Source of the DNA: a bacterium 1XD8-76
Lineage (GTDB): Bacteria > Bacillota > Clostridia > Lachnospirales > Lachnospiraceae
NCBI GenBank assembly: GCA_003611955.1
Contig: RAZE01000019.1
Location: 1 to 64,000 of the forward strand
Reading direction: 5' to 3'
Length of the DNA stretch: 64,000 nt
Shown: positions 1 through 64,000 of the stretch, one piece after another
Layout of the letters: each line of letters starts with the position of its first letter
Position numbering within the stretch: position 1 is the first letter of the stretch
Notes under the pieces: model-generated
The model's database searches: none
Told to the model about the DNA's origin: nothing
The model's input: only the letters and a program-made list of their open reading frames with translations
Made by a program: the position numbers and the translations under genes

Positions 1-396
1 TGCTGCAAGGCGCTGACAACATGCCCGGCAAATGGCAGCTGCTCATCTTTCTCGGGCAGCAGACTATCCTGAATATGCAGAAAAACGGTACTGCACAGAC
101 GGAGCGGAGCTGTTGTCAATAGAACCGTGGAATACCGCAGCAGGCGGCATTGCCGACTGTGAGGATATGCCGCGAAAGTCTGTTGACATAAGGCTCACGG
201 ATAATCCTGTCAGACAGAAAAGGGGCAGCTGCGCCCTTTTCCCGCCATCCGGCAGGGACGGGTTCGGGCAGAGCCCGCTAACGGGTCAAGGGACTGGTCC
301 CTTGTGGGGTTTGGGGCTACGCCCCAAGGTCTCTAAATCATCAATATCTGCAATTTTCAAGGTTCCGCTGAGCCTATTTTTTTTGGCTCGGTTTTT
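1..396. other. Mobile-element debris, no intact gene
   Basis: No complete gene is supported here. A reading frame open from base 3 to a stop at 120-122 on the plus strand (containing ADNMPGKWQLLIFLGQQ) looks protein-like and could be the 3' end of a gene that starts outside the window, but I do not recognise it. The rest is GC-rich hairpin sequence leading into a tnpV relic on the other strand. The plus-strand frame 32-448 reads through these hairpins and is probably not coding. Confidence 0.35.
288..327. repeat. Two tandem perfect hairpins
   Basis: Bases 288-303 (AAGGGACTGGTCCCTT) form a 7-bp perfect stem with a 2-base loop. Bases 311-327 (TTGGGGCTACGCCCCAA) form a 7-bp stem with a 3-base loop. 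Such GC-rich hairpin strings often lie near the ends of conjugative and mobilisable elements in gut Firmicutes. This is consistent with the adjacent tnpV relic, but function is not shown by the sequence. Confidence 0.5.
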
Positions 397-397
397 T
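369..397 (+). terminator. Possible rho-independent terminator
   Basis: GAGCC (370-374) pairs with GGCTC (385-389), followed by a T run at 391-397. The loop is itself T-rich and the stem is only 5 bp, so this is a weak call. Confidence 0.35.
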
Positions 398-566
398 CAT
401 AGATTACTTGACACTACCCATAAAACAATTTCTTCTGCCCGGTTGTGAATGTTAACCGTTCCTGTGCCTGTTCGTTCAGGTCTGCAAGGTATGTCCATAA
501 TTCCCCGGTCAATATCAATGACCACGTAAGGTTATTGTCTAAAAGTAATGTCGTCTCAAGTCTCTT
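397..566 (-). pseudogene. TnpV-like transposon protein, internally deleted relic
   Basis: Translating the minus strand gives LLLDNNLTWSLILTGELW and then YLADLNEQAQERL, which match the middle of the small TnpV protein carried by Firmicute transposons. A frame change follows, then IHNRAEEIVL, which matches the TnpV C-terminus, and a stop at 397-399. The segment normally between these two blocks is absent. The 5' part is also lost: an in-frame stop lies just upstream of base 566. This is a scar of a former transposon; no recombinase remains beside it. Family assignment is from recall of conserved TnpV motifs, not a search. Confidence 0.55.
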
Positions 567-661
567 TCAAAAATGGTGTAATACCGGTGTCGTTAGTGAA
601 TTGCTCATGCTGCCACATTTTCACTGCTGTTCCCTGTCACTCAAATATGGAAAACAGGCTG

Positions 662-1273
662 TCAGCAACAGGACAACTGTTTTATCCCTTCCTGCTTTTC
701 TATCATTAGGAACAGGCCGTCCAGCCTTTTGGCGCTGCGTTTCTCCTCCCGCTTCTTCGCCATCCTGTAATACAGTTTCTGCCGTTCCGTATTCTGCGGT
801 AGTTTACGGTAATCCTTCGGCGCGTTCTGTTTGAATTCATCATGCTCCTTTATGTATTTCAGATACTTCATGATGCTTCCGGCCTCCGGTATATCGCCCT
901 GGCGGTGGAATGGCGCCTTTTCTACATCTTCCAGGCAAACTCTCCCGTTCACATAGTTCCTGTGGAGAAGGATAAAGCTTTGTTCCCTGATCTTGTATAT
1001 GATCTTCCAACATCCGACATCCGTCCGCACATACACCTTCTTATCCTTTAAATCCACATTCATGTTGGACTGCCCAGCATACCTCTCAATTCTGTCCTTT
1101 TCCAGCTTATAGAGGAATTCAATGCCATCGCAGCACTTACATGGACGGTACCCCTTCCATTCCGCATCCTCCCATTCCATCTTAATCCGATTCTTCTTCC
1201 GGATTTTTCCCGCATACCGACACTCCGGCCTGTGGTACACCATATCCGATGAATTCCTGCTCATAATCCTCAT
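662..1273 (-). CDS. Hypothetical protein with HxxxC...CxxC zinc-type motif
   Basis: Function unknown. The N-terminal part carries YHRPECRYAGKI and then GYRPCKCC, a His/Cys pattern resembling the metal-binding module of Ada-like proteins, so zinc binding is likely. The remainder is strongly basic with many Lys/Arg, and the C-terminal third is probably helical. The start at 1273 (MRIMSRN) is chosen because AAAGGAG lies 9 bases upstream; the frame is open up to an ATG at 1354 but that one has no convincing ribosome binding site. It stands alone between a transposon relic and the ilv genes, so it may belong to former mobile DNA. Confidence 0.6.
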   Translation of the reverse strand: MRIMSRNSSDMVYHRPECRYAGKIRKKNRIKMEWEDAEWKGYRPCKCCDGIEFLYKLEKDRIERYAGQSNMNVDLKDKKVYVRTDVGCWKIIYKIREQSFILLHRNYVNGRVCLEDVEKAPFHRQGDIPEAGSIMKYLKYIKEHDEFKQNAPKDYRKLPQNTERQKLYYRMAKKREEKRSAKRLDGLFLMIEKQEGIKQLSCC

Positions 1274-1480
1274 ACCCTTCTGCTCCTTTCCCCAGGTTGG
1301 TCTTCTATATAAGACAAGGATATCAGAATATGTGTCCCAAAAAACGGACTCCATGCCATAGATTTTGATAAATTCTCTTACTTCGGTGCTTATGTGATTT
1401 TTGTTTTTTTCACTATATGCCCATCTCCAGTTTGCACTTTTTGCCTTACTGTTTCAGACAGGCTGCAACTCTCGATGCCT

Positions 1481-1984
1481 TCATGATCTTTCAGACATAC
1501 TAATCGCTTCAACTGCGACACTTCCGCCCCTTACAATCTCCATCCTGTTTGCAAACTTTCTTTTCAGCAAGGTTATTAAATCATCATTTCTGTTTTCTGT
1601 CCGGGTACATTCCAAAAGAACAGTGGCACCATCATAGTCAATAATTGCAACTCCGAATACTTTAGAAATCCGAAACAATTCCGTTATGTCTGCATCTGAA
1701 CAATGATTCACCTTAACAAATAAGATTTCTTTCACGTGGATCGGCGTATCTGTATAATCCACCACCCTGATTACCTCAACACTTCTGCCGAGCTGCTTTT
1801 TTATCTGCTCAAAAGTCCTGTCATCGCTTGTTAAACTGATCGTCATTCGTGATATGGTACTGTCCTCAGTGACTCCGACTGTCAAGCTGTCCAGATTATA
1901 AGACTTTCCGGAAAACAAACCCGAAATACGGGCAAGTACGCCTGTTTCGTTTTCGACAAATAAACAAATCCATCTCTTCTTCAC
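1481..1984 (-). CDS. ilvN: Acetolactate synthase small (regulatory) subunit
   Basis: Regulatory subunit of acetohydroxyacid synthase, the first common step of valine, leucine and isoleucine synthesis. The 167-residue length is normal. An ACT domain occupies about residues 4-75 (WICLFVENETGVLARISGLF opening, then the YNLDSLTVG core), followed by the second small-subunit domain. In this family the ACT domain binds valine for feedback control. The start codon overlaps the ilvB stop by 4 bases (ATGA, 1981-1984), so the two subunits are translationally coupled and probably made in fixed ratio. Confidence 0.95.
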   Translation of the reverse strand: MKKRWICLFVENETGVLARISGLFSGKSYNLDSLTVGVTEDSTISRMTISLTSDDRTFEQIKKQLGRSVEVIRVVDYTDTPIHVKEILFVKVNHCSDADITELFRISKVFGVAIIDYDGATVLLECTRTENRNDDLITLLKRKFANRMEIVRGGSVAVEAISMSERS

Positions 1985-3720
1985 GCTCTGCCTTCCTCAC
2001 TTTCCAAAATCATGTCATGGAGGGAGTTCCCCGGCGGAACAATCGGCATGACATTGATTTCCCTGTCTATGATAAATTCAATAACCGTAGGTGTTTTTGT
2101 ATTCTGTTTCGCCCCGTTCAAAGCCGATTTTATATCCTCCGCCTTTGTGACACGGATTCCCTTTGCACCATAACTTTCTGCCAGTGCAACGAAATCCGGC
2201 GTATATTCCGGGCAGCAATGATCCGGCTGGTTGCAGCCTGTCTCACAGCTTCTCCGATAGCGCATACAGGTACTCGAATACCGCCTGTCATAAAACATTT
2301 CCTGCCACTGCCGCACATTCCCTAAATATCCGTTATTCAATATGCAGATGATAACTGGCAGTTCATAAACAACCGCCGTCGCCATTTCCTGAATATTCAT
2401 CTGCATACCGCCATCACCGGATATGACAATGACATCTTTATGGGGATTGCCAAGTTTTGCCCCGATTGCAGCAGGAAAACCATATCCCATTGTCCCCAGG
2501 CCCCCCGATGTCAGCATTTGCTTCTTCTCATCAATATCAAGAAATTGTGTTGTCCATAATTGATTTTGACCTACATCGGCAGCGACAATAGCGTCTTTAA
2601 ACAACTCATTTATGGATTGGAGGATCATCTGTGGCGTCAAACCGACCTTCCCCATAGTAAGCGGATATTCCTTTTTCCAACGGTTGATTTCATCTGTCCA
2701 CTCTGAGATATGGAGCGGCTTTGCCCTTTCAAGCAAAGCACATATCGCTTTTTTCGCATCGGCAACAATGGGAATATCCACATCAATATTCCGGGAAATA
2801 GATGCCGCATCCACATCAATATGAATAATTTTTGCATTCACTGCAAATTCCTCTATTTTCCCCGTAATGCGGTCGTTGAACCGTGTTCCTATTGAAAAAA
2901 GAACATCACAGTTACTGATCGCTGAATTGGCGGCATAGCTCCCATGAATACCTGTATTGCCAACATATAAACTGTTCGTTGTGGGAATTGCCCCTTTTCC
3001 CATGATCGTCGTAATGACAGGAACGCCTGTCAGCTCTGCAAGCTGTGTCATCTCTTTATTTGCATGGGCGATATTCACTCCGCCGCCTATCAGAAAAACA
3101 GGCTTCACCGCATGGTTCAAGATGTCCAGCGCCTTATTTAACTGTCCCATATGGGCGGAAGTATACGGCTTATAACCTCTCACCATAATTTCCTTCGGGT
3201 AAAAATCGCTGCCGTAAGCCCTCTGGACATCCTTTGGCAGGTCAACAACTACTACCCCCGGTTTTCCTGTTTTTGCAATATAAAATGCCTTTTTGATCGT
3301 TTCTGCCAGATCTTCCCTCTTCCGCACCATCACAGCATATTTACAGATACTTCTTGTGATGCCCACAAAGTCCACTTCCTGAAAGGTATCATTCCCAATA
3401 AGGTGTGTCGGCACCTGTCCCGTAAAACATACTAACGGAACACTGTCATAATTCGCAGTAGCAATGCCCGTAACGAGATTCGTGGCTCCCGGCCCGCTTG
3501 TCACAAGACAGACACCGACTTTTCCCGTAGAACGTGCATAACCGTCTGCCGCATGGATCAAGCCCTGCTCATGGCGAGGCAGGATCACAGCTATTTCTCT
3601 TTCTCCATACAGTGCATTAAACAGATCTATCGCCTGTCCCCCCGGATAAGCGAACAATGTGTCAACAGCTTCTTCTTTTAGTGCTTTCACGAATAAATCT
3701 GCACCTGTAATCTGTCTCAT
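1981..3720 (-). CDS. ilvB: Acetolactate synthase large (catalytic) subunit
   Basis: ThDP-dependent catalytic subunit that condenses two pyruvates to acetolactate, or pyruvate and 2-oxobutyrate to acetohydroxybutyrate. The N-terminal PYR domain holds the catalytic Glu in LPRHEQGLIHAADGYA. A central nucleotide-fold domain follows, then the PP domain with the ThDP/Mg motif GDGGMQMN...NNGYLGN. Start 3720 (MRQITGADLF) is chosen because GGAGG lies 5 bases upstream; the open frame extends to 3762 without a ribosome binding site. A Cys-rich insert (STCMRYRRSCETGCNQPDHC and on) precedes TPDFVALAESYG. First gene of an ilvBN pair, with TetR just upstream. Confidence 0.95.
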   Translation of the reverse strand: MRQITGADLFVKALKEEAVDTLFAYPGGQAIDLFNALYGEREIAVILPRHEQGLIHAADGYARSTGKVGVCLVTSGPGATNLVTGIATANYDSVPLVCFTGQVPTHLIGNDTFQEVDFVGITRSICKYAVMVRKREDLAETIKKAFYIAKTGKPGVVVVDLPKDVQRAYGSDFYPKEIMVRGYKPYTSAHMGQLNKALDILNHAVKPVFLIGGGVNIAHANKEMTQLAELTGVPVITTIMGKGAIPTTNSLYVGNTGIHGSYAANSAISNCDVLFSIGTRFNDRITGKIEEFAVNAKIIHIDVDAASISRNIDVDIPIVADAKKAICALLERAKPLHISEWTDEINRWKKEYPLTMGKVGLTPQMILQSINELFKDAIVAADVGQNQLWTTQFLDIDEKKQMLTSGGLGTMGYGFPAAIGAKLGNPHKDVIVISGDGGMQMNIQEMATAVVYELPVIICILNNGYLGNVRQWQEMFYDRRYSSTCMRYRRSCETGCNQPDHCCPEYTPDFVALAESYGAKGIRVTKAEDIKSALNGAKQNTKTPTVIEFIIDREINVMPIVPPGNSLHDMILESEEGRA

Positions 3721-3737
3721 AACTTCCTCCGTTTTTA

Positions 3738-3757
3738 ATGCGTGTGCTTGCACGCAT
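3738..3757. promoter_or_regulatory. Palindrome, candidate TetR operator upstream of ilvB
   Basis: ATGCGTG-TGCTTG-CACGCAT is a perfect 7-bp inverted repeat 18 bases upstream of the ilvB start. Read on the minus strand it contains TGCAAGCACACGC, which matches TGCAAGTACATGC (4428-4440, upstream of the tetR gene) at 11 of 13 positions. The shared motif is the basis for calling it an operator of the neighbouring TetR protein (inference). Confidence 0.45.
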
Positions 3758-3771
3758 ATCATTTATTTTTT

Positions 3772-3795
3772 AGGAAACGACGGGAGTCGTTTCCT
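3772..3795. repeat. 24-base perfect hairpin at the tetR stop
   Basis: AGGAAACGAC-GGGA-GTCGTTTCCT, a 10-bp perfect stem overlapping the tetR stop codon. There is no T tract after it on either strand, so it is not a standard terminator. It may shape tetR-ilvB read-through or mRNA stability. Confidence 0.5.
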
Positions 3796-4381
3796 ATCGC
3801 ATTGCCGCCTGATAGATTCCTCTTACAAACATCTGCACACTTTCTTTAATGTACTCATCTTTTTCAACATCCGTAAGCTCTTTTCCGAACGATGCATTCA
3901 GAAATGTATAGCCAAATGTTGCCGAAAATACTGTCAATGCCAGCGTCTTAAAGTCTTTCTCCGGTATTTTTCCCATCTCACACATCTTATTCAGATAATC
4001 GGTAAATGCCTCCAAAAATGCCTGCGGAACTTTCATAATGAGCTGTTTGGTTTCCTCATAGAGCTGCGGCGCCCTCAGACCGATTGACAGATTGACGAAA
4101 TCCGGTGTCATCCTGTCAATATATGCTCTCATGAACATTTCCAGATCCGTCTGCAAATCCCACGCTACATTTTCAAAAATCTCCGGTGTGACATTCGCCC
4201 GCCAGCCTGCCTGGTTTGCCCCTTGCAAAACAATATCCTTTTTACTGTCAAACTTGCGGAAAAGGGTACACTCATTTACACCGGCGACCTTCGCAATCTC
4301 TTTCGTGGTTGTTGCAACGTATCCTTTGTCTCGGACTAATGTCATTGCCGCATCAATGATTTTCTGGCTTGTTTCATCCAC
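3794..4381 (-). CDS. TetR/AcrR family transcriptional regulator
   Basis: One-component DNA-binding regulator of 195 residues, usual for the family. The N-terminal helix-turn-helix lies at about residues 7-50 (AAMTLVRDKGYVATTTKEIA, then VNECTLFRKFDSKKDI); the rest is a helical ligand and dimer domain with no recognisable ligand signature. The start is GTG at 4381, preceded by a GGGGGG ribosome binding site 7 bases upstream. It sits directly upstream of ilvB on the same strand with 73 bases between, and a shared 13-base motif lies ahead of both genes. It therefore probably controls itself and ilvBN (inference). The effector is unknown. Confidence 0.85.
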   Translation of the reverse strand: MDETSQKIIDAAMTLVRDKGYVATTTKEIAKVAGVNECTLFRKFDSKKDIVLQGANQAGWRANVTPEIFENVAWDLQTDLEMFMRAYIDRMTPDFVNLSIGLRAPQLYEETKQLIMKVPQAFLEAFTDYLNKMCEMGKIPEKDFKTLALTVFSATFGYTFLNASFGKELTDVEKDEYIKESVQMFVRGIYQAAMR

Positions 4382-4427
4382 ATTCTGTCCCCCCTTTCAC
4401 AATATTATCTTTATTAACATATTTTCA

Positions 4428-4440
4428 TGCAAGTACATGC
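4428..4440. promoter_or_regulatory. Candidate TetR autoregulatory operator
   Basis: TGCAAGTACATGC, 46 bases upstream of the tetR start codon, is a near-palindrome (GCA-GTAC-TGC). A closely matching copy lies upstream of ilvB at 3740-3752. Confidence 0.4.
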
Positions 4441-4498
4441 TTTCATAGTAACAAACTGAATATCGAAAGTCAATAGGATAATTCTCAGCCGGAAAGAC

Positions 4499-5128
4499 TT
4501 AGTATTCTTTTCCATAAAACAGTGATTTTAAGTCGGCGGCGGACTTTTTTATATCCGGCTGGGCAATCACTGCGGAAACAACTGCCAGACCGTCAATCCC
4601 CATAGGCAAAAAAAGCATTGCATTTTCCTTACTGATACCCCCGATCACAACAATCGGTATATCAACCGCCCCGCGGATTCTTCCAAGTTCCTCCATAGAT
4701 ACATAGCCTGCATCCAATTTTGTCCTCGTTGGGAACATAGCGCCCACCCCCAGATAGTCCGCTCCGGCTTTTGTCGCATTTACCGCTTCCTCTGTGGAAA
4801 CGGCGGAAACACCAAGCAGCATATCTTTACCTATAATCTTCCGGGCGATATCTGCCGGAATATCCTTCTGTCCGATATGTACCCCGGCTGCGCCCACTGC
4901 CATAGCAATGTCGATACGATCATTTATGATGAGCGGTATGCTGTATCTGTCGGTGATCTTTTTTATTTCCAACGCCTGCAAATAAAAATCTAATGCCGGG
5001 ATCTCCTTTTCCCTAAGCTGTACCACCGTACATCCGCCGGCGGCTGCCTGCTCCACCGCCTCACCCAACGTCCTGGTACTCATAAACATACGGTCTGTCA
5101 CAAGATATAAAGAATAATCAGGTTTCAT
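4499..5128 (-). CDS. thiE: Thiamine phosphate synthase
   Basis: Joins hydroxymethylpyrimidine diphosphate and thiazole phosphate to give thiamine phosphate. A TIM-barrel of 209 residues with the family landmarks VQLREKE near the N-terminus, INDRIDIAMAVGAAGVHIG, GVSAVSTEEA, GADYLGVGAMFPT and the phosphate-binding loop VVIGGIS. The gene overlaps the thiD stop by 11 bases (5118-5128), so it is translationally coupled. Last gene of the tenA-thiD-thiE operon under the TPP riboswitch at 6750-6832. Confidence 0.93.
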   Translation of the reverse strand: MKPDYSLYLVTDRMFMSTRTLGEAVEQAAAGGCTVVQLREKEIPALDFYLQALEIKKITDRYSIPLIINDRIDIAMAVGAAGVHIGQKDIPADIARKIIGKDMLLGVSAVSTEEAVNATKAGADYLGVGAMFPTRTKLDAGYVSMEELGRIRGAVDIPIVVIGGISKENAMLFLPMGIDGLAVVSAVIAQPDIKKSAADLKSLFYGKEY

Positions 5129-5960
5129 TTCCCACCATCCCTTCCTTCCCGGAAAGCTGTTCTTCTGTCAGCCCGTATTGGTAGAGGTGCCAGAAATGGT
5201 GTGTCGGGCCGCAGCCCTTCCCGATGTCAAGGGAATGCCCAATCGCCATTGTCACATAATCCTTTGCTTTCCGGACTGCCTCCCGTAACCCTAAGCCCCT
5301 TGCAAGCTGTGAAGCAACGGCAGAGGAAAAGGTACAGCCTGTCCCGTGCGTATTCTTTGTATCAATCCGGGCAGTGCCAAAATGACAGATTTCTTTCCCG
5401 TCAAACAGGACATCCACCGCATTCCCTGCTGCATGACCGCCCTTGACAACAACCGCCCTGCATCCCATTTTATGGATCGCCTTTGCGGCTTCTTCCATGT
5501 CTGCCACTGATCTGATCCTGCTTCCCGTTATTTTTTCCGCTTCCGGAATATTCGGTGTCAGTACGTCAGCAAGCGGGACCACCGTCTCAATCAGCGTTTT
5601 GATTGCCGCAGGTTCCATGAGCGGGCAGCCGTTTTTCGCATACATCACAGGGTCAACCACAATATTTGCCGGATGGTAATACTTCAGTTTTGCGGCAACT
5701 TCACTCATACAGTCCGGTGTGGAAAGCATACCGACTTTCACCGCATCAACCTCAATATCTTCAAAAACAGCATCCATCTGTTTGCCAATCATATCCGGGC
5801 TGACATCCTGAATGTCGATTACTCTGTCTGTGTTTTCTGCAACAACAGATACAATGACGCTCATTCCAAATACACCATGTGCGGAAAATGTCTTTAAGTC
5901 TGCCTGTATGCCCGCACCGCCGCTGCAGTCAGAACCTGCAATACTCAATACTTTTCTCAT
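5118..5960 (-). CDS. thiD: Hydroxymethylpyrimidine/phosphomethylpyrimidine kinase
   Basis: Phosphorylates hydroxymethylpyrimidine twice to the diphosphate used by ThiE. Ribokinase-fold enzyme of 280 residues. N-terminal substrate loop GSDCSGGAGIQADLKTFSAH; C-terminal anion-hole and catalytic motif THGTGCTFSSAVAS. The start at 5960 (MRKVLSIAG) has a GGAG-type ribosome binding site. It lies 49 bases after tenA, and TenA output (hydroxymethylpyrimidine from base degradation products) is its substrate, which fits a salvage operon. Confidence 0.94.
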   Translation of the reverse strand: MRKVLSIAGSDCSGGAGIQADLKTFSAHGVFGMSVIVSVVAENTDRVIDIQDVSPDMIGKQMDAVFEDIEVDAVKVGMLSTPDCMSEVAAKLKYYHPANIVVDPVMYAKNGCPLMEPAAIKTLIETVVPLADVLTPNIPEAEKITGSRIRSVADMEEAAKAIHKMGCRAVVVKGGHAAGNAVDVLFDGKEICHFGTARIDTKNTHGTGCTFSSAVASQLARGLGLREAVRKAKDYVTMAIGHSLDIGKGCGPTHHFWHLYQYGLTEEQLSGKEGMVGNET

Positions 5961-6009
5961 TGTTTGATTCTCTCACTCCTTCCGCTTTTGTGGAACAGGA
6001 AAAACTTCT

Positions 6010-6669
6010 TCATGCCTTTTTTCTCCGGTAAACCATATTCCAAAAATCAAGCTCCAAATAACTCGCCTTTTCAAAAATACCGCCCAGCTTTTTCCGGTCA
6101 ACCTCAGAAAGGCTCCCACATTTCTTATCTGCAAAGTCGCACCATTCCCTGCAGCTTTCAGCATATCGATCATCGGCATAATCCTGAATGAAATCCCAAT
6201 ATTTTGATTTCCGGCTTTCCGGTTCATCTGCAAGTTTCCGGAATATATAGCTGTAACTCAGCATACACGGGAGTACCGCCATGAGTATCTCACACCCATT
6301 TCCACGCTCCGCAATTTCAAACAGGAAATCAATATAATTCCGGTTTTCCGGCAACAGATCAATAAATTCTATCTCATCATCCGTCGTGCCGAACTGCCTT
6401 AAATAATTCAGGCGCACCACTGACTCTGCATCTGTTACAAAGTTCAGGATAGAATAGTAAAGCTGAATCTCCTTTAATGTTTCCGCATGGTATATTGCCT
6501 TGCCATACACACGGGCATAATTTTTCAGATAGATGCTGTCCTGTATCATGTATTCTTTAAAATTCTCAACGGAGAGCTTTCCATCCTTCATATCCTGCAC
6601 AAACAAAGCAGCAGTACACTTGTCCCAGACAGGCATATTCTGTCTCAAAATACCTTCCATAAATGGCAT
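6010..6669 (-). CDS. tenA: Aminopyrimidine aminohydrolase / thiaminase II
   Basis: TenA-family enzyme that recovers the hydroxymethylpyrimidine moiety from thiamine breakdown products. All-helical protein of 219 residues. The family nucleophile Cys lies in LPCMLSYSYIF, and the C-terminal Glu region is KASYLELDFWNMVY. Start 6669 (MPFMEGILRQ) is set by a GGAGGG ribosome binding site 9 bases upstream; the open frame runs on to 6714 inside the riboswitch terminator and should not be used. First gene of tenA-thiD-thiE, 21 bases after the regulated terminator. Confidence 0.92.
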   Translation of the reverse strand: MPFMEGILRQNMPVWDKCTAALFVQDMKDGKLSVENFKEYMIQDSIYLKNYARVYGKAIYHAETLKEIQLYYSILNFVTDAESVVRLNYLRQFGTTDDEIEFIDLLPENRNYIDFLFEIAERGNGCEILMAVLPCMLSYSYIFRKLADEPESRKSKYWDFIQDYADDRYAESCREWCDFADKKCGSLSEVDRKKLGGIFEKASYLELDFWNMVYRRKKA

Positions 6670-6689
6670 TTTCTTTTCCCTCCTTGTGA

Positions 6690-6724
6690 TAAAAAAATAG
6701 AGCTTCCAAATCATCAGAAGCTCT
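6690..6724 (-). terminator. Riboswitch-controlled terminator
   Basis: On the minus strand AGAGCTTC (from 6724) pairs with GAAGCTCT (to 6699), then a run of T. It lies between the TPP aptamer and tenA, the arrangement expected for transcription attenuation when TPP is high. Confidence 0.85.
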
Positions 6725-6749
6725 TTCAGACGCAGTACGGCGTAAGAAA

Positions 6750-6832
6750 TTGCTTCCCTACGCCGGTATTAGCCAACAGGTCAAGAGGTCAGGTCTTACC
6801 TTTTTCAACTTGTTCAGTTCCCTCGCAAACAG
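6750..6832 (-). promoter_or_regulatory. TPP riboswitch aptamer (thi box)
   Basis: The minus strand shows the conserved 3' half of the thi box, GACCTGTTGGCTAATACCGG then CGTAGGGAAGC, and an AACTGA element upstream in place of the usual GCTGAGA. A second pairing, GGCGTA with TTACGCC, can form between the 3' strand of the aptamer and the following bases and is a plausible antiterminator. Position ahead of thiamine genes and a terminator supports the call. The variant 5' motif lowers certainty slightly. Confidence 0.8.
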
Positions 6833-7010
6833 ATATCATTCCTATTCAGTTAAAAACAAAATGGACATTCCATGTGCAGGGAATATCCTAAAAAATACGA
6901 CACCGTAGTCCCCCTGCTTGGGTAATACTATACGGGATATGGAAAGGAAAGTCAATAGAATTTTATAAATAACTTTGCGGGGATTGGGTGTCAACTTTTT
7001 TTTATATATT

Positions 7011-7576
7011 TTAATTATCCAGCATTTCCAAATAGCTGTCCAGCTTTGCATTTACATAACCTGCAAACAGTTTTTCCATTACACCAAGATTATGCTTTAC
7101 ATAGTATTCGTCAAATGCATTGTAATACGAGATACGGTCTGCAAACTTAATGTCAATCGGCGGATATCCTGCTTTCATCAATTCCAAATTTGCTTGATGA
7201 TACTCTCCGATAAAGGCACCTGTTCTTTTAACAAATCCCGAACAAAATCGAATGCCTCTTTATGCCCGACTGCTTCCATATGATCTTTTAACGGTTTTCT
7301 GTCAATCGTTAGGCCACGCAAAGCCATATCCGTTTCACGCAGGGTCAGAGTGTTTCCTTCAATTGCATTGGAATTATAAGTATACTCAATAATGAATTCC
7401 TCAGTCAAGCGCTCCCGTTCCCCCTCAGTCAACGGGCGTCTGGTATCCAGTTCTCTCTTCTTCCTGTCTATAGCTGTCAGCAAACTTTCTGTTGCTCTAA
7501 AACGTCCATCCTCCGGTTTTTTCGCATTTGATGAAATCCCCCACTTTTCTGCTGCTTGCCTTACCGTTATATACAT
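7011..7576 (-). pseudogene. Fic-family AMPylase with the catalytic core deleted
   Basis: Fic proteins transfer AMP or similar groups to target proteins. The frame from 7576 (MYITVRQAAEKWGIS) carries an N-terminal helix-turn-helix-like stretch and the inhibitory-helix region YNSNAIEGNTLTLRET, then runs to SIIKQI and stops at 7178-7180. In another frame the DNA continues with NLELMKAGYPPIDIKFADR and on to YLEMLDN, ending at 7011, which is the normal Fic C-terminus. The intervening segment, which should contain the HPFxDGNGRxxR catalytic motif, is missing. The gene is therefore enzymatically dead. A GAGGGG ribosome binding site precedes the start. Confidence 0.75.
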
Positions 7577-7634
7577 AAAAATCGCCCCTCTCTTACTACT
7601 ATTATGCATCCTCGAAATTTGTCTGCCTGCCCTT

Positions 7635-8108
7635 TTATGATAAACGTGCATACAGTTCACTAAATTCTTCTTCCGAAATTCTTAATTCCGTTTCGTTATA
7701 ATAAGGAGCGCCATCTCTGATTCCGAATTCAAGAACAACAGGTCCGTCTAAGTAGTAGGCTTTATGCGTGTAGTTAACCGGTTCGGCCTTCCAGACATAA
7801 TCTACTAAAGCCTTTGCCGCCTTTCCGGATTTTTCGTCCTGTATGCCGCCAACTGCGGGACCTGAGCCTGCACAGTAAATGTCTACGTAAACTTCTTCCC
7901 CTTCCTCCGACGTCGCTAAAATACAGTACAAAAAAAGATTCTCTACATTTTCTGTCTCATAGATCGGCTTACCAAACAACGCTTTGATTTTACCGCATAT
8001 AAGAGAAAACTGATTTCCATAATCTGCAAAACTTTCTATAAAATTACATAATCTACTGCTGTCCGCTAATTTTTCCATGTCTTTCACTGCTTGAAATGTG
8101 TACGGCAT
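7635..8108 (-). CDS. Hypothetical protein
   Basis: A 157-residue soluble, acidic protein with no signal peptide, membrane segment or motif that I recognise. A strong AAGGAGG ribosome binding site lies 5 bases before the ATG at 8108, supporting that it is expressed. It lies between two broken genes (phosphoesterase upstream, fic downstream) on the same strand. Function cannot be assigned from the sequence. Confidence 0.6.
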   Translation of the reverse strand: MPYTFQAVKDMEKLADSSRLCNFIESFADYGNQFSLICGKIKALFGKPIYETENVENLFLYCILATSEEGEEVYVDIYCAGSGPAVGGIQDEKSGKAAKALVDYVWKAEPVNYTHKAYYLDGPVVLEFGIRDGAPYYNETELRISEEEFSELYARLS

Positions 8109-8341
8109 TTTATCCTCCTTCGCTTTAGTGCATTTTTCCCAAACACTCTGTCCAATATTCCCTGCACATCGATTCCCGGATATATATCCCCTGCATGCAG
8201 GATCAGTTCACACACTCTCATTTTCTCTGTCACCTCCGGACGCAGCAGCCAGTGCATGTCCGGGATAACTGCTATCCTCCACTCCGTTTCAGACAGCTTA
8301 ACACTAATAAATTTCCTTTCAATCCGGCCTCTGCCCATCAT
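8084..8341 (-). pseudogene. Metallophosphoesterase (YfcE-like) N-terminal remnant
   Basis: RIAVIPDMHWLLRPEV followed by LILHAGDI matches the start of small metallophosphodiesterases (typical consensus: IAVISDTHG-LRPEV...LILHAGDI). The metal-site Asp and His of the first motif survive, but neighbouring residues are changed and everything after the GD motif is lost, including the GNCD and GHTH metal motifs. The readable frame begins inside the 3' end of the DUF1349 gene rather than at a proper start. It is best viewed as a decayed gene fragment. Confidence 0.55.
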
Positions 8342-8918
8342 GCGCTTTCCACCGGCATTCCGTCATCTCCATACTGGAAAATACAGCCCTGAAAGAAGAA
8401 TCCTCCGGTGAGCAGGCGTATACCCCGAACTGTATCCTCCCCTTTCCTTTCTGCATATGACAGATACGCATCTGGGAAAAATTCACTCCGTCCGACGAAC
8501 ATTCCATACAATAATCATCTACCCTCCGGCTGAAGCGATACCACATGGATTTCACCGAAGCGTCGATCACTGTTGTCGCCCAGTCCGAATAACCGTTGTT
8601 TGTCACTACACTGCCCAGATGCTGATATTTCTCATTTTCATACTCAACAGATGCTTTCAGCCAGTTTTCACTGTCCAGATACATTGCGACACCGCATTGA
8701 TCGAACCTGTGATGACTCTCCTGAAAATCGGTTTTCACCACAAAACTGAAATACTCCTCCTCCGTCTCCATCTGCAGTACAGGGGCATTGTCATTTCGAA
8801 AATGATAGTAGGTCCTCTGCCAAAGATCCGTATGGGGACTTGTGACGATCTCGATCGTATCCTGCCCTATCCGATAATCCGCAGGCCTTCTCGTCCATTG
8901 AAATACAGTCAAATCCAT
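8319..8918 (-). CDS. DUF1349 domain protein
   Basis: A 199-residue protein that resembles the DUF1349 family (concanavalin-like beta sandwich), for example VAMYLDSENWLKASVEYEN and YSDWATTVIDASVKSMWYRF. No signal peptide is visible. The family's biochemical role is not established; the fold suggests carbohydrate or small-ligand binding. A GGAGG ribosome binding site precedes the ATG at 8918. It has no functional neighbour; the downstream gene is a phosphoesterase relic. Confidence 0.7.
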   Translation of the reverse strand: MDLTVFQWTRRPADYRIGQDTIEIVTSPHTDLWQRTYYHFRNDNAPVLQMETEEEYFSFVVKTDFQESHHRFDQCGVAMYLDSENWLKASVEYENEKYQHLGSVVTNNGYSDWATTVIDASVKSMWYRFSRRVDDYCMECSSDGVNFSQMRICHMQKGKGRIQFGVYACSPEDSSFRAVFSSMEMTECRWKAHDGQRPD

Positions 8919-9025
8919 ACCAATTTCCTCCGTTCATCGTTTTTATCATCATAGCATAGCCGCCTCTTCATGAAAAGTTCTAAAATTTTGTACAAAAAAA
9001 AATACATAAATTTCCTAAATAACTA

Positions 9026-9054
9026 TAGACAAAAATGAGAATAACTACTATTAT
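9026..9054 (+). promoter_or_regulatory. Promoter of the glycyl-radical domain gene
   Basis: TAGACA (9026-9031), 17-base spacer, TATTAT (9049-9054), in a very AT-rich stretch ahead of the gene at 9120. Confidence 0.55.
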
Positions 9055-9068
9055 TATATTAACAAAAC

Positions 9069-9081
9069 AGTAATCATTACT
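9069..9081. promoter_or_regulatory. Palindromic site in the glycyl-radical gene leader
   Basis: AGTAATCATTACT is a perfect 13-base palindrome about 15 bases after the -10 element and 39 bases before the start codon. It is positioned as a repressor-type operator. The regulator is not identified. Confidence 0.4.
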
Positions 9082-9119
9082 ATTATCAAATTATAATTCA
9101 TTTTAAGGAGGAACACACT

Positions 9120-9362
9120 ATGGCAACAACAAACGCACAGGTAGACAATCTTGTTAACTTACTCGACGGCTATTCCACAAAGGGCGGACATCACCTGAAT
9201 GTCAATGTATTGAACAGAGATATGCTGTTGGACGCGCAGAAACATCCCGAGAATTACCCGCAGCTCACGATTCGTGTTTCCGGGTACGCGGTAAATTTCA
9301 TTAAACTTACCCCGGAGCAGCAGGCGGACGTTATCAGCCGTACATTCCACGAGGCAATCTAA
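9120..9362 (+). CDS. Stand-alone glycyl radical domain protein (GrcA/YfiD-like)
   Basis: Eighty residues that correspond to only the C-terminal glycyl-radical segment of pyruvate formate-lyase: [19 protein letters not shown], then [13 protein letters not shown] with the radical Gly in RVSGYAV. In E. coli, YfiD (GrcA) replaces this segment in PFL enzymes whose radical site has been cleaved by oxygen. A rescue role is inferred here. The protein lacks most of the N-terminal extension of YfiD (127 residues). It has its own promoter, an AAGGAGG ribosome binding site and a terminator, so it is a real gene and not a pfl fragment. Confidence 0.85.
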
Positions 9363-9370
9363 CTGCAAAA

Positions 9371-9398
9371 CAGGCGGGCGCTCTGCCCGCCTTATTTT
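9371..9398 (+). terminator. Rho-independent terminator
   Basis: GGCGGGC-GCTCT-GCCCGCC followed by TTATTTTTA, directly after the glycyl-radical gene. Confidence 0.8.
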
Positions 9399-9403
9399 TA
9401 TCT

Positions 9404-10240
9404 TTATATAATTTTATCCGCCGGTGCCATAGCATTCAGCTCCGCCAGCGTCAAATCGTGCAGCGCCTCCTTGTCCTTTCTGTCGTACCCGAGCACATTG
9501 GTGTACAGGATATCACACAGTATCAGTACCGGAAACTGGGGTGAAATCAGTTTTCCCAGGTCCAGCTTTTCCTTGGTTGGCACCGGCAGAACCTCATCAC
9601 AGAACGCATCCCACTTCCGCAGATGCACTGAACTCATGATCGCTGTGGACGCCCCCTTGCTCTTAGCGGTCTTCACCACCCTCACCACCTCGTTGGTCTT
9701 GCCACTCACCGTGATACCGAGCGCCAACGTATCCTCCTTGAGCACCGCTGAGCTCATCGTCATCACATGGCTGTCCGTTATACTCTCTATATCGATTCCG
9801 AGACGCATCAGCCGCATTTTAAACTCCTGCGCCGCGATACCGGAGGAACCTTTTCCGTAGATAAATACCTTTCTTTTTTCAGCGATCAATCTGGATACCC
9901 GTTTGATCTGTTTTTCGTCCAACAGAGAGTAAGACTTGTTCAACAACTCCTGATACGTCTTCAGAATATGCCTTGTCCCGACTTCCACCGGATTGTCTTT
10001 TTCGTTTTGCAGGCCCTCCCGATAGCGGTAGATAAACTGCCTGTAACCGTCAAAACCGCACTTCTGAGCAAACCGTGAGAGCGTCGCTTCAGAGGTGAAC
10101 AGTACTTTCGCCATATTCTTCGCCGAAAAATCCATCTCTTCCCTGTTCTGCAGAAAAAAGTCGGCAATCCCCCTCTCCACCTGTGTCAGGTTATTGTAAT
10201 GTAATTCGATCAACGGTTCCATATCCTTCTCAAACTGCAT
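9404..10240 (-). CDS. MurR/RpiR family regulator
   Basis: Sugar-phosphate-responsive regulator of 278 residues. N-terminal helix-turn-helix (SEATLSRFAQKCGFDGYRQF) and C-terminal SIS domain (KVFIYGKGSSGIAAQEF, then LGITVSGKTNEVVRVV) that binds phosphosugars. Start 10240 (MQFEKDMEPL) follows GGAGGG; the open frame to 10279 lacks a better site. It lies downstream of the PTS-nanE operon, separated by a terminator. The likely targets are the paired palindromes at 12662-12704 and the effector is probably an amino-sugar phosphate such as ManNAc-6-P or GlcNAc-6-P (inference from nanE). Confidence 0.88.
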   Translation of the reverse strand: MQFEKDMEPLIELHYNNLTQVERGIADFFLQNREEMDFSAKNMAKVLFTSEATLSRFAQKCGFDGYRQFIYRYREGLQNEKDNPVEVGTRHILKTYQELLNKSYSLLDEKQIKRVSRLIAEKRKVFIYGKGSSGIAAQEFKMRLMRLGIDIESITDSHVMTMSSAVLKEDTLALGITVSGKTNEVVRVVKTAKSKGASTAIMSSVHLRKWDAFCDEVLPVPTKEKLDLGKLISPQFPVLILCDILYTNVLGYDRKDKEALHDLTLAELNAMAPADKII

Positions 10241-10326
10241 AGCCTGCTGCCCTCCTCTCCTCTTCCATTTTTCCCCCACTGCCCCGCATGTTTTATCACT
10301 CTACGGATATTCTACCATACTTCTGC

Positions 10327-10366
10327 AAAAAAGGGCAGATGCTCTCCACAGCATCTGCCCTTTTTG
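10327..10366 (-). terminator. Terminator of the PTS-nanE operon
   Basis: AAAAAAGGGCAGATGC pairs with GCATCTGCCCTTTTTT across a short loop, immediately after the PTS stop. A symmetric A/T flank would allow use from either strand. Confidence 0.85.
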
Positions 10367-10372
10367 ACAATT

Positions 10373-11878
10373 TTAATCATCTATATCCAGAATATCTACG
10401 ATAATGTTCTTGTACAGAATTGCCTTAGCTCCGTAGACAACCTGCACGCCGCCGTCCACCTCGATGATACCTGCTGCACCCATCGCCTTCAGCTTATTCC
10501 TGTCCACCTTATCCTTATCTCTCACCGAGACGCGCAGCCTTGTGATGCAGGCATCCACATCCTCGATGTTCTCTGCCGCGCCGAGAGCAGCAATGATCTC
10601 GATCGCTTCCTCCTTCAGAGATTCCTTGGTCGTCAGAGAGCTCTTCGTCGTCTCCACATCATCCTCCTCGCCTCTGCCCGGCGTCATGATGTTGAACTTC
10701 GTGATGAAGAACCGGAAGGAGAAATAGTACAGGAAGAACCATACAATACCCACGATCGGCACAAAGATCCAGTTTGTCTTGTCGTTCCCCTGCAGTACGC
10801 CGAACAGCATGTAGTCGATGAACCCTCCGGAGAACGTATTGCCGATGGAAATATTCAGCATATCCGCCACAAAGAAGGAAACTCCGTCCAGGAAGGAATG
10901 GAACACATACAGCAGAGGGCTCACAAACAGGAACATGAATTCCAGAGGCTCCGTGATACCGGTGATAAAGGAGGTCAGCGCCACACCGAGGAACAGACCG
11001 CCGTAGGCTTTTCTCTTCTCCTTCGCCACGCAGTGATACATCGCCAGCGCCGCGCCGGGCAGACCGAACATCATAGTCGCGAAACGCCCCGCAAAGAACT
11101 TTGTCCCCTCCGTGAACAGGCCCACATGGTTCGGATCCGCAAGCTGCGCAAAGAAGATCTTCTGCGCGCCGGCGATCTGTTCGCCTGCCACCATCTCGAT
11201 GCCGCCCAGCTCTGTGTACCAGAACATCGGGTAGATCATGTGATGCAGACCCACCGCACCGCAGAGACGCATCAGGAAACCGTAGAAGAAGGTGCCGATG
11301 GGGCCTGCCACAGCGATGTACTCCCCGCTGGCGATCAGCATATTCTGGAACGGCGGCCAGATGACAAAGAATACCATGCCGATAAAGATGGAGACCACCG
11401 CCGTGATGATCGGCACAAACCGTGAACCGCCGAAAAACCCTAACACCTGTGGCAGCTGTATATTGTGGTAACGGTTGTGCAGCCAGACCGTCGCGCAGCC
11501 CACCGCAATAGCGCCGATGGCGCCGGTATCGATGGCGTTCCCCCCGGGCGAAAAAATGTTGATCATCGCCCCGATCGTCGCGTTCATCACACAGTAACCG
11601 ACTACGCCTGCCAGCGCTGCGGTTCCCTTGTCCTTTTTCGCAAGACCCACGCAAAGGCCCACGCACAGAAGCAGCATCAGGTTCGCGAACACAATGTTGC
11701 CCGCCGCAGCCATGATCTGAAAGATTCCCTGCAGCCACGCCTGATTTAAGATCGGGTAAGCCGCTATTGTCGTTTCATTTGACAGAGAACTGCCTATGCC
11801 CAACAGAAGGCCTGCCGCCGGCAATATCGCTATGGGAAGCATAAACGCTTTTCCCAGTTTCTGTAACTTTTTAAACAT
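10373..11878 (-). CDS. PTS transporter EIICB (glucose/N-acetylglucosamine superfamily)
   Basis: Membrane sugar permease that phosphorylates its substrate during uptake. The 501 residues contain an EIIC domain with about ten membrane segments (N-terminal KAFMLPIAILPAAGLLLGIG is typical) and a C-terminal EIIB domain from about residue 420, with the phospho-accepting Cys in VDACITRLRV. There is no fused EIIA, so a separate EIIA must serve it. It is 14 bases after nanE in the same operon, which points to N-acetylmannosamine or a related amino sugar as substrate. The glucose-family fold alone does not decide the sugar. Confidence 0.88.
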   Translation of the reverse strand: MFKKLQKLGKAFMLPIAILPAAGLLLGIGSSLSNETTIAAYPILNQAWLQGIFQIMAAAGNIVFANLMLLLCVGLCVGLAKKDKGTAALAGVVGYCVMNATIGAMINIFSPGGNAIDTGAIGAIAVGCATVWLHNRYHNIQLPQVLGFFGGSRFVPIITAVVSIFIGMVFFVIWPPFQNMLIASGEYIAVAGPIGTFFYGFLMRLCGAVGLHHMIYPMFWYTELGGIEMVAGEQIAGAQKIFFAQLADPNHVGLFTEGTKFFAGRFATMMFGLPGAALAMYHCVAKEKRKAYGGLFLGVALTSFITGITEPLEFMFLFVSPLLYVFHSFLDGVSFFVADMLNISIGNTFSGGFIDYMLFGVLQGNDKTNWIFVPIVGIVWFFLYYFSFRFFITKFNIMTPGRGEEDDVETTKSSLTTKESLKEEAIEIIAALGAAENIEDVDACITRLRVSVRDKDKVDRNKLKAMGAAGIIEVDGGVQVVYGAKAILYKNIIVDILDIDD

Positions 11879-11892
11879 ATCTCTCTCCTTCC

Positions 11893-12582
11893 TTATTCAA
11901 GTACCGCCGCAAACCGTTTCGTGATAACCTGCGGTCTGGTGATAATAGATCCCACTACAACGCAATAACATCCCAGTTCAATCACTCTCTTTGCCTTCTC
12001 CGGTGCATCGATGTTGCCCTCAGCCACCACCGGATGAGAAGTTTTCTCCAAAATTTCACGGATGATCCTGAAATCGTCCTCTTCTATTCTGCTGTTCCTG
12101 CTCTGCTCCGTGTATCCGACCAGCGTCGTCCCGATAAAATCAAACCCCAATGCATCCGCGTGCAGTGCTTCCTCCACGGTGGAACAGTCCGCCATCAAAA
12201 GCTGCTCCGGATATTTCTCCCTGATTTCCCGATAGAAATCATCCAGCTTTTTTCCGCCTGGACGAAGATCCCCTGTGGCATCCAACGCGATGATCTCCGT
12301 CCCTGTCTCCACAAGCCCGTCTATCTCCTCCATCGTCGGTGTGATATAAACTTTGCTGTCCGGGAAATCCTTTTTCCAGATCCCTATCACCGGCAGATCC
12401 ACATTTTTTTTGACCTCCCCGATATCCTCCGGTGTGTTGGCACGGATGCCAAACGCTCCGCCCTCCGCAGCGGCTCTCGCCATTCTCCCCATGATAAAAG
12501 ACGAGTGCAGCGGCTCTGCCGGAAGTGCCTGACAGGAGACAACCAGTTTCCCCTTCATCTGTCTCAATTTCTCACTTAACAT
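11893..12582 (-). CDS. nanE: N-acylglucosamine-6-phosphate 2-epimerase
   Basis: Converts ManNAc-6-P to GlcNAc-6-P. TIM-barrel of 229 residues with family landmarks CQALPAEPLH, GIRANTPEDI, the catalytic-Lys region IGIWKKDF, and EGNIDAPEKA near the C-terminus. First gene of nanE-PTS, behind a TTGAAA-17-TATGAT promoter overlapped by a palindromic operator. With no nanA or nanK next to it, the PTS probably delivers ManNAc-6-P directly, so kinase and lyase are not needed in this operon (inference). Confidence 0.93.
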   Translation of the reverse strand: MLSEKLRQMKGKLVVSCQALPAEPLHSSFIMGRMARAAAEGGAFGIRANTPEDIGEVKKNVDLPVIGIWKKDFPDSKVYITPTMEEIDGLVETGTEIIALDATGDLRPGGKKLDDFYREIREKYPEQLLMADCSTVEEALHADALGFDFIGTTLVGYTEQSRNSRIEEDDFRIIREILEKTSHPVVAEGNIDAPEKAKRVIELGCYCVVVGSIITRPQVITKRFAAVLE

Positions 12583-12646
12583 ATTTCCTTCCTTTTCCTT
12601 TCCTGATGATAATCAGCGCTTTTTATCCTGCAACCGGTATATCGTC

Positions 12647-12675
12647 ATCATAATCGAACAGGAAAGTATTTTCAA
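12647..12675 (-). promoter_or_regulatory. Promoter of nanE-PTS
   Basis: On the minus strand, TTGAAA (12675-12670), 17 bases, TATGAT (12652-12647). The -35 element overlaps one operator copy. Confidence 0.65.
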
Positions 12676-12704
12676 CACTATTTTGCTATTACGAAAATAC
12701 TTTC
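12662..12704. promoter_or_regulatory. Paired palindromic operator, probable RpiR site
   Basis: GAAAGTATTTTC (12662-12673) and its exact reverse complement GAAAATACTTTC (12693-12704) are 31 bases apart, about three helical turns. Each copy is itself close to the GAAA-N4-TTTC palindrome. One copy covers the -35 region. RpiR-family sugar regulators often bind paired sites of this kind; assignment to the adjacent RpiR gene is inference. Confidence 0.6.
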
Positions 12705-12804
12705 TTTCCTTTTGTCAGTAATACACAATTTCCTGTTTTCACCATTTCTGATTTTTTAATTTTTTTGTGCATATTGTGAAAATAATTTCCCGATAGATCC
12801 AAAC

Positions 12805-12838
12805 ACAAAAAACCTGATGCCGTGAAGCACCAGGTTTT
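12805..12838 (-). terminator. Terminator of the PRTase-like gene
   Basis: AAAACCTG pairs with CAGGTTTT with an extended TGC/GCA inner stem, and a T run follows on the minus strand, 22 bases after the stop of the gene at 12860. Confidence 0.75.
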
Positions 12839-12859
12839 CCGAAACTCAATTATTCACTT

Positions 12860-13504
12860 CTATTCCTGAATGAGAGAATATCCGAACGCGTTCGCAAAGG
12901 CATCAATCGGTTTCTTTGCCTTACACATACTGCAGTTCTCCGGCTCGTACTTTCTGTAATCCGGAAGATCTGCCGTTGTAAAGAGAGAATTGATCGTCAT
13001 ACCCGCTATGCTGCTCGCCGCAGTGAAGATCGCGCTGATCGCGCTGATCTCAGCGCCGTAATAATTCAGCGCCCGCACCGCTCTCACGATCGTCTGGCCG
13101 GTTGTCACGGAGGCTAAGAGAAGCAGAACATTTTTTCCTCTCACCATCGGTTTTAAATTCTCCCGGAACAGCATATGCCCCGACGGTCCGAACTCCGGCG
13201 TGATAATATACATCGTCTTGTGGGCGTTCATGGAATAAATTCCGGCTTTCGTGAGTTCCTCCGCCAGGAAAGATCCCACGATCTCACAGCCATCCATGCA
13301 CACGATCGTATCCACCACCGTCGTCGCCGATATCTGTTTGCTGAGTTCCACCGCCACCGCGGAAGCCTCACTCTGTCTGGCTTTCAGAGCCGTCATGTCC
13401 AGATAATAGTTTACGTGGGAGTTGGGCGTCGCGAAGTGTCCGGGTATCACTCTAAGGATCACATTCGGGTGCACCTTCGATTCAATTTTGATTACGTCCT
13501 GCAT
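12860..13504 (-). CDS. Phosphoribosyltransferase-fold protein (orotate PRTase-like)
   Basis: A 214-residue type I PRTase-like protein. The PRPP loop is present as VLLLLASVTTGQTI; the usual two acidic residues before TTG (VDDV) are replaced by LASV, so catalytic capacity or substrate may differ from true OPRTase. A CSMCKAKKP motif near the C-terminus adds two Cys residues. A GGAGG ribosome binding site precedes ATG 13504. It is monocistronic with its own terminator and not beside pyr genes, which argues against a core pyrimidine role; a regulatory or salvage PRTase is possible. Confidence 0.7.
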   Translation of the reverse strand: MQDVIKIESKVHPNVILRVIPGHFATPNSHVNYYLDMTALKARQSEASAVAVELSKQISATTVVDTIVCMDGCEIVGSFLAEELTKAGIYSMNAHKTMYIITPEFGPSGHMLFRENLKPMVRGKNVLLLLASVTTGQTIVRAVRALNYYGAEISAISAIFTAASSIAGMTINSLFTTADLPDYRKYEPENCSMCKAKKPIDAFANAFGYSLIQE

Positions 13505-13623
13505 AACATACCTCCTCCAAAGTTGTTTGACAATACTTTATATTCATTTTAAATTATTGTGCAATTTTAGTCAAGATTTTCTTAAAACTACATAAAATTC
13601 ATGCAAATTGTGGACAAACGTGC

Positions 13624-13629
13624 TATACT
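13624..13629 (+). promoter_or_regulatory. Extended -10 element of degV
   Basis: TGCTATACT, an extended -10, lies 32 bases before the start codon; no good -35 is visible. Confidence 0.4.
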
Positions 13630-13660
13630 GTTCCTAGACATGAGAAAGGAATTTTGCAGC

Positions 13661-14482
13661 ATGAAAGATTTCATTATTTTTACAGACGGAGATGTGGATG
13701 TCCCCAGGCCATATGACGCGGATGTCGTGATACTGCCGCAGTACTACTACTTTGAATCCGACACCATATACGGCGACGAACAGACCCTGCCCAGGGAAAT
13801 GTTTTTTGACAGGCTCAGCAGCCAGAGAGCCTACACCGCCGGAGTCAATCCCGATCTGGTCTATCGGCGTTTTGAGGAGATTTTAAAGACGGGCAGCGAT
13901 ATTCTGTGCATCACGGTATCCTCCGGGATCAGCGGCTCCCACAATACTATCTGTGCCGCCGCCAGGGAACTTAAAACGCGCTACCCCCACTCCTTTGTCA
14001 AAGTCATCGATTCTCTGAGCGCGACGCTGGGAGCCGGTTTCCTCTGTGTCGATGCGGTCGAGATGAAAAAACAGGGAAAGTCCCTGGACGAGACTGCCGC
14101 CGAGATCGAGAGACGCGTAAAACTTCTGGACATCTTCTTTATCGTAGATGATTTCAAATATCTGATACAGGGCGGCCGTGTATCGCCCGCCATAGGAAAA
14201 ATCGGCGACATCCTGGATATCAAGCCGATTCTGACGATCCGGGACGGGCATATCGAGCTGTACAAAAAAGCCAGGGGATTAAACACTGCCCTGCGCAATA
14301 TCCAGACCATCGCAGAGAGCAGAAAGGCTGCCAGACTTGGCAATATCTATGTGGGAAACCAGGAAATGTTCGAGAAATGCTGTTCCCATGTGCCCGGAGA
14401 CTATGATGTGCGTCTGAATCTCATCGTATCCTCCCATGTGGGCCCCAATACCACCGGCGTTGCCATCGAATGGGAGGTATAG
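13661..14482 (+). CDS. DegV family fatty-acid-binding protein
   Basis: DegV (FakB-like) proteins bind a fatty acid, and in some Firmicutes present it to the FakA kinase. The 273-residue chain shows the DegV landmarks: N-terminal FTDGDVDVP, the acyl-carboxylate loop ITVSSGISGSHNT, and the DDFKYLIQGGRVSPAIGKIG region, then DIKPILTIRDG. Start 13661 (MKDFIIFTD) follows AAAGGA; the upstream in-frame ATG at 13601 precedes the promoter. It is a single gene that converges on pnp, with a shared terminator between them. Confidence 0.88.
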   Translation: MKDFIIFTDGDVDVPRPYDADVVILPQYYYFESDTIYGDEQTLPREMFFDRLSSQRAYTAGVNPDLVYRRFEEILKTGSDILCITVSSGISGSHNTICAAARELKTRYPHSFVKVIDSLSATLGAGFLCVDAVEMKKQGKSLDETAAEIERRVKLLDIFFIVDDFKYLIQGGRVSPAIGKIGDILDIKPILTIRDGHIELYKKARGLNTALRNIQTIAESRKAARLGNIYVGNQEMFEKCCSHVPGDYDVRLNLIVSSHVGPNTTGVAIEWEV

Positions 14483-14489
14483 TACAAAA

Positions 14490-14527
14490 CAGGCGGCTAT
14501 CCATCGTCGGATAACCGCCTGACTTTT
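14490..14527. terminator. Bidirectional terminator between degV and pnp
   Basis: CAGGCGG..ATCC-ATCGTC-GGAT..CCGCCTG followed by CTTTTT on the plus strand; the minus-strand side ends in a weaker T-rich stretch (GTTTTGTACT). Confidence 0.75.
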
Positions 14528-16617
14528 TACTTTTGTGCCACATCCTTCATGGAGAAGCTGATTCTGCCCATCTTATCCTTGCCCAGGCAGACAACCGTCA
14601 CCACATCGCCCAGCGTCAGCACATCTTCCACATGGTTTATTCTCTCCTTCGCGATCTTGGAGATATGAACCATGCCTTCCTTGCCGGGCGCAAACTCGAT
14701 GAATGCGCCAAATTCCTTGATGCTCACCACTTTACCCTGGAACACCTGTCCTGCCTCAAAGTCCGTCACAATGGTCTTGATCATCTCCACAGCCTTGTCC
14801 ATCATCTCCGCATCCGTACCGCACACGGAAACCTGGCCATCGTCTGTGATATCGATCTTCACGCCGGTGCGGGCAATGATCTCGTTGATCGTCTTGCCGC
14901 GCTGTCCGACCACATCGCCGATCTTCTCCGGATCGATCTGCAGGGAGATGATCTTCGGCGCGTAAGGGCCGACCTCCGATCTCGGAGCGGAGATCGCGGG
15001 CTTCATACAGGTGTCCATAATAAACATCCTCGCCTCGCGACAGTGCGCGATAGCGCCCTCCACGATCGGTCTTGTCAGGCCGTGAATCTTGATATCCATC
15101 TGGATCGCCGTGATGCCTTCCGTTGTACCTGTCACCTTAAAGTCCATGTCGCCGAAGAAATCTTCCAGCCCCTGAATATCGGTCAGCAGTACAAAATCAT
15201 CATCCGTATCGCCGGTCACCAGACCGCAGGAGATACCTGCCACCATCTTCTTTATCGGCACGCCCGCCGCCATCAGAGACATGCAGGACGCACAGGTGGA
15301 AGCCATGGAGGTGGAACCGTTGGACTCAAATGTCTCCGATACCGTGCGGATCGCGTAAGGGAAATCCTCTACGGAAGGCAGTACCGGCAGAAGCGCTCTC
15401 TCAGCCAGCGCGCCGTGTCCGATCTCTCTTCTTCCCGGTCCTCTGCTTACCTTCGTCTCGCCCACGGAGTAGGACGGGAAATTGTAATGATGCATATATC
15501 TCTTCTCTGTAATGTTTACATCCAGCCCGTCCACTTTCTGTGCCTCGGATAAAGGCGCCAGAGTGGTCACGTTGCAGATCTGTGTCTGTCCGCGGGTAAA
15601 CATCGCGGAGCCGTGCACTCTCGGGATAATATCCACCTCCGCCGCCAGCGGACGGATCTGATTTAACTCACGGCCGTCCGGACGCTTGTGATCTTTCAAT
15701 ATCATCTTTCGGACGGTCTTTTTCTGATACTGATAAACTGCCTCACCAAGGACAGCAAGCCACTCTTCGTTTTCGGCGAAAGCCTCCTCCAGCCTTGCCG
15801 TGATATTCCTGATATTCTCCTCGCGCACCTGCTTCTCATCCGTGAAGACAGCTGTCTCCATCTCTTCAGGAGGCACGATCTTTTTGATCTCCTCAAACAT
15901 CTCCTCGGGGATCGCACAGCTCACATACTCATGTTTCGGTTTACCGCACTCTGCCACGATCTGATTGATAAAGGCAATGATTGTCTGGTTGATCTCGTGC
16001 GCTTTGTAGATCGCGGAGAGCATGGTTTCTTCCGGAACCTCATTGGCTCCTGCCTCGATCATGATCACCTTCTGCGCTGTGGATGCAACGGTCAATCTCA
16101 TATCGCCCTTGTCCCACTGCTCCTGACCGGGATTGACGATCAGTTCCCCATCCGCCATGCCGATCTGCGTCATCGCGCAGGGACCCGCAAACGGAATATC
16201 GGAGATACAGGTCGCGATGGATGTCCCTAACATCGCCACCAACTCCGGACGACACGTGGGATCCACGGACATCACCATATTGTTTAATGTCACATCATTT
16301 CTGTAGTCCTTCGGGAACAGGGGGCGCATCGGTCTGTCGATCACACGGCTCGTCAGGATCGCGTTCTCGGAAGGCTTGCCCTCCCTCTTGTTGAATCCGC
16401 CGGGAATCTTTCCCACGGAATAGAATTTCTCCTCATATTCCACACTGCACGGGAAAAAGTCAATGCCGTCCCTGGGTTTCTCGGAAGCCGTGGCCGTGGA
16501 GAGGACGGTCGTCTCCCCATACTGCATAAACGCGCAGCCGTTCGCCTGTTTGCCGACTCTGCCGATGTCTACCTTCAAGGTACGTCCGGCAAGTTCCATT
16601 GTGTAAGTTTTGTACAT
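14527..16617 (-). CDS. pnp: Polynucleotide phosphorylase
   Basis: 3'-5' phosphorolytic exoribonuclease of mRNA turnover. The 696 residues contain two RNase PH-like domains joined by a helical domain, then KH (KIGDVVGQRGKTINEI region) and a C-terminal S1 domain (GKVVSIKEFGAFIEFAPGKE). Start 16617 (MYKTYTMEL) follows GGAG about 10 bases upstream; the in-frame codons up to 16716 lie in the rpsO-pnp intergenic hairpin and are not expected to be translated. It is cotranscribed after rpsO. Confidence 0.96.
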   Translation of the reverse strand: MYKTYTMELAGRTLKVDIGRVGKQANGCAFMQYGETTVLSTATASEKPRDGIDFFPCSVEYEEKFYSVGKIPGGFNKREGKPSENAILTSRVIDRPMRPLFPKDYRNDVTLNNMVMSVDPTCRPELVAMLGTSIATCISDIPFAGPCAMTQIGMADGELIVNPGQEQWDKGDMRLTVASTAQKVIMIEAGANEVPEETMLSAIYKAHEINQTIIAFINQIVAECGKPKHEYVSCAIPEEMFEEIKKIVPPEEMETAVFTDEKQVREENIRNITARLEEAFAENEEWLAVLGEAVYQYQKKTVRKMILKDHKRPDGRELNQIRPLAAEVDIIPRVHGSAMFTRGQTQICNVTTLAPLSEAQKVDGLDVNITEKRYMHHYNFPSYSVGETKVSRGPGRREIGHGALAERALLPVLPSVEDFPYAIRTVSETFESNGSTSMASTCASCMSLMAAGVPIKKMVAGISCGLVTGDTDDDFVLLTDIQGLEDFFGDMDFKVTGTTEGITAIQMDIKIHGLTRPIVEGAIAHCREARMFIMDTCMKPAISAPRSEVGPYAPKIISLQIDPEKIGDVVGQRGKTINEIIARTGVKIDITDDGQVSVCGTDAEMMDKAVEMIKTIVTDFEAGQVFQGKVVSIKEFGAFIEFAPGKEGMVHISKIAKERINHVEDVLTLGDVVTVVCLGKDKMGRISFSMKDVAQK

Positions 16618-16665
16618 GTCTTTCTCTTCTCCTTTTCTCTTCCTGAAAAATTTAAAATATTGCAT

Positions 16666-16748
16666 CAGGCAGAAGAGACCGAAACTACAGAAAATGCCAC
16701 TTTCCGCAAATACCATTTTCTGTGGTCTCGGAACTGACCTTCCGCCTG
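16666..16748 (-). ncRNA. rpsO-pnp intergenic stem-loop, probable RNase III processing site
   Basis: Between rpsO and pnp a long imperfect stem forms: CAGGC, GAGACC (16675-16680) and CAGAAAATG (16688-16696) pair with CATTTTCTG (16714-16722), GGTCTC (16724-16729) and GCCTG. In E. coli an RNase III hairpin at exactly this position starts PNPase autoregulation; conservation of that role here is inference. Confidence 0.5.
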
Positions 16749-16810
16749 AACAGGAAAAGGCGTCACCAAAAAAACATCCCCGGTCACGCCCCCTCCATTA
16801 CATTCTCGCT

Positions 16811-17077
16811 TTACTTTCTGATACCAAGTCTCTCAATCAGAGAACGATATCTCTCGATATCCTTTTCCTTTAAATAGTCCAAAAGACCACGTCTCTGACC
16901 GATCATCATATACATACCGCGACGGGAATGATGATCTTTCTGGTTCTCTTTCAGATGCTCTGTCAGCTCCTGAATTCTCGCCGTCAGGATGGCAACCTGC
17001 ACTTCCGGTGAACCAGTATCGCCCGGTGTTCTCTCATACTCTTTGATAATCGCTGCTTTCTTTTCCTTAGAAATCAT
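16811..17077 (-). CDS. rpsO: 30S ribosomal protein S15
   Basis: 88-residue small-subunit protein that binds 16S rRNA early in 30S assembly. Family motifs are clear: [34 protein letters not shown], and [17 protein letters not shown]. Start 17077 ([10 protein letters not shown]) has AAGGAGG 6 bases upstream. The leader of about 80 bases between promoter and start could hold the S15 autoregulatory structure known in many bacteria, but I did not resolve it. Followed by pnp in the same transcript. Confidence 0.97.
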
Positions 17078-17166
17078 TTCGTTTCCTCCTTCTTTTCTGA
17101 CCGCCGGATACCAAGGGCAGGTCGGAGTTTCCTCACCCTGAGTATCGGCTGAACTCATACCGTCTT

Positions 17167-17195
17167 ACTATAACACAAAGTGTGATGGTTGTAAA
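17167..17195 (-). promoter_or_regulatory. Promoter of rpsO-pnp
   Basis: TTTACA (17195-17190), 17 bases, TATAGT (17172-17167) on the minus strand. It is back to back with the start region of the divergent lipoprotein gene, which has TATACT at 17209-17214. Confidence 0.7.
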
Positions 17196-17248
17196 CAAAA
17201 ATTTCTGCTATACTTTTCTAAATGGATGAAACGGAAAGGCGTATACAC

Positions 17249-18067
17249 ATGAAAAAGACAATATGTATCTGTATGATCGTCGCGGCCCTGTCTCTCACCG
17301 GCTGTGCGGATCATGCGGCGAATAACAGGAATGAGGAAACACTGCCGGCTCAGCTCCCGGAACAGGAGAGCGAAGACAGCAGTCAGGAAGAACAGGCCGT
17401 GCCGGTGTCACAGATGGATTACGACTCCTTCCGAAACAGAATGACGGCTGAAGAATGGGAAAGCTTTGAACAGTACTTCCCTGTCTTAAAGGAGAACGTC
17501 CCTTTTGAACTGGCGGACTTCGGATATTATACCATGCTCGACAGAGACGGCAAAGTCACCGAGGAGGAGGAAGAGGCCGTATTTTACAGATACGATCCCA
17601 GAGAAGTGACGGACCTTTGTCGTTATGTGACAGCTTATGCGGAGAATGATATTGAGGAAATGATGATACGGGAAATACGGATATTTGATCTGGACGGGGA
17701 CGGTATACAGGAATTGATTCTGGAATGGACGCCTGTGGGGGATTATCTGATACTGCACTGCGAAAATGAAAAATTTTACGGATGGGAGATCATGTACAGA
17801 GGTTTTGAGATACTCCAGACAAGCGGTATCTACCTGTCTTCCGGCGGTGCGGCCTGCAATCATTGGCAGCATATCCGATTTGATCAGGGAAGCTGGCTTG
17901 AAGAGAAACTGGCCGCAGAAGATTGGGGAGAATATTTCATAGGCGGAGAACCCGTGGAAGAAGCGGCATATCTTCAGCAGACTGCCGCTTATCAGACGGG
18001 GGATGTAACCGGCTATAAACCAAAGCTCCGCTCCGTATCGGACGATGATCCGATACGGCTCAGGTAA
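17249..18067 (+). CDS. Hypothetical lipoprotein
   Basis: Signal peptide with lipobox (CMIVAALSLTGCADH) marks it as an exported, lipid-anchored protein of about 272 residues. A Glu/Gln-rich linker follows, then a globular domain with FDLDGDGIQELIL, an EF-hand-like Asp-rich loop seen in dockerin- and VCBS-like proteins, so Ca binding is possible. Start 17249 (MKKTICICM) gives a proper signal peptide; an in-frame ATG at 17222 would put extra charged residues ahead of it. No recognised enzyme motif. It converges on the NlpC/P60 gene. Confidence 0.7.
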   Translation: MKKTICICMIVAALSLTGCADHAANNRNEETLPAQLPEQESEDSSQEEQAVPVSQMDYDSFRNRMTAEEWESFEQYFPVLKENVPFELADFGYYTMLDRDGKVTEEEEEAVFYRYDPREVTDLCRYVTAYAENDIEEMMIREIRIFDLDGDGIQELILEWTPVGDYLILHCENEKFYGWEIMYRGFEILQTSGIYLSSGGAACNHWQHIRFDQGSWLEEKLAAEDWGEYFIGGEPVEEAAYLQQTAAYQTGDVTGYKPKLRSVSDDDPIRLR

Positions 18068-18095
18068 CACCTCTTGGCATCCGGTTTTACCTGCC

Positions 18096-19145
18096 CTAAG
18101 AATTGATGATCCGCACCACCTTCACCGGCGTCCGGTAATTGCAGTTGCTGATCCGGATCCCGGTCTTGGGGGAACTGGCGTGTATCACCTGGCCGCCGCC
18201 GATGTAGAGCGCCACATGGTTGATGTAGCCTCCTCTCCCGCCGTAGAAGAACAGATCCCCGGGCTTTGCCTCCGAAGCACTTATCTTTGTCCCCATATTC
18301 GCCTGGGAGCGCGAAGAGTGCGGCAGAGATATCCCGAACTTCTGATAGACCCGCATCGTGAACCCGGAACAGTCGGTGCCCTTCGTCAGAGAACTGCCGC
18401 CGTACACATAACGGTTCCCGAGAAACTGCTTCGCGTACTCACAGATACTGACACGAACGTCCGATACGCCGGCGCCGTACAAAAGCTCCGTCATTGTCAC
18501 CGCCGTCTCCAGCTTGTCCTCCAGTTCCACGTACTCCCCGGAGACATAGACCTTCTCGTCGTCCAGCATGATCTCCACCCAGCCGTTTTCCAACGTCTGC
18601 ACATATTCCAGCATCTCTCCCTGGGCAACCTGCGTGTATATGGAAGCCTCCGTGTTGGGCTCCTGCCGCACCCTGAGCGCGTCGGCGTGCACTACCGCGT
18701 AGGTAGAAATCAGATCCATCGCCTTTATCCTGGCATCGGAACCCGTGAAAAGAAACTCGGTCTTCACATAGCCCTCCACCTTGCCGGAGGTGATTTTCGA
18801 CCAGTCGCCCTCCCGCCCTGTGATCTCACAGGCGGAATCTTTCGGCATCTTTCCCACAAGGGACGCCTCCTCGCTGGCACCCACCCGGATGTTCAGGTTG
18901 TTCTCCACATTGGCAATGCCCAGATTCTTGTAGCCGAACAGTTCGATATTTTCCGCCTCCGCCAGAATCTCGTCGTCACTCTTATTCACATCCATCAGAC
19001 TGTCGATCCCCACGGACGGGAGCATCACCTCGCTCCTCTTCACCTTTTCCGTCGCCTCCGCGGAAATACCCGCCTGTAAAAACATTCCTGCGGCAAGCAT
19101 CGCTCCGCAGGAACCCAAAATGATCTTATTTTGTACTTTTTTCAT
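18096..19145 (-). CDS. Secreted NlpC/P60 peptidoglycan hydrolase with two SH3b domains
   Basis: Cell-wall endopeptidase of 349 residues. Signal peptide (IILGSCGAMLAAGMFLQAG); two bacterial SH3 domains at about residues 75-135 (NLNIRVGASEEASLVGKM) and 150-210 (ADALRVRQEPNTEASIY) that bind the wall; NlpC/P60 domain from about residue 230 with catalytic Cys in GTDCSGFTM, His in YINHVALYIG and a further polar residue in IHASS. This fits cleavage of the stem peptide at gamma-D-Glu-diamino acid bonds. It lies 3 bases after the Na/Pi cotransporter gene on the same strand, so probably shares its transcript. Confidence 0.92.
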   Translation of the reverse strand: MKKVQNKIILGSCGAMLAAGMFLQAGISAEATEKVKRSEVMLPSVGIDSLMDVNKSDDEILAEAENIELFGYKNLGIANVENNLNIRVGASEEASLVGKMPKDSACEITGREGDWSKITSGKVEGYVKTEFLFTGSDARIKAMDLISTYAVVHADALRVRQEPNTEASIYTQVAQGEMLEYVQTLENGWVEIMLDDEKVYVSGEYVELEDKLETAVTMTELLYGAGVSDVRVSICEYAKQFLGNRYVYGGSSLTKGTDCSGFTMRVYQKFGISLPHSSRSQANMGTKISASEAKPGDLFFYGGRGGYINHVALYIGGGQVIHASSPKTGIRISNCNYRTPVKVVRIINS

Positions 19146-19148
19146 ATT

Positions 19149-20795
19149 CTAATCTTCCGTATCTTCATTGTCGCTGCCGTAGATCGAGAACGCAATGTTG
19201 GTCGCATGATCCGAAACCCTCTCCAGCCCGGATACGATATCCGAGAACAGCATACCCGCCGCCGGCGTGCACTCGCTTCTTGTCAGCCGGTCCACATGGT
19301 GCTGCTGCAGTTCTCTCTCCTTCTCATCCACAGCTTCCTCCAGCTGTACGATATCCTGCAGATGCTCCAATGTCCCCTTCGCAAACATATCCACGGAGTA
19401 GCGGATGATCGTGTTGACCATATCCAGCATCTCTCCCAGTTCGTGCTGCGCGTCCTTGCTGATCGAAATATCGCTGTCCCTTCTCTTCACCGCATTGTCC
19501 GCGACGTTCTCCGCGTGATCGCCGATCCTCTCGATATCGTTCACCACGTGGAACAGACCGCCGATCATCCTGGCGTCCTCGATGGGCAGCGTGGTCTGAT
19601 TGATCTTTACAAGATAGCCCGTGATCGCATGGTTCAGGAAGTTGATATTTTCCTCTACCGAATACACCTCCTCGATGTCCTCCTCATCCAGCGTGATCAG
19701 CGCGTTCATGGCTCTGTTTAAGTTCTCGCTGGCGAGGGATGCCATGCGGTCGATCTCCTTGATGACTTCCACCACCGCGGTGGCAGGATTCAGAACGACC
19801 TTATCGCCGATATACTTGAGCTGGAAGCTGTCGCGGTAGCCGACCTTCTTGTCGCTGCCCGGTATGATGACATAGGTCAGCTTCACGATCGCGCCGATGA
19901 ACGGCGTCAGGACTATCACGAGGAATATCTTGAAGAACATATGCGCATAAGCCACGATACGGCCCGGGTTATCTCCCGCCATGGTGACAAAGAGTCCCAG
20001 CACCTGGTTCATGGCCAGCTGCAGGATCACATACATGATGACCGTGCCAAAAACATTGAACAGCAGATGGATCATAGCCGCCCGCTTCGCGTCCTTCTTA
20101 CCGGTCAGAGAGGCCAAAACAGCTGTCGTACAGGCGCCGATGTTACAGCCCAGCGTGATATACATACACAGATCCAGGCCCAGCAGCCCCTGGTTCGCCA
20201 TCAGGACCATGATACTGACCGTGACGGAGGAACTCTGAATGATGGCCGTCAGCACAAAACCCAGCAATATGGCGACCAGCGGATTTTTCAGAGAGGCAAA
20301 CATATCCATGATAAAAGGGGATTCCCTGAGCCCAGCCATGGCGCCGGACATCGTGGAAAGTCCCATAAACAGTATGCCGAAACCCACGATCACTTCCCCG
20401 ATCTTCTTCATCGCCTGCTTCCTGCAGAACATGACCAGGAGCACACCTGTCAGCAGAATGATCGGTGCGAATTTTTCCAGTTTAAACGATACTAAAAGTG
20501 CGGTTACAGTTGTTCCGATATTGGAACCGAAGATGACTCCTGCCGCCTGGTACAGTGTCATCAGCCCCGCATTTACGAAGCTGACTACCATCGCCGTACA
20601 GGCCGAGGAAGACTGAATCAGTGCCGTAAAGATAAAACCTACCAGAATACCGGTAAAACGGTTCGTGGTGAACATTTCCAGAATCTTTCTGAGTTTGGCG
20701 CCTGCGACTTTCTCAATACCGTCGCTCATGACCCTCATACCGTACAGAAAGAGTCCCAGTCCCCCCGCCATCGATAGTATAATGCCAGCTTCCAT
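19149..20795 (-). CDS. Na+/phosphate cotransporter with PhoU-like domain
   Basis: NptA-type Na/Pi-II cotransporter of 548 residues. Two inverted membrane repeats each carry the substrate-binding QSSS motif (TALIQSSSACTAM and LTAIIQSSSVTVS). The C-terminal 200 residues are helical and PhoU-like (DIERIGDHAENVADNA, and LERVSDHATNIAF), with the conserved E/D-R-x-x-D-H-A pattern. Start 20795 has a GGGGGG ribosome binding site. It has its own promoter at 20920-20948 and a structured leader of about 115 bases. The downstream gene is a wall hydrolase. Confidence 0.93.
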   Translation of the reverse strand: MEAGIILSMAGGLGLFLYGMRVMSDGIEKVAGAKLRKILEMFTTNRFTGILVGFIFTALIQSSSACTAMVVSFVNAGLMTLYQAAGVIFGSNIGTTVTALLVSFKLEKFAPIILLTGVLLVMFCRKQAMKKIGEVIVGFGILFMGLSTMSGAMAGLRESPFIMDMFASLKNPLVAILLGFVLTAIIQSSSVTVSIMVLMANQGLLGLDLCMYITLGCNIGACTTAVLASLTGKKDAKRAAMIHLLFNVFGTVIMYVILQLAMNQVLGLFVTMAGDNPGRIVAYAHMFFKIFLVIVLTPFIGAIVKLTYVIIPGSDKKVGYRDSFQLKYIGDKVVLNPATAVVEVIKEIDRMASLASENLNRAMNALITLDEEDIEEVYSVEENINFLNHAITGYLVKINQTTLPIEDARMIGGLFHVVNDIERIGDHAENVADNAVKRRDSDISISKDAQHELGEMLDMVNTIIRYSVDMFAKGTLEHLQDIVQLEEAVDEKERELQQHHVDRLTRSECTPAAGMLFSDIVSGLERVSDHATNIAFSIYGSDNEDTED

Positions 20796-20853
20796 AATTT
20801 ATCCCCCCACCGGCCTCTCGATCCGGTCTGTGCGTATGTACTTATTCTGCCCA

Positions 20854-20904
20854 CCAGATGCCCGGCCTCTCGAGAGGGGAATCCCTCTCTTCTCCGGACA
20901 CCTG
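20854..20904 (-). promoter_or_regulatory. Structured 5' leader of the Na/Pi cotransporter
   Basis: Within the leader CAGGTGTCCGG pairs with CCGGGCATCTG (11 bp, two G-U pairs), enclosing an inner hairpin GAGAGGG-ATT-CCCCTCTC. I do not recognise a known riboswitch class. No T tract follows, so it is not an ordinary terminator; translational or stability control is possible. Confidence 0.5.
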
Positions 20905-20919
20905 ACAAGCCTGGCTTTC

Positions 20920-20948
20920 ATTATAACCGTTTTTTCGACATCTTTCAA
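20920..20948 (-). promoter_or_regulatory. Promoter of the Na/Pi cotransporter gene
   Basis: TTGAAA (20948-20943), 17 bases, TATAAT (20925-20920) on the minus strand; start of transcription expected near 20912. Confidence 0.75.
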
Positions 20949-20968
20949 CAAAAACCGTAATTTTCCCT

Positions 20969-21907
20969 TCACTTTGCCGTCTGTTCACGGCTGTGGTCGT
21001 AGTATCTTCCCCTGGCGATATCCGCGGCCATCTGCCGTTTCAGCTCCTCCACGGAGCCGAATTTCCTCTCCGGCCTGAGGAAGGAGAACAGCCTGACAGT
21101 GATCTCGCTCCCATAGATATCCTGCGCGAAGTCGTACAGATAGGTCTCCACCCCCGCCTGCCTTTCATCGCCCACGGTGGGTTTGCAGCCGATGTTGGTG
21201 ATCCCCTTATAGACTTTCTCCCCGACGGAGACCTCCGAGAAATAGACACCGTAGGGCGGAAGAAGCTTCTCTCTCTCCGGCAGCAGATTCACGGTGGGCA
21301 TCCCCAGCCTTCTGCCCAGTTTTTTCCCGTGGGCCACGACTCCCTGCACGCTGTAGGCTTCTCCGATGAGCAGCTCCGCCTTCTCCATGTTACCGGCCTT
21401 CACCACATCCCGCACATAGCTGGAACTGATCTCCACGCCGTCCAGACAGACTTTCTCGATAATATCCGTCCGGTAGCCGTACTGCCCGGCCATTTTTAAA
21501 AGCAGCGCCGTATCGCCTTTTCCCTCTTTTCCGAAAGACAGATCCGTGCCTGCGGCAAGATAGGCGATCCGCATCCGACCCGCCAGCACCTTCGCGACAA
21601 ACTCCTCCGCCGGCATCGCTGCAGTGGTAAAATTCAACGGATATTCGATCAGCACATCGACTCCGAGCTTCTCAAAAAGATTCCGCTTCTCCCGCTTTGT
21701 CGTCAGCTCCGGCAGGCTTACCCCGGAAAAGAGTACCGCCGGAGACGGATCAAACGTAAAGACCACCGCCTGCAGCCCCTTATCCTTCTGCTCCAGAACA
21801 TGGCGCAGAAGGCTCTGATGCCCTCTGTGTATGCCGTCAAACTTTCCGATGGCGGCCGCCGAAGGTTTATTTAATTGAAATGCAGTTTCCTTCTCGATGA
21901 TCTGCAT
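20969..21907 (-). CDS. ribF: Bifunctional riboflavin kinase / FAD synthetase
   Basis: Makes FMN from riboflavin and FAD from FMN. The 312 residues contain the N-terminal nucleotidyltransferase domain (GKFDGIHRGHQSLL, TFDPSP, and the SSSYVR loop as ISSSYVRDVV) and the C-terminal kinase domain (GRRLGMPTVNL, LLPPYGVYFSEV, GITNIGCKPTVG). Start 21907 (MQIIEKETAF) follows GGAGAGG; the open frame extends to 21982 into truB and is not needed. Last gene of the rimP-nusA-infB operon, 26 bases after truB. Confidence 0.94.
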   Translation of the reverse strand: MQIIEKETAFQLNKPSAAAIGKFDGIHRGHQSLLRHVLEQKDKGLQAVVFTFDPSPAVLFSGVSLPELTTKREKRNLFEKLGVDVLIEYPLNFTTAAMPAEEFVAKVLAGRMRIAYLAAGTDLSFGKEGKGDTALLLKMAGQYGYRTDIIEKVCLDGVEISSSYVRDVVKAGNMEKAELLIGEAYSVQGVVAHGKKLGRRLGMPTVNLLPEREKLLPPYGVYFSEVSVGEKVYKGITNIGCKPTVGDERQAGVETYLYDFAQDIYGSEITVRLFSFLRPERKFGSVEELKRQMAADIARGRYYDHSREQTAK

Positions 21908-21933
21908 TCTGAATCCTCTCCTGTATTTTGCCT

Positions 21934-22905
21934 TTACGGCAGAAACATTTTCCAGGGTCTGAGCGTCTTTCCATCCTGCCACACCCGGTAGACACCGTAG
22001 AAAACCCCTTCTCCGTCATAGATTCTCACAGGGGTCTCCACGGGCATGTCCGCGGGAAAGACCTCCCCGTCCCTGCCTCTCACCATGGAGCACTTCAGTT
22101 CATTCCCGTTTTTCAGAAAGCGCTGTCCGCCCTCCAACACCTCAAACGCCGGACATCCTTCAAAGCAGGCGTCCACAGGGATCAGCACGCTCGTAAGCCC
22201 CTCTGCGTCCCGGATCTGCTCGATCTCAGATAAAGTGTGCGCATTCTCCAGCAAGAAGCCGCCCACTCTTGTCCGCACAAGAGCGCTCATCGCGGCACCG
22301 CATCCGAGTTTTTCCCCGATATCCTGACAGATCGTGCGGATATAAGTGCCCTTGGAGCAGGCCACCCGGATGCGCAGTTCCGGCAGGTCCGAAAAATAAG
22401 CCGCCCGGCGCTCCGTCCCCTCGGGACAGCCTTCCGGCGGCAGTAGCTCTATCTCTTCTATCTCTATCTCTCTCGGTGCTCTCTCGATCTCCACGCCAGC
22501 GCGGGCCAGCTCGTAGAGCCGTTTTCCGTTCACCTTCAGGGCTGAATACATGGGCGGGATCTGCTGCCCCCTCCCCCGGAAGGAAGCTACCACTTCCTCT
22601 ATCTTTTCCTCCGGGATCTTCCGCCATCTCTCACCGCTGTCCGACAGAACCTGTCCCCAGATATCCTGGGTGTCAGTGGTGATCCCCAGAGTCAGCCGGG
22701 CGATATACTCCTTGCTGCGGTCCGTCAGCATGTCACAAAGTTTCGTGGCATTTCCCAGGCAAACCGGCAGCACCCCCGTCGCGTTGGGGTCCAGGGTTCC
22801 GGTATGTCCGATCTTCTTCTGGCGGCATATCCCGCGCAGTTTCGCCACCACATCGTTCGAGGTGTAGCCCTGTTCCTTCCTGACGATCAGTATTCCGTTA
22901 AGCAC
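21934..22905 (-). CDS. truB: tRNA pseudouridine(55) synthase
   Basis: Makes pseudouridine 55 in the T loop of tRNA. 323 residues. Catalytic Asp in GTLDPNATGVLPVCLGNATK, the substrate motif YIARLTLGITTDTQD, and KGTYIRTICQDIGEKLG in the C-terminal part of the catalytic domain; a PUA-like tail ends the protein. The start overlaps the nrnA stop region by 8 bases (22898-22905), so translation is coupled. Confidence 0.95.
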   Translation of the reverse strand: MLNGILIVRKEQGYTSNDVVAKLRGICRQKKIGHTGTLDPNATGVLPVCLGNATKLCDMLTDRSKEYIARLTLGITTDTQDIWGQVLSDSGERWRKIPEEKIEEVVASFRGRGQQIPPMYSALKVNGKRLYELARAGVEIERAPREIEIEEIELLPPEGCPEGTERRAAYFSDLPELRIRVACSKGTYIRTICQDIGEKLGCGAAMSALVRTRVGGFLLENAHTLSEIEQIRDAEGLTSVLIPVDACFEGCPAFEVLEGGQRFLKNGNELKCSMVRGRDGEVFPADMPVETPVRIYDGEGVFYGVYRVWQDGKTLRPWKMFLP

Positions 22906-23866
22906 TTGTTCCCTCCAGCTGCTCCTCTATATGTAATGATAAATTGTTAATCACATCGTGGAAGGTTCCGTTCATCGTGCAGCCTGCCGCCCTCACATGG
23001 CCGCCGCCGCCAAACATCTCCGCCACCTTCGCCACATCCACTTTCTCCGTAGAGCGGAGACTCACTTTGTATTCCAGTGTACCGATCTCGTACAGGAATA
23101 CCGCGCACTCCGTCCCCTTCGTCAGTTTGATCTGGCTGACAATTCCCTCCAGATCCTTGCTTGTCACCTGATAAAAGTCCATCGTTTTCTTATCGATGCA
23201 GCTGACAATGGTCTTGCCGTCCATGATCAGAATACTCTCCAGGAGCGCCCGCCCCATGATCTGATTCTGCACGTAAGTCTTCTCATAAAATGTCTCCTCG
23301 ATCAACCGCGGAAAATCGATATCAAAGCCGATCAGCTTCGCCGCCGTCCGCAGGGTCTTCGGAGATGTGCAGGAATGGCGGAATACGCCCGTGTCATGTA
23401 CGATACCCGTGTAGAGAGCTGTCGCGATATCCTTATCCAGCATTTCCTCCTCCACCAGGTCGCACACCAGCTCACTGGTAGAGCTGGCATCCGGTTCCAC
23501 GTAATTATGGTCTCCGCAGCCACCCGCATTGCTGATATGATGATCGATATTCACCTTTATCTTCGCACTCTCGAACAGCTCCTCCGCCCTGCCCAATCTG
23601 TCTTTCCTGCCGTCCAGAGCAAAATACACATCAAAAGGAGCCTCCTCTGGCATATTGTCTTCCAGTATATTTATCTCGTCATACCCTTTGATGCAGGAAA
23701 AAATATCCGCCGGTTTTTCCAGAAAAACTTTTATCTCTTTTTTCGGAAACAGCTTTTGTAAATACAGATAAAGCCCCAGACAGGAGCCAACGCAGTCGCC
23801 GTCCGGTCTGACATGTCCGCTGATCCCGATCCTCTTCGCTTCCTTACATATTTCTCTGATATTCAT
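22898..23866 (-). CDS. nrnA: DHH/DHHA1 nanoRNase / pAp phosphatase
   Basis: Degrades 2-5 nt RNAs and 3'-phosphoadenosine 5'-phosphate. About 322 residues with DHH-family motifs GHVRPDGDCVGSCLGL, NIDHHISNAGGCGDHNYV (the DHH triad) and the DHHA1 signature GGGGHVRAAGC. Start 23866 (MNIREICKEA) has GGAGG 8 bases upstream; the frame is open 7 codons further. It sits in the conserved rbfA-nrnA-truB order of Firmicutes. Confidence 0.93.
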   Translation of the reverse strand: MNIREICKEAKRIGISGHVRPDGDCVGSCLGLYLYLQKLFPKKEIKVFLEKPADIFSCIKGYDEINILEDNMPEEAPFDVYFALDGRKDRLGRAEELFESAKIKVNIDHHISNAGGCGDHNYVEPDASSTSELVCDLVEEEMLDKDIATALYTGIVHDTGVFRHSCTSPKTLRTAAKLIGFDIDFPRLIEETFYEKTYVQNQIMGRALLESILIMDGKTIVSCIDKKTMDFYQVTSKDLEGIVSQIKLTKGTECAVFLYEIGTLEYKVSLRSTEKVDVAKVAEMFGGGGHVRAAGCTMNGTFHDVINNLSLHIEEQLEGTSA

Positions 23867-23913
23867 GATACTTTCCTCCTTCCGCACATATTATCTCCCA
23901 TGCCGGTGCCGGT

Positions 23914-24294
23914 TTACTCCTCTTCCTCCTCCCGGGCCGGCATGGTGCTCATCACCTCATCGATCTTCTTTGACATATTGACTCCGTAGGCGATCGACTG
24001 ATCCATCACGAACGTGATCTCCGGCGTGTTGCGCAGATTAATCTGCCTCGCCAGTTCTTTTCGGATATAGCCGCCGGCACTTTTAAGCCCTGCCAGTGTA
24101 TCCTCCATCGCCTTCTCATCTCCCAGCACGCTGATATACGCCTTGCAGGTCTTTAAATCAGGCGCCACGGTCACTGTCACCACGGACGTCATGGGATGTA
24201 TCCTGGGATCCTTGATATCGCTGCGGATGATCTCCGCCAGCACCCTCTGCACCTCCCCGTTTATCCGGGTGTTCTTTAAACTGTTCTTTCTCAT
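23914..24294 (-). CDS. rbfA: 30S ribosome-binding factor A
   Basis: Assembly factor for the 30S subunit (16S rRNA 5' helix maturation). 126 residues, KH-like fold; landmarks are INGEVQRVLAEIIRSDIKDP, TVTVAPDLKTCKAYISVLG and RNTPEITFVMDQSIAYG. A short Glu-rich tail (AREEEEE) ends it. 38 bases after infB in the same operon. Confidence 0.95.
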   Translation of the reverse strand: MRKNSLKNTRINGEVQRVLAEIIRSDIKDPRIHPMTSVVTVTVAPDLKTCKAYISVLGDEKAMEDTLAGLKSAGGYIRKELARQINLRNTPEITFVMDQSIAYGVNMSKKIDEVMSTMPAREEEEE

Positions 24295-24332
24295 TATCTA
24301 TTCTCCATCTTAGCTTCACATACTTATGTGCT

Positions 24333-27260
24333 TCACTCGCGGGGAACCTCCACCATGATATACGCTTCCACGATATCCAGCTCCTGCATCTGGTCAAAGC
24401 CCTCAAACACGAGACCGCACTCAAAGCCTGCCCTGACCTCTTTCACATCATCCTTAAACCGCTTCAAAGATGCAAGTTTTCCTTCATAAATCTGTTCACC
24501 CTCACGGGTAATGCGTATCAGACTGTCACGTTTGAACTCGCCGTCCAGCACATAGGAACCGGCGATATTACCCACTGCGGACGCCTTGAAGATCTGGCGC
24601 ACTTCCGCATGGCCAATCACCTTCTCCTCGTAGATCGGTGCTAACATCCCCTTCATCGCGCGCTCCACATCTTCGATCGCCTTGTAGATGACATCGTACA
24701 GTCTCACATCCACTTTCTCCCGCTCCGCCGTAGCCTTTGCCTGGACATCCGGTTTTACGTTAAATCCGATAATGATCGCGTTAGAAGCGGAAGCCAGCGT
24801 CACATCGGACTCGTTGATCGCGCCCACGCCTCCGTGGATGCACTTCACCACGACCTCCTCGTTGCTGAGTTTTAACAGGCTCTGTTTCACCGCTTCCACG
24901 GAACCCTGCACATCGGCCTTCACCACAAGGTTCAGTTCCTTCAGATCGCCCTCCTTGATCTGGGAGAACAGATCGTCCAGAGACATCCGCACCCTGGTAT
25001 CCGCCAGCATCTGTTCCTTGTGCTGGGACAGATAAGTCTCCGCATAGCTCTTCGCCGTCTTATCATTCTCGTGGGCCAGGAACACTTCGCCGGCCACAGG
25101 CACATCGGAAAGTCCGAGGATCTCCACCGGCATAGAGGGTCCCGCCTCTTTCACGCGTTTGCCCTTGTCGTCTATCATCGCTCTCACTTTGCCGTAGCTC
25201 GCACCTGCCGACACAAAGTCGCCGATCTTCAGGGTACCTTTCTGCACCAGGATCGTCGCCACAGGTCCTCTTCCCTTATCCAGCTCCGCCTCGATCACAA
25301 GGCCTCTCGCTCTTCTCTTTTTGTTCGCTTTCAGCTCCAGAATCTCCGCTGTCAGCAGGATCGTCTCCAGAAGGTCTTCGATGCCTTCCCCGCTCTTCGC
25401 CGACACCAGCACAAACTCTGTGCTTCCGCCCCAGTCTGTGGGAACCAGCTCATACTCCATCAGCTCCTGTTTTACCTTATCCACGTTGGCTGTGGGCTTA
25501 TCGATCTTGTTTACCGCGACGATAATTTCCACACCTGCCGCTTTCGCGTGGTTGATCGCCTCCACGGTCTGCGGCATCACACCGTCGTCCGCCGCGATCA
25601 CAAGGATAGCAATATCCGTCGCGTTGGCTCCGCGCATACGCATAGCCGTAAACGCCTCGTGTCCCGGCGTGTCCAGAAACGTAATTTTGGAATTGTTAAC
25701 ATTTACAGTATATGCACCGATAGCCTGTGTAATACCACCGGCTTCCTTATCCGTCACATTTGTCTTCCGGATCGCATCCAGAAGTGACGTTTTACCGTGA
25801 TCGACATGCCCCATGACGCAGACCACAGGCGGACGTTTCACCATCTTGGTCACATCCTCCTCGTCCTCCTTCAGCAGTTCCTCGATCACATCCACCTTCA
25901 CTTCCTGCTCACACATGATCTCGTACTCGATCGCAATATTCTCCGCCTCCTCGTAGGAAACTTCCGTATTTAATGTCACGATCTGCCCGGCAAGAAACAG
26001 CTTTTTGATGATCACGGAAGGCTGCATCTTCATCTTGTCTGCGAGCTCCTTGATCGTCAGCTTCTCCGGCAGGGTGATCACTTTGATCTGCTCCTCCGCC
26101 ACCGTATCTTTCTTCTCTGGCTTGATAAAGCGGCCCGCTTTGTTTTTCAGCGTATTCTTCTCTTCCTCTTCGTAGATCATATCCTTTCTGGACCGTCTGT
26201 CTCTGTCCTGATTTACACGGCGTTTTTCATCCTGCGGTCTCTTTTCTGCAGGAGCTGACGGTGCATCCACCGCAAAGCCTTTGCCCTGCCCGCCTCGTTT
26301 TCCGGGAGCCTGGTTTCTGCTATCCGGTCTAGCACCGCGCCCGCTATTATTAAAAGGTCTATTCCCAGTACCACTGCCAGTCTGACCCTTCTGACCGTTC
26401 GAATACCCCGGACGACCCTGTCCTTCCGTTCTCCGGCCTTCGTTCCTGCCGCCCGCAGGCTGTCTGTTATTCTGCCTGTCCCTGCTGCCCCGGTTTTGGA
26501 AATCTCTTCTCTCCCCGCTTTTCTGCTCATTGCGTCTCTCCCCGCCGTTTGTGCGAACTGCCTCGTTCGGGCGGTTCTCTCTGTTTACGGGAGCGGTATT
26601 CTCCACCGCCGCCGTCTTCACTGTCTCCTCTACCGCCGGAACAACGGGCGCTTTCGCCGCCGGTTTGTTGTGGATCTGCGCTTTGTTGCGGTTGCCAAAA
26701 TCATTGGTCACCGGCTGGGGCTTCACGCTGGGCTTGATCAACGGTCTGTAGGGATTCGCGGCGGACACAGGTCTTCCGCCGTTCCCCTGGGAACGCCCCT
26801 GTCCCTGGCCCTGAGGTCTGCGGTCCCGTCCGCCCCTCTCGCCGTTCCTATCCGAATTTCTGTCACCGCCTCTGTTCCCGGCCATCTTACTGTTGCCGGA
26901 ATTGTTGATGATGATAATCTTCTTTTTCTTTTTCGGAGGCTCCTGCATTTTCCCGCCCTCCCCGGCAGGTTTCCTCTCCACAGCAGGTTTCTCCGCTTTC
27001 ATCTTTTCGGGAGATGTTTCTTTTTCCACGGCAGGATCCTCCTTTATCTCCTTTTTCACTTCCAAAGTCTCAGCGGGCACTTTCTTCGCCGGTTTCTCCG
27101 CAAATGTCTTAAACCGACCTCTGACCAGCGCGATGGCCTCGTCCTCGATAGAGCTCTGTGCCGCTTTCACTTCCATACCCTTCTCTTTCAGGTATGTAAT
27201 GATATCCTTACTCTGTATCTCCAGCTCTTTAGCCAGTTCATGTACTTTCATTTTCGCCAT
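24333..27260 (-). CDS. infB: Translation initiation factor IF-2
   Basis: GTPase that places initiator tRNA on the 30S subunit. 975 residues. N-terminal IF2 N-domain ([20 protein letters not shown]), a long disordered linker of about 250 residues rich in Arg, Gly, Asn and Gln, a second IF2-N domain ([20 protein letters not shown]), then the G domain with GHVDHGKTS (G1), DTPGHEAF (G3) and NKIDKP (G4), and the EF-Tu-like, middle and C-terminal domains. The linker is strongly basic and low complexity. It lies in the standard ylxQ-infB-rbfA order. Confidence 0.97.
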
Positions 27261-27291
27261 ATATCATTCTCCCTTCTATTCCAGTTCCGCA

Positions 27292-27606
27292 TCAGTTCCG
27301 CATAGCCTCTTTTATCCGCTCTCTAATCGAATCTGCAAATCCCTGATCTGTGACAGCAAGATTCGCCCGCATCTGTTTTCCAATCGCATGTCCCAATTCT
27401 TCCTTGTTTCCATAAATACAAAGAGGAATATTTCGATAAGCACACATGTCCGAAAAATGTTTCCTGGTATTTGCGGAAGCATCCGATGCCAGAACAACCA
27501 GACAGGCTTTTTTGCTTTTCACTGCTTTTTCCGTAGAAAATTCACCACTTACCACTTTGCCTGCTCTCTCCGCAAGGCCTATCATGGAAAATACTTTATT
27601 TGCCAT
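27292..27606 (-). CDS. ylxQ: L7Ae/L30e family ribosomal-like protein (YlxQ)
   Basis: 104-residue small RNA-binding protein of the L7Ae fold (VFSMIGLAERAGKVVSGEF, then CLVVLASDASANTRKHF). The homologue in B. subtilis binds RNA but is not essential. It overlaps rnpM by 11 bases and precedes infB by 31 bases in the conserved nusA operon. Confidence 0.88.
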   Translation of the reverse strand: MANKVFSMIGLAERAGKVVSGEFSTEKAVKSKKACLVVLASDASANTRKHFSDMCAYRNIPLCIYGNKEELGHAIGKQMRANLAVTDQGFADSIRERIKEAMRN

Positions 27607-27868
27607 TTATTTCCTCAAACTCCCTCTCCAGCCTTCCGTATACCTCCGGCGGGATCTTCATCTGAAAAGAACGTTCCAGCCCCTTTGTTTTGATCGCCCT
27701 TGACAGGCACTCCTTTGAGCAACAAAGATATGCGCCTCTGCCGTTCTTTCTTCCGGTGGCATCCAGCAAGATATCCCCCTCCGCCGTTCTCAGAATCCTC
27801 AGCAGCTCTTTTTTGCTCTTCATCTCTCCGCAGCCAATGCACTGCCTCATGGGAATTTTCTTTGCCAT
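27596..27868 (-). CDS. rnpM: YlxR/RnpM RNA-binding protein
   Basis: 90-residue basic protein. The family signature is present: MRQCIGCGEMKSKKELLRI, then GRGAYLCCSKECLSRA. Homologues have been reported to modulate RNase P. The four Cys residues (CIGC, CCSKEC) suggest a possible metal site in this variant. Encoded between nusA and ylxQ as in most Firmicutes. Confidence 0.9.
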   Translation of the reverse strand: MAKKIPMRQCIGCGEMKSKKELLRILRTAEGDILLDATGRKNGRGAYLCCSKECLSRAIKTKGLERSFQMKIPPEVYGRLEREFEEINGK

Positions 27869-27892
27869 CTCAACCTCTCTCTTCTTTTCCGC

Positions 27893-29128
27893 CTACTCTT
27901 CCCCGAAAATTTCCTGCATCTCTTCGGTTTCCATATCCTCCGGGACTTCCTCCTCTACAGGCTCCTCATATTCTTCCTCGTATGCATCCTCCGCATACTC
28001 GCCGTCCTCATAGAGATCCTCCTCGTATTCGTCATCGCCGTACTCATCGTCGTCCAGATAGTCCTCATAGCGGAAACCCGGCGCGTCTTTCGCCTGGGTC
28101 TCTGACTTGATATCGATCTTATATCCCGTCAGCTTTGCCGCCAGCCTCGCATTCTGTCCCGCCTTGCCGATCGCGAGGGAGAGCTGGTAATCCGGTACCA
28201 CCACCTTCGCCGTCTTTTCTTCCGGATCGGCGAATACCGCCACGATCTTTGCGGGCGAAAGCGCGTTCTGGATAAAGTTGCCCGGATTCTCATCCCACTC
28301 CACGATATCTATCTTCTCATTTCGCAGTTCGGCCACCACCGCGTCCACACGGGCGCCGCCCTGTCCCACGCATGCGCCCACCGGATCCACATCAAGCTCC
28401 CTGGAACGCACCGCCATCTTCGTCCTGCTGCCGGGCTCTCTGGCTATGCTCACGATCTCCACTATGCCGTCCCTGATCTCCGTCACCTCTTCCTCAAACA
28501 ACTTTCTGACCAGGTTGGCATGGGTCCTGCTGACCAGGATCCGGAACCCCTTTTTCGTCTCATGGACTCCCAGCACATACACCTTTACCCTCTCGGTAAG
28601 GCGCAGATTTTCTCCCGGTACGATCTCCTTCTCCGCCAGCTGCGCGTCCGCTTTGCCCAGATTGATATTGATCGTATTGCCCACATAGCGCTGTACGATA
28701 CCGGTAACGACCTGCCCCTCTTTATCTTTATACAGATTGTAGACAGAGCTTTTCTCCTCCTCACGGATCTTCTGTAAAATGACGTTCTTCGCCTTTCCCG
28801 CAGCGATTCTCCCAAACTCCGCGGAATCCACCTCGATCCGCATCACATCGCCCACCACGATGGCAGGCGTGATCGTCTGTGCCTCCTCCAGAGATATCTG
28901 CAGGCTGCTGTCCTCGATATCCTCCTCTTCCTCCACCACTTCTTTTTCGTAGTAGCAATGGAAATCCCCCGTCTCTCTGTCCATCTCCACTATAATATTC
29001 TCATTCTTGCCCAGATGTTCCCTGCAGGCCGCCTTCAGGGAATCCTCGATTGCGGTAAACAGGATATCTTTGCTGATCTCCTTCTCCTTTTCCAGCATAT
29101 CCAGTGCCTTTAATAATTCGCTGTTCAT
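27893..29128 (-). CDS. nusA: Transcription termination/antitermination factor NusA
   Basis: RNA polymerase-binding factor that influences pausing, termination and antitermination. 411 residues: N-terminal RNAP-binding domain, S1 domain (VVTGIVQRYVGNTININLG), two KH domains (CVGQGGARVDAVVAELRNEK, and AIGKAGQNARLAAKLTGYKI), then an unusually acidic tail of about 60 residues made mostly of Asp, Glu and Tyr. The acidic tail replaces the AR repeats of proteobacterial NusA; similar acidic tails are common in Clostridia. Confidence 0.96.
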   Translation of the reverse strand: MNSELLKALDMLEKEKEISKDILFTAIEDSLKAACREHLGKNENIIVEMDRETGDFHCYYEKEVVEEEEDIEDSSLQISLEEAQTITPAIVVGDVMRIEVDSAEFGRIAAGKAKNVILQKIREEEKSSVYNLYKDKEGQVVTGIVQRYVGNTININLGKADAQLAEKEIVPGENLRLTERVKVYVLGVHETKKGFRILVSRTHANLVRKLFEEEVTEIRDGIVEIVSIAREPGSRTKMAVRSRELDVDPVGACVGQGGARVDAVVAELRNEKIDIVEWDENPGNFIQNALSPAKIVAVFADPEEKTAKVVVPDYQLSLAIGKAGQNARLAAKLTGYKIDIKSETQAKDAPGFRYEDYLDDDEYGDDEYEEDLYEDGEYAEDAYEEEYEEPVEEEVPEDMETEEMQEIFGEE

Positions 29129-29145
29129 TGATCTTTCCTCCTGAT

Positions 29146-29613
29146 TTAAAAATCTAACGCCAATCTGATAAGCGCCACATCGCTTCTGGCAAATTTTATG
29201 TTTGTTCCCTCTTCCGGCTCTATCGTGATGCTCTCCGCATCAAAGTCTCTCAGTATACCGGAAAACTCTTTTTGTTTCTCAATCGGCTTATATGTTCTGA
29301 TCTCCACTTCTTCTCCCATGCTGCGCGCGAGGTGCTTATCCTTCTTCAACGCCCTTCCAAGCCCCGGCGAGCTGACTTCCAGAATATAGGCATCCGGAAT
29401 AAAGTCCTCTCTGTCCATAACCTCCGAGACCGCCCGACTCACTTTCTCACAGTCTTCGATCGTGACGCCGCCCTTCTTATCGATATAGGCGCGCAGATAC
29501 CAGTCGCTCCCCTCCTTCACATACTCCACGTCGTAGATCTCCACTCCGGCATCCTCCGTGATAGGAAGCAGAATCTTCTCAAACCTCTCCTCATAATTCT
29601 CCCGTTTTGACAT
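29146..29613 (-). CDS. rimP: Ribosome maturation factor RimP
   Basis: 155-residue 30S assembly factor acting early on the 3' domain of 16S rRNA. Landmarks: VEIYDVEYVKEGSDWYLRAY, GGVTIEDCEKVSRAVSEVMD, and YILEVSSPGLGRALKKDKH. First gene of the rimP-nusA-rnpM-ylxQ-infB-rbfA-nrnA-truB-ribF operon, transcribed from 29693-29720. Confidence 0.95.
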   Translation of the reverse strand: MSKRENYEERFEKILLPITEDAGVEIYDVEYVKEGSDWYLRAYIDKKGGVTIEDCEKVSRAVSEVMDREDFIPDAYILEVSSPGLGRALKKDKHLARSMGEEVEIRTYKPIEKQKEFSGILRDFDAESITIEPEEGTNIKFARSDVALIRLALDF

Positions 29614-29636
29614 AACCTCTCCCTGCCTTCACACAT

Positions 29637-29666
29637 GAAAAGAGTGGACTTGCAAGCCCACTCTTT
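29637..29666 (-). terminator. Hairpin in the rimP leader, also 3' of the hybrid kinase gene
   Basis: AAAGAGTGG-x-CTTGCAAG-x-CCACTCTTT forms a nearly perfect long stem followed by TTTC on the minus strand. It lies downstream of the rimP promoter, so it can terminate the upstream kinase transcript and also act as an attenuator of the rimP operon. Confidence 0.6.
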
Positions 29667-29692
29667 ATCCTGTTATCCTTATTAACATAACC

Positions 29693-29720
29693 AGTATAGC
29701 ACTTTTTTTGAAAAATGCAA
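29693..29720 (-). promoter_or_regulatory. Promoter of the rimP-nusA-infB operon
   Basis: TTGCAT (29720-29715), 16 bases, TATACT (29698-29693) on the minus strand, starting right after the stop of the upstream kinase gene. Confidence 0.7.
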
Positions 29721-29735
29721 GGGTTTTGGCGGAAT

Positions 29736-32690
29736 TTATTTTTGATGCAAAAACTGCCGCAGCACATTCATCAGCAGCTCGATGTCGAGCGGCTTCGCGA
29801 TATGGGCGTTCATTCCGCTCTTTAACGCCGCCTCCCGGTCCTCCTCCATGGCGTTCGCCGTCATGGCGATAATGGGAAGATTCTTCACATCCCGGCGGCG
29901 CATCGCCCGAATCTCCTTCGTCGCCTCATAGCCGTTCATAACCGGCATCTGCACATCCATCAGCACCGCGTCGTAATAGCCTTCCTCCGATCTCTCTATC
30001 ATAGCTACCGCATCCGTTCCGTCGGGCGCCGATTCCACCACAAATCCTACTTCCTCGAGAATGACTCCGGCGATCTCCCGGTTCAACTCGTTATCTTCCA
30101 CCAGAAGAACCCTTCTGCCGTTAAAATCAGCTTTCGTCCACGCTGCTCTCCCGTCCTGCGGATCCGCTTCGCCGATACGGTTCGCCGCCAGAAGCGCCGC
30201 CTTTAAGTCGGACATGAAAAGCGGTTTCGCGCAGAATGCCGTGATGCCCGCCGCCTTCGCCTCCTCCTCGATATCGGCCCAGTCGTAGGCAGTCAGGATA
30301 ATGATGGGCGCGTCCTCCCCCACCACGCTGCGGATCCTTCTCGCAGTCTCGATCCCGCTGGTCTCCGGCATCTGCCAGTCGATAATATAGGTGTGGTAGG
30401 GATCCCCCTCCTCGTAGGCGGATTTGGCACGGTACGCCGCCTCCCTGCCGGACGTGGTCCACTCCGCGCGCAGGCCGATGCTCTTCAACATCTTGCTGAC
30501 GCTGTCGCAGACATTGAAGTCGTCGTCCACCACCAGGGAGCGCAGTCCGCTCAGTTCCTTGATCTGTTCGGCATTCTTTTCCACATCCTGAAGCTGCAGA
30601 GAAAGTTTCACCGTGAAAGTGCTCCCTTTCCCCACTTCGCTCTCCACCGTGATCTCCCCGCCCATCATATCGACGATGTTCTTCGTGATGGCCATGCCGA
30701 GCCCGGCTCCCTGTATGCCGCTTCTCGTGGTCGTCGTCTCCCTCTCAAAGGGCTCAAAGATATGTTTCACAAACTCTTTGGACATACCGATGCCATTGTC
30801 CCTGACAACGAAAATATAGTCCCCCCACCCGTGTCTGTAGGTGGTATCCTGCGTGATGCGGAAGCTCACCGTCCCGCCCGCCGGCGTGTATTTGACAGCG
30901 TTCCCCATCAGATTGATAAATATCTGGTTCAGCTTCAAGGGGTCCGCGATCACGTCCTCATTGACCACCCCGAAGGTATCGATAAACATCTCCAGCTGCT
31001 TGGATTTTACCTGCGGCTGGATAATATTTACCAGATTGTGCATCAGCTCAGGGACATTACACTCCTGATTATGGATCTGCAGCTTTCCGCTCTCAATGCG
31101 GCTCATATCCAGAATATCGTTGATCAGCCCCAGCAGATGATTGCTGGACGAAAGAATCTTCTGCAGACAGTCCCTCACCTGATCCGTTCGGTCCATATGG
31201 CTTGCCGCGATCGTCGCAAAGCCGATGATGGCATTCATGGGCGTACGGATATCGTGGCTCATGTTGGACAGGAAAGTGGTCTTTGCCTGATTGGCGTGCT
31301 GCGCCTGCATCAGGGCATCCTGTAGCGTCTGCGTCTGCTCCCGCTGCTTTTTGATCTGGTCCGTGACATTCTGGCGGACGTACAGCACCCTGGTGGGAAC
31401 TTTGTCCTTCCGCTCCAGACATACCACGATCAGATTTTCCCATTCTTCCTTCTCCTGGCGGGAGACATGGCATACATGGACGAGAAAATCCTCCGTCTTC
31501 AAATTTTCCCTGAGGGTATCGATCCGGCTGAAATAGCGGAACGCCTTTTTTTCTTCCTCGCCCAAAATATCCGCCTCATGGAACTTTATCATCTCGCTGT
31601 AGACGCCTTCCATCGGAATATTGACATTCAGCGGTCTCGCCCCCGCCAGATAGGAATAGCGGTCGTTCTCCAGATCCACCACCAGATAGCGGGAGGAGAA
31701 GAGGATGTTCACCCCCCGGAGCACATCGCTGATAAACTTATTCTCCGCCTCCAGCTCCTTGCGCCGCCTCCCCGCGCGCACCACCAGAAAAGCGATATAT
31801 ATCCCAAACAGGATAAGCAGGCAGATCTCCAGCATAACGCCCGCCATGTTCGCCCTTTTCACCATCCCCTGCGTAATATTCTTCGGAAACGCCTGGACGA
31901 GGACATACTCGTGGCCCGGCAGATCCACCACACAGATGTTGTCTGTCTTACATCCTTCCTCACACAGAAGAGCCACCTCGCCGCCCTCCCGGAACACGGT
32001 CCGCGCCGTCCCGGCAGTCTCCTCGTCGATGACCCCCTCCTGCGTCAGGGAATCCAACAGGTCGCCCTCATAGACTTTGTCGCTCGAACTGGCGATCACA
32101 CTGCCCTCCTGGGTGCAGAGAAATACATCGGCCTTCTCGCCGAAATAACTGGCGGTGAGCATGTCCCGCAGATATTCCTCCGCAAAATATAATCCCAGAA
32201 ATACTCCCGCCGTTTCTCCGTCCCTGTATACGGGGGCGTAAAACACCATCATGGGTTTCCCGGTGATCCTGGACTTCTCCACGGTGACCAGCCCGCTCTC
32301 CCCCCGCATACCATTTACAAAATACTCTCTGTCGGAACTGTCGTTGGTCTCCCCGCCGGAAGCCAGATTGATGCCCTCCGCATTGGTGAAGCGTATGGCG
32401 TCAAAGCTCGTATTCTCCTCCATCTCCTTCAGGATCCGTGTGTCGATTTCCAGATCCTCCGCCCCTATGACAACCAGGTAAGCGCTGTTCTGGATGCGCT
32501 GCAGCGCATTGTTAAATTCGCTCTCGATGCGCTCGGCCGTCTGCAGGGCGCAGTCCTCCGCGTAAACCCTGTTCTGTTCCTGAATGCGGGCTCTGTTCTG
32601 CGTTGTGTAGATAAAAAATAACACAGGTATCGCCATCAGAAAGAATAAAGCGTATATGATCGGCTGCCATGTTCTGTTTTCCTGTTTCAT
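29736..32690 (-). CDS. Hybrid sensor histidine kinase with two receiver domains
   Basis: Membrane kinase of about 984 residues. TM1 (WQPIIYALFFLMAIPVLFFI), an extracytoplasmic sensor of about 250 residues (Cache-like), TM2 (EICLLILFGIYIAFLVV), a PAS-like region, HisKA with the phospho-His in FLSNMSHDIRTPMNAI, HATPase (NAVKYTPAGG, DNGIGMS, GAGLGMAITK), then two receivers (SLVVDDDFNVCD with D in YIIDWQMPE; VLLVEDNELNRE with D in VLMDVQMPV). No Hpt domain, so a separate phosphotransfer protein or cross-talk is needed. The start at 32690 is chosen because the promoter at 32751-32780 lies downstream of the earlier in-frame ATGs; its ribosome binding site is weak. Confidence 0.88.
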   Translation of the reverse strand: MKQENRTWQPIIYALFFLMAIPVLFFIYTTQNRARIQEQNRVYAEDCALQTAERIESEFNNALQRIQNSAYLVVIGAEDLEIDTRILKEMEENTSFDAIRFTNAEGINLASGGETNDSSDREYFVNGMRGESGLVTVEKSRITGKPMMVFYAPVYRDGETAGVFLGLYFAEEYLRDMLTASYFGEKADVFLCTQEGSVIASSSDKVYEGDLLDSLTQEGVIDEETAGTARTVFREGGEVALLCEEGCKTDNICVVDLPGHEYVLVQAFPKNITQGMVKRANMAGVMLEICLLILFGIYIAFLVVRAGRRRKELEAENKFISDVLRGVNILFSSRYLVVDLENDRYSYLAGARPLNVNIPMEGVYSEMIKFHEADILGEEEKKAFRYFSRIDTLRENLKTEDFLVHVCHVSRQEKEEWENLIVVCLERKDKVPTRVLYVRQNVTDQIKKQREQTQTLQDALMQAQHANQAKTTFLSNMSHDIRTPMNAIIGFATIAASHMDRTDQVRDCLQKILSSSNHLLGLINDILDMSRIESGKLQIHNQECNVPELMHNLVNIIQPQVKSKQLEMFIDTFGVVNEDVIADPLKLNQIFINLMGNAVKYTPAGGTVSFRITQDTTYRHGWGDYIFVVRDNGIGMSKEFVKHIFEPFERETTTTRSGIQGAGLGMAITKNIVDMMGGEITVESEVGKGSTFTVKLSLQLQDVEKNAEQIKELSGLRSLVVDDDFNVCDSVSKMLKSIGLRAEWTTSGREAAYRAKSAYEEGDPYHTYIIDWQMPETSGIETARRIRSVVGEDAPIIILTAYDWADIEEEAKAAGITAFCAKPLFMSDLKAALLAANRIGEADPQDGRAAWTKADFNGRRVLLVEDNELNREIAGVILEEVGFVVESAPDGTDAVAMIERSEEGYYDAVLMDVQMPVMNGYEATKEIRAMRRRDVKNLPIIAMTANAMEEDREAALKSGMNAHIAKPLDIELLMNVLRQFLHQK

Positions 32691-32750
32691 ATGACCCGGC
32701 GCGAAATACCTGCGCCATCCCCCCTTTGTCAGATTAATTGTTAAATAATT

Positions 32751-32780
32751 ATTATACAACAAACCCATCCCCGATAGCAA
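32751..32780 (-). promoter_or_regulatory. Promoter of the hybrid kinase gene
   Basis: TTGCTA (32780-32775), 18 bases, TATAAT (32756-32751) on the minus strand, just past the stop of the degenerate ATPase gene. It gives the hybrid kinase its own transcript. Confidence 0.6.
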
Positions 32781-32805
32781 GATTTTCACCCGGATCAAAT
32801 TCATT

Positions 32806-34260
32806 TCAGACCATTTTTTTCATAAATGAGTACGACATTTTATGCTCCTCAAACTCCCCCTCTTCCTCCGCGATCCCCTGCGCGCTCAGTCTCAGGGTCC
32901 GCTCTGCCACCAGCCAGGTATCCAGGGGATTCACCGACAGCAGCACCAGCGTGATCCCCCTGTCCAGGAGTTGTTCCAGCATCTCCCAGATAAACCGTCT
33001 GTGCGGCATGTCCGCCCCCATAAAGGGCTGGATCAGAAACACCACCCTTGGTTTCTGCAGCATGATCCTCATGTAGACGAGCTGATATTTTCGCCGCTCG
33101 GACAATGTTTCCACCGGCCTCTCAAACACCTCGTCCCCCAGGATCGGTGCGTATTCCCGTCGGATGCTGGCCCGGATCTTCCTGCCGCTCCAGATGTCCG
33201 GCATCCGTCTTGCCAGTCCCATACACAGGTTGTCCATATAACTCATCTCCGGAAAGATCATCGTGGAGGTGGGCTGCGCCGAGACCACCGCAATTTCCCT
33301 GTCCATGGATATCTTTCTCCTTCTGCCGTCCATCGTGATCCGGCTCTCCTCCCCTGTCAGAAACAGGACGCAGGACTGCAGGATCTGGTCATCCTGAGCC
33401 CGCAGCGTCAGACACTCCCCCTCATTTACGGAAAAGGCAAACCGTATTTCCCTCCTGTCGGCAAACACGGCCTCCATCCGGATCTCTCTCCCGGCCCTCG
33501 GCAGATGCCCGTTCTCCGGGTAACCCCAGACGCTCCGGTCATATCCCTCCAGACACTCCTGAAGGTACTTCCGATTCATATCCGCCTCCTGCACGATCTT
33601 CTGCAGCCGCCCGTTGCACAGAAAACCCGCCCTGTCGCACAGAGGCACTATCTCCTCAAAATGGGAGCTGATATAGAGAAAAGAGAAACCCCGGCCCGTG
33701 TAATGACGCAGAATCTCCGAGAGCTTCCGCATCTCCTTTCCGCTGACAAAAATGCTGATCTCATCCAGCACGATCAGGTGGTATCCCATGACCACCGCCT
33801 TCAACAGTTCCACCACCACCCGCTCAAAGGCCGAGAGGTTCTCCACCCGGACATCCGCCGAAATATCCATGCCAATCTCGTCCATGAAAGGCTGAAGCTG
33901 TTTCTTTAAAACGGACGTCTGTAAGATGTGCTGACGGAAGTTCTGTCGAAGCACAAAGATATTGTCCGCCACCGTCATCCCGTTCACCAGACGGCTCTGG
34001 GCCTGTATCACGCTCACCCGATTGCTCTTCTTTAACGCCGACCGCCAGGAGTTGACAAGTTCTTCGCCATAATAAATATATCCGTCGTAGAGAGGGAGGT
34101 TATTCTGCAGGAGTTTCAGAATCGCCTGCTTCCCGTGGGCGTTGACCGGTATCAGCCCCATGATCTCACCCGCGTAGATCTGCATATTGAAATTTTCCAG
34201 TTTTTTTATACCCTGTTCCGCGTAGGTCACGCGCTCCATGCGGAAGATCTCCTGTCTCAT
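32806..34260 (-). CDS. Degenerate RbsA-like double ABC ATPase domain protein
   Basis: The 484-residue chain follows the two-NBD layout of RbsA/MglA sugar ATPases, but the catalytic motifs are eroded. NBD1: Walker A is GLIPVNAHGKQAI (Ser/Thr after Lys lost), the signature is LSAFERVVVE instead of LSGGQ, while Walker B LIVLDEI and switch His SSHFEE remain. NBD2: no Walker A, signature LSERRKYQL, and Walker B is VVFLIQPFMGAD without the acidic pair. It may bind nucleotide poorly or not at all. Its start overlaps the stop of the YesM-type kinase gene by 4 bases, unlike transport ATPases, which sit with permeases. A regulatory, adaptor or competitor role toward the nearby sugar transporter is inferred; the function is unknown. 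Confidence 0.75.
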   Translation of the reverse strand: MRQEIFRMERVTYAEQGIKKLENFNMQIYAGEIMGLIPVNAHGKQAILKLLQNNLPLYDGYIYYGEELVNSWRSALKKSNRVSVIQAQSRLVNGMTVADNIFVLRQNFRQHILQTSVLKKQLQPFMDEIGMDISADVRVENLSAFERVVVELLKAVVMGYHLIVLDEISIFVSGKEMRKLSEILRHYTGRGFSFLYISSHFEEIVPLCDRAGFLCNGRLQKIVQEADMNRKYLQECLEGYDRSVWGYPENGHLPRAGREIRMEAVFADRREIRFAFSVNEGECLTLRAQDDQILQSCVLFLTGEESRITMDGRRRKISMDREIAVVSAQPTSTMIFPEMSYMDNLCMGLARRMPDIWSGRKIRASIRREYAPILGDEVFERPVETLSERRKYQLVYMRIMLQKPRVVFLIQPFMGADMPHRRFIWEMLEQLLDRGITLVLLSVNPLDTWLVAERTLRLSAQGIAEEEGEFEEHKMSYSFMKKMV

Positions 34261-35297
34261 ACCTTCTCCATCTCCCTGTCCTGCGTCGTCACAATGGGCA
34301 GCGTCACTTCTACATCTGTCCCCTTGCCGCGGATGGAGTAGACGTGCATACCGTACTGCTCCCCGAACAGCAGATGGATCCGGTTATTCACATTGACTAA
34401 CGCGATGCCGCCCTTCTTCTCCTCGTTTTCGGTCAGAGCCTTCCCTCCTCTGCCCAGCTGTCTGTTCAGCTTCGCCAGAGTCTGCTCATCCATCCCCACG
34501 CCGTCGTCCGAGATCCTGATGATCAGCCGCCTTTCCGTCTGCTCAAACCGGATCGTCAGATTTCCCGTCCCGATCTTTAACTCCGTGCCGTGGATAATGC
34601 TGTTCTCGAGGATCGGCTGCAGGGTCAGCTTGGGAATCCTGCAGTTCATAATGCTCTCCCTGTTTTCCTCATCGCAGAGGACATGGAGCTGCAGCCGGTT
34701 TCCGAAACGGTATTTCTGGATCAGGAAATAGGTTCCGCAGTTGTCCAACTCCTCCTCCACCGACACCAGATTTTCCACCTTCGTGATCGTATAGCGGAAG
34801 AATTTTGCCAGCGCCTCGGTCATATCCGCGATATTATCCATCCCAGCAATCAGCGCCTCCCCCCGGATGCTCTCCAACGTATTGTAGAGGAAATGGGGGT
34901 TGATCTGGTTCTGCAGCGCCAGATACTGCGCCTGCCGTTTGTTCAGATCCATCATCTCCGGGGATTTCAGTACCTGTTCCATCCGCTCGATCTCCTCCTC
35001 CATGGTGGGCGTCAGCAGTGCCTGGTCAAAGAGACTTTTGTCCGGCAGAATGTAACCGTCCAATATACGCCGTATCATCATCTGTATGCGCCGGTAAGGG
35101 CGCAGCACAAACACCCAGAAGGATACCGCGAAGAAAACCGTAAACACCAAAAACAGCATCACCTGCCAAAAGGGCGCTTCCTCTCTGAAAAACAGGATGC
35201 ACTGTATCAGTATCTGCAGCGCCAGAAAGCCAAACAGAACCGACGCCAGAAGAAACATCCTGTTTGATATGTATTTCCAGCGGTTATTTTCTCTCAT
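34257..35297 (-). CDS. YesM/LytS-type sensor histidine kinase
   Basis: 346-residue membrane kinase. Two N-terminal membrane helices (FLLASVLFGFLALQILIQ and the PFWQVMLFLVFTVFFAVSF stretch) with almost no extracellular loop, so it probably senses through a partner or within the membrane. His_kinase domain with phospho-His in LQNQINPHFLYNTLESIRG; HATPase with LQPILENSIIHG and RISDDGVGMDEQTL. The stop overlaps the start of the degenerate ATPase gene (34257-34260), and the gene is 9 bases after the AraC-type regulator. The lack of a sensor domain makes the ATPase-like partner a candidate input module (inference). Confidence 0.88.
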   Translation of the reverse strand: MRENNRWKYISNRMFLLASVLFGFLALQILIQCILFFREEAPFWQVMLFLVFTVFFAVSFWVFVLRPYRRIQMMIRRILDGYILPDKSLFDQALLTPTMEEEIERMEQVLKSPEMMDLNKRQAQYLALQNQINPHFLYNTLESIRGEALIAGMDNIADMTEALAKFFRYTITKVENLVSVEEELDNCGTYFLIQKYRFGNRLQLHVLCDEENRESIMNCRIPKLTLQPILENSIIHGTELKIGTGNLTIRFEQTERRLIIRISDDGVGMDEQTLAKLNRQLGRGGKALTENEEKKGGIALVNVNNRIHLLFGEQYGMHVYSIRGKGTDVEVTLPIVTTQDREMEKV

Positions 35298-35306
35298 ATG
35301 TACTCC

Positions 35307-36902
35307 CTACCCGTAAAGTTTCCGGTACGCCGCCGGCTTCAGTCCCGTCGCTTTCTCAAAATTGTGGATAAAATGCTTCAGATCGTTGTAACCCACCCTG
35401 CGGCAGACCTCTGAGACGGAAAAGTTGCTCTCCCGAAGCAGTATCTTTGCCTGTTCCATCCGCACGCCGGTCAGATACTTCGCAAACCCTTCTCCCTCCT
35501 CCTTCTTGAACAGGGCGCTGAAATAGGTGCTGGAAAGCCCCACCGCACTGCTGACTTCCTCCTGGGTGATCGGCTCGCTAAAATGATTCTGGATATACTG
35601 TTTCGCCTGACGGACGGGGCGCACCATATTCCCCTCATGCTGCTGTACCAACTCTTCAATATATTTTTTCTGCATTTCCTCCAGCACCTGAAACAGAGCT
35701 TCCCGGGATCCGCACTGCCTGCATCTTTCCGAAAAGCGCTGCAGCTTCTCCCGGCGTTCCCTCGACTCCACCTGGCTCAAAAACAGAGCGCCGCAGGAAT
35801 TTACCAGTTCCAGTATCTCATATCCCCGCACATCCCTCACCTGCGCCACTTCCGCACGAATCTCGTCCAGCGCTTTCCGCGCCTTCTCCTCACTCATGAT
35901 CTCGATGGCGTGGGTGATGCCCCTCAGGTACTTCTCCAGAAGGCTCTTCTCGTGAAGAGAGGAGGTTCCCTCCGGCATATAATCCAACAGGCGCCCCGTC
36001 CCCTTGACCAGGCGCTCCTCGATGATCACGGCCGCCTCCCGCAGGGATCTCCCGATCCCGGAAGGCTCCGTCACGATACCGCCCACCGCCATGGAGAAAA
36101 ATATCTCCCCATAGAGATTTTTCCCGCTCTCCAGCTGGTTCAGGCAGTCTTTCAGGATGCGCCGGATCTCCTCCTGCCGGTCCTTCCCGTAGTTTAAAAT
36201 GCCGATGTAGCCTCCCCAGTCCTGCCCCTTGCAGAACATATCAAAACATTTGCCGGCGAGACAACTCTCGATCAGTCTTCCGGAGCGCTCTATGATAATG
36301 TGTTTCCCTTCCTCACCGGGTTCCTCCCCCGGACAGTCTATTTTCAGCCAGATCGCCTGGAAACAGCCGGGCTGCACATCCAGATAGTATTCCTCCCGCA
36401 GACGCTCCCATGAAAGAGGTTCTTCCTTCTGTTCCCGGAGCCGCTCCAGCAGAAGATCCCTGAGTCTTCGCACATCGTTCTTGCTCTTTCTCTCCAGCTG
36501 CTGCTTATCCTCCTGCTCCCTGATGCGACAATCGATCTTTGCGCGCAGCCGCTCTAACGTCATCGTCAGTTCCGCCTTATTGATGGGCTTTAAGAGATAC
36601 TCTCCCACGCCGAACTTTATCGCGCTCTTCGCGTAATCAAAATGGGCGTAGCCGCTGATTATGATGATCTCCAGCTCCGGCCGCTCTTTTTTTACTCTCT
36701 CAATCAGTTCCAGACCGCTGCACCCTGGCATCCGGATATCCGTGATCAGTATATCCGGGCACAACTGTCCCACAAGCTCTGCGGCTTCCAGTCCGTTATG
36801 GGCGATGGCAGCCACCTCCATATCAAGAGCTCTCCAGTCCACCAACGCCTCGATCAGACGGCAGATCCTCTCCTCATCATCCGCAATTATCACTTTTTGC
36901 AT
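35307..36902 (-). CDS. YesN-type response regulator (receiver + AraC DNA-binding)
   Basis: 531 residues. N-terminal receiver with phospho-Asp in DILITDIRMPGCSG (acidic pocket IADDEER, Lys in LLKPINK), a middle region of about 300 residues including a long coiled-coil stretch (REQEDKQQLERKSKNDVRR), and a C-terminal AraC/XylS helix-turn-helix pair (VGLSSTYFSALFKKEEGEGF, then CRRVGYNDLKHFIHNFEKAT). First gene of RR-kinase-degenerate ATPase, placed after the sugar ABC operon. Likely activates that ABC operon (inference from the usual pairing). Confidence 0.9.
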   Translation of the reverse strand: MQKVIIADDEERICRLIEALVDWRALDMEVAAIAHNGLEAAELVGQLCPDILITDIRMPGCSGLELIERVKKERPELEIIIISGYAHFDYAKSAIKFGVGEYLLKPINKAELTMTLERLRAKIDCRIREQEDKQQLERKSKNDVRRLRDLLLERLREQKEEPLSWERLREEYYLDVQPGCFQAIWLKIDCPGEEPGEEGKHIIIERSGRLIESCLAGKCFDMFCKGQDWGGYIGILNYGKDRQEEIRRILKDCLNQLESGKNLYGEIFFSMAVGGIVTEPSGIGRSLREAAVIIEERLVKGTGRLLDYMPEGTSSLHEKSLLEKYLRGITHAIEIMSEEKARKALDEIRAEVAQVRDVRGYEILELVNSCGALFLSQVESRERREKLQRFSERCRQCGSREALFQVLEEMQKKYIEELVQQHEGNMVRPVRQAKQYIQNHFSEPITQEEVSSAVGLSSTYFSALFKKEEGEGFAKYLTGVRMEQAKILLRESNFSVSEVCRRVGYNDLKHFIHNFEKATGLKPAAYRKLYG

Positions 36903-36941
36903 ATCTTCCCTTCCCCGCAGTATACTCCAGAATACAATGAA

Positions 36942-36978
36942 GAAATAGCCGCACGCTCTTCCGCCTGCGGCTACTTCT
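36942..36978 (-). terminator. Hairpin between the ABC operon and the regulator operon
   Basis: GAAGTAGCCGCA pairs with TGCGGCTATTTC on the minus strand across a 12-base loop, followed by TTCATTGTATT. The T tract is weak, so partial read-through into the regulator gene is likely. Confidence 0.55.
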
Positions 36979-37021
36979 CATTATATATTATCAGAGACTC
37001 TATGTCACTAAATGAACCATG

Positions 37022-38854
37022 TTACTTTGTCAGCACGGAAACTCTCGTATCTGTCACCGCACCGCCGAGAGATTCCCCTTCGAGTGCTTTCACACAGGCT
37101 TCCACACCCATGGAACCCATCACATCGGGATTCTGTGCCATCGTGCAGAGCAGGTGTCCGTCGCCGATCAGGTTCATGATCGCATCGGATTTATCAAAGC
37201 CAACGCCCACGATATCGGAGTTGCCGGATGCCTTGATGGCATTGCCCGTTCCTGTTGTGCTTCCCTCGTTACATCCGAAGATACCTACTACATTCTGAGT
37301 GATATAGTTCTCAGCGATGGTCTGGGACTTCGCCGCGTCGCCCTCGCCGTACTGTGTCTCAAGGAGATTGAAGTCTGTTCCCTCAAACGCTTTCCGGAAC
37401 CCTTCCTCACGGTCCACTGTGGACTGTGTCGCAGCGTTTACATTCACGATACCGATATCGCCGCTTGTCACGCCTGCCGCCTCAAGAGCTTTGATCATCT
37501 CTTCGCCCGCCGTGGTACCTGCCGCCACGTTATCGGTGGAGAAAGTCGCTTCCGCGTCCACGTTTGCGGGGGAGTCCACATACACAACCTTGATGCCTGC
37601 CGAGATCGCTTCCTGCAGTGCGGAAGAGATCGCGTCGGGGCCGTTTGCAGCCACGATGATCGCTTCATAACCGCCTGCCACCGCATTGTTCACACATTCG
37701 ATCTGCTGTGCGTCGTCCTTTGTGTTGGGGGACATGAATGTCACTTCCACACCCAGTTCGCCCGCCTTCGCCTGAGCGCCTTCATTTAAAGTTACCCAGT
37801 GCTGGTCGATGGAGTCCATCGTGATCAGAGCGATCTTCCATTCCTTGCTCGCCTTCACCGCATCGCCGGATGCCGCAGATGCCGCACCGCCCAGCGCTGC
37901 CGCGTCGATCACGGAAACGCCTGTATCCGTCACTTTTCCGCCCAGGTCTTCGCCGCCGATAGCCGCAACTGCCGCTTTCACGCCTTCGTAACCCATCACG
38001 TCCGGATTCTGCGCCATCGTGCAGAGCAGATAGCCGTCTGTGATCAGCCCCTGGATCGCATCGGACTTATCGAAACCTACACCCACGATATCGGAGCTGC
38101 CGGATGCCTTGATCGCGTTGCCTGTTCCTGTTGTGCTTCCTTCGTTACATCCGAAGATACCTACTACCTTCTGCGTGATGTAGTTCTCAGCGATGGTCTG
38201 GGATTTCGCCGCGTCGCCTTCGCCGTACTGTGTCTCAAGCAGGTTGAAGTCTGTTCCTTCAAACGCTTTTCTGAAACCATTTTCTCTGTCTACCGTAGAC
38301 TGTGTCGCAGCGTTTACGTTGACGATTCCGATGTCGCCGCTTGTGATGCCTTTCGCATCGAGGGCTTTGATCATCTCCTCACCCGCTGTGGTTCCTGCCG
38401 CCACGTTATCGGTGGAGAAAGTCGCTTCCGCATCCACGTTTGCGGGAGAGTCCACATAGACAACCTTGATGCCCGCGCTGATGGCTTCCTTCAATGCGGA
38501 AGAGATCGCGTCAGGACCGTTTGCCGCTACGATGATAGCCGCATAGCCGCCTGCCACCGCGTTGTTCACACATTCGATCTGCTGTGCGTCGTCCTTTGTG
38601 TTAGGTGACATAAATGTCACTTCCACGCCCAGCTCGCCCGCCGCCTTCTGTGCGCCTTCGTTCAGGCTGATCCAGTGCTGGTCGATGGAGTCCATCGTGA
38701 TCAGGGCGATCTTTGCTCCATCCGCAGAAGCAGCTGCCTCTGTTGACTCGCCTTCCGCTGCCGCCGGTGCATCCGCACTCTGACTGCCGCAGCCCGTAAG
38801 CGCCGCTGCCAGCATAGTCACGCCGCAGAGTAAACTTAACAGTTTCTTTTTCAT
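37022..38854 (-). CDS. Sugar ABC substrate-binding lipoprotein with two tandem ligand domains
   Basis: Lipoprotein (LAAALTGCGSQS lipobox) of 610 residues, about twice the usual length. Two Peripla_BP_4-type (ribose-binding-like) domains at about residues 48-320 and 340-610 are nearly identical: both start KIALITMDSIDQHW, both contain VTFMSPNTKDDAQQIECVNN, GIKVVYVDSPANVDAEATFS and GIFGCNEGSTTGTGNAIKAS. The DNA repeats with an 876-bp period (from 38713 and from 37837). A short linker (ASGDAVKASKEW) joins them. By ear about nine residues in ten agree, so the duplication is recent or kept uniform by gene conversion. It is encoded with its ATPase and permease. The substrate is a sugar or similar polar ligand, not resolved. 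Confidence 0.9.
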   Translation of the reverse strand: MKKKLLSLLCGVTMLAAALTGCGSQSADAPAAAEGESTEAAASADGAKIALITMDSIDQHWISLNEGAQKAAGELGVEVTFMSPNTKDDAQQIECVNNAVAGGYAAIIVAANGPDAISSALKEAISAGIKVVYVDSPANVDAEATFSTDNVAAGTTAGEEMIKALDAKGITSGDIGIVNVNAATQSTVDRENGFRKAFEGTDFNLLETQYGEGDAAKSQTIAENYITQKVVGIFGCNEGSTTGTGNAIKASGSSDIVGVGFDKSDAIQGLITDGYLLCTMAQNPDVMGYEGVKAAVAAIGGEDLGGKVTDTGVSVIDAAALGGAASAASGDAVKASKEWKIALITMDSIDQHWVTLNEGAQAKAGELGVEVTFMSPNTKDDAQQIECVNNAVAGGYEAIIVAANGPDAISSALQEAISAGIKVVYVDSPANVDAEATFSTDNVAAGTTAGEEMIKALEAAGVTSGDIGIVNVNAATQSTVDREEGFRKAFEGTDFNLLETQYGEGDAAKSQTIAENYITQNVVGIFGCNEGSTTGTGNAIKASGNSDIVGVGFDKSDAIMNLIGDGHLLCTMAQNPDVMGSMGVEACVKALEGESLGGAVTDTRVSVLTK

Positions 38855-38910
38855 GTTCTTATTCCTCCTGTTTTTTATATCCTAAACGCACAGGCTTTTC
38901 GCCCCTGCGG

Positions 38911-39927
38911 TTAGTTTCCTTTTTTCTTCTTGAACTGTCCGCCCCTTACGACTACGTCCAGAAGTACCGCCGCCACCACGATCACACCGATGACTACCCG
39001 CTGGATGCCGACCTGGGCGCCGATCATGTTCAGCCCGTTCTCCAGTGTCTGCCATACCGCCGCACCCGCGAAGGTCCCGAGCAGAAGCCCTGTACCGCCG
39101 AGGGGGGATACGCCGCCGATTACGCCCGCCGCAACGCCGTACATCTCGTACATATTTCCGGCTTCCATGTTGCCCATGCCTGCCTGTGCGCAGAGGATCA
39201 GTCCCACCACACAGGAGCAGACCGCGCTGACCAGGTAAGCCTTTGTCGTAGTTGCCACCACGTTCACACCGGAGAGCTTCGCCGCTTCGATGTTGGAGCC
39301 GATGGCGTATATATGTCTTCCCGTTCTTGTCTTGGAGAGCAGGAAGAAGAAAATGATGAAGAAGATCAGTGCGATCCAGAATGTGTTGTAGACGCCCAGT
39401 GTCGTCCCGTAGTAGAAAATATTCTGGAAGCTGTCCCCCGCCTCCTTGCCGATGCCGGTGGCGATAGCGTCCGTGTTGCGGTTGCTGTTTACCATGTATG
39501 CCACACCTCTTGTGATAAACATGGTGCCCAGCGTTGCGATGAAGGGCGGCAGTTTAAACTTGCCCACCAGAAATCCGTTGACCACGCCGCACACCAGACA
39601 GCATAAAAGGGCTACCAGTATCGCAACGAACGGATTGACGCCCCTGCTCATCAGCGTCGCCGCCACCATAGCGCTCATGCCTACCATGGAACCGATGGAC
39701 AGATCGATGTTGCCGGTGATCAGTATGTAGCTCTGCGCGATACCGATCAAGAGATATTTTGACATGGAGCGCAGCAGATTCATGATATTCTGTCCGGAGA
39801 AGACCGCCGGATTGATCAGCCCGAATGCCACATAGATCACAATCAGTCCGATAAACGCCGTGATCGCGGCGCCCATGCCCCGGATCGCCATTATTTTTCT
39901 AAGAGAACTTTGCTTTTCATTACTCAT
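38911..39927 (-). CDS. RbsC-type sugar ABC permease
   Basis: Membrane permease of about 338 residues, BPD_transp_2 family, with about ten membrane helices. Landmarks: LLRSMSKYLLIGIAQSYILI, GNIDLSIGSMVG, and GLVSxx-type C-terminal AGVIGGVSPLGGTGLLLG. Start 39927 (MSNEKQSSLR) has GGAGG 11 bases upstream and overlaps the ATPase stop; the in-frame ATG at 39948 is less likely. One permease gene is present, so it would act as a homodimer. Confidence 0.92.
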   Translation of the reverse strand: MSNEKQSSLRKIMAIRGMGAAITAFIGLIVIYVAFGLINPAVFSGQNIMNLLRSMSKYLLIGIAQSYILITGNIDLSIGSMVGMSAMVAATLMSRGVNPFVAILVALLCCLVCGVVNGFLVGKFKLPPFIATLGTMFITRGVAYMVNSNRNTDAIATGIGKEAGDSFQNIFYYGTTLGVYNTFWIALIFFIIFFFLLSKTRTGRHIYAIGSNIEAAKLSGVNVVATTTKAYLVSAVCSCVVGLILCAQAGMGNMEAGNMYEMYGVAAGVIGGVSPLGGTGLLLGTFAGAAVWQTLENGLNMIGAQVGIQRVVIGVIVVAAVLLDVVVRGGQFKKKKGN

Positions 39928-41455
39928 GCTCTTCGTTTCCTCCCTCACTCTTTCCTATCTTTTTATCCTCAAAGGTGGTAGCCAACGTCAGAATCTCATT
40001 CTGCGTCGTCTCCCTCGCCATCACCTCGCCCGTGATGCGTCCGTCGCACATGACGATGATGCGGTCCGCGATACCCATCACCTCGGGCATTTCCGAGGAG
40101 ACAAAGACAACCGCGATGCCCTGCTTTTTCAGATCGTTCATCAGGTGGTAAATCTCCACTTTCGCCCCTACATCGATACCCCTTGTGGGCTCATCGAAGA
40201 TCACTACTCTCGAATCCCTCGCCAGCCATTTCCCGACCACGACCTTCTGCTGATTGCCGCCGGAGAGGTTGCCCGAATCGATCTCCACATTGGGAGTCTT
40301 GATCCTCAAGTCCTCCACAGCCTTTTCGCAGAGCTTCTCCTCCGTTTTACTGCTCACCACGCCCAGCCTGTTACAGACGATATCCAGATTCGGCAGCGCC
40401 AAATTGTGGCGGATGGAAAGCTTTGTGCACAGACCGTCTTTCTTCCGGTCCTCCGGTGCCAGCACCACGCCGCTCTTTATGGCGTCCATGGGGCAGGTGA
40501 TCTTCACTTCCTTGCCGTCCACATAGATCTCGCCGCTCTCCTTCGGATCTACGCCGAAGATCGCCCTTGTGGTCTCCGTGCGCCCCGCGCCCATCAGCCC
40601 GGCAAAGCCCACGATCTCGCCCTCGTAGGCGGAGAAATTGATATCTCTCACCATCCGTCCGGCATTCAAATTCTTTACCTCAAAGATCTTCTTTCCTTTT
40701 TCGCACTCCACTCTGGGAAACTTCTCCTTGATCTCACGTCCCACCATGTGGGCGATAATCTGATCCATCGTGGTTTCTTTAAAGTTCATCGTCGTGATAT
40801 ACTGGCCGTCCCGCATGATCGTCACGCGGTCCACGATATGCTGCAGCTCCTCCAGACGATGGGATATGTAAACGATGCCTTTTCCCTCGCTCTTCAGCTT
40901 CCTGATAATGCGGAACAGATCCTCGATCTCCCTCGCCGTCAGAGAGGAGGTCGGTTCGTCCATGATCAGGATCTTCGCATGAATGGAAAGGGCTTTCGCT
41001 ATCTCTACCATCTGCTGTTTGGAAACCGGCAGCTCACCCACGATCTGATTCGGACTGATATCGATCTTTAAATCATCCAGTATTTCCTTTGCTTCCTTTT
41101 CCATGGAACTGTTGTCCAGCGCCACCTTCCCGCGCTTTTCCCTGCCGAGGAACATGTTTTCCGTGACCGTCAGGTGCTTGCACATGTTCAGCTCCTGATG
41201 GATGATCGCAACGCCCGCTTCCTGTGCCTGCTTCGGCGTCAGATCGCCATACTCTTTGCCGAAGATCTCAACGGAACCTTCATCTCTTGTGTAGACGCCG
41301 CTCAACACCTTCATGAGCGTTGACTTGCCTGCGCCGTTCTCCCCAAGCAGCGCAAGGACTTCGCCGGAGCGCAGTTCAAAATCCACGCCGTCGAGCGCCT
41401 TCACGCCGGGGAAAGACTTGCAGATATTCTTCATTGAGACAATTATCTCACCCAT
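39920..41455 (-). CDS. RbsA/MglA-type sugar ABC ATPase
   Basis: Energises uptake with its two fused NBDs in 511 residues. NBD1: Walker A LLGENGAGKSTLMKVL, signature LPVSKQQMVEIAKAL, Walker B ILIMDEPTSSL. NBD2: GLMGAGRTETTRAIFG in place of Walker A (normal for RbsA), signature LSGGNQQKVVVGKWL, Walker B VVIFDEPTRGIDVGAK. All motifs are intact, in contrast with the degenerate copy at 32806-34260. First gene of the ABC operon (ATPase-permease-binding protein). Confidence 0.94.
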   Translation of the reverse strand: MGEIIVSMKNICKSFPGVKALDGVDFELRSGEVLALLGENGAGKSTLMKVLSGVYTRDEGSVEIFGKEYGDLTPKQAQEAGVAIIHQELNMCKHLTVTENMFLGREKRGKVALDNSSMEKEAKEILDDLKIDISPNQIVGELPVSKQQMVEIAKALSIHAKILIMDEPTSSLTAREIEDLFRIIRKLKSEGKGIVYISHRLEELQHIVDRVTIMRDGQYITTMNFKETTMDQIIAHMVGREIKEKFPRVECEKGKKIFEVKNLNAGRMVRDINFSAYEGEIVGFAGLMGAGRTETTRAIFGVDPKESGEIYVDGKEVKITCPMDAIKSGVVLAPEDRKKDGLCTKLSIRHNLALPNLDIVCNRLGVVSSKTEEKLCEKAVEDLRIKTPNVEIDSGNLSGGNQQKVVVGKWLARDSRVVIFDEPTRGIDVGAKVEIYHLMNDLKKQGIAVVFVSSEMPEVMGIADRIIVMCDGRITGEVMARETTQNEILTLATTFEDKKIGKSEGGNEEHE

Positions 41456-41567
41456 TCCTTCATCCTTCCTTTTGTATATTTTGCTTTATATTTACATAAT
41501 AGCAAAGTCTTTTTTGTCAAAAAAGGGTGGAAGTTTTTGGATTTGATGGGGTTTTTTATGCAGTTTG

Positions 41568-41581
41568 TGAAAACGATCAAT
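41568..41581. promoter_or_regulatory. Possible cre site (CcpA) upstream of the sugar ABC operon
   Basis: TGAAAACGATCAAT matches the cre consensus TGNAANCGNWNNCW with one mismatch. It lies about 110 bases upstream of the ATPase start. A TTGACA lies between them on the minus strand (near 41511-41516), but the -10 is not clear. Confidence 0.35.
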
Positions 41582-41657
41582 AGAAGTGTGGTCTCTGTGA
41601 AATGGAGATGAAAGAATCTTAGTCTATGACTGGTATAGAGAAATAGATGTTATCCTG

Positions 41658-41690
41658 CAGGGCAACGAGAACTCCAGCCTCGTTGCCCTG
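41658..41690 (-). terminator. Hairpin after the lipoprotein hydrolase gene
   Basis: CAGGGCAACGAG pairs exactly with CTCGTTGCCCTG over a 9-base loop. The following sequence on the minus strand lacks a strong T run, so termination is likely but not certain. Confidence 0.6.
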
Positions 41691-41706
41691 TATGCTATCC
41701 CGTTTT

Positions 41707-43176
41707 TCAATCGTCAAACGCAATGCTGTCGATCATGTCCTGGAACAGACGAACCACCGACTCTTCCACGTACTCCTCATAGACAATAAAATTGAAGACC
41801 ACGCACTCCTCGCCGCGTTCAACCGACAGGTAGCGCTGATAGTAGAAATCACCATCGTCGGTCTGCACCATGGAAGCTCCGTCCACCGCCGGATTGCCCT
41901 GGATCGATATCTCCTCCACGACATAGCCCTGCTCTTCCATGTTTCCTTTCAGCCTCTGCTGGGTATCGCCCCCCTCGGCATCGTAGAGCGTGATATAGAG
42001 CGCCGCCATATCCCACGCATTTGCCCCGTCATAGCCGGAATATACCTCCAGACTGCTGCCGTCCTCGCTGAGAGCGATATTCCACACATACGGGCAGGAG
42101 AATGTCATGCCCAGCTCCTCCACATAGCGCTCCGTCATCACCGGCACCGGGATGGCCGGATCCTGTTTCATCGCCGCGTCCAATTCTTCCTGCGTGATAA
42201 CGATAGACGCCTCGTCACCCGTGTCCGCCAGAATCTTTTCCGCCACGACTCTTGTGGCGGGCGCCAGCACCGAAAAATGGTCGGCATCCTCCACCACATA
42301 GCAGTGCAGATTCTCGTTCTCAGAAGCCTCCTCCATCCGCTCCAGATTCTCCGAATTGCCGTCCCTTCCCTCGATCAAAAATGTGGGACTTTTGATATCA
42401 TCCAGCCAGTAGATCGGGGAACGCATGATGTACTCATCCTGATTACTCTTATCAAAAGTAAACTGACTGTTGTTATGATATCTTATCTTGTCCACCGCCC
42501 CAAAGCAGAACACCGCCCGGAATCTGTCCGTGTACTCGGAAGCAAGGAGCGCCCTCGTACCGCCGGTACTGTGGCCGCCCAGATAGATGCGCTCGGGATC
42601 CACATAGGGCAGGGATGCGGCATACTCATAAGCCGACACGATATCATCCACCTCTCCGAACAGCGTTTCATAATAACCGGGATTGCCGCAGCCGCCCCGG
42701 AAAGAAGGATACATGGTCAAAATACCCGCCTGCCAGAAAGCGGATCCCGTCTGGTCGTTGTCCCACTCCGGGTAGACCCAGGGAAAATCGTCGATGCCGT
42801 TGCCCCAGCCGCCGACCACCCAGATGATCATCGGATGCTTTTCACCATCCCCCGGATCGCTGGACACGTAAGCCGCCAGGTCTCCCACTTTGGAGGGATA
42901 GGCGACAAGGTCAAAAACCCCCTCTGGAGGATCCGGGATCGAATAGTCGTCGTTTTTCTCCTCCGACAGCGTCGTCGTAAAAGCGTCATGCACCTCGGCA
43001 AAACTGCCGGAAGTATCCAGATCCGATCCTTCCGGTATTTTCACGACAGCTGAACCGTCCTCTCCGTCTTCGCGGGAATCGCCTCCAGACTTCACAAAAC
43101 CGCAGGCGGTAACGGATACTGCCATCATGACAATAAGAAAAAATGCAAAAACCTTTTTGATACATTTCCTGTTCAT
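41707..43176 (-). CDS. Secreted lipoprotein alpha/beta hydrolase
   Basis: Lipobox VSVTACGF shows an exported, lipid-anchored protein of about 489 residues. The N-terminal part (to about residue 300) is a prolyl-oligopeptidase-like alpha/beta hydrolase: WVVGGWGNGIDDFPW, YVDPERIYLGGHSTGGTRAL with nucleophile Ser in GHSTGG, Asp in FLIEGRDGNSENLE, and His in VEDADHFSVLAP. The last 150 residues form a separate domain (MTFSCPYVWNIALSEDGSSL). Start 43176 (MNRKCIKKV) follows GAGGAG. Divergent from padR, with the palindromes at 43260-43303 between them, so PadR may control it too. Confidence 0.82.
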   Translation of the reverse strand: MNRKCIKKVFAFFLIVMMAVSVTACGFVKSGGDSREDGEDGSAVVKIPEGSDLDTSGSFAEVHDAFTTTLSEEKNDDYSIPDPPEGVFDLVAYPSKVGDLAAYVSSDPGDGEKHPMIIWVVGGWGNGIDDFPWVYPEWDNDQTGSAFWQAGILTMYPSFRGGCGNPGYYETLFGEVDDIVSAYEYAASLPYVDPERIYLGGHSTGGTRALLASEYTDRFRAVFCFGAVDKIRYHNNSQFTFDKSNQDEYIMRSPIYWLDDIKSPTFLIEGRDGNSENLERMEEASENENLHCYVVEDADHFSVLAPATRVVAEKILADTGDEASIVITQEELDAAMKQDPAIPVPVMTERYVEELGMTFSCPYVWNIALSEDGSSLEVYSGYDGANAWDMAALYITLYDAEGGDTQQRLKGNMEEQGYVVEEISIQGNPAVDGASMVQTDDGDFYYQRYLSVERGEECVVFNFIVYEEYVEESVVRLFQDMIDSIAFDD

Positions 43177-43217
43177 ATGCAACTCCTCTTTCTTTGATTT
43201 CTATATTTTCAAAGATA

Positions 43218-43246
43218 AGTATATCATAATTCATCTTAAACTCCAA
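43218..43246 (-). promoter_or_regulatory. Promoter of the lipoprotein hydrolase gene
   Basis: TTGGAG (43246-43241), 17 bases, TATACT (43223-43218) on the minus strand. Confidence 0.6.
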
Positions 43247-43254
43247 ATTTCTTC

Positions 43255-43283
43255 TTGACATATATCGGTTCTCGATATATTAT
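43255..43283 (+). promoter_or_regulatory. padR promoter
   Basis: Consensus TTGACA (43255-43260), 17 bases, TATTAT (43278-43283). Confidence 0.8.
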
Positions 43284-43303
43284 ATAGAAAATCGATATAT
43301 CGA
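43260..43303. promoter_or_regulatory. Two palindromes, probable PadR operator
   Basis: ATATATCG-GTTCT-CGATATAT (43260-43280) is a perfect 8-bp inverted repeat filling the spacer of the padR promoter. TCGATATATCGA (43292-43303) is a perfect 12-base palindrome just after the -10. Both share the ATATCG/CGATAT half-site. Binding by the PadR protein encoded 50 bases downstream is inferred. Confidence 0.65.
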
Positions 43304-43352
43304 ACGTCTATCTATTTGACCCATGAAAAATGCAAAAAGAAAGGAATCCATT

Positions 43353-43682
43353 ATGGCAATCGACAAAAGTCTCGTTTCCGGCAGTACCACGATGCTACTG
43401 CTCAAACTGTTATCCGAGAAGGATATGTACGGTTACGAAATGATCGAGGAGCTGGCAAAGCGCTCCGAAAATATCTTCGCCCTGAAAGCCGGCACCCTGT
43501 ACCCGCTGCTCCACGGCATGGAGGACAAGGGCTTTTTGACCTGCTACGAGCAGGAGTTTCAGGGAAAAACCAGAAAATACTACTCCATCACAGGCAAAGG
43601 CAGGAAGGAACTGCAGGAGAGAAAAAAATCCTGGCAGGAATACTCCCAGGCCGTGGCAGGCGTCCTGTGTTACGGCGTATAA
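43353..43682 (+). CDS. PadR family transcriptional regulator
   Basis: 109-residue winged-helix repressor. MLLLKLLSEKDMYGYEMIEE, then LKAGTLYPLLHGMEDKGFLT and RKYYSITGKGRKEL are the PadR hallmarks. Start 43353 (MAIDKSLVSG) has AAAGGA upstream; an in-frame ATG at 43323 lacks a site. It is 14 bases ahead of the FtsW-like gene in one transcript and has two palindromes in its promoter, so it is probably autoregulated and sets expression of its partner. Confidence 0.92.
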   Translation: MAIDKSLVSGSTTMLLLKLLSEKDMYGYEMIEELAKRSENIFALKAGTLYPLLHGMEDKGFLTCYEQEFQGKTRKYYSITGKGRKELQERKKSWQEYSQAVAGVLCYGV

Positions 43683-43696
43683 GGAGGGATGTCACG

Positions 43697-45061
43697 ATGA
43701 ACAGAACAGAATATTTGGAGAGTCTCACTGAACAGATCAGCAATAAATACGCGAAAGAACTGGTCCGTGCGGAGATATGCGCCCATATCGAGGATCAGAA
43801 AGAGGCTTATCTTTTAGAGGGAAAAGAGGAAGAAGAGGCGGAACAGCTCGCTGTCAGGGAGATGGGAGACCCTGTGGATGCAGGTTCAAAACTCAACCGG
43901 ATACACCGTCCGAAAACAGAGATCTGGATGCTTGGCGCCATGGCGATTTTGACAGTGATCGGCGTCATTATGCAGACTATCATCTGCTCCGGATTTGACA
44001 ATACAAGAATTTCCAGTGATTACGGTATGCGGACGATCCTTTTCAATCTGATCGGTCTGTGCATGATGCTGTTTGTCTACTTTGCAGATTACCGCATTCT
44101 TGGGAGGTACGTATGGGGGATCTATGGGATTTATCTGATAGGTAGCATATTTTTTCTGCGTATGCCGTATGCCACTTACAGTTATTACCTGATACTCGGA
44201 CAGACCGTATGCTTCTTGTTTGTTCCCGTGTTTGCCGCGATCTGCTACCGTTTCAGAGACGAAAAGGCAAAAGGCATACTGAAGGCGCTGGGAGTCCTCT
44301 TTCTTCATATGTTTCTCCTTCTGCTCTTTGGCTACTATAAATCCGCCGCCATGCTCCTGACCTTTATGACATGTCTGATCACCCTGACTGCAGCGGCATT
44401 TAAGGGCATATTCGGCGGCAGGAAAAAAGTGCAGGCTGGCGTGCTCCTCGCCTTTATCATCGGTGTCCCCACCCTGTTCTTTGGAGATATACTGCTCCTT
44501 GGCGGACGTTTTGCGTCCCTTGCGGAATATCAGATCCAGCGTATTCGGGTTATGTTCTCCCTTTTTGCCTATGAAGGCGAGGCGGCCTACCAGACTCTGC
44601 TGATCCGAAGCCAGCTCGCTGACGCCTCCCTTCTCGGCGGCGGAGATGTCGGACAGATCGGTGATATCTCCGGTGCATGGTGCGACTATGTGCTGATCTG
44701 CCTGACATCCTATTTCGGGCTTCTCATCGGGATAGCCGTGGTCGCCGCTGTCTGCGCCTTTCTTGTGCGCTCGCTCCACATATCCTGCATACAGAAAAAC
44801 CGCCTGGGCTTCCTGCTTGGCATCTCCTGCAGCAGTATTTTAATCCTGAAAACGGTGATCTATGTGGCGATGAACTTCGGCGTGGGACCTATCGTCGGGA
44901 TCGATATGCCGTTTCTGACCTACGGTCTGAACTGCACCGTGACTAATTTTCTGTTCATGGGCATTATTCTGTCGGTATATCGGAATACGAACCTGCTGCC
45001 GGAGCTAAAAAATGCGCCGACGAAGTATCGGCTGAAATTTGAGAAAGTCAATCCGCAGTGA
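43697..45061 (+). CDS. FtsW/RodA/SpoVE-like membrane protein with HAAS prefix domain
   Basis: 454 residues. The first 70 form a soluble HAAS/DUF1700-like permease-prefix domain (YLESLTEQISNKYAKELVRA, then EAEQLAVREMGDPVDAG) normally found on proteins encoded beside PadR regulators. The rest is a SEDS-type membrane protein with about ten helices; the C-terminal motif MPFLTYGLNCTVTNFLFMGI corresponds to the PF(I/L)SYGG-x-S block of FtsW/RodA. SEDS proteins polymerise glycan strands; whether this branch is active is unknown. Start 43697 has AAGGAGGG 8 bases upstream. The frame is open to 43316 but that part overlaps padR. Confidence 0.85.
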   Translation: MNRTEYLESLTEQISNKYAKELVRAEICAHIEDQKEAYLLEGKEEEEAEQLAVREMGDPVDAGSKLNRIHRPKTEIWMLGAMAILTVIGVIMQTIICSGFDNTRISSDYGMRTILFNLIGLCMMLFVYFADYRILGRYVWGIYGIYLIGSIFFLRMPYATYSYYLILGQTVCFLFVPVFAAICYRFRDEKAKGILKALGVLFLHMFLLLLFGYYKSAAMLLTFMTCLITLTAAAFKGIFGGRKKVQAGVLLAFIIGVPTLFFGDILLLGGRFASLAEYQIQRIRVMFSLFAYEGEAAYQTLLIRSQLADASLLGGGDVGQIGDISGAWCDYVLICLTSYFGLLIGIAVVAAVCAFLVRSLHISCIQKNRLGFLLGISCSSILILKTVIYVAMNFGVGPIVGIDMPFLTYGLNCTVTNFLFMGIILSVYRNTNLLPELKNAPTKYRLKFEKVNPQ

Positions 45062-45091
45062 CAAAACATCTGATTCTCAGGGGTTTCACCC

Positions 45092-45135
45092 ATAAATGGC
45101 GGAAGATATATTTTTTATATATTCTCCGCCATTTA
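45092..45135. terminator. Large hairpin terminator after the FtsW-like gene
   Basis: ATAAATGGCGGA (45092-45103) pairs perfectly with TCCGCCATTTAT (45124-45135) and the A/T-rich loop can pair further. Confidence 0.7.
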
Positions 45136-45225
45136 TCTCTTCTACTCTCCAACTATGCCAGTTTCATATAATCATATCCGGTGCGGATCGGATCAATTTT
45201 CAAACCGGGAAGTGATAGTACCGAC

Positions 45226-45505
45226 TCATGCTTTAACCGCATAAGTTACCGCCATGTTCTTTTTCTTGCCGTGTCTTATCATTTTGTAATACTTTCTTCG
45301 CAGCCTCTCGTTTGCCTTATCTGCATAAGCTATCACTTCCGGCGGATTTCCGCTCTGTCTTGCTTTCAGGTCTTTCGATTTATGCCCAACCATTCCCTTA
45401 CAGATCCCTTTGGATGCCTCGATCAGAAGCTTCCTTACATGGCTGTTCCCGGCTTTTGTGATGGAAAGCCTGTTGATGTTATCTCTGGAAATCCCCTGTC
45501 TCGAC
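45226..45505 (-). pseudogene. IS110-family transposase C-terminal fragment
   Basis: The minus strand reads NINRLSITKAGNSHVRKLLI, then EASKGICKGMVGHKSKDLKA and RQSGNPPEVIAYADKANERL, which is the Transposase_20 region of IS110/IS1111 elements. The N-terminal RuvC-like DEDD domain is missing and the frame ends at 45226 without the usual C-terminus. The fragment begins where the aldo/keto reductase frame loses its homology, so the IS insertion or a later deletion removed the end of that gene. The stretch 45136-45225 has no other gene. Confidence 0.75.
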
Positions 45506-46417
45506 CAGACACGATAACGCCGTATGGGTCTTCAATTTGTATTCACAAATCGAGAAGCAGCAGCTTCGCTGCTTTAATTCAACGTTTTCCTGAATATGAT
45601 CGGGATTGCTGGAGCCGGGAATGACTACAACGCCCTTTTGCAGATTCCACCGGAGAATTACCTGTGCCGATGACTTCCCATGTGCCGCAGCAATTTCCGA
45701 AATCACCTCATTACCAAGCAGCTCTGCCGTATATCCCCTGCCGCCAAGCGGATACCACCCCTGCACCACAAGCCCAAGACTATGAATGTATGGAATTACA
45801 TCGTTTTCCTGATAATAAGGGTGTATTTCATTTTGAACCAACGCAGGCATAATGTTTATCTGAGGTATAAATTCCTCCAGTTCTTCCACATACCAGTTTG
45901 ATAAGCCAAGTGAACGGATTTTACCGTCTGTGACCGCTTTTTCCATTGCCTGGTAAGCCTCCACATCGTCCGTTCCCGGGTGGTGGAGCAGCATCATGTC
46001 AATATAATCTATATCTAATTTGACAAGCGCCTCCTCAATCGCAGCTTCCGCATCAGAAAACTGGTTCGGATACAGCTTTGTGACAACAAAGATTTCCTCC
46101 CTCGGTATGCCGGAGTTCCTGACTGCCTCCCCCACGCTTTCCTCATTATGGTACATATAGGCGGTATCAATCAGGCGGACACCGCTGTTTAATGCTGCCG
46201 TGACAGATTCTACACAGGTATCCCCGGTCAGGCTGTATGTTCCAATCCCGTATATGGGCATTTCATATCCACTGTTCAATAAAACTGTCTTTGTTTCAAA
46301 GTTAAAAGAAATATCTCCAGTCACTGTATTATCCCTCCCTGTCCCTGCCTGCTTTCCACAGGCTGATAACGAAACGATAAGCAGACAAACCAACATAAGA
46401 TTATACAGCCGTTTCAT
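45479..46417 (-). pseudogene. Aldo/keto reductase lipoprotein, 3' end replaced by IS110 sequence
   Basis: NAD(P)H-dependent aldo/keto reductase fold. Signal peptide with lipobox (CLLIVSLSACGKQ), unusual for this normally cytosolic family. Catalytic Asp and Tyr in RLIDTAYMYHNE, Lys in VTKLYPNQF, His in MLLHHPGTDD. Homology runs to VVVIPGSSNPDHIQENVELK; then the last 30 residues (RSCCFSICEYKLKTHT and on) are unlike the family and come from sequence at an IS110 scar. Cofactor-binding C-terminal residues are probably lost, so activity is doubtful. It overlaps the acetyltransferase gene by 17 bases. Confidence 0.7.
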
Positions 46418-46988
46418 AGCGTTCTTCCTCCTGAATAACCTTTAGAACTTTTGCGGGAACACCTCCTGCTACCGTCATGGCAGGAACATCCCGTGTCACA
46501 ACAGCTCCCGCCGCAACCACCGCATAATCGCCAATCGTCACTCCCGGCAATACGGTTGCGTTAGAACCGATCCATACATGAGCGCCAATTTTTATGGTTC
46601 CATAATGATTTTTCCGGTTTTCCTTTGGATTCAGGTCATGGTTAATTGTCGCCAGCACAACATTATGACCGATCAATGCACCATCCCCGATTTCAATCCC
46701 GCCCTGATCCTGAAAGTGGCATCCTGAATTGATAAAGACATCTTTTCCGATTGTGATATTTTTTCCAAAATCCGTATAAAATGGAGGAAACATCCGAAAA
46801 GAACGGTCTACCTGTTTTCCTATCAACCTGCCCATAATCTCCCGGAGTTCTTCTGGTGTATGGTACTTCGTATTCAGCTCCATTCCTATACGGACAGCTT
46901 CCTGAAAAAGTTCATTTGCATAGGCATCACGCTCGGCATTTTTTTCCGCCCCTTCCCGAAATCCGTCTATCACATCCTTTACAGTCAT
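46401..46988 (-). CDS. Maltose/galactoside O-acetyltransferase-like protein
   Basis: 195-residue left-handed beta-helix acetyltransferase (LacA/Maa/NodL group). N-terminal helical MAC-type region (LFQEAVRIGMELNTKYHTPE), hexapeptide repeats (IGDGALIGHNVVLATINHDL, IGSNATVLPGVTIGDYAVVA) with the catalytic His in ATINHDLNP. It transfers acetyl from acetyl-CoA to a sugar hydroxyl; the acceptor is not predictable. Translated between two broken aldo/keto reductase genes. Confidence 0.88.
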   Translation of the reverse strand: MTVKDVIDGFREGAEKNAERDAYANELFQEAVRIGMELNTKYHTPEELREIMGRLIGKQVDRSFRMFPPFYTDFGKNITIGKDVFINSGCHFQDQGGIEIGDGALIGHNVVLATINHDLNPKENRKNHYGTIKIGAHVWIGSNATVLPGVTIGDYAVVAAGAVVTRDVPAMTVAGGVPAKVLKVIQEEERYETAV

Positions 46989-46991
46989 TGT

Positions 46992-47190
46992 CTACATCTC
47001 CTTTTCCCATTCCCGAAGCGTATGGACGCCCGTTTCATCGCCAAGCCTTTCCAATCGGCTGATTTCATCGGCAATGTGCCTTTTGCAATCGCCCATGCTG
47101 CTGCAACCTGTGCAGGACTGACATCAAAACGTGTTCCGATGATTTTCAGTTCATCAATCAATGTTGTCAGTTCTTTCAGATGAGGATTAT
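46992..47190 (-). pseudogene. Aldo/keto reductase C-terminal relic with internal deletion
   Basis: The minus strand reads VSPAQVAAAWAIAKGTLP in one frame, then DEISRLERLGDETGVHTLRE followed by WEKEM and a stop in another. These are two blocks of the normal C-terminus of aldo/keto reductases, with about 25 codons missing between them and the N-terminal catalytic part absent. Too short and broken to be functional. Confidence 0.65.
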
Positions 47191-47203
47191 AAACCTCTGC
47201 CCT

Positions 47204-48205
47204 CTATCTCAAATTTTTGTTAAAAAACTCTTCCAGCTTATCAAACGGGATTTTTTCCATATTGTCATATAAATCCACATGATCCGCCCCCGGAACAATT
47301 AACAGTTCTTTCGGCTCTGACGCTGCGGCATAGGCATCTTCCGAATAATAACGGGAATGTGCATTTTCTCCGGCAACCAGCAAAATCGGGCGTGGAGATA
47401 CTTCTTTGATATTCGCCATCAGCGGAAAATTCCAAAACGATACCGGCATGGTTGCCGTCCACGAAGATACGAAATTTACTGCCCGGGGATGATACGCCCT
47501 TAGCGCATAATAATTGTAGAAAGCTGCAAATGCAGGATCCGCGCCCTCCGGCAGTTCCTCCGGTATTTCCATCATTCCTGTAATCGGTTCATTATCTTCA
47601 TCAAAAGCAATTTCGTGATTACCCAATGCAAAAGTACCGTTTTCTGCATCTCTCCAACGCTGCTCGCCAAGATATTTCTTAATCTTGTTTCTCTGCTCCT
47701 CCGTATAATAATCCATGTGTCCCTTACTCATATCACGGGACATATCATACATGGAGAACGTAGCTGCCGCCTTGATTCTGGTATCCGTTCCTGCGGCGGT
47801 AATCGCCATTCCTGAAAGCCCGCATATACCGACCGCTCCGATACGTTCCCTGTCAACATAGGGGAGCAGACCAATATAATCAACTGCCGCACTGTAATCT
47901 TCCGTAAATATATCCGGTGATGCCGTGTTTCTCACTTCACCGCCGCTCTCACCGCCAAAGGACGGGTCAAAGGCTATGCTGACAAAACCACGGGCTGCCA
48001 GCTCCTGCGCATAAAGACCGGAAGCCTGTTCTTTTACTGCACCAAAAGGTCCTGCAACAATGACTGCCGGATTCTTCTTATCCTCATAGTGAGTCGGCAA
48101 ATATAAAGCGCCCGCCAGTGTAATGCCGTAACGGTTCGTAAAACGGACTTTTTTCATCTCAATCTTCGGGTTGATCTCAAATACTCTGGTATCCTTGTTT
48201 TCCAT
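47204..48205 (-). CDS. Alpha/beta hydrolase (YcjY/dienelactone hydrolase-like)
   Basis: 333-residue cytosolic hydrolase. Oxyanion region AVIVAGPFGAVKEQ, FDPSFGGESGGEVRN, nucleophile region RIGAVGICGLSGMAITAA, and the His in VPGADHVDLYDN. The nucleophile motif reads GICGLSG, so the nucleophile may be Cys or Ser at that elbow. It is divergent from the LysR-type gene, which may have regulated it. Substrate unknown. Confidence 0.82.
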   Translation of the reverse strand: MENKDTRVFEINPKIEMKKVRFTNRYGITLAGALYLPTHYEDKKNPAVIVAGPFGAVKEQASGLYAQELAARGFVSIAFDPSFGGESGGEVRNTASPDIFTEDYSAAVDYIGLLPYVDRERIGAVGICGLSGMAITAAGTDTRIKAAATFSMYDMSRDMSKGHMDYYTEEQRNKIKKYLGEQRWRDAENGTFALGNHEIAFDEDNEPITGMMEIPEELPEGADPAFAAFYNYYALRAYHPRAVNFVSSWTATMPVSFWNFPLMANIKEVSPRPILLVAGENAHSRYYSEDAYAAASEPKELLIVPGADHVDLYDNMEKIPFDKLEEFFNKNLR

Positions 48206-48333
48206 TTTTCGTTCTCCTTTATCCTGTTTTAATTCTTTAATCTTTTAGCCACACCATACACTGATCTGTTGTCTGATATTTATTGTAAATCTTTGCAAAC
48301 AAAATATCAAATACATATATTATATATATTTCC

Positions 48334-48366
48334 ATACTTGAAAAGTATCGATCAATTTGTTATAAT
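48334..48366 (+). promoter_or_regulatory. lysR-type gene promoter with embedded palindrome
   Basis: TTGAAA (48338-48343), 17 bases, TATAAT (48361-48366), near consensus. ATACTTGAAAAGTAT (48334-48348) is a perfect 6-bp-arm palindrome over the -35, fitting the T-N11-A pattern of LysR autoregulatory sites. Confidence 0.7.
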
Positions 48367-48399
48367 AAGGGCAATGATGCAATTAAGGAGGTTTTTTAC

Positions 48400-49283
48400 T
48401 TGGATATTCGTGTACTACAATATTTTCTTGCAGTTGCAAGGGAAGAAAGCATCACCAGGGCGGCAGAGACACTCCGCATGACGCAGCCGCCTCTTTCCAG
48501 GCAGCTAAAAGACCTGGAAGAAGAGTTAGGGAAACAGCTCCTCATCCGCGGAAGCAAGAAGGTTACGCTGACCGAAGACGGAATGCTGCTCCGCAAACGT
48601 GCTGAGGAGCTGGTCGCTTTAATGGAAAAAACAAAAGCGGAGCTGACTTCTTCCAGTGAAAATATAAATGGTGATATCTATATCGGCTGTGGCGAAACAG
48701 AAAGCATATCCTTTTTAGCGCAGGCGGCACAGGATCTGCAAAAAAAACACCCGCTCATCCATTACCACATTTACAGCGGGGATGAAGAACGTGTTATGGA
48801 AAGACTGGATAAAGGCTTAATCGACTTCGGGCTGTTAGTCGGGGCATCAGACATCAGCAAGTATGATTACATAAAACTCCCCGAAAAAGACATATGGGGC
48901 GTTCTGATGCGCAAAGACAGCCCATTAGCAGAAAAAAATATATCTGTGCCGAAGATTTGTGGGATAAGCCCCTGATCGTATCCCATCAGACCTCGATCAA
49001 TACGGAAATGTTCCGCTGGCTGAAGTCAGATATTTCCAGGCTCAATATCGTTGCAACCTATGACCTGGTCTATAATGCAGCTCAATTTGTAAAAAAGGGA
49101 TTTGGATATGTGATCGCATTGGATAAACTCATAAATACAACAGGGGACAGCAATCTTTGTTTCAGACCGCTTTCCCCCACTTTGGAAGCAGAACTTTGCC
49201 TTGTATGGAAAAAATATCAAGTTCTTTCAAGAGCCTCTAATACTTTTCTCCAACAACTGCAGCAGAAGACGGAAAACCTCTGA
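48400..49283 (+). pseudogene. LysR family regulator, frameshifted at an A7 run
   Basis: The first frame (TTG start at 48400 with AAGGAGG 8 bases before) encodes the winged helix (VLQYFLAVAREESITRAAET, LRMTQPPLSRQLKDLEEELG) and the first half of the effector domain, then stops at 48975. The second half continues in the next frame from about 48940 (CAEDLWDKPLIVSHQTSINT and on to QQLQQKTENL, stop 49283). The switch falls in seven A residues at 48932-48938. One added or lost A would restore a normal LysR protein of about 294 residues. It may be a true mutation, a slippage-prone site or a sequencing error. Confidence 0.8.
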
Positions 49284-49376
49284 TTCATAAAAAACCTTTC
49301 TGCAATCTTGAATGATCATTTGAGCAGTCTTTGGATTTTGAACACTCAAATTGTCGCCCCCGCTAAACTCAAAAAT

Positions 49377-49901
49377 TTATAATTCAATTTTATAGAGATC
49401 TGCCGCTTTATTTTCAAAAGAAAAGCTCCGTTCATATATGCCGCCATTCTTTTGTATAACTTTTATCGATGCTGCATTTTCTTTTTCAACAGATATATGG
49501 AGTTCTTTCATTTCTGCTTCTTTAGCCACCTGGAGAAGTTGATATAACATTTCTGCTGCATATCCCTTTTTTCTTTCAGATGGACGTACACTATATCCGC
49601 AATTTCCCAGGTCTTTCAAAAATTCATTCAGTGTATGCCTTAAATCGATAATTCCGATTATCTTGTCATCACTTTTTCTCATTGCAAAAAAGGTATCTGT
49701 AACTACCCAATTTTCATTTACCGTTTTGGGATTCGTGTTCAGCGTTACAGAGGACAGCCATTCCTCGTAGCTTTCTGTCTTATCCAAAAGCTCACTTCCG
49801 CTGATAATTTCTTCTCCATGTTGAAAATGCTCCTTCCTATAATCAAGAACTTTTTCTTTCAGCTCTAAAGATGGTCTCACCAAAACAATATCATTTTTCA
49901 T
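49377..49901 (-). CDS. GNAT family N-acetyltransferase
   Basis: 174 residues. The acetyl-CoA motif is SVRPSERKKGYAAEMLYQLL (Q/RxxGxA-like), preceded by the GIIDLRHTLNE strand and followed by ISVEKENAASIKVIQKNGG. Family members acetylate small molecules, antibiotics or protein N-termini; the target here is unknown. The start overlaps the TetR stop by 11 bases, so the two genes are coupled. Confidence 0.88.
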   Translation of the reverse strand: MKNDIVLVRPSLELKEKVLDYRKEHFQHGEEIISGSELLDKTESYEEWLSSVTLNTNPKTVNENWVVTDTFFAMRKSDDKIIGIIDLRHTLNEFLKDLGNCGYSVRPSERKKGYAAEMLYQLLQVAKEAEMKELHISVEKENAASIKVIQKNGGIYERSFSFENKAADLYKIEL

Positions 49902-50490
49902 ATGGAACCTCCTCCGGCAATAATAACCGCTTTATTTCATTTATTATTTGAGTGGGAATATCTTTATCCATTCTCATCAACCTGCTGTACATTCGTACTC
50001 CCTGATATGCAAATATAATTACGTGGAAAATGGATTCCGGATCCACGGGATAAAATTCTTTCCTATCTATTCCATAGCGGATAAGCTCTATCCATGTCGA
50101 TTTTGAAATTTCGTACTGTTTTTTTACAGAATTCTCTTCTTTAGAAATCGCCGGATTACTATAAAATTCGTAAATAGCAAGGCTTATAGAATTTTCGAAA
50201 TCCATCATTTCATTTGCATATCTTGAAAGAAGTTCCTCTAATATCGCGGCGGCAGGAATGTGCTGCTCCATTTTAGTAAATACTTCACTTTTTTGCCTAT
50301 TGGAAAAATCATTGACTATTTCCAAAAATATCTGCCCCGTGCTTTCATAATGGCGGTACAGTCCTCCACGACTAAGTCCCGTCAACTCGCAAATATCTTT
50401 CATAGTTACATCTTTAAATCCCTTTTCCGCAAACAGTTGATATGCCTTTTCCCGAATGTCCTGTTTTGTCTTTTCTCCTCTCAAACTCAC
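49891..50490 (-). CDS. TetR/AcrR family transcriptional regulator
   Basis: 199 residues. Helix-turn-helix at about residues 12-55 (AYQLFAEKGFKDVTMKDICE, then LTGLSRGGLYRHYESTGQIF); the C-terminal part is a helical ligand domain. It is cotranscribed with the GNAT gene downstream and probably controls it. Start 50490 has an AGGAGG-type site a few bases upstream. Confidence 0.88.
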   Translation of the reverse strand: MSLRGEKTKQDIREKAYQLFAEKGFKDVTMKDICELTGLSRGGLYRHYESTGQIFLEIVNDFSNRQKSEVFTKMEQHIPAAAILEELLSRYANEMMDFENSISLAIYEFYSNPAISKEENSVKKQYEISKSTWIELIRYGIDRKEFYPVDPESIFHVIIFAYQGVRMYSRLMRMDKDIPTQIINEIKRLLLPEEVPYEK

Positions 50491-50529
50491 ATTATCTCCT
50501 CCTCTTTTTGCAACACTTGTGTCGCTTTG

Positions 50530-50646
50530 TCAAGAATAAGTTTTGACCAGCAGCATCACCCCCTGAATCGCAGGTCCCTCCGCGGTGGGATCGGAGAAGG
50601 AAATATAGGCTTTTTTATTATAAAATGCAAATTTAATATTATTCAT
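50530..50646 (-). pseudogene. trpA: trpA relic (tryptophan synthase alpha, internal deletion)
   Basis: MNNIKFAFYNKKAYISF is the normal TrpA N-terminus, then SDPTAEGPAIQ, which is the conserved FSDPTAEGPxIQ block found about 35 residues further on in intact TrpA. The frame ends soon after (VMLLVKTYS). In intact proteins an IPF tripeptide occurs at both joined sites, so deletion between short repeats is likely. Start is overlapped with the trpB stop (ATGAATAA), as in intact trp operons. Confidence 0.75.
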
Positions 50647-50760
50647 AGATATCCCCTTTTCTGTCGCGGACGATGGCCGCACAGTTCTTGTCTCCCCGTC
50701 CCGATATTGTGATCACTATGATCTGCTCTTTTTCCATAACAGTCGCTATTTTTATAGTGT
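50639..50760 (-). pseudogene. trpB: trpB relic (tryptophan synthase beta, C-terminus only)
   Basis: The minus strand reads KIATVMEKEQIIVITISGRG, then DKNCAAIVRDRKGDIYE and a stop. This is the conserved TrpB C-terminal block (VNLSGRGDKD...). The pyridoxal phosphate-binding body is absent. Confidence 0.75.
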
Positions 50761-50826
50761 GGGCGATGGTATGGACCGATTTTCTGTCAAATCACAATTT
50801 AATTCCTTTTATTTCCCGTTAGATCA

Positions 50827-50945
50827 CTATTCAGCACCGTCCGCCGCAAGAGCGATCCCCTCCTTTACGCTCCTCTCTTTATCTCCGATATGGAACGCCG
50901 CAGCGGCATTCATCAGCTCCATGACTCTCCCATGTCCTTTCACTC
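50827..50945 (-). pseudogene. trpD: trpD relic (anthranilate phosphoribosyltransferase)
   Basis: An AAGGAG site and ATG (50933-50931) are followed, in another frame, by VMELMNAAAAFHIGDKERSV then KEGIALAADGAE and a stop at 50827. This matches the last 40 residues of TrpD. Both gene ends remain and the middle is lost. Bases 50761-50826 between trpD and trpB relics contain no recognisable trpC or trpF. Bases 50946-51028 hold a short frame ending EMIGAPVGEYKK that I cannot place. Confidence 0.65.
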
Positions 50946-51028
50946 CTTTTTAAGATATCAATCGTTATTTTTTGTATTCTCCCACCGGTGCACCGATCAT
51001 CTCACAGAGAATAGCTGAACTGTTGCAC

Positions 51029-51066
51029 AAAAATACGCCCCTGACAGATGCTCTCCATCTGTCAAG
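51029..51066 (-). terminator. Terminator of the DUF378 gene
   Basis: TGACAGATG-GAGAG-CATCTGTCA, 9-bp perfect stem, with GTATTTTT shortly after on the minus strand. Confidence 0.75.
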
Positions 51067-51106
51067 GACGAATAACGTACACATACCGTATCAAGAATTT
51101 TTTCGT

Positions 51107-51313
51107 CTACGACTCGTAGGAACTCTCACCGGCTCTGCCATAAAATGTCAGAAGGTACAGCCCGCACAGGCCTACCACGGCATAGATGATCCGCGCAATC
51201 CATCCGATCCCAAAGAGGGATTCCACCAGATTAAAGTTGAAAAATCCGATCAGTCCCCAGTTTACGGCTCCGATGATCCCGATCGTGAGCGCTATTATAT
51301 TGATTGTTTTCAT
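51107..51313 (-). CDS. DUF378 small membrane protein
   Basis: 68 residues, two predicted membrane helices (IIALTIGIIGAVNWGLIG and IIYAVVGLCGLYLLTF) with the DUF378 hallmark GAVNWGL. Function of the family is unknown. Monocistronic with its own terminator. Confidence 0.85.
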   Translation of the reverse strand: MKTINIIALTIGIIGAVNWGLIGFFNFNLVESLFGIGWIARIIYAVVGLCGLYLLTFYGRAGESSYES

Positions 51314-51490
51314 AAAAACACCTCCCCATTATCATTCTTAAATACCCTGGACATATTCATGTCATTATATAGATTTCCCGATGCTTTTAAAATTTATCCC
51401 GGCGCTTTCGAAATGGTTTAAATTGTAAAAAAATGAATGATATGTTATAGTTATCACATAATATTTTTACAGCATGAGGAGGTACATCCA

Positions 51491-52219
51491 TTGAAACAAA
51501 AAAAAATTATTACCATTCTTCTCACAGCAGGTTTTGTGCTGCTGTTCGCCGGCGGTCTCTCTCTTCCGGCCCATGCCGCGGCACAGTTTGATCCGGCGTT
51601 CTATGCGGCGACATACCCTGATGTGACCGCAGCGCTGGGGACGGATCCCCAGATGCTTCTGGCTCATTACCTTACCTACGGCATGGCGGAGGGCAGAGTA
51701 CCTTTCCAGGGTGCCGCTCCCGGCACCCCGGTGGACGGCGTGAACGCAAGTGCCGTTATCACACCGGCTCCTTCCACCGGCGTTCCCGTTCCCATAGGCC
51801 AGCTCGCAAACCGGTCCAGCCTGAAAAAGAAACAGACCGACGCGGAATTTGCCCAGGCCTACAATGTCGCATGGCAGACCGTGGCTCCTCTCGCGGGACT
51901 TCCCATGGAAGATCAGCTCTGGGGAATCGCCGTCGCCATGCGCGACCACTACGATTCCGGCATGATGTACTCCATGTCAACGCCGCACTACAACGATCCC
52001 TACGGCTATTTCGTACTGGGGACGGCCTCCTGCGCCGGCTGCGCCAGAGCGACAGGGCTCTGCCTGAATATCCTCGGCATCCCTTACGAGCACGTAAACG
52101 AGAATCAGTATTCCCACCAGTGGTGCCGTGTCAATGTGAACGGAACCTACTGGATCTGTGACGCATACGGACTGTACTGCGGACCGGAACCGGCTCCTTA
52201 TATGCATCCGTATCTGTAA
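51491..52219 (+). CDS. Secreted transglutaminase-like protein
   Basis: About 242 residues. TTG start at 51491, 8 bases after GAGGAGG; signal peptide (KQKKIITILLTAGFVLLFAG, then PAHAAA). A short repeat module FDPAFYAATYPDVTAAL...YLTYGMAEGR, common in Lachnospiraceae surface proteins, is followed by a Ser/Pro linker and a transglutaminase-core-like domain with Cys in GTASCAGCARA, His in QYSHQWCRV and Asp in WICDAYG. It may cleave or cross-link wall peptides; the reaction is not shown by sequence. Confidence 0.75.
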   Translation: MKQKKIITILLTAGFVLLFAGGLSLPAHAAAQFDPAFYAATYPDVTAALGTDPQMLLAHYLTYGMAEGRVPFQGAAPGTPVDGVNASAVITPAPSTGVPVPIGQLANRSSLKKKQTDAEFAQAYNVAWQTVAPLAGLPMEDQLWGIAVAMRDHYDSGMMYSMSTPHYNDPYGYFVLGTASCAGCARATGLCLNILGIPYEHVNENQYSHQWCRVNVNGTYWICDAYGLYCGPEPAPYMHPYL

Positions 52220-52251
52220 GCCTGATATGGCGTGATATTTCTGAAATGCAA

Positions 52252-52283
52252 ACAGGGCGGCACTATAGCCGCCCTCTGTATTT
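52252..52283. terminator. Bidirectional terminator
   Basis: CAGGGCGGC-ACTATA-GCCGCCCTCTG between two convergent genes, with TATTTATA after it on the plus strand. Confidence 0.7.
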
Positions 52284-52298
52284 ATACCAGCAATATTT

Positions 52299-53489
52299 CT
52301 ACCAGCAATTCTTGCAGTTTCTCTCACTTTCGTCCGACCCTATCGACGCGGAGTAGGCCGCCGCCTCCTCATACGTATCGAAATATACCGGCTGGCTCAT
52401 CGCATTCTTCGAATTGCCTGTCGCCGCGCAGCCTCCCACAATATGTATTTTCCCGTTTTTGCCGTTGACCGCATAAGAACCGCTTCCCGCCGGTGCCGCC
52501 GGCTGCTGCGGTTCCGGCTGCGTCTGAGGCTGTATTTCAGGCTGCTGCTCAGTCTGTGACTCCTGCTGTCCCACATTTTCCTGCTCCTGAGGTTCAGACG
52601 GCGCCACAGCGGCGGTTCCCTCCAGGCTGCTTGTTCCCGTCGTGTAATCTATGGAGACGCCGGGCTGTACATTGTAGCAGAACACATTAAATAAAATGTC
52701 CTCCCCGTCGTCCTCCACAGACTTTGCCTCCATCAGCACGCCGTCGGCGACCAGATTATCCCCCTCAAACAGCGGCGTCACCCGGTACATCACATGGTTT
52801 CCGGTCTCTTTCACATAGTCCGCCACCATATTTTCAAAGGGAAGCATCCCCTCGACATTCATATATCTCGTCCCGGTGATCAGGTTCTTCATGTTGGCAT
52901 TTTCCCCGGTCAGCTGGAATCCTAACAGATGACAGCGGTTATAGAGATAATTTCCGTCCACAACACCCTCGTACTTGACCGTATGCCAGCCCGTTGGCTT
53001 TACACTTCCGATCTTCCCCCGCTCTTCCACCGGCATAATGTCCTGCCCGACGCTGGCCATACAGGCGCCGCAGCGCCCCAGAGCATCCAGCTCCGAATAG
53101 TACTCATAGGAGACATCCGTCATATCCTCCTCGTCAAAGTAGGGGACGTTCCCATTTATCTCCGTATAGGCATTTCCCGTGTAGACAGGTATATCGATAT
53201 AGCTGATCTCCTCAGCCGCCGCATTGGTTCCCGTGATATCCCCGGATTCCGACTGCCTCGCTTTTCCGTATACGGTCTCCGCCGGTTCCGATTCCCCTCT
53301 TCTCTCGGAGATGCTCTCCTCCGGTTCCGATTTAACCGACTCTGTCTCCTCGGGAACCGTCGTCTCTTCCGAGACGGCCTCCTCCACAAGAGCTTCTTCG
53401 GGTTCCGGATCCGCCGTCTTCCCGGTGCCGCATCCCGCAAGCATCAATCCAAACGCCAGCAGAAGCCCTAATTTCCGAAATTTTCTCAT
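52299..53489 (-). CDS. Exported DNA/RNA non-specific endonuclease lipoprotein
   Basis: 396 residues. Lipobox LMLAGCGTG; Glu-rich linker; nuclease domain at about residues 98-285 with the catalytic His in YLYNRCHLLGFQLTGEN (H187; DRGH replaced by NRCH) and the metal-site Asn in NLITGTRYMNVEG. A Gln/Pro linker follows, then a C-terminal module with HIVGGC and CKNC that looks like a small zinc site and resembles Ada-type HxxxxC-CxxC modules. Start 53489 has GGAGG 8 bases upstream and overlaps the preceding stop (ATGA). Likely acts on extracellular nucleic acid at the cell surface. Confidence 0.85.
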   Translation of the reverse strand: MRKFRKLGLLLAFGLMLAGCGTGKTADPEPEEALVEEAVSEETTVPEETESVKSEPEESISERRGESEPAETVYGKARQSESGDITGTNAAAEEISYIDIPVYTGNAYTEINGNVPYFDEEDMTDVSYEYYSELDALGRCGACMASVGQDIMPVEERGKIGSVKPTGWHTVKYEGVVDGNYLYNRCHLLGFQLTGENANMKNLITGTRYMNVEGMLPFENMVADYVKETGNHVMYRVTPLFEGDNLVADGVLMEAKSVEDDGEDILFNVFCYNVQPGVSIDYTTGTSSLEGTAAVAPSEPQEQENVGQQESQTEQQPEIQPQTQPEPQQPAAPAGSGSYAVNGKNGKIHIVGGCAATGNSKNAMSQPVYFDTYEEAAAYSASIGSDESERNCKNCW

Positions 53490-53902
53490 TCTTCCTTCCT
53501 CCATATTTCCATCGTGATCTTCTCGTGGGAATTTCCCGGAAACTCTTCGCTTCCGGCACAGAAAAATCCGCTCTCCCAGGGCAGCATATCCGGCCCGGCA
53601 TCGCCGGGATACTTTCTGTTCCAGCGAAAAACAATAAACTCTTCTATCTTTTCCGCCGCCCCGGATATCTCCGTATTCTCCACAAAACAGAACTCTCCGC
53701 TCTCTGCCCTGTCGAGAAAATCCTCCGCTTCACAGATCCCTGTCTCCATTTCCTGAAACAGTTTTCTCGAATAGCTGTTCATCCACAGCTTACTCCCCAC
53801 AGTGAGCTTTGCTATTTTTTCTCTGACAGCGATATCCCGGCTCTGCCTTCTGTGGTTGAACATTGTTCTGTTGTCATCGTCCAGAGTGAGAATTATCTTC
53901 GT
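53486..53902 (-). CDS. Unknown small protein coupled to the endonuclease gene, non-ATG start
   Basis: Function unknown. Acidic soluble protein. From the ATG at 53863 the frame reads MFNHRRQSRDIAVREKIAKL, CFVENTEISGAAEKIEEFIV and NSHEKITMEIWR. Upstream in the same frame the DNA encodes KIILTLDDDNRT, directly after an ACG codon at 53902 that is 7 bases from GGAGG. By recall, relatives start MKII..LDDxNGMMFNHRRQS, so the true start has probably changed from ATG to ACG, or a downstream ATG is now used. It overlaps the endonuclease start by 4 bases. An immunity or processing role is only a guess. Confidence 0.6.
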   Translation of the reverse strand, partial: TKIILTLDDDNRTMFNHRRQSRDIAVREKIAKLTVGSKLWMNSYSRKLFQEMETGICEAEDFLDRAESGEFCFVENTEISGAAEKIEEFIVFRWNRKYPGDAGPDMLPWESGFFCAGSEEFPGNSHEKITMEIWRKEE

Positions 53903-54007
53903 AAGATCACCTCCGTTTCCCTCTTTCGCATACTATAACATTTTCTGCACACAAATACAATCGACACCGCAGAATATATCTGCCGGTGCCGAGAACATCA
54001 AAAAGGC

Positions 54008-54051
54008 TTGACAAAATAGAAAATTCTATTTAGAATTACTTAGGAAACTAA
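54008..54051 (+). promoter_or_regulatory. marR promoter with operator elements
   Basis: TTGACA (54008-54013), 17 bases, TAGAAT (54031-54036). The spacer is filled by AATAGAAAATTCTATT (perfect inverted repeat). ACTTAGGAAACTAA follows at 54038-54051 and recurs before the MATE gene. Confidence 0.7.
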
Positions 54052-54065
54052 TAAAGGGGAGTGCT

Positions 54066-54494
54066 ATGATTTCACTTACCAAAAATGCAGCAAGATATGT
54101 TAGCAAGCTGTCCAACAAACTGCGCAGAAAATTAGATATGCTTTCCTCAAGGGAAGAATTTAGTGGTTCCCAGGGAAGAACGCTCCATTTTTTGCTTGCG
54201 CAGACAGACGATATATTTCAAAAGGACATAGAGGAAGAATACAGCATACGCCCTTCCACTGCAACGGAATTGTTAAAACAAATGGAAAAGAATGGGCTTA
54301 TTGTCCGTGAGCCAGCAGCTTATGACAACCGCTTAAAAAAGATTGTGGTAACGGATAAAGCCTTATTGTATAAACAACAAGTTGTAGCGGACCTGACCGC
54401 ATTAGACGAAACCCTTGTAAGAGGTATTTCAGAAGCAGATTTACAGGTCTTTTTCAAGGTAATGGAGAAAATGATGGATAACTTGTCTGAATGA
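54066..54494 (+). CDS. MarR family transcriptional regulator
   Basis: 142 residues, winged helix with recognition region IRPSTATELLKQMEKNGLIV and wing REPAAYDNRLKKIVVTDKA. An N-terminal helical part (VSKLSNKLRRKLDML) makes the dimer interface. AAAGGGG ribosome binding site. It precedes a MATE transporter by 81 bases that contain a second copy of the 14-base operator motif. Typically derepressed by the drug that the pump exports. Confidence 0.9.
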   Translation: MISLTKNAARYVSKLSNKLRRKLDMLSSREEFSGSQGRTLHFLLAQTDDIFQKDIEEEYSIRPSTATELLKQMEKNGLIVREPAAYDNRLKKIVVTDKALLYKQQVVADLTALDETLVRGISEADLQVFFKVMEKMMDNLSE

Positions 54495-54531
54495 AAATTT
54501 TAGATGTGTTATCCAAAATTTTCACGCAAAT

Positions 54532-54545
54532 ACTTAGGAAACTAA
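54532..54545. promoter_or_regulatory. Second MarR operator motif
   Basis: ACTTAGGAAACTAA, identical over 14 bases to 54038-54051, placed 31 bases before the MATE start codon. Confidence 0.6.
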
Positions 54546-54575
54546 CTTACAAAAATGAAAGAGAGGTACGAAAAC

Positions 54576-55940
54576 ATGAACGAAACAAATAATTTTTCGA
54601 CAGAGAAATTGTTCCCTATGATTTTGAAGTATTCTATTCCGGCGGCGATTTCGCTTCTGATTACGGCAATTTATAACATTGTTGACCGTATTTTTGTAGG
54701 AAACTTTAACGGTACTTCCGCATTAGCCGGACTATCAATCTGCTTTCCTCTTTCCTACATGATGATGGCTTTCGGGCTTACTTGCAGCGCAGGCGGTTCC
54801 TCGCTGTTCAGCTTATTTGCAGGAAAAGGCGAACAGAAAAATATGAACCGCTCTTTTGGAAACTCATTGATATTAGTCGTTATTTTTGAAGTTCTGCTGT
54901 CTGCGCTTCTGCTTATTTTTGCAAATCCTATCCTCGAAGTATTTGGAGTAACGGAAACGGCATACGAGTATGCGTATGAATATTATAGGATTGTGGCACT
55001 GGGCTGTCTGTTTCAAGGACTTACACAAGTTTTTTGCGACTTCGTGCGTGTTTCTGGAAAGCCTGTTCTGGGTATGTGTGTTACGGGTATCGGTGCAGTA
55101 ACAAACATCGTTCTCGACGCTGTTTTTGTGGCAGTTTTGGACTGGGGTGTTACCGGCGCGGCATGGGCGACTGTGACAGGACAAATTCTTTCCGCACTGT
55201 TTGGTACATACCTCATTTTGAAAGGCTGCACAAAAATAGAAATTGAAAGAGGAACTTTTTCTTTTGATTATAGACTCTCTGAAAAAATTATATTCTGTGG
55301 CTTTGCCTTTTGGATTGCACAAATGGCTATGGGGCTAATCAGTCTCGTTTATAACAGTCAATTAGGCAAATATGGCGGCGATACAGCTATCAGCGTGTAT
55401 GCGGTTGTTGCAAGCATTATGACCTTTGTAATCATGCCCGCGAGCGGTATCAGTCAAGGTATTCAACCGATTGTCGGCAATAACTTCGGCGCAAAAAATT
55501 ACAAAAGAGTTATGACTACCTTGTATCAGGCTTCCGCTTTCTCGGTAAGCATTACCTGTATCATCTGGCTCATTGTCATGTTCTTTCCAGAAGCAATCCT
55601 GCTTTCTTTCGGTGCTTCTGAAGAAATGCTGGAAATTGGCATTTCGGGACTGCGGACAAACTTTTGCATTACGCCTATCTTAGGATTTGTAATGCTTGTA
55701 ACGACATTTTTTCAGTCGATTGCAAAACCCGTTCCCTCCATCGTGATTACATTTTTAAGGCAAATTTTGTTTTTAATATCATTTATCTACATCTTCCCTG
55801 TGATTTGGGATATGAACGGAATTTTTGTGGCTCAACCTGTAAGCGACGCATTGGCACTGATACTTTCTACTGTTCTCGTCATCAAAGAAAAGCGACAGCT
55901 TTATAGCATGGCGGATAGTTCAAATGGAGAAACGGCATAG
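54576..55940 (+). CDS. MATE family efflux transporter
   Basis: 454 residues, 12 predicted membrane helices, cation-coupled export of drugs or toxic metabolites. Typical N-terminal half FPMILKYSIPAAISLLITAI, YNIVDRIFVGNFNGTSALAG, and C-terminal half IMPASGISQGIQPIVGNNFG. Start 54576 (MNETNNFSTEKL) follows GAGAGG; an in-frame ATG at 54555 has no site. Controlled by the MarR gene upstream. Confidence 0.93.
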   Translation: MNETNNFSTEKLFPMILKYSIPAAISLLITAIYNIVDRIFVGNFNGTSALAGLSICFPLSYMMMAFGLTCSAGGSSLFSLFAGKGEQKNMNRSFGNSLILVVIFEVLLSALLLIFANPILEVFGVTETAYEYAYEYYRIVALGCLFQGLTQVFCDFVRVSGKPVLGMCVTGIGAVTNIVLDAVFVAVLDWGVTGAAWATVTGQILSALFGTYLILKGCTKIEIERGTFSFDYRLSEKIIFCGFAFWIAQMAMGLISLVYNSQLGKYGGDTAISVYAVVASIMTFVIMPASGISQGIQPIVGNNFGAKNYKRVMTTLYQASAFSVSITCIIWLIVMFFPEAILLSFGASEEMLEIGISGLRTNFCITPILGFVMLVTTFFQSIAKPVPSIVITFLRQILFLISFIYIFPVIWDMNGIFVAQPVSDALALILSTVLVIKEKRQLYSMADSSNGETA

Positions 55941-55960
55941 CCCGCAAGCTACGCCGTTTC
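55929..55960 (+). terminator. Terminator overlapping the MATE stop
   Basis: GAAACGGC.TAGC-CCGCAA-GCTA.GCCGTTTC, 12 paired bases with one mismatch, overlapping the stop codon. No strong T tract follows. Confidence 0.55.
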
Positions 55961-56018
55961 CCGTAAACATTTCTGATACTGTCTTATGAGTGCCACCCAT
56001 TACAACTATTTCATACCT

Positions 56019-57071
56019 CTACTTCGGTGCCCTTGCCAGTTTATAAAACATATCCCCCAATACGGCATCACGATAGATATATCTGCAAATTCTCATCTTA
56101 TGGCGACTGTCATCGATGCGCCATCTGTAATCTTCTGTCAGAGATGGCGTCGCCGTCAACGTGGATGGACACCAGGCAGGATTGCACAGATAACCCACCG
56201 TAGAAATATCCCAGATAATTCTGGACGGAGAGAGCATCGTTTTGGTAGAAGGTACACCCGCCGCACCATAGTCATCCAACCCGAGACAATAAGTCTGGTG
56301 AAACAGATTCAGCCAGTTCTGTCCCATCTCCTGCGTCAGCTGACTTATGACAATATCCGACAAATACGTTCCGACTTTACTCTTTCCTCTCAGATGGGCT
56401 TCCAGCTCAGGTGCGGTCACCGTCAGATTGGAAGCCACACTCATACAGGGTACCAGGACCAGCGGAACTCCACAGTCCAAAATCAGCTGGGATGCCAATA
56501 CATCCTGCCCCAGATTGAACTCGATCGCCGTCGGCCAGAAAAGCGGCTGGCCCGCAAGCCATACGATCACTATTTTATGGATGATCTCAGGGTCCATCAA
56601 AATGGCGGACGCTACATTGGTGATCTCTCCGATCGCCACAACATACAAAAGATCCTCACTCTCGCGAGCTCTTTTTACCAGATCTCTGGCCGCCTCACTC
56701 TCCACATATTCATCGGGCTTTGACATATACTCAGCCGATCCTTTAAAAACTTTCCCTGTTGTATCTATCTCCAGAAGACCAAACAGCTTCTGTATCTCTT
56801 TATAGCTCAGCTCCAGCCCTTCTTTCAGATCATCCGTCATCGGGATATCTACCCCCTGCGTGTGAAGCAGTTTCGCGAAAAAGGCAGAGGAAAAAGGCGC
56901 CGCATACACCGCATCCACCTGCATCCGCTCCGGAGACATCTGCGCATAGGCCAGCGCAAACTGATCATCCACCTCATTGTAAGTATCCGTATCGATCACA
57001 ATATGCACTTTCCCTTTCGGGGGCGCAAGACGTCTGATACGTTCCTCCTCACTCAACATCGGAAATTTCAT
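56019..57071 (-). CDS. Inosine/uridine-preferring nucleoside hydrolase
   Basis: Cleaves ribonucleosides to ribose and base. 350 residues; the Ca-binding N-terminal motif IDTDTYNEVDDQFALA is the family signature (DTDxxxxDD), with VVAIGEITNVASAI and a polar pocket later. GGAG site before ATG 57071. Last gene of the ATPase-permease-binding protein-permease operon, which argues that the transporter imports nucleosides or ribosides (inference). Confidence 0.9.
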   Translation of the reverse strand: MKFPMLSEEERIRRLAPPKGKVHIVIDTDTYNEVDDQFALAYAQMSPERMQVDAVYAAPFSSAFFAKLLHTQGVDIPMTDDLKEGLELSYKEIQKLFGLLEIDTTGKVFKGSAEYMSKPDEYVESEAARDLVKRARESEDLLYVVAIGEITNVASAILMDPEIIHKIVIVWLAGQPLFWPTAIEFNLGQDVLASQLILDCGVPLVLVPCMSVASNLTVTAPELEAHLRGKSKVGTYLSDIVISQLTQEMGQNWLNLFHQTYCLGLDDYGAAGVPSTKTMLSPSRIIWDISTVGYLCNPAWCPSTLTATPSLTEDYRWRIDDSRHKMRICRYIYRDAVLGDMFYKLARAPK

Positions 57072-57086
57072 CTTTTTTCTCCTTTT

Positions 57087-58049
57087 CTATTGCTTCTGTC
57101 CACGCAGTACAGCCCTCTTTATTCTCCATCCGTCGATCTTTTCCGTGTTGCGGAAAAAGATCATAACGATCAGTAAAAAAGCGCCCAGCACCACATTCTG
57201 AAACGTGTCCGGCATACCTGCCGCAATCAGACCGATAAAAATAATATTCAGACTGAACTGGCTGATAAAAATTCCAATCGTCAAATCACAGATGCTCTGC
57301 AATACCAGCGCGAGCAAAATACTGATAAGAGGCTTAAATACGATCGTCACACTGCCGAGTCCCGTCTGTGCACCAACGGATCCGGACTGGCTTAGCGTCA
57401 AAACAGAGGCAAGTGCAATAAATATACTCCCATATATAAAAGATTTAAATTTTACCAGATCTGCCTTGATTCCGTTATTTTTTGCAACCGTTTCATTGCT
57501 TCCCACGGCACGCATATGATAGCTGAACTGCGTATTGTTGCAGATAAAATAAAACAGCGCGGCCGAAGCAAAAAACAGCAGGATGATACAGGGCGAAGAG
57601 CCCAGTACCGCATATGCATTATCGATCTGCACGAATCCGAACCGTCCTGCGAACTGTCTCCCCGCGATCTCAAAAATCATTGTCAGTCCCATCGTCAACA
57701 CCAGAGAAGGGATCCTGAGTATCCTGTTCAAATACCCCGTGATTGCCGCCGTAATAAGACTGGCCGCAAAAGCGCCGAGAATCATACCTGGTATTCCGTA
57801 GTTTGCCGCAAGCAGACCGCCCGTAACTCCACTGATAATCACGCGCGCACCGATCGTAAAATCAAAAATTCCGCATATATTGCCGTAAGCAACCGCATAG
57901 GCAGTGATCGTCGGGATGATCGTCTGCATAAAGATCGTATAGACGCAGTTCCAGTTGCTGAATCTTTCAAAACAGATACAGAGAAACACACCGTAGACGA
58001 TAACGGGAAGCATTATTGTTTTAAGCGATTTTGCAAATAAATTTTTCAT
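57087..58049 (-). CDS. ABC permease (RbsC-type), second of two
   Basis: About 320 residues, BPD_transp_2 fold with about nine membrane helices (YGVFLCICFERFSNWNCVYT, GIFDFTIGARVIISGVTGGL, LGSVTIVFKPLISILLALVL). The usual DLSVG motif reads DFTIGA here. Start 58049 (MKNLFAKSL) follows AAGGAAAG; the open frame to 58148 crosses into the SBP 3' region. Forms a heterodimer with the permease at 59450 (inference). Confidence 0.88.
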   Translation of the reverse strand: MKNLFAKSLKTIMLPVIVYGVFLCICFERFSNWNCVYTIFMQTIIPTITAYAVAYGNICGIFDFTIGARVIISGVTGGLLAANYGIPGMILGAFAASLITAAITGYLNRILRIPSLVLTMGLTMIFEIAGRQFAGRFGFVQIDNAYAVLGSSPCIILLFFASAALFYFICNNTQFSYHMRAVGSNETVAKNNGIKADLVKFKSFIYGSIFIALASVLTLSQSGSVGAQTGLGSVTIVFKPLISILLALVLQSICDLTIGIFISQFSLNIIFIGLIAAGMPDTFQNVVLGAFLLIVMIFFRNTEKIDGWRIKRAVLRGQKQ

Positions 58050-58157
58050 GGTAAAACTTTCCTTATTTTTTATTCCCACAGACAGCGGGCCAGGTGCCAT
58101 GCTCAGGCATCCTGGCGGCTGCCGTGAGGATCCAATATTCCGAAACACTCTTTCGTG

Positions 58158-59396
58158 TCAGCTGTGTCTTTCCACCACATCTGCAATGGAGAAGCTTTTC
58201 AACAACTCCTCAATGGATTCTTTTGTGACATCCTGATTATAGAATTTAATCATGGATTCCCTGATCTCCTCTTTCGTATAAACAGTCGTATCTCCCAGGA
58301 AAAATTCATTGAACTGTGTGGACTCCTCCGCTGTCGTCAGCTCCAGGTACGGTGTGATGATAACACAGGGGCCTTCCTCCACGAGAGGTGTACCGATCAC
58401 TTTGTTTACCAGAATAACGGAACTCATCAGGGGATCGATCTGCTGCTGCCCGCCGTAGGAAACATGGAAGGAACCGGCCTCCAGATACTCACCCATGGTA
58501 GAGTCAAAATCGATACGGCCTACAATAACCTCTCCCGCCTTGTTGTGATCCGATAAAGCTTTCTCGATGGTGGGAAGCGCCGCGTCACAGTAAGTTCCCA
58601 AAAGCAGGATACCGTCCATCTCAGGATATGCTGCAATGTAGCTTTCTATCGTCTTTGTCATATCTGTCGTCACAGTGATATCATAGGTGGTATTCAGGAT
58701 CGTCACCCCTGCTTCCTCCGCGCCTTTCGCCGCTCCCATATCTCTCAAATCGGAAGAGGTATCACCCTTTGCAATATTGATACAGCAAAGATTTTCAACC
58801 CCCATGGAAGCCATCGTCTTTACCACGTTCGCCGCACATTCCTCATCGTTTTCGTTGCATCCGCCTGCGAACCACTCGGACGCATGGATCTGCTCGCGGA
58901 TCTCCTCATCGCTGATCGTGCGGAACATGGTTCCCCAGTATACTCCCGCCTCTGCACACATCGCATCGACAGTGGGGAGCATGGAATCGGATGCCGGCAT
59001 AAACAGAATGCCGTCGCAGTCTCTGCTGATCAGCTCGGAAACGTTGTTGATCAGATCATCAGCGGAAAGATCCGTCTGCACATTGACCAGCTCACCTCCT
59101 GCTGCCTCCACGGCAACCTTAACACTGTCATAGATGGAGATCCATGTGGGATCCGTCGAAGAAGTATCCCACGGGAACCCGATCTTGAAGGGTTCCGGAT
59201 CGCCCTCGGTCTGTACGCTCTCTGCCAGTTCTCCCGCCGTCTCCGCCGCTTCCGTTTCGGCCTCCGTCTCTGTCTCCGCCTCCCCGGCTTCCTCTGTCTC
59301 AGGCGTCGCGCTCTCTCCTTCCGATGAGCCGCAGCCCGCGAGAAGCGTTGCTGTCACCACAAGAGAAAGAACAACGGCTAATAATCTTTTTTTCAT
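58158..59396 (-). CDS. ABC substrate-binding lipoprotein (sugar/nucleoside type)
   Basis: 412 residues. Lipobox TLLAGCGSSEG, a 45-residue Glu/Thr/Ala linker, then a single Peripla_BP_4-type domain (FKIGFPWDTSSTDPTWISIY, GILFMPASDSMLPTVDAMC, EMDGILLLGTYCDAALPTI). A normal single-domain protein, unlike the tandem one at 37022. Encoded between the two permease genes. Confidence 0.9.
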   Translation of the reverse strand: MKKRLLAVVLSLVVTATLLAGCGSSEGESATPETEEAGEAETETEAETEAAETAGELAESVQTEGDPEPFKIGFPWDTSSTDPTWISIYDSVKVAVEAAGGELVNVQTDLSADDLINNVSELISRDCDGILFMPASDSMLPTVDAMCAEAGVYWGTMFRTISDEEIREQIHASEWFAGGCNENDEECAANVVKTMASMGVENLCCINIAKGDTSSDLRDMGAAKGAEEAGVTILNTTYDITVTTDMTKTIESYIAAYPEMDGILLLGTYCDAALPTIEKALSDHNKAGEVIVGRIDFDSTMGEYLEAGSFHVSYGGQQQIDPLMSSVILVNKVIGTPLVEEGPCVIITPYLELTTAEESTQFNEFFLGDTTVYTKEEIRESMIKFYNQDVTKESIEELLKSFSIADVVERHS

Positions 59397-59449
59397 GATA
59401 TATCCTCCTTTTTAATTTTTATATGTTTACAGGATTCCCTGCAAATCAC

Positions 59450-60367
59450 CTATTTAATAACACCTGCATTTTTTCGGTCAAAGGACAGCGCCACTGCCGC
59501 GATCAGGATAACCCCCTGCACGACCTGCTGCATCAGTCCGTCTATGCCGATCAGCGACATCCCGCTCTTCAAAATTGCCATGGCGATACTGCCCACCACC
59601 GCGCTGCGGAATCTGACTACCCAGCCGCCTGCAAGAGGCATTCCGCCAAAGAGAACCGCAAGCAGTACGTCAAACTCAAAGGCATCTCCCGTTTTGGAGG
59701 ACGCCGTGCACGCCCGTACCAGCGTAAAAAATCCTATCAGACCGCAGACCAGACCGCACAGTGCAAAGCCCAGAAATCTCACTTTTTCCACTTTTACACC
59801 GGACTGTCTCGCCGCTTCCGCAGAAGCCCCCACCGCCCTGCAATGTTTGCCGTAGGCGCAATGTTCATACAGAAAATAAAACAGGACCATGATAACCAGA
59901 AAAGTCAGGATCTTCACCACGTTTTTGTCGAACACTCTCATGGAGATCGGTATCCCCACCGAGCCGTTCAAAAGCCAGGTTGTCATTCCCCTCACCACAA
60001 AGGACACCGCCAGTGTTCCGATAAAAGATTCCACCTTTAACTTTGCGATAGCGAAACCGCTGGCCGAGCCGATGACCAGACCTGTCAGTATCGCCGCCGG
60101 CAGAATCAGGGCCGTGCTGATATTTGCCGCAAAGGCTCCCATCGCCGCCGAAAAACCTACGATCGCCCCCACCGAAAGATCCAGCTCACCCAGCGCCATG
60201 ATAAACGCGTAAGCCATAGCGCACAGTCCGATACTGAAAAAGTTGTTAAAAATATTGATCAGATTTCTCCTGCCGAGCAAGAGCCCTCCTGTCAGCACTT
60301 CAAACAGCACCAACACCAGGATCAGACCGATGAAGGAAAAATTGTTGAGAAGCTTTTCTTTTGTCAT
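59450..60367 (-). CDS. ABC permease (RbsC-type), first of two
   Basis: 305 residues, BPD_transp_2 fold, with ALGELDLSVGAIVGFSAAMG, and LAVLFGGMPLAGGWVVRFRS near the C-terminus. Start 60367 (MTKEKLLNNF) is preceded by AGAGG at 8 bases; the ATG at 60373 would be too close to it. 12 bases after the ATPase gene. Confidence 0.9.
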   Translation of the reverse strand: MTKEKLLNNFSFIGLILVLVLFEVLTGGLLLGRRNLINIFNNFFSIGLCAMAYAFIMALGELDLSVGAIVGFSAAMGAFAANISTALILPAAILTGLVIGSASGFAIAKLKVESFIGTLAVSFVVRGMTTWLLNGSVGIPISMRVFDKNVVKILTFLVIMVLFYFLYEHCAYGKHCRAVGASAEAARQSGVKVEKVRFLGFALCGLVCGLIGFFTLVRACTASSKTGDAFEFDVLLAVLFGGMPLAGGWVVRFRSAVVGSIAMAILKSGMSLIGIDGLMQQVVQGVILIAAVALSFDRKNAGVIK

Positions 60368-60379
60368 GTCCATTACCTC

Positions 60380-61882
60380 TTAAATCATTTTTTGTATTAA
60401 TTTTGCCTCACTCAAGCCTTCGCTGCGCTCAAATTCTCCGGATACTTCCCCATCCTTCAACAGGATGATCCGATCTGACATTCCGATCAGCTCCGGCAGT
60501 TCTTCCGAGATCAGAAGGATTGATTTTCCTTCTTTTTTCAGAGTTTCTATCAGCTGATAGATCGCTGCTTTCGTCCCCACATCGATCCCCCTTGTGGGGC
60601 AGTCCAAAATCAGAATATCCGCGCCTTTGGCAAGCCATTTTGCGAGTACCACCTTCTGTTTGTTGCCGCCGCTCAGCGTATTGCAGTATGCGGAAACGGA
60701 TGCCGCCTTCACTTCCATCTTTTCCGACCAGGTCTCAGCCATGGCTTTCTGCTTTCTTACGGAGACAGGACCGAATTTCGCCATATCCCTCAGGGAAGGC
60801 AGGCAGATATTATCCCGGATACTGCAGATCGGCATCATGGATTCCTGATCTCTGTTTTTCGATACGTATGCGATATTTCGGCGCACCGCCCAGGAAGCGC
60901 TTTTCACTTCCTCCCGTCCGTCTTTCAATACCCTGCCCTGCTGCGGCGGAATCAGTCCATACAATATTTTCCCCACCTCATGCATTCCGCAGTCGCTCAG
61001 CCCCCCGATTCCAAGCACTTCTCCGCGGTGCAGTTTTATGGTGGCATTTTTTATTCCCGCGGCCGTCACATTCTCCATCTCGAGAACGACATCTTCACTG
61101 ATGTGTTCATCCACATCCTCCCTGTAGTAGTGCCCCGAAAGTTCCCGCCCTATCATCAGCTGACGGATCTTATCCGCATTAAATTCCTCTTTTTTCAGGT
61201 TGGCCGTGAGCACTCCGTCCCGCAGTATCGTGAGAGAATCACACATTTCCATGATCTCGTCGATGTCATGGGAGATAAATAAAACGGAGCTTCCGCTCTC
61301 TTTCACTTTTCTCATCAGATCATAGAGAATATCCCTCCCCGACAGACTCAGAGCTGTCGTAGTCTCATCGATGATCCAGAGTCCCGGATTCGTATAGAGC
61401 GCCCTCGCCAGCTCTATCAGCTTTCTGTCCTCGAAAGAAAGCTTCTCCGTCCTTTGTTCCGGCGCTATGTTCTCCACACCGATATCTTTCAATGCCTTCT
61501 CTGCGGTTCTGTTCATCTCTCTGGTATTCAAAATACCATGTTTTACAAACATCGATTCCTTTCCAAAAAATATATTGGCCGCCACGGATATCCCCGTGAT
61601 CGTCCCCTGTTCCTGCACCACCATGCTGACGCCGTGATCTACCGCATCCACCGTGCCGTCCGGTCTGTATTCCTTCCCCTTCAGATACATATGCCCGCTG
61701 TCGCTTTTCTGGATACCGGCTGCAATGGATGAAAAAGTAGATTTCCCGGAACCGTTTTCTCCCACCAGACCGCGTATCTCCCCGGCCTCGATCACAATAT
61801 CAAAATCCGCCAGCGCACGGACCGCTCCAAAAGACTTGCAGATTTTTTCCGCTCTAAAAAGACAGTTTTTCTTCTCCGGCAT
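60380..61882 (-). CDS. RbsA-type double ABC ATPase, NBD2 with Glu-to-Cys change
   Basis: 500 residues, two NBDs. NBD1: Walker A GLVGENGSGKSTFSSI, signature LSFEDRKLIELARAL (LSFED instead of LSGGQ), Walker B LWIIDETTTAL. NBD2: GIGGLSDCGMHEVGKI, signature LSGGNKQKVVLAKWL, Walker B ILILDCPTRGIDVGTK, where the catalytic Glu of DEP is Cys. One active ATP site may be lost or shifted. First gene of the nucleoside-type operon; promoter at 61926-61954. Confidence 0.9.
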   Translation of the reverse strand: MPEKKNCLFRAEKICKSFGAVRALADFDIVIEAGEIRGLVGENGSGKSTFSSIAAGIQKSDSGHMYLKGKEYRPDGTVDAVDHGVSMVVQEQGTITGISVAANIFFGKESMFVKHGILNTREMNRTAEKALKDIGVENIAPEQRTEKLSFEDRKLIELARALYTNPGLWIIDETTTALSLSGRDILYDLMRKVKESGSSVLFISHDIDEIMEMCDSLTILRDGVLTANLKKEEFNADKIRQLMIGRELSGHYYREDVDEHISEDVVLEMENVTAAGIKNATIKLHRGEVLGIGGLSDCGMHEVGKILYGLIPPQQGRVLKDGREEVKSASWAVRRNIAYVSKNRDQESMMPICSIRDNICLPSLRDMAKFGPVSVRKQKAMAETWSEKMEVKAASVSAYCNTLSGGNKQKVVLAKWLAKGADILILDCPTRGIDVGTKAAIYQLIETLKKEGKSILLISEELPELIGMSDRIILLKDGEVSGEFERSEGLSEAKLIQKMI

Positions 61883-61925
61883 AACAATACCTCACACATA
61901 TTTCCCAAAAATATTTGATGAATTT

Positions 61926-61954
61926 ATTATAGTAATGTAGTATTTTGTCGTAAA
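61926..61954 (-). promoter_or_regulatory. Promoter of the nucleoside-type ABC operon
   Basis: TTTACG (61954-61949), 17 bases, TATAAT (61931-61926) on the minus strand, 44 bases before the ATPase start. Confidence 0.6.
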
Positions 61955-61990
61955 CATAAGAAAATTTTGTTTTTGTTCGATTTTTTTGGC

Positions 61991-62025
61991 AAAAAAAACG
62001 GGCTATCCCATCCGTGAGATAACCC
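61991..62025 (-). terminator. Terminator of the kinase gene
   Basis: GGGTTATC.CA-CGGA-TG.GATAGCCC followed by GTTTTTTTT on the minus strand, 30 bases after the kinase stop. Confidence 0.85.
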
Positions 62026-62056
62026 CTTTGTACATTTTAATTACGTTGCTGTCACA

Positions 62057-63775
62057 TCATTGCGGGAATAGCAGAGTAATCGTCGTTCCTTCTCCTTCCA
62101 CACTTTCTATATACAGACACTCCCTCTGTCCATACAGATAATACAGACGGCTCTGTACATTGGACAGGCCGATCTGCCTGCCTCTCTCCTCCTCTATATA
62201 AGACTTTCCGATAATCTCCTTTATGCGCCGGGGGCTGATTCCCCGTCCGTTATCCGTCACCTGCACCCGGATACCGTCTGCGCTGCGCCTCACCGTTATG
62301 GTTATCTTTCCCGTGATCTCTCCGATCTCCTCATCGATCAGTCCGTGAAAGATCGCATTTTCCACAATCGGCTGCAGCATGTTTTTCGGAATCTGTTCTT
62401 CCATCGCTCCCTCCTCCACATCCCATATCATCTGCAGATCTCCGTCGTACATATATTTCTGGATCCGTATATAGGTTTCCAGTATATTTTTTTCATGGGC
62501 TATCGTGTCCGTAATCTGAATATCGTTCACCCGCAGACGATCCCGGATAATCGTGATCAGGGCGCTGTTTACCACAATGATATCCTCACATCTGTTCTTT
62601 CTCGCCAGATAATTGATACTGTTGATCGTATTGCAGATAAAATGAGGATCGATCTGGCTCACCAGAAGCCCGAACCTTGCATGCTGTTCCTTCTTTTCCT
62701 TTTCCAGTATCATCCGCCTGTCCTCCCGCAGATCTTCCAGCATCTTGTTAAAAGAACTCTCAAGCTGTCCTATCTCATCATCCCGATCTACCGCTACCGT
62801 GCAGTCCAGATTCCCCTGTACGGCAGACGCCATCGTCTCCGACAGGCAGATGATCGGTGAGACGACTTTTTTGATACTCTGCGATGTCGATACAAGGATC
62901 AGCAGCAGAAATGCCGTCAAAATAAAAAGCAGCTCCAAAATATACGGCGTGAGAGACGTCAGGATCGTGCGGTAGGACACAATGGATATAACACTCCATC
63001 TGTTCTCTATGGAACGATTGACAAAACCGATCCCGTTGCTCAGAGATACTCTGGACGCGGCTTTCTCCTCCCCCCTGAGTTGTTCCGCCTCATCCTTCAG
63101 TCTCTTGTCCCCGTATAAATAAAAGGAATCCCCTGTGGCATCGCACAGGATAAAACAGTCCGTGCTGTTTTTTCCTATCTCTTTGATGTCGTACAGCGCA
63201 TCGTTCAATGATGCAAATGCCACAAAAGTGTACCACTGATTGTCCATATAATAGTTTTTCGTATAGGCAAACACATAGTGATCCACACTTTTTATCTTTG
63301 TCCTATAGACCGGTGACCAGCCGCTGTTAAACGTTTTGCTGCGCTGCTTCTCGTACCACTCCGATTCTAACAGCCCCACGTCTTCTTCCGTGATCCGGTT
63401 GAGTGAATCCAGCAAAAGCAGATCATTGGATTCCATATAGACACTCCGGATAATTCCATTGTTGCTCACCAGATTATTTAACGCCAGAGAGGCCCTGTTT
63501 TTATTCTGTACCGTCGGATCCCTGAAATATTCCTGAATCACCCTGTTCTGGGCAACCGACAGAGCCATCATATCCGTATACTTTTCCATGAAAGACAGCT
63601 CCGTATTGAGCTGCCAGATGATCTCCTCGTTGGCATTCTCGGCATTTACAACCGCCTTTTCCCGAAGCACCGGAAAAAGTACAATAAAAGATAACAGGAT
63701 CGCCACCACAAATGTTAAAATACCGATCCGCAGGATCCGGCCGCGCACCTGTTTCATAATCGATCTGCCGTGCAT
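62057..63775 (-). CDS. YesM-type sensor histidine kinase
   Basis: 572 residues. TM1 (IGILTFVVAILLSFIVLFPV), an extracytoplasmic Cache-like sensor of about 240 residues, TM2 (YILELLFILTAFLLLILVS), HAMP (SIKKVVSPIICLSETMASAV), His_kinase with phospho-His in SQIDPHFICNTINSINYL (the usual NPHF is DPHF) and HATPase (LQPIVENAIFHG, VTDNGRGISPRR). Start 63775 (MHGRSIMKQV) has GGAGG 6 bases before it; ATG 63781 overlaps the regulator stop. Probably senses the ligand of the downstream transporter or its binding protein. Confidence 0.88.
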   Translation of the reverse strand: MHGRSIMKQVRGRILRIGILTFVVAILLSFIVLFPVLREKAVVNAENANEEIIWQLNTELSFMEKYTDMMALSVAQNRVIQEYFRDPTVQNKNRASLALNNLVSNNGIIRSVYMESNDLLLLDSLNRITEEDVGLLESEWYEKQRSKTFNSGWSPVYRTKIKSVDHYVFAYTKNYYMDNQWYTFVAFASLNDALYDIKEIGKNSTDCFILCDATGDSFYLYGDKRLKDEAEQLRGEEKAASRVSLSNGIGFVNRSIENRWSVISIVSYRTILTSLTPYILELLFILTAFLLLILVSTSQSIKKVVSPIICLSETMASAVQGNLDCTVAVDRDDEIGQLESSFNKMLEDLREDRRMILEKEKKEQHARFGLLVSQIDPHFICNTINSINYLARKNRCEDIIVVNSALITIIRDRLRVNDIQITDTIAHEKNILETYIRIQKYMYDGDLQMIWDVEEGAMEEQIPKNMLQPIVENAIFHGLIDEEIGEITGKITITVRRSADGIRVQVTDNGRGISPRRIKEIIGKSYIEEERGRQIGLSNVQSRLYYLYGQRECLYIESVEGEGTTITLLFPQ

Positions 63776-63777
63776 AC

Positions 63778-64000
63778 TCATCCTCCGTATCTGCGGTAAT
63801 CACCCGGCGAGACACCGACTTTCCTGTAAAAGACCTGGCTGAAATATTGTCCCGACTGATAACCTACCGAAAGCCCCACCTCGTATATTTTCCCGTTCCC
63901 CTCATCCAGCTGTTTCTTCGCCGCTTCTATCCGGATATCCGTAATATAGTTTTTGATCGTATTTCCCGTCTCCTGTTTAAATGCGGTACAAAGATAGCTT
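63778..64000 (-). CDS. AraC-type response regulator, C-terminal part (cut by window edge)
   Basis: Only the last 73 residues are inside the window: SYLCTAFKQETGNTIKNYIT, DIRIEAAKKQLDEG and YEVGLSVGYQSGQYFSQVFY, then RKVGVSPGDYRRYGG and stop. This is the AraC helix-turn-helix pair seen at the end of YesN-type regulators. The stop overlaps the start region of the kinase gene (ATGA), so the two are coupled. Confidence 0.85.
   Translation of the reverse strand, partial: SYLCTAFKQETGNTIKNYITDIRIEAAKKQLDEGNGKIYEVGLSVGYQSGQYFSQVFYRKVGVSPGDYRRYGG

Follow-up and report, generated by a model that had tools for sequence, protein, structure and literature searches.

The described systems that come nearest in logic to the locus reported here are the PstSCAB-PhoU-PhoR and Bce modules, although in its parts the locus belongs to neither. 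BceRS-BceAB of the Firmicutes likewise has an intramembrane-sensing kinase and an ABC transporter whose genes the kinase controls; there, the translocator that works with the kinase carries an unusually large outer loop and takes part in the antibiotic response (PMC3023708). In PstSCAB-PhoU-PhoR, kinase sensing requires an extra protein and an ABC importer (PMC9239213), as in the module we propose. CuaDSR, from Clostridia, is similar in that a two-component system and a third protein control a sugar ABC importer; the third protein, CuaD, is a binding protein that attaches to the kinase on its outer side (PMC10384115).

The module found here differs from Bce in having a CUT2 sugar importer, a separate dead ATPase, a PF06580 kinase, and an AraC-type response regulator (RR), and its permease is a 345-aa BPD_transp_2 protein and not a large-loop translocator of the Bce type. 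The adaptor that we propose is an ABC ATPase homolog, unlike PhoU, which belongs to a different protein family from the ABC ATPases. Whereas CuaD docks from outside, the kinase in our locus has no ectodomain on which a binding protein could dock, and a cytoplasmic pseudo-ATPase is present instead. XylFII-LytS is a three-component sugar system akin to CuaDSR. In MalK-MalT, a working transporter ATPase takes part in gene control, with MalK contacting the activator and not a kinase; our pseudo-ATPase would resemble MalK as a transporter ATPase homolog in gene control, with the kinase as its proposed partner. It shares two tandem NBDs and a similar length with the RbsA/XylG/AraG-type CUT2 ATPases but differs from them in having lost the hydrolytic site, in scoring below the equivalog cut-offs, and in being linked to a kinase. 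The first-pass annotation, made from the DNA alone, knew of no described system composed of an RR, a kinase, and such a protein, and none appeared among the open full-text matches listed, a set that covers a minority of the subscription papers.

Within the window, by which we mean the whole 64-kb stretch of DNA analyzed, the following features were identified:

32806–34260, minus strand: pseudo-ABC ATPase (pATP), 484 aa, with two RbsA-like NBDs whose hydrolytic motifs are lost (from the ORF, PF00005, NCBIfam, and motifs)
34257–35297, minus strand: short histidine kinase, 346 aa, PF06580 plus HATPase_c, with two transmembrane (TM) helices and a 10-residue outer loop
35307–36902, minus strand: RR, 531 aa, receiver plus AraC-type HTH (from the ORF and domain matches)
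36980–37008, minus strand: promoter-like GTGACA-17-TATAAT, 5′ of the RR-kinase-pATP operon (a consensus match only)
37022–38854, minus strand: binding protein of the CUT2 importer, with two tandem binding-protein domains
38911–39948, minus strand: CUT2 permease (BPD_transp_2), 345 aa, ribose-permease-like
39920–41455, minus strand: intact RbsA-like ATPase of the importer, 511 aa
41518–41557, minus strand: tandem ~21-bp C-rich direct repeat, a candidate RR site, 62 bp 5′ of the start of the importer ATPase ORF

Transcription runs through the importer ATPase, permease, and binding protein and then through the RR, kinase, and pATP. The last three genes have the compact operon order first reported for them, with a gap of 9 bases between RR and kinase and an overlap of 4 bases between kinase and pATP. 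Matches of the GTGACA-17-TATAAT type number 2 in the scanned region versus 3.4 expected from shuffling. The two tandem domains of the binding protein are identical at 235 of 260 residues, and a PDB sequence search with the permease returned no match at E 0.001.

The kinase had been described as almost devoid of an extracellular domain, and our analysis agrees: TM helices are predicted at residues 17–35 and 46–64 with a loop of 10 residues between them, and no sensor domain was found. The protein is made up of PF06580 His_kinase and HATPase_c domains, with the phospho-acceptor histidine in PHFLYN; this histidine and the residues of the N-box and G-box are invariant across 31 aligned kinases, the window's included. 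A weak structure model (mean pLDDT of 68) had the GanS kinase domain (6swk) as its best Foldseek match. YesM has a large extracellular sensor region, and no such region of the LytS/YesM type is present in the window kinase. Intramembrane-sensing kinases are defined by two TM helices and a loop of less than about 25 residues, and the window kinase shows this architecture.

The pATP is derived from RbsA-type sugar ATPases. It contains one PF00005 stretch, gives full-length matches to RbsA-type models, and carries two tandem RbsA-like NBDs in one chain of ~500 aa. Its best NCBIfam match, among the best 25 of 108 families, was a xylose ATPase model (E 3.2e-38) at 131.5 bits, far below the equivalog cut-off of 699, and none of the Pfam and NCBIfam matches listed was a dedicated model of its own. 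An AF2 model built from 11 sequences (mean pLDDT of 77, pTM of 0.65) matched ABC proteins in Foldseek, several of them with two NBDs. Of the motif losses claimed at first pass, those of the Walker A Ser/Thr in NBD1, which reads PVNAHGKQA, and of all catalytic motifs in NBD2, which reads LSERRKY at the LSGG signature, are evident. The LSGGQ signature is indeed absent from NBD1, but this is not diagnostic, since intact CUT2 ATPases also lack it (the neighboring importer ATPase reads LPVSKQQ); the diagnostic loss is that of LSGGNQQ in NBD2. All 62 of 62 intact relatives have both the NBD1 Walker A and the NBD2 LSGG, and the window pATP has neither. Its NBD1 is not wholly stripped, since it still has the Walker A lysine as well as D-E in its Walker B (LIVLDEIS).

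To compare pATPs more broadly, we counted motifs in 83 of them and in 62 intact ATPases, almost all taken from the same loci; the 83 include seven near relatives of the window (L001–L007) and one sequence, L100, cut in NBD2 by a contig end. Four motifs are each present in 62 of 62 intact ATPases; of these, GK[S/T] in NBD1 is kept by 13 of the 83 pATPs, the NBD1 Walker B D-E by 13, the H-loop histidine by 10, and the NBD2 LSGG by 1. The NBD2 Walker B D-E is found in 59 of 62 intact ATPases and 0 of 83 pATPs. When L001–L007 are set aside, NBD1 GK[S/T], NBD2 LSGG, and NBD2 Walker B D-E stand at 13/76, 1/76, and 0/76, and pATPs from other families (n = 14) score 0/14 on each of the five motif counts. 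By these counts, the hydrolytic site is lost in all pATPs except L125, the single near-intact one, which looks like an intermediate because its NBD2 Walker B reads D-Q. Judged by motif, nucleotide binding may be retained in a minority of pATPs, namely the 13 of 83 with a Walker A GK[S/T].

Columns conserved among intact ATPases are kept in pATPs to a mean of 0.23 in the catalytic motifs (46 columns) versus 0.41 elsewhere (52 columns; P = 6e-4). Weighted over 87 sequences, pATPs conserve E4 at 0.96 and R7 at 0.89, residues that intact ATPases hardly ever have (0.00 and 0.03). N100 and N344, positions that we take to lie by the permease-docking groove, are retained (0.86 and 0.99) while motifs nearby are lost. 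The median ORF length is 483 aa across 83 ORFs. That the pATP is under selection, as had been argued from its full length and intact frame, is confirmed for the window lineage, where a median dN/dS of 0.124 (window versus near relatives; 15 of 28 pairs through the saturation filter) indicates purifying selection; the family-specific residues are fixed. The kinase and RR of the same lineage have values of 0.104 and 0.092.

We then asked how far the arrangement extends. In the genome collection, eight relatives (L001–L008, 37–99% identity) all have RR, kinase, and pATP in this order. A family sample of 299 genomes from 298 genera was searched with pATP and kinase profiles, and the surroundings of the hits were read. 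Because five to seven candidates were scored per genome, the family counts are a lower bound. Short kinases, of up to 420 aa, have an ABC-like ORF directly downstream in 75 of the 80 cases recovered and read; at least 45 genomes carry this pair, or at least 46 counting G169, where the pATP is upstream. Since linked kinases were the source of the kinase profile, we counted separately a blind subset of 33 kinases for which no neighboring ABC gene was listed when they were picked, and in 28 of these an ABC gene is the next one downstream. The other five are L107, whose 251-aa pATP is on the far side of the RR; L110 and L111, whose upstream pATP was found on extension; and L130 and L131, which have no pATP, L131 standing alone. 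As a control, we took 20 long kinases from the same genomes (frames of at least 586 aa, in list order; G178:C1 with 625 aa, G133:C36 with 566 aa, and several 482–526 aa frames were left out). An ABC gene lies directly downstream in 0 of 20, which rules out chance linkage (Fisher's test, 1e-16 against 75/80 and 3e-10 against 28/33); 8 of these loci have an RbsA-type ATPase 1.1–3.4 kb further down, past binding-protein genes. The A2 profile missed the cassette L090, and the scores of the broader A3 profile overlap those of intact ATPases, so adjacency and not score served as the criterion.

The linkage to kinase genes, whose absence the first-pass annotation would have taken as evidence against its proposal, is thus conserved. 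As to intact homologs in the same operon position, which it would have taken in the same way, L125 is nearly intact (1 of 83), and L165, a locus outside the family, has the importer's intact ATPase after the kinase with no pATP between them. At the class level, 25 of 391 genomes have a hit to the kinase profile at E 1e-75, a count that takes in G000 and long kinases. Seventeen genomes outside G000 have a short-frame kinase, with a pATP directly downstream in 14, one of these pATPs being cut by a contig end; in the remaining three, the pATP is encoded on the other strand (G369), there is an ABC protein upstream of the RR (G453), or neither is at the locus (G629, the genome of L165). At the phylum level, the count at E 1e-85 is 4 of 299 genomes, namely G000 and three more that each have a pATP. 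The RR, sensor-less kinase, and pATP are a conserved gene module, larger than one locus.

Importer genes are common near the module. A CUT2 ATPase or permease homolog lies within 10.5 kb of 68 of 75 cassettes, with no fixed side, strand, or distance. In mirror trees of 42 loci, conditioned on kinase and RR, the pATP correlated with the importer ATPase (r = 0.50) and permease (r = 0.28). In the 18 loci with the pATP as the gene most distant from the importer, the correlations persist at 0.55 and 0.57; physical proximity alone thus does not account for this co-divergence. Beyond the RR, pATP and kinase correlated at r = 0.36 overall and at 0.13 and 0.13 in subsets, neither significant. After removal of the pATP, correlations remained between kinase and permease (r = 0.23 with permeases paired to their ATPase, as used here; 0.03 with permeases taken by nearest distance) and between kinase and ATPase (0.42 in the 18-locus subset), so the genes form no clean chain. 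The pATP trees are the longest, and the partial correlations may therefore reflect noise.

Two TM helices, with a median loop of 9 residues, are the rule among cassette kinases (66 of 83); another 10 have one helix, and 7 have none. By a second measure, 9 of 88 kinases have no hydrophobic stretch, with L060 frameshifted and L104 a contig-end artifact; the seven membrane-free kinases are L080, L098, L110, L111, L118, L119, and L123. Five of the seven (L118, L119, L123, and the two of G169, for which the complete loci were read as L183 and L184) share an operon with a pATP and a CUT2 permease, and the stretches read at L118, L119, L123, L183, and L184 showed no intact RbsA-type ATPase. The G169 operons encode a pATP, binding protein, permease, RR, and membrane-free kinase; the pATP has one NBD only in L183 and both NBDs, eroded, in L184. 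L183 and L184 have clear binding-protein homologs, whereas the match in L119 is weak (30 bits). The other two membrane-free loci are L098, with a complete importer, and L080, which stops at a contig edge. After L119 comes an Opp-like transporter that has short ATPases of its own (names assigned by eye). At L099, L103, and L081, which have TM kinases, an extra permease directly follows the pATP besides the importer's own; the extra ones of L099 and L103 and the permeases of L118, L119, and L123 form two divergent branches. Where a membrane-free kinase comes with a permease and a dead ATPase, the simplest reading is a receptor built on the plan of an importer.

The repeat upstream of the importer was noticed in the window before a matrix was built from five sites at five other loci, which were aligned by eye and left out of the counts. 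Positions 41518–41557 are the top site of the 64-kb window, with a score of 33.5 versus 17.5 for the best unrelated site. Defining close importers by at least 68% ATPase identity and locus-best as rank 1 or 2, we found the repeat to be locus-best before 8 of 10 close importers outside the matrix, the window included, and before 6 of 66 others, which makes it a feature of this importer lineage and not of all cassettes. Among those six, L165, L169, and L171 are just below the identity limit, and L107 and L108 have weak scores. L165 keeps the RR, kinase, repeat, and importer without a pATP beside the kinase. AraC-type RRs suit two-turn direct repeats.

The earlier proposal of the pATP as an adaptor between importer and kinase is favored by the operon anatomy, the membrane-free kinases, and the co-divergence with the importer, but not by pATP-kinase co-divergence, which is not significant in the subsets. 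We put at about even odds (a probability of roughly 0.5) that a non-hydrolyzing ABC subunit, docked on the permease, reports the state of the permease to a sensor-less kinase controlling importer expression. The double-NBD body of the pATP would be retained for docking on a CUT2 permease, either the importer's own or a dedicated one, where the pATP would be a non-hydrolyzing stand-in. Loading of the binding protein or turnover of the permease would change the shape of the pATP, which would pass this change to the kinase dimer, and the phosphorylated AraC-type RR would act at the 21-bp repeats to set importer expression. Permease docking, relay to the kinase, and RR binding at the repeat are the parts of this transporter-coupled reading that we infer. 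The module would then be a recurrent variant of transporter-coupled two-component signaling in Clostridia, with the mechanism as our proposal.

The same evidence bears on other roles for the pATP. It could bind the kinase alone and sense a cytoplasmic ligand, such as a nucleotide or sugar phosphate, through remodeled NBD clefts with no permease contact. Kinase adjacency is the strictest linkage that we observed, 13 of 83 pATPs keep NBD1 GK[S/T], and membrane-free kinases exist, all of which fit such a sensor. We nonetheless consider it unlikely: the Walker A Ser/Thr is lost in most pATPs, the window's included; no replacement pocket was seen among conserved columns in what was a conservation comparison and not a ligand-site search; the pATP tracks importer divergence even after kinase and RR are accounted for; and it is accompanied by a CUT2 permease in five membrane-free-kinase operons. 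There is a rather slim chance that the pATP acts on the importer only, throttling transport by competing with the intact ATPase for the permease, and shares no more than a transcript with the two-component genes. L118, L119, L123, L183, and L184, where the stretch read has no intact RbsA-type ATPase, speak against this role, as does the kinase being the direct neighbor in 75 of 80 cases while importer genes vary in side, strand, and distance; moreover, a kinase with no TM helix has no other obvious input. A throttle would, on the other hand, account for the homology of the pATP to the importer's own ATPase, for fold residues being better kept than catalytic ones, and for co-divergence with the importer.

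It is highly improbable that the pATP is a structural second ATPase, the dead subunit beside an active one in a mixed transporter. CUT2 ATPases already have a non-canonical NBD1 signature and NBD2 Walker A, and pATP and importer genes are neighbors, but the importers own a complete double-NBD ATPase, and the kinase linkage would go unexplained. We give practically no credence to a decaying duplicate of the importer ATPase and rejected it; motif erosion is what decay would produce, whereas dN/dS of ~0.12 over 15 pairs, 83 ORFs with a median of 483 aa, and new family-specific conserved residues all argue against it.

Alongside the reading of the pATP as a permease-docked relay to the kinase, we suggest tentatively, and at somewhat less than an even chance, that a dead importer composed of binding protein, CUT2 permease, and pATP is a sugar receptor that drives a soluble or near-soluble kinase via the pATP. 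The G169 operons (L183 and L184) would be its purest form. Such a dead importer would constitute a distinct receptor class, with a non-transporting ABC importer as the receptor. Many bacterial kinases lack a recognizable sensor, and for a sizeable group of these in Clostridia the pATP partner is a concrete candidate answer to how the signal is received. If the relay reading is true, an energy-coupling subunit has been turned into a signaling adaptor, and the importer served by each such kinase, hence the sugar reported, could be predicted.

A hybrid kinase at 29736–32804 was considered as a fourth member of the module and dropped; among L001–L007, it is present only beside L001, which is 99% identical. 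The window's own genome carries a second system on another contig, with a pATP 25% identical to that of the window. Its gene order is binding protein, intact ATPase, permease, a glycyl-radical activating enzyme-like gene (recognized by eye), RR, short kinase, and pATP.

The cassette of response regulator, short kinase and pseudo-ATPase occurs in variant forms among the loci sampled from other genomes. At locus L165 (5005-7701), the response regulator, kinase, tandem repeat and an intact importer are all present, and within this locus no pseudo-ATPase lies between the kinase and the ATPase, which are separated by a 148-bp gap. The pseudo-ATPase is present in three other sampled genomes of the same genus. 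At L125, the ABC protein at the cassette position (4972-6420) is nearly intact, with a Walker B of D-Q in NBD2; it is possibly an evolutionary intermediate. A different degenerate ABC protein is encoded upstream of the response regulator and short kinase at L175 (2800-6052). This protein has lost the NBD2 signature, retains Walker B, and may have an independent origin. Versions of the pseudo-ATPase with one NBD (~250 aa) are found at L183 (1608-2369), an operon with a membrane-free kinase, and at L107 (7679-8431).

Two further genes in the window were annotated as follows.
29736-32804: hybrid kinase carrying a dCache domain and two receivers, following the pseudo-ATPase
60380-61882: RbsA-like ATPase of a second importer

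Among the near relatives of the window cassette (L001-L007), the hybrid kinase is present only in the near-identical L001. The NBD2 of the second ATPase is unusual (GLSDCGMHE, with DCPT as Walker B) and retains LSGGNKQ; L089 encodes an ATPase that resembles it.

The binding protein of the window importer (37022-38854) consists of two near-identical domains fused in tandem, with 235/260 residues identical and 84% identity at the DNA level. Double binding proteins are also encoded at L001, L002, L004, L006, L048, L051, and L062, where the halves are 86-96% alike inside each protein. Single binding proteins occur at L008, L052, and L074.

One gene of the second system in the window's genome (L017, 9107-18106) appears to encode a glycyl-radical activating enzyme, and relatives of this gene are found in L053, L055, and L073.
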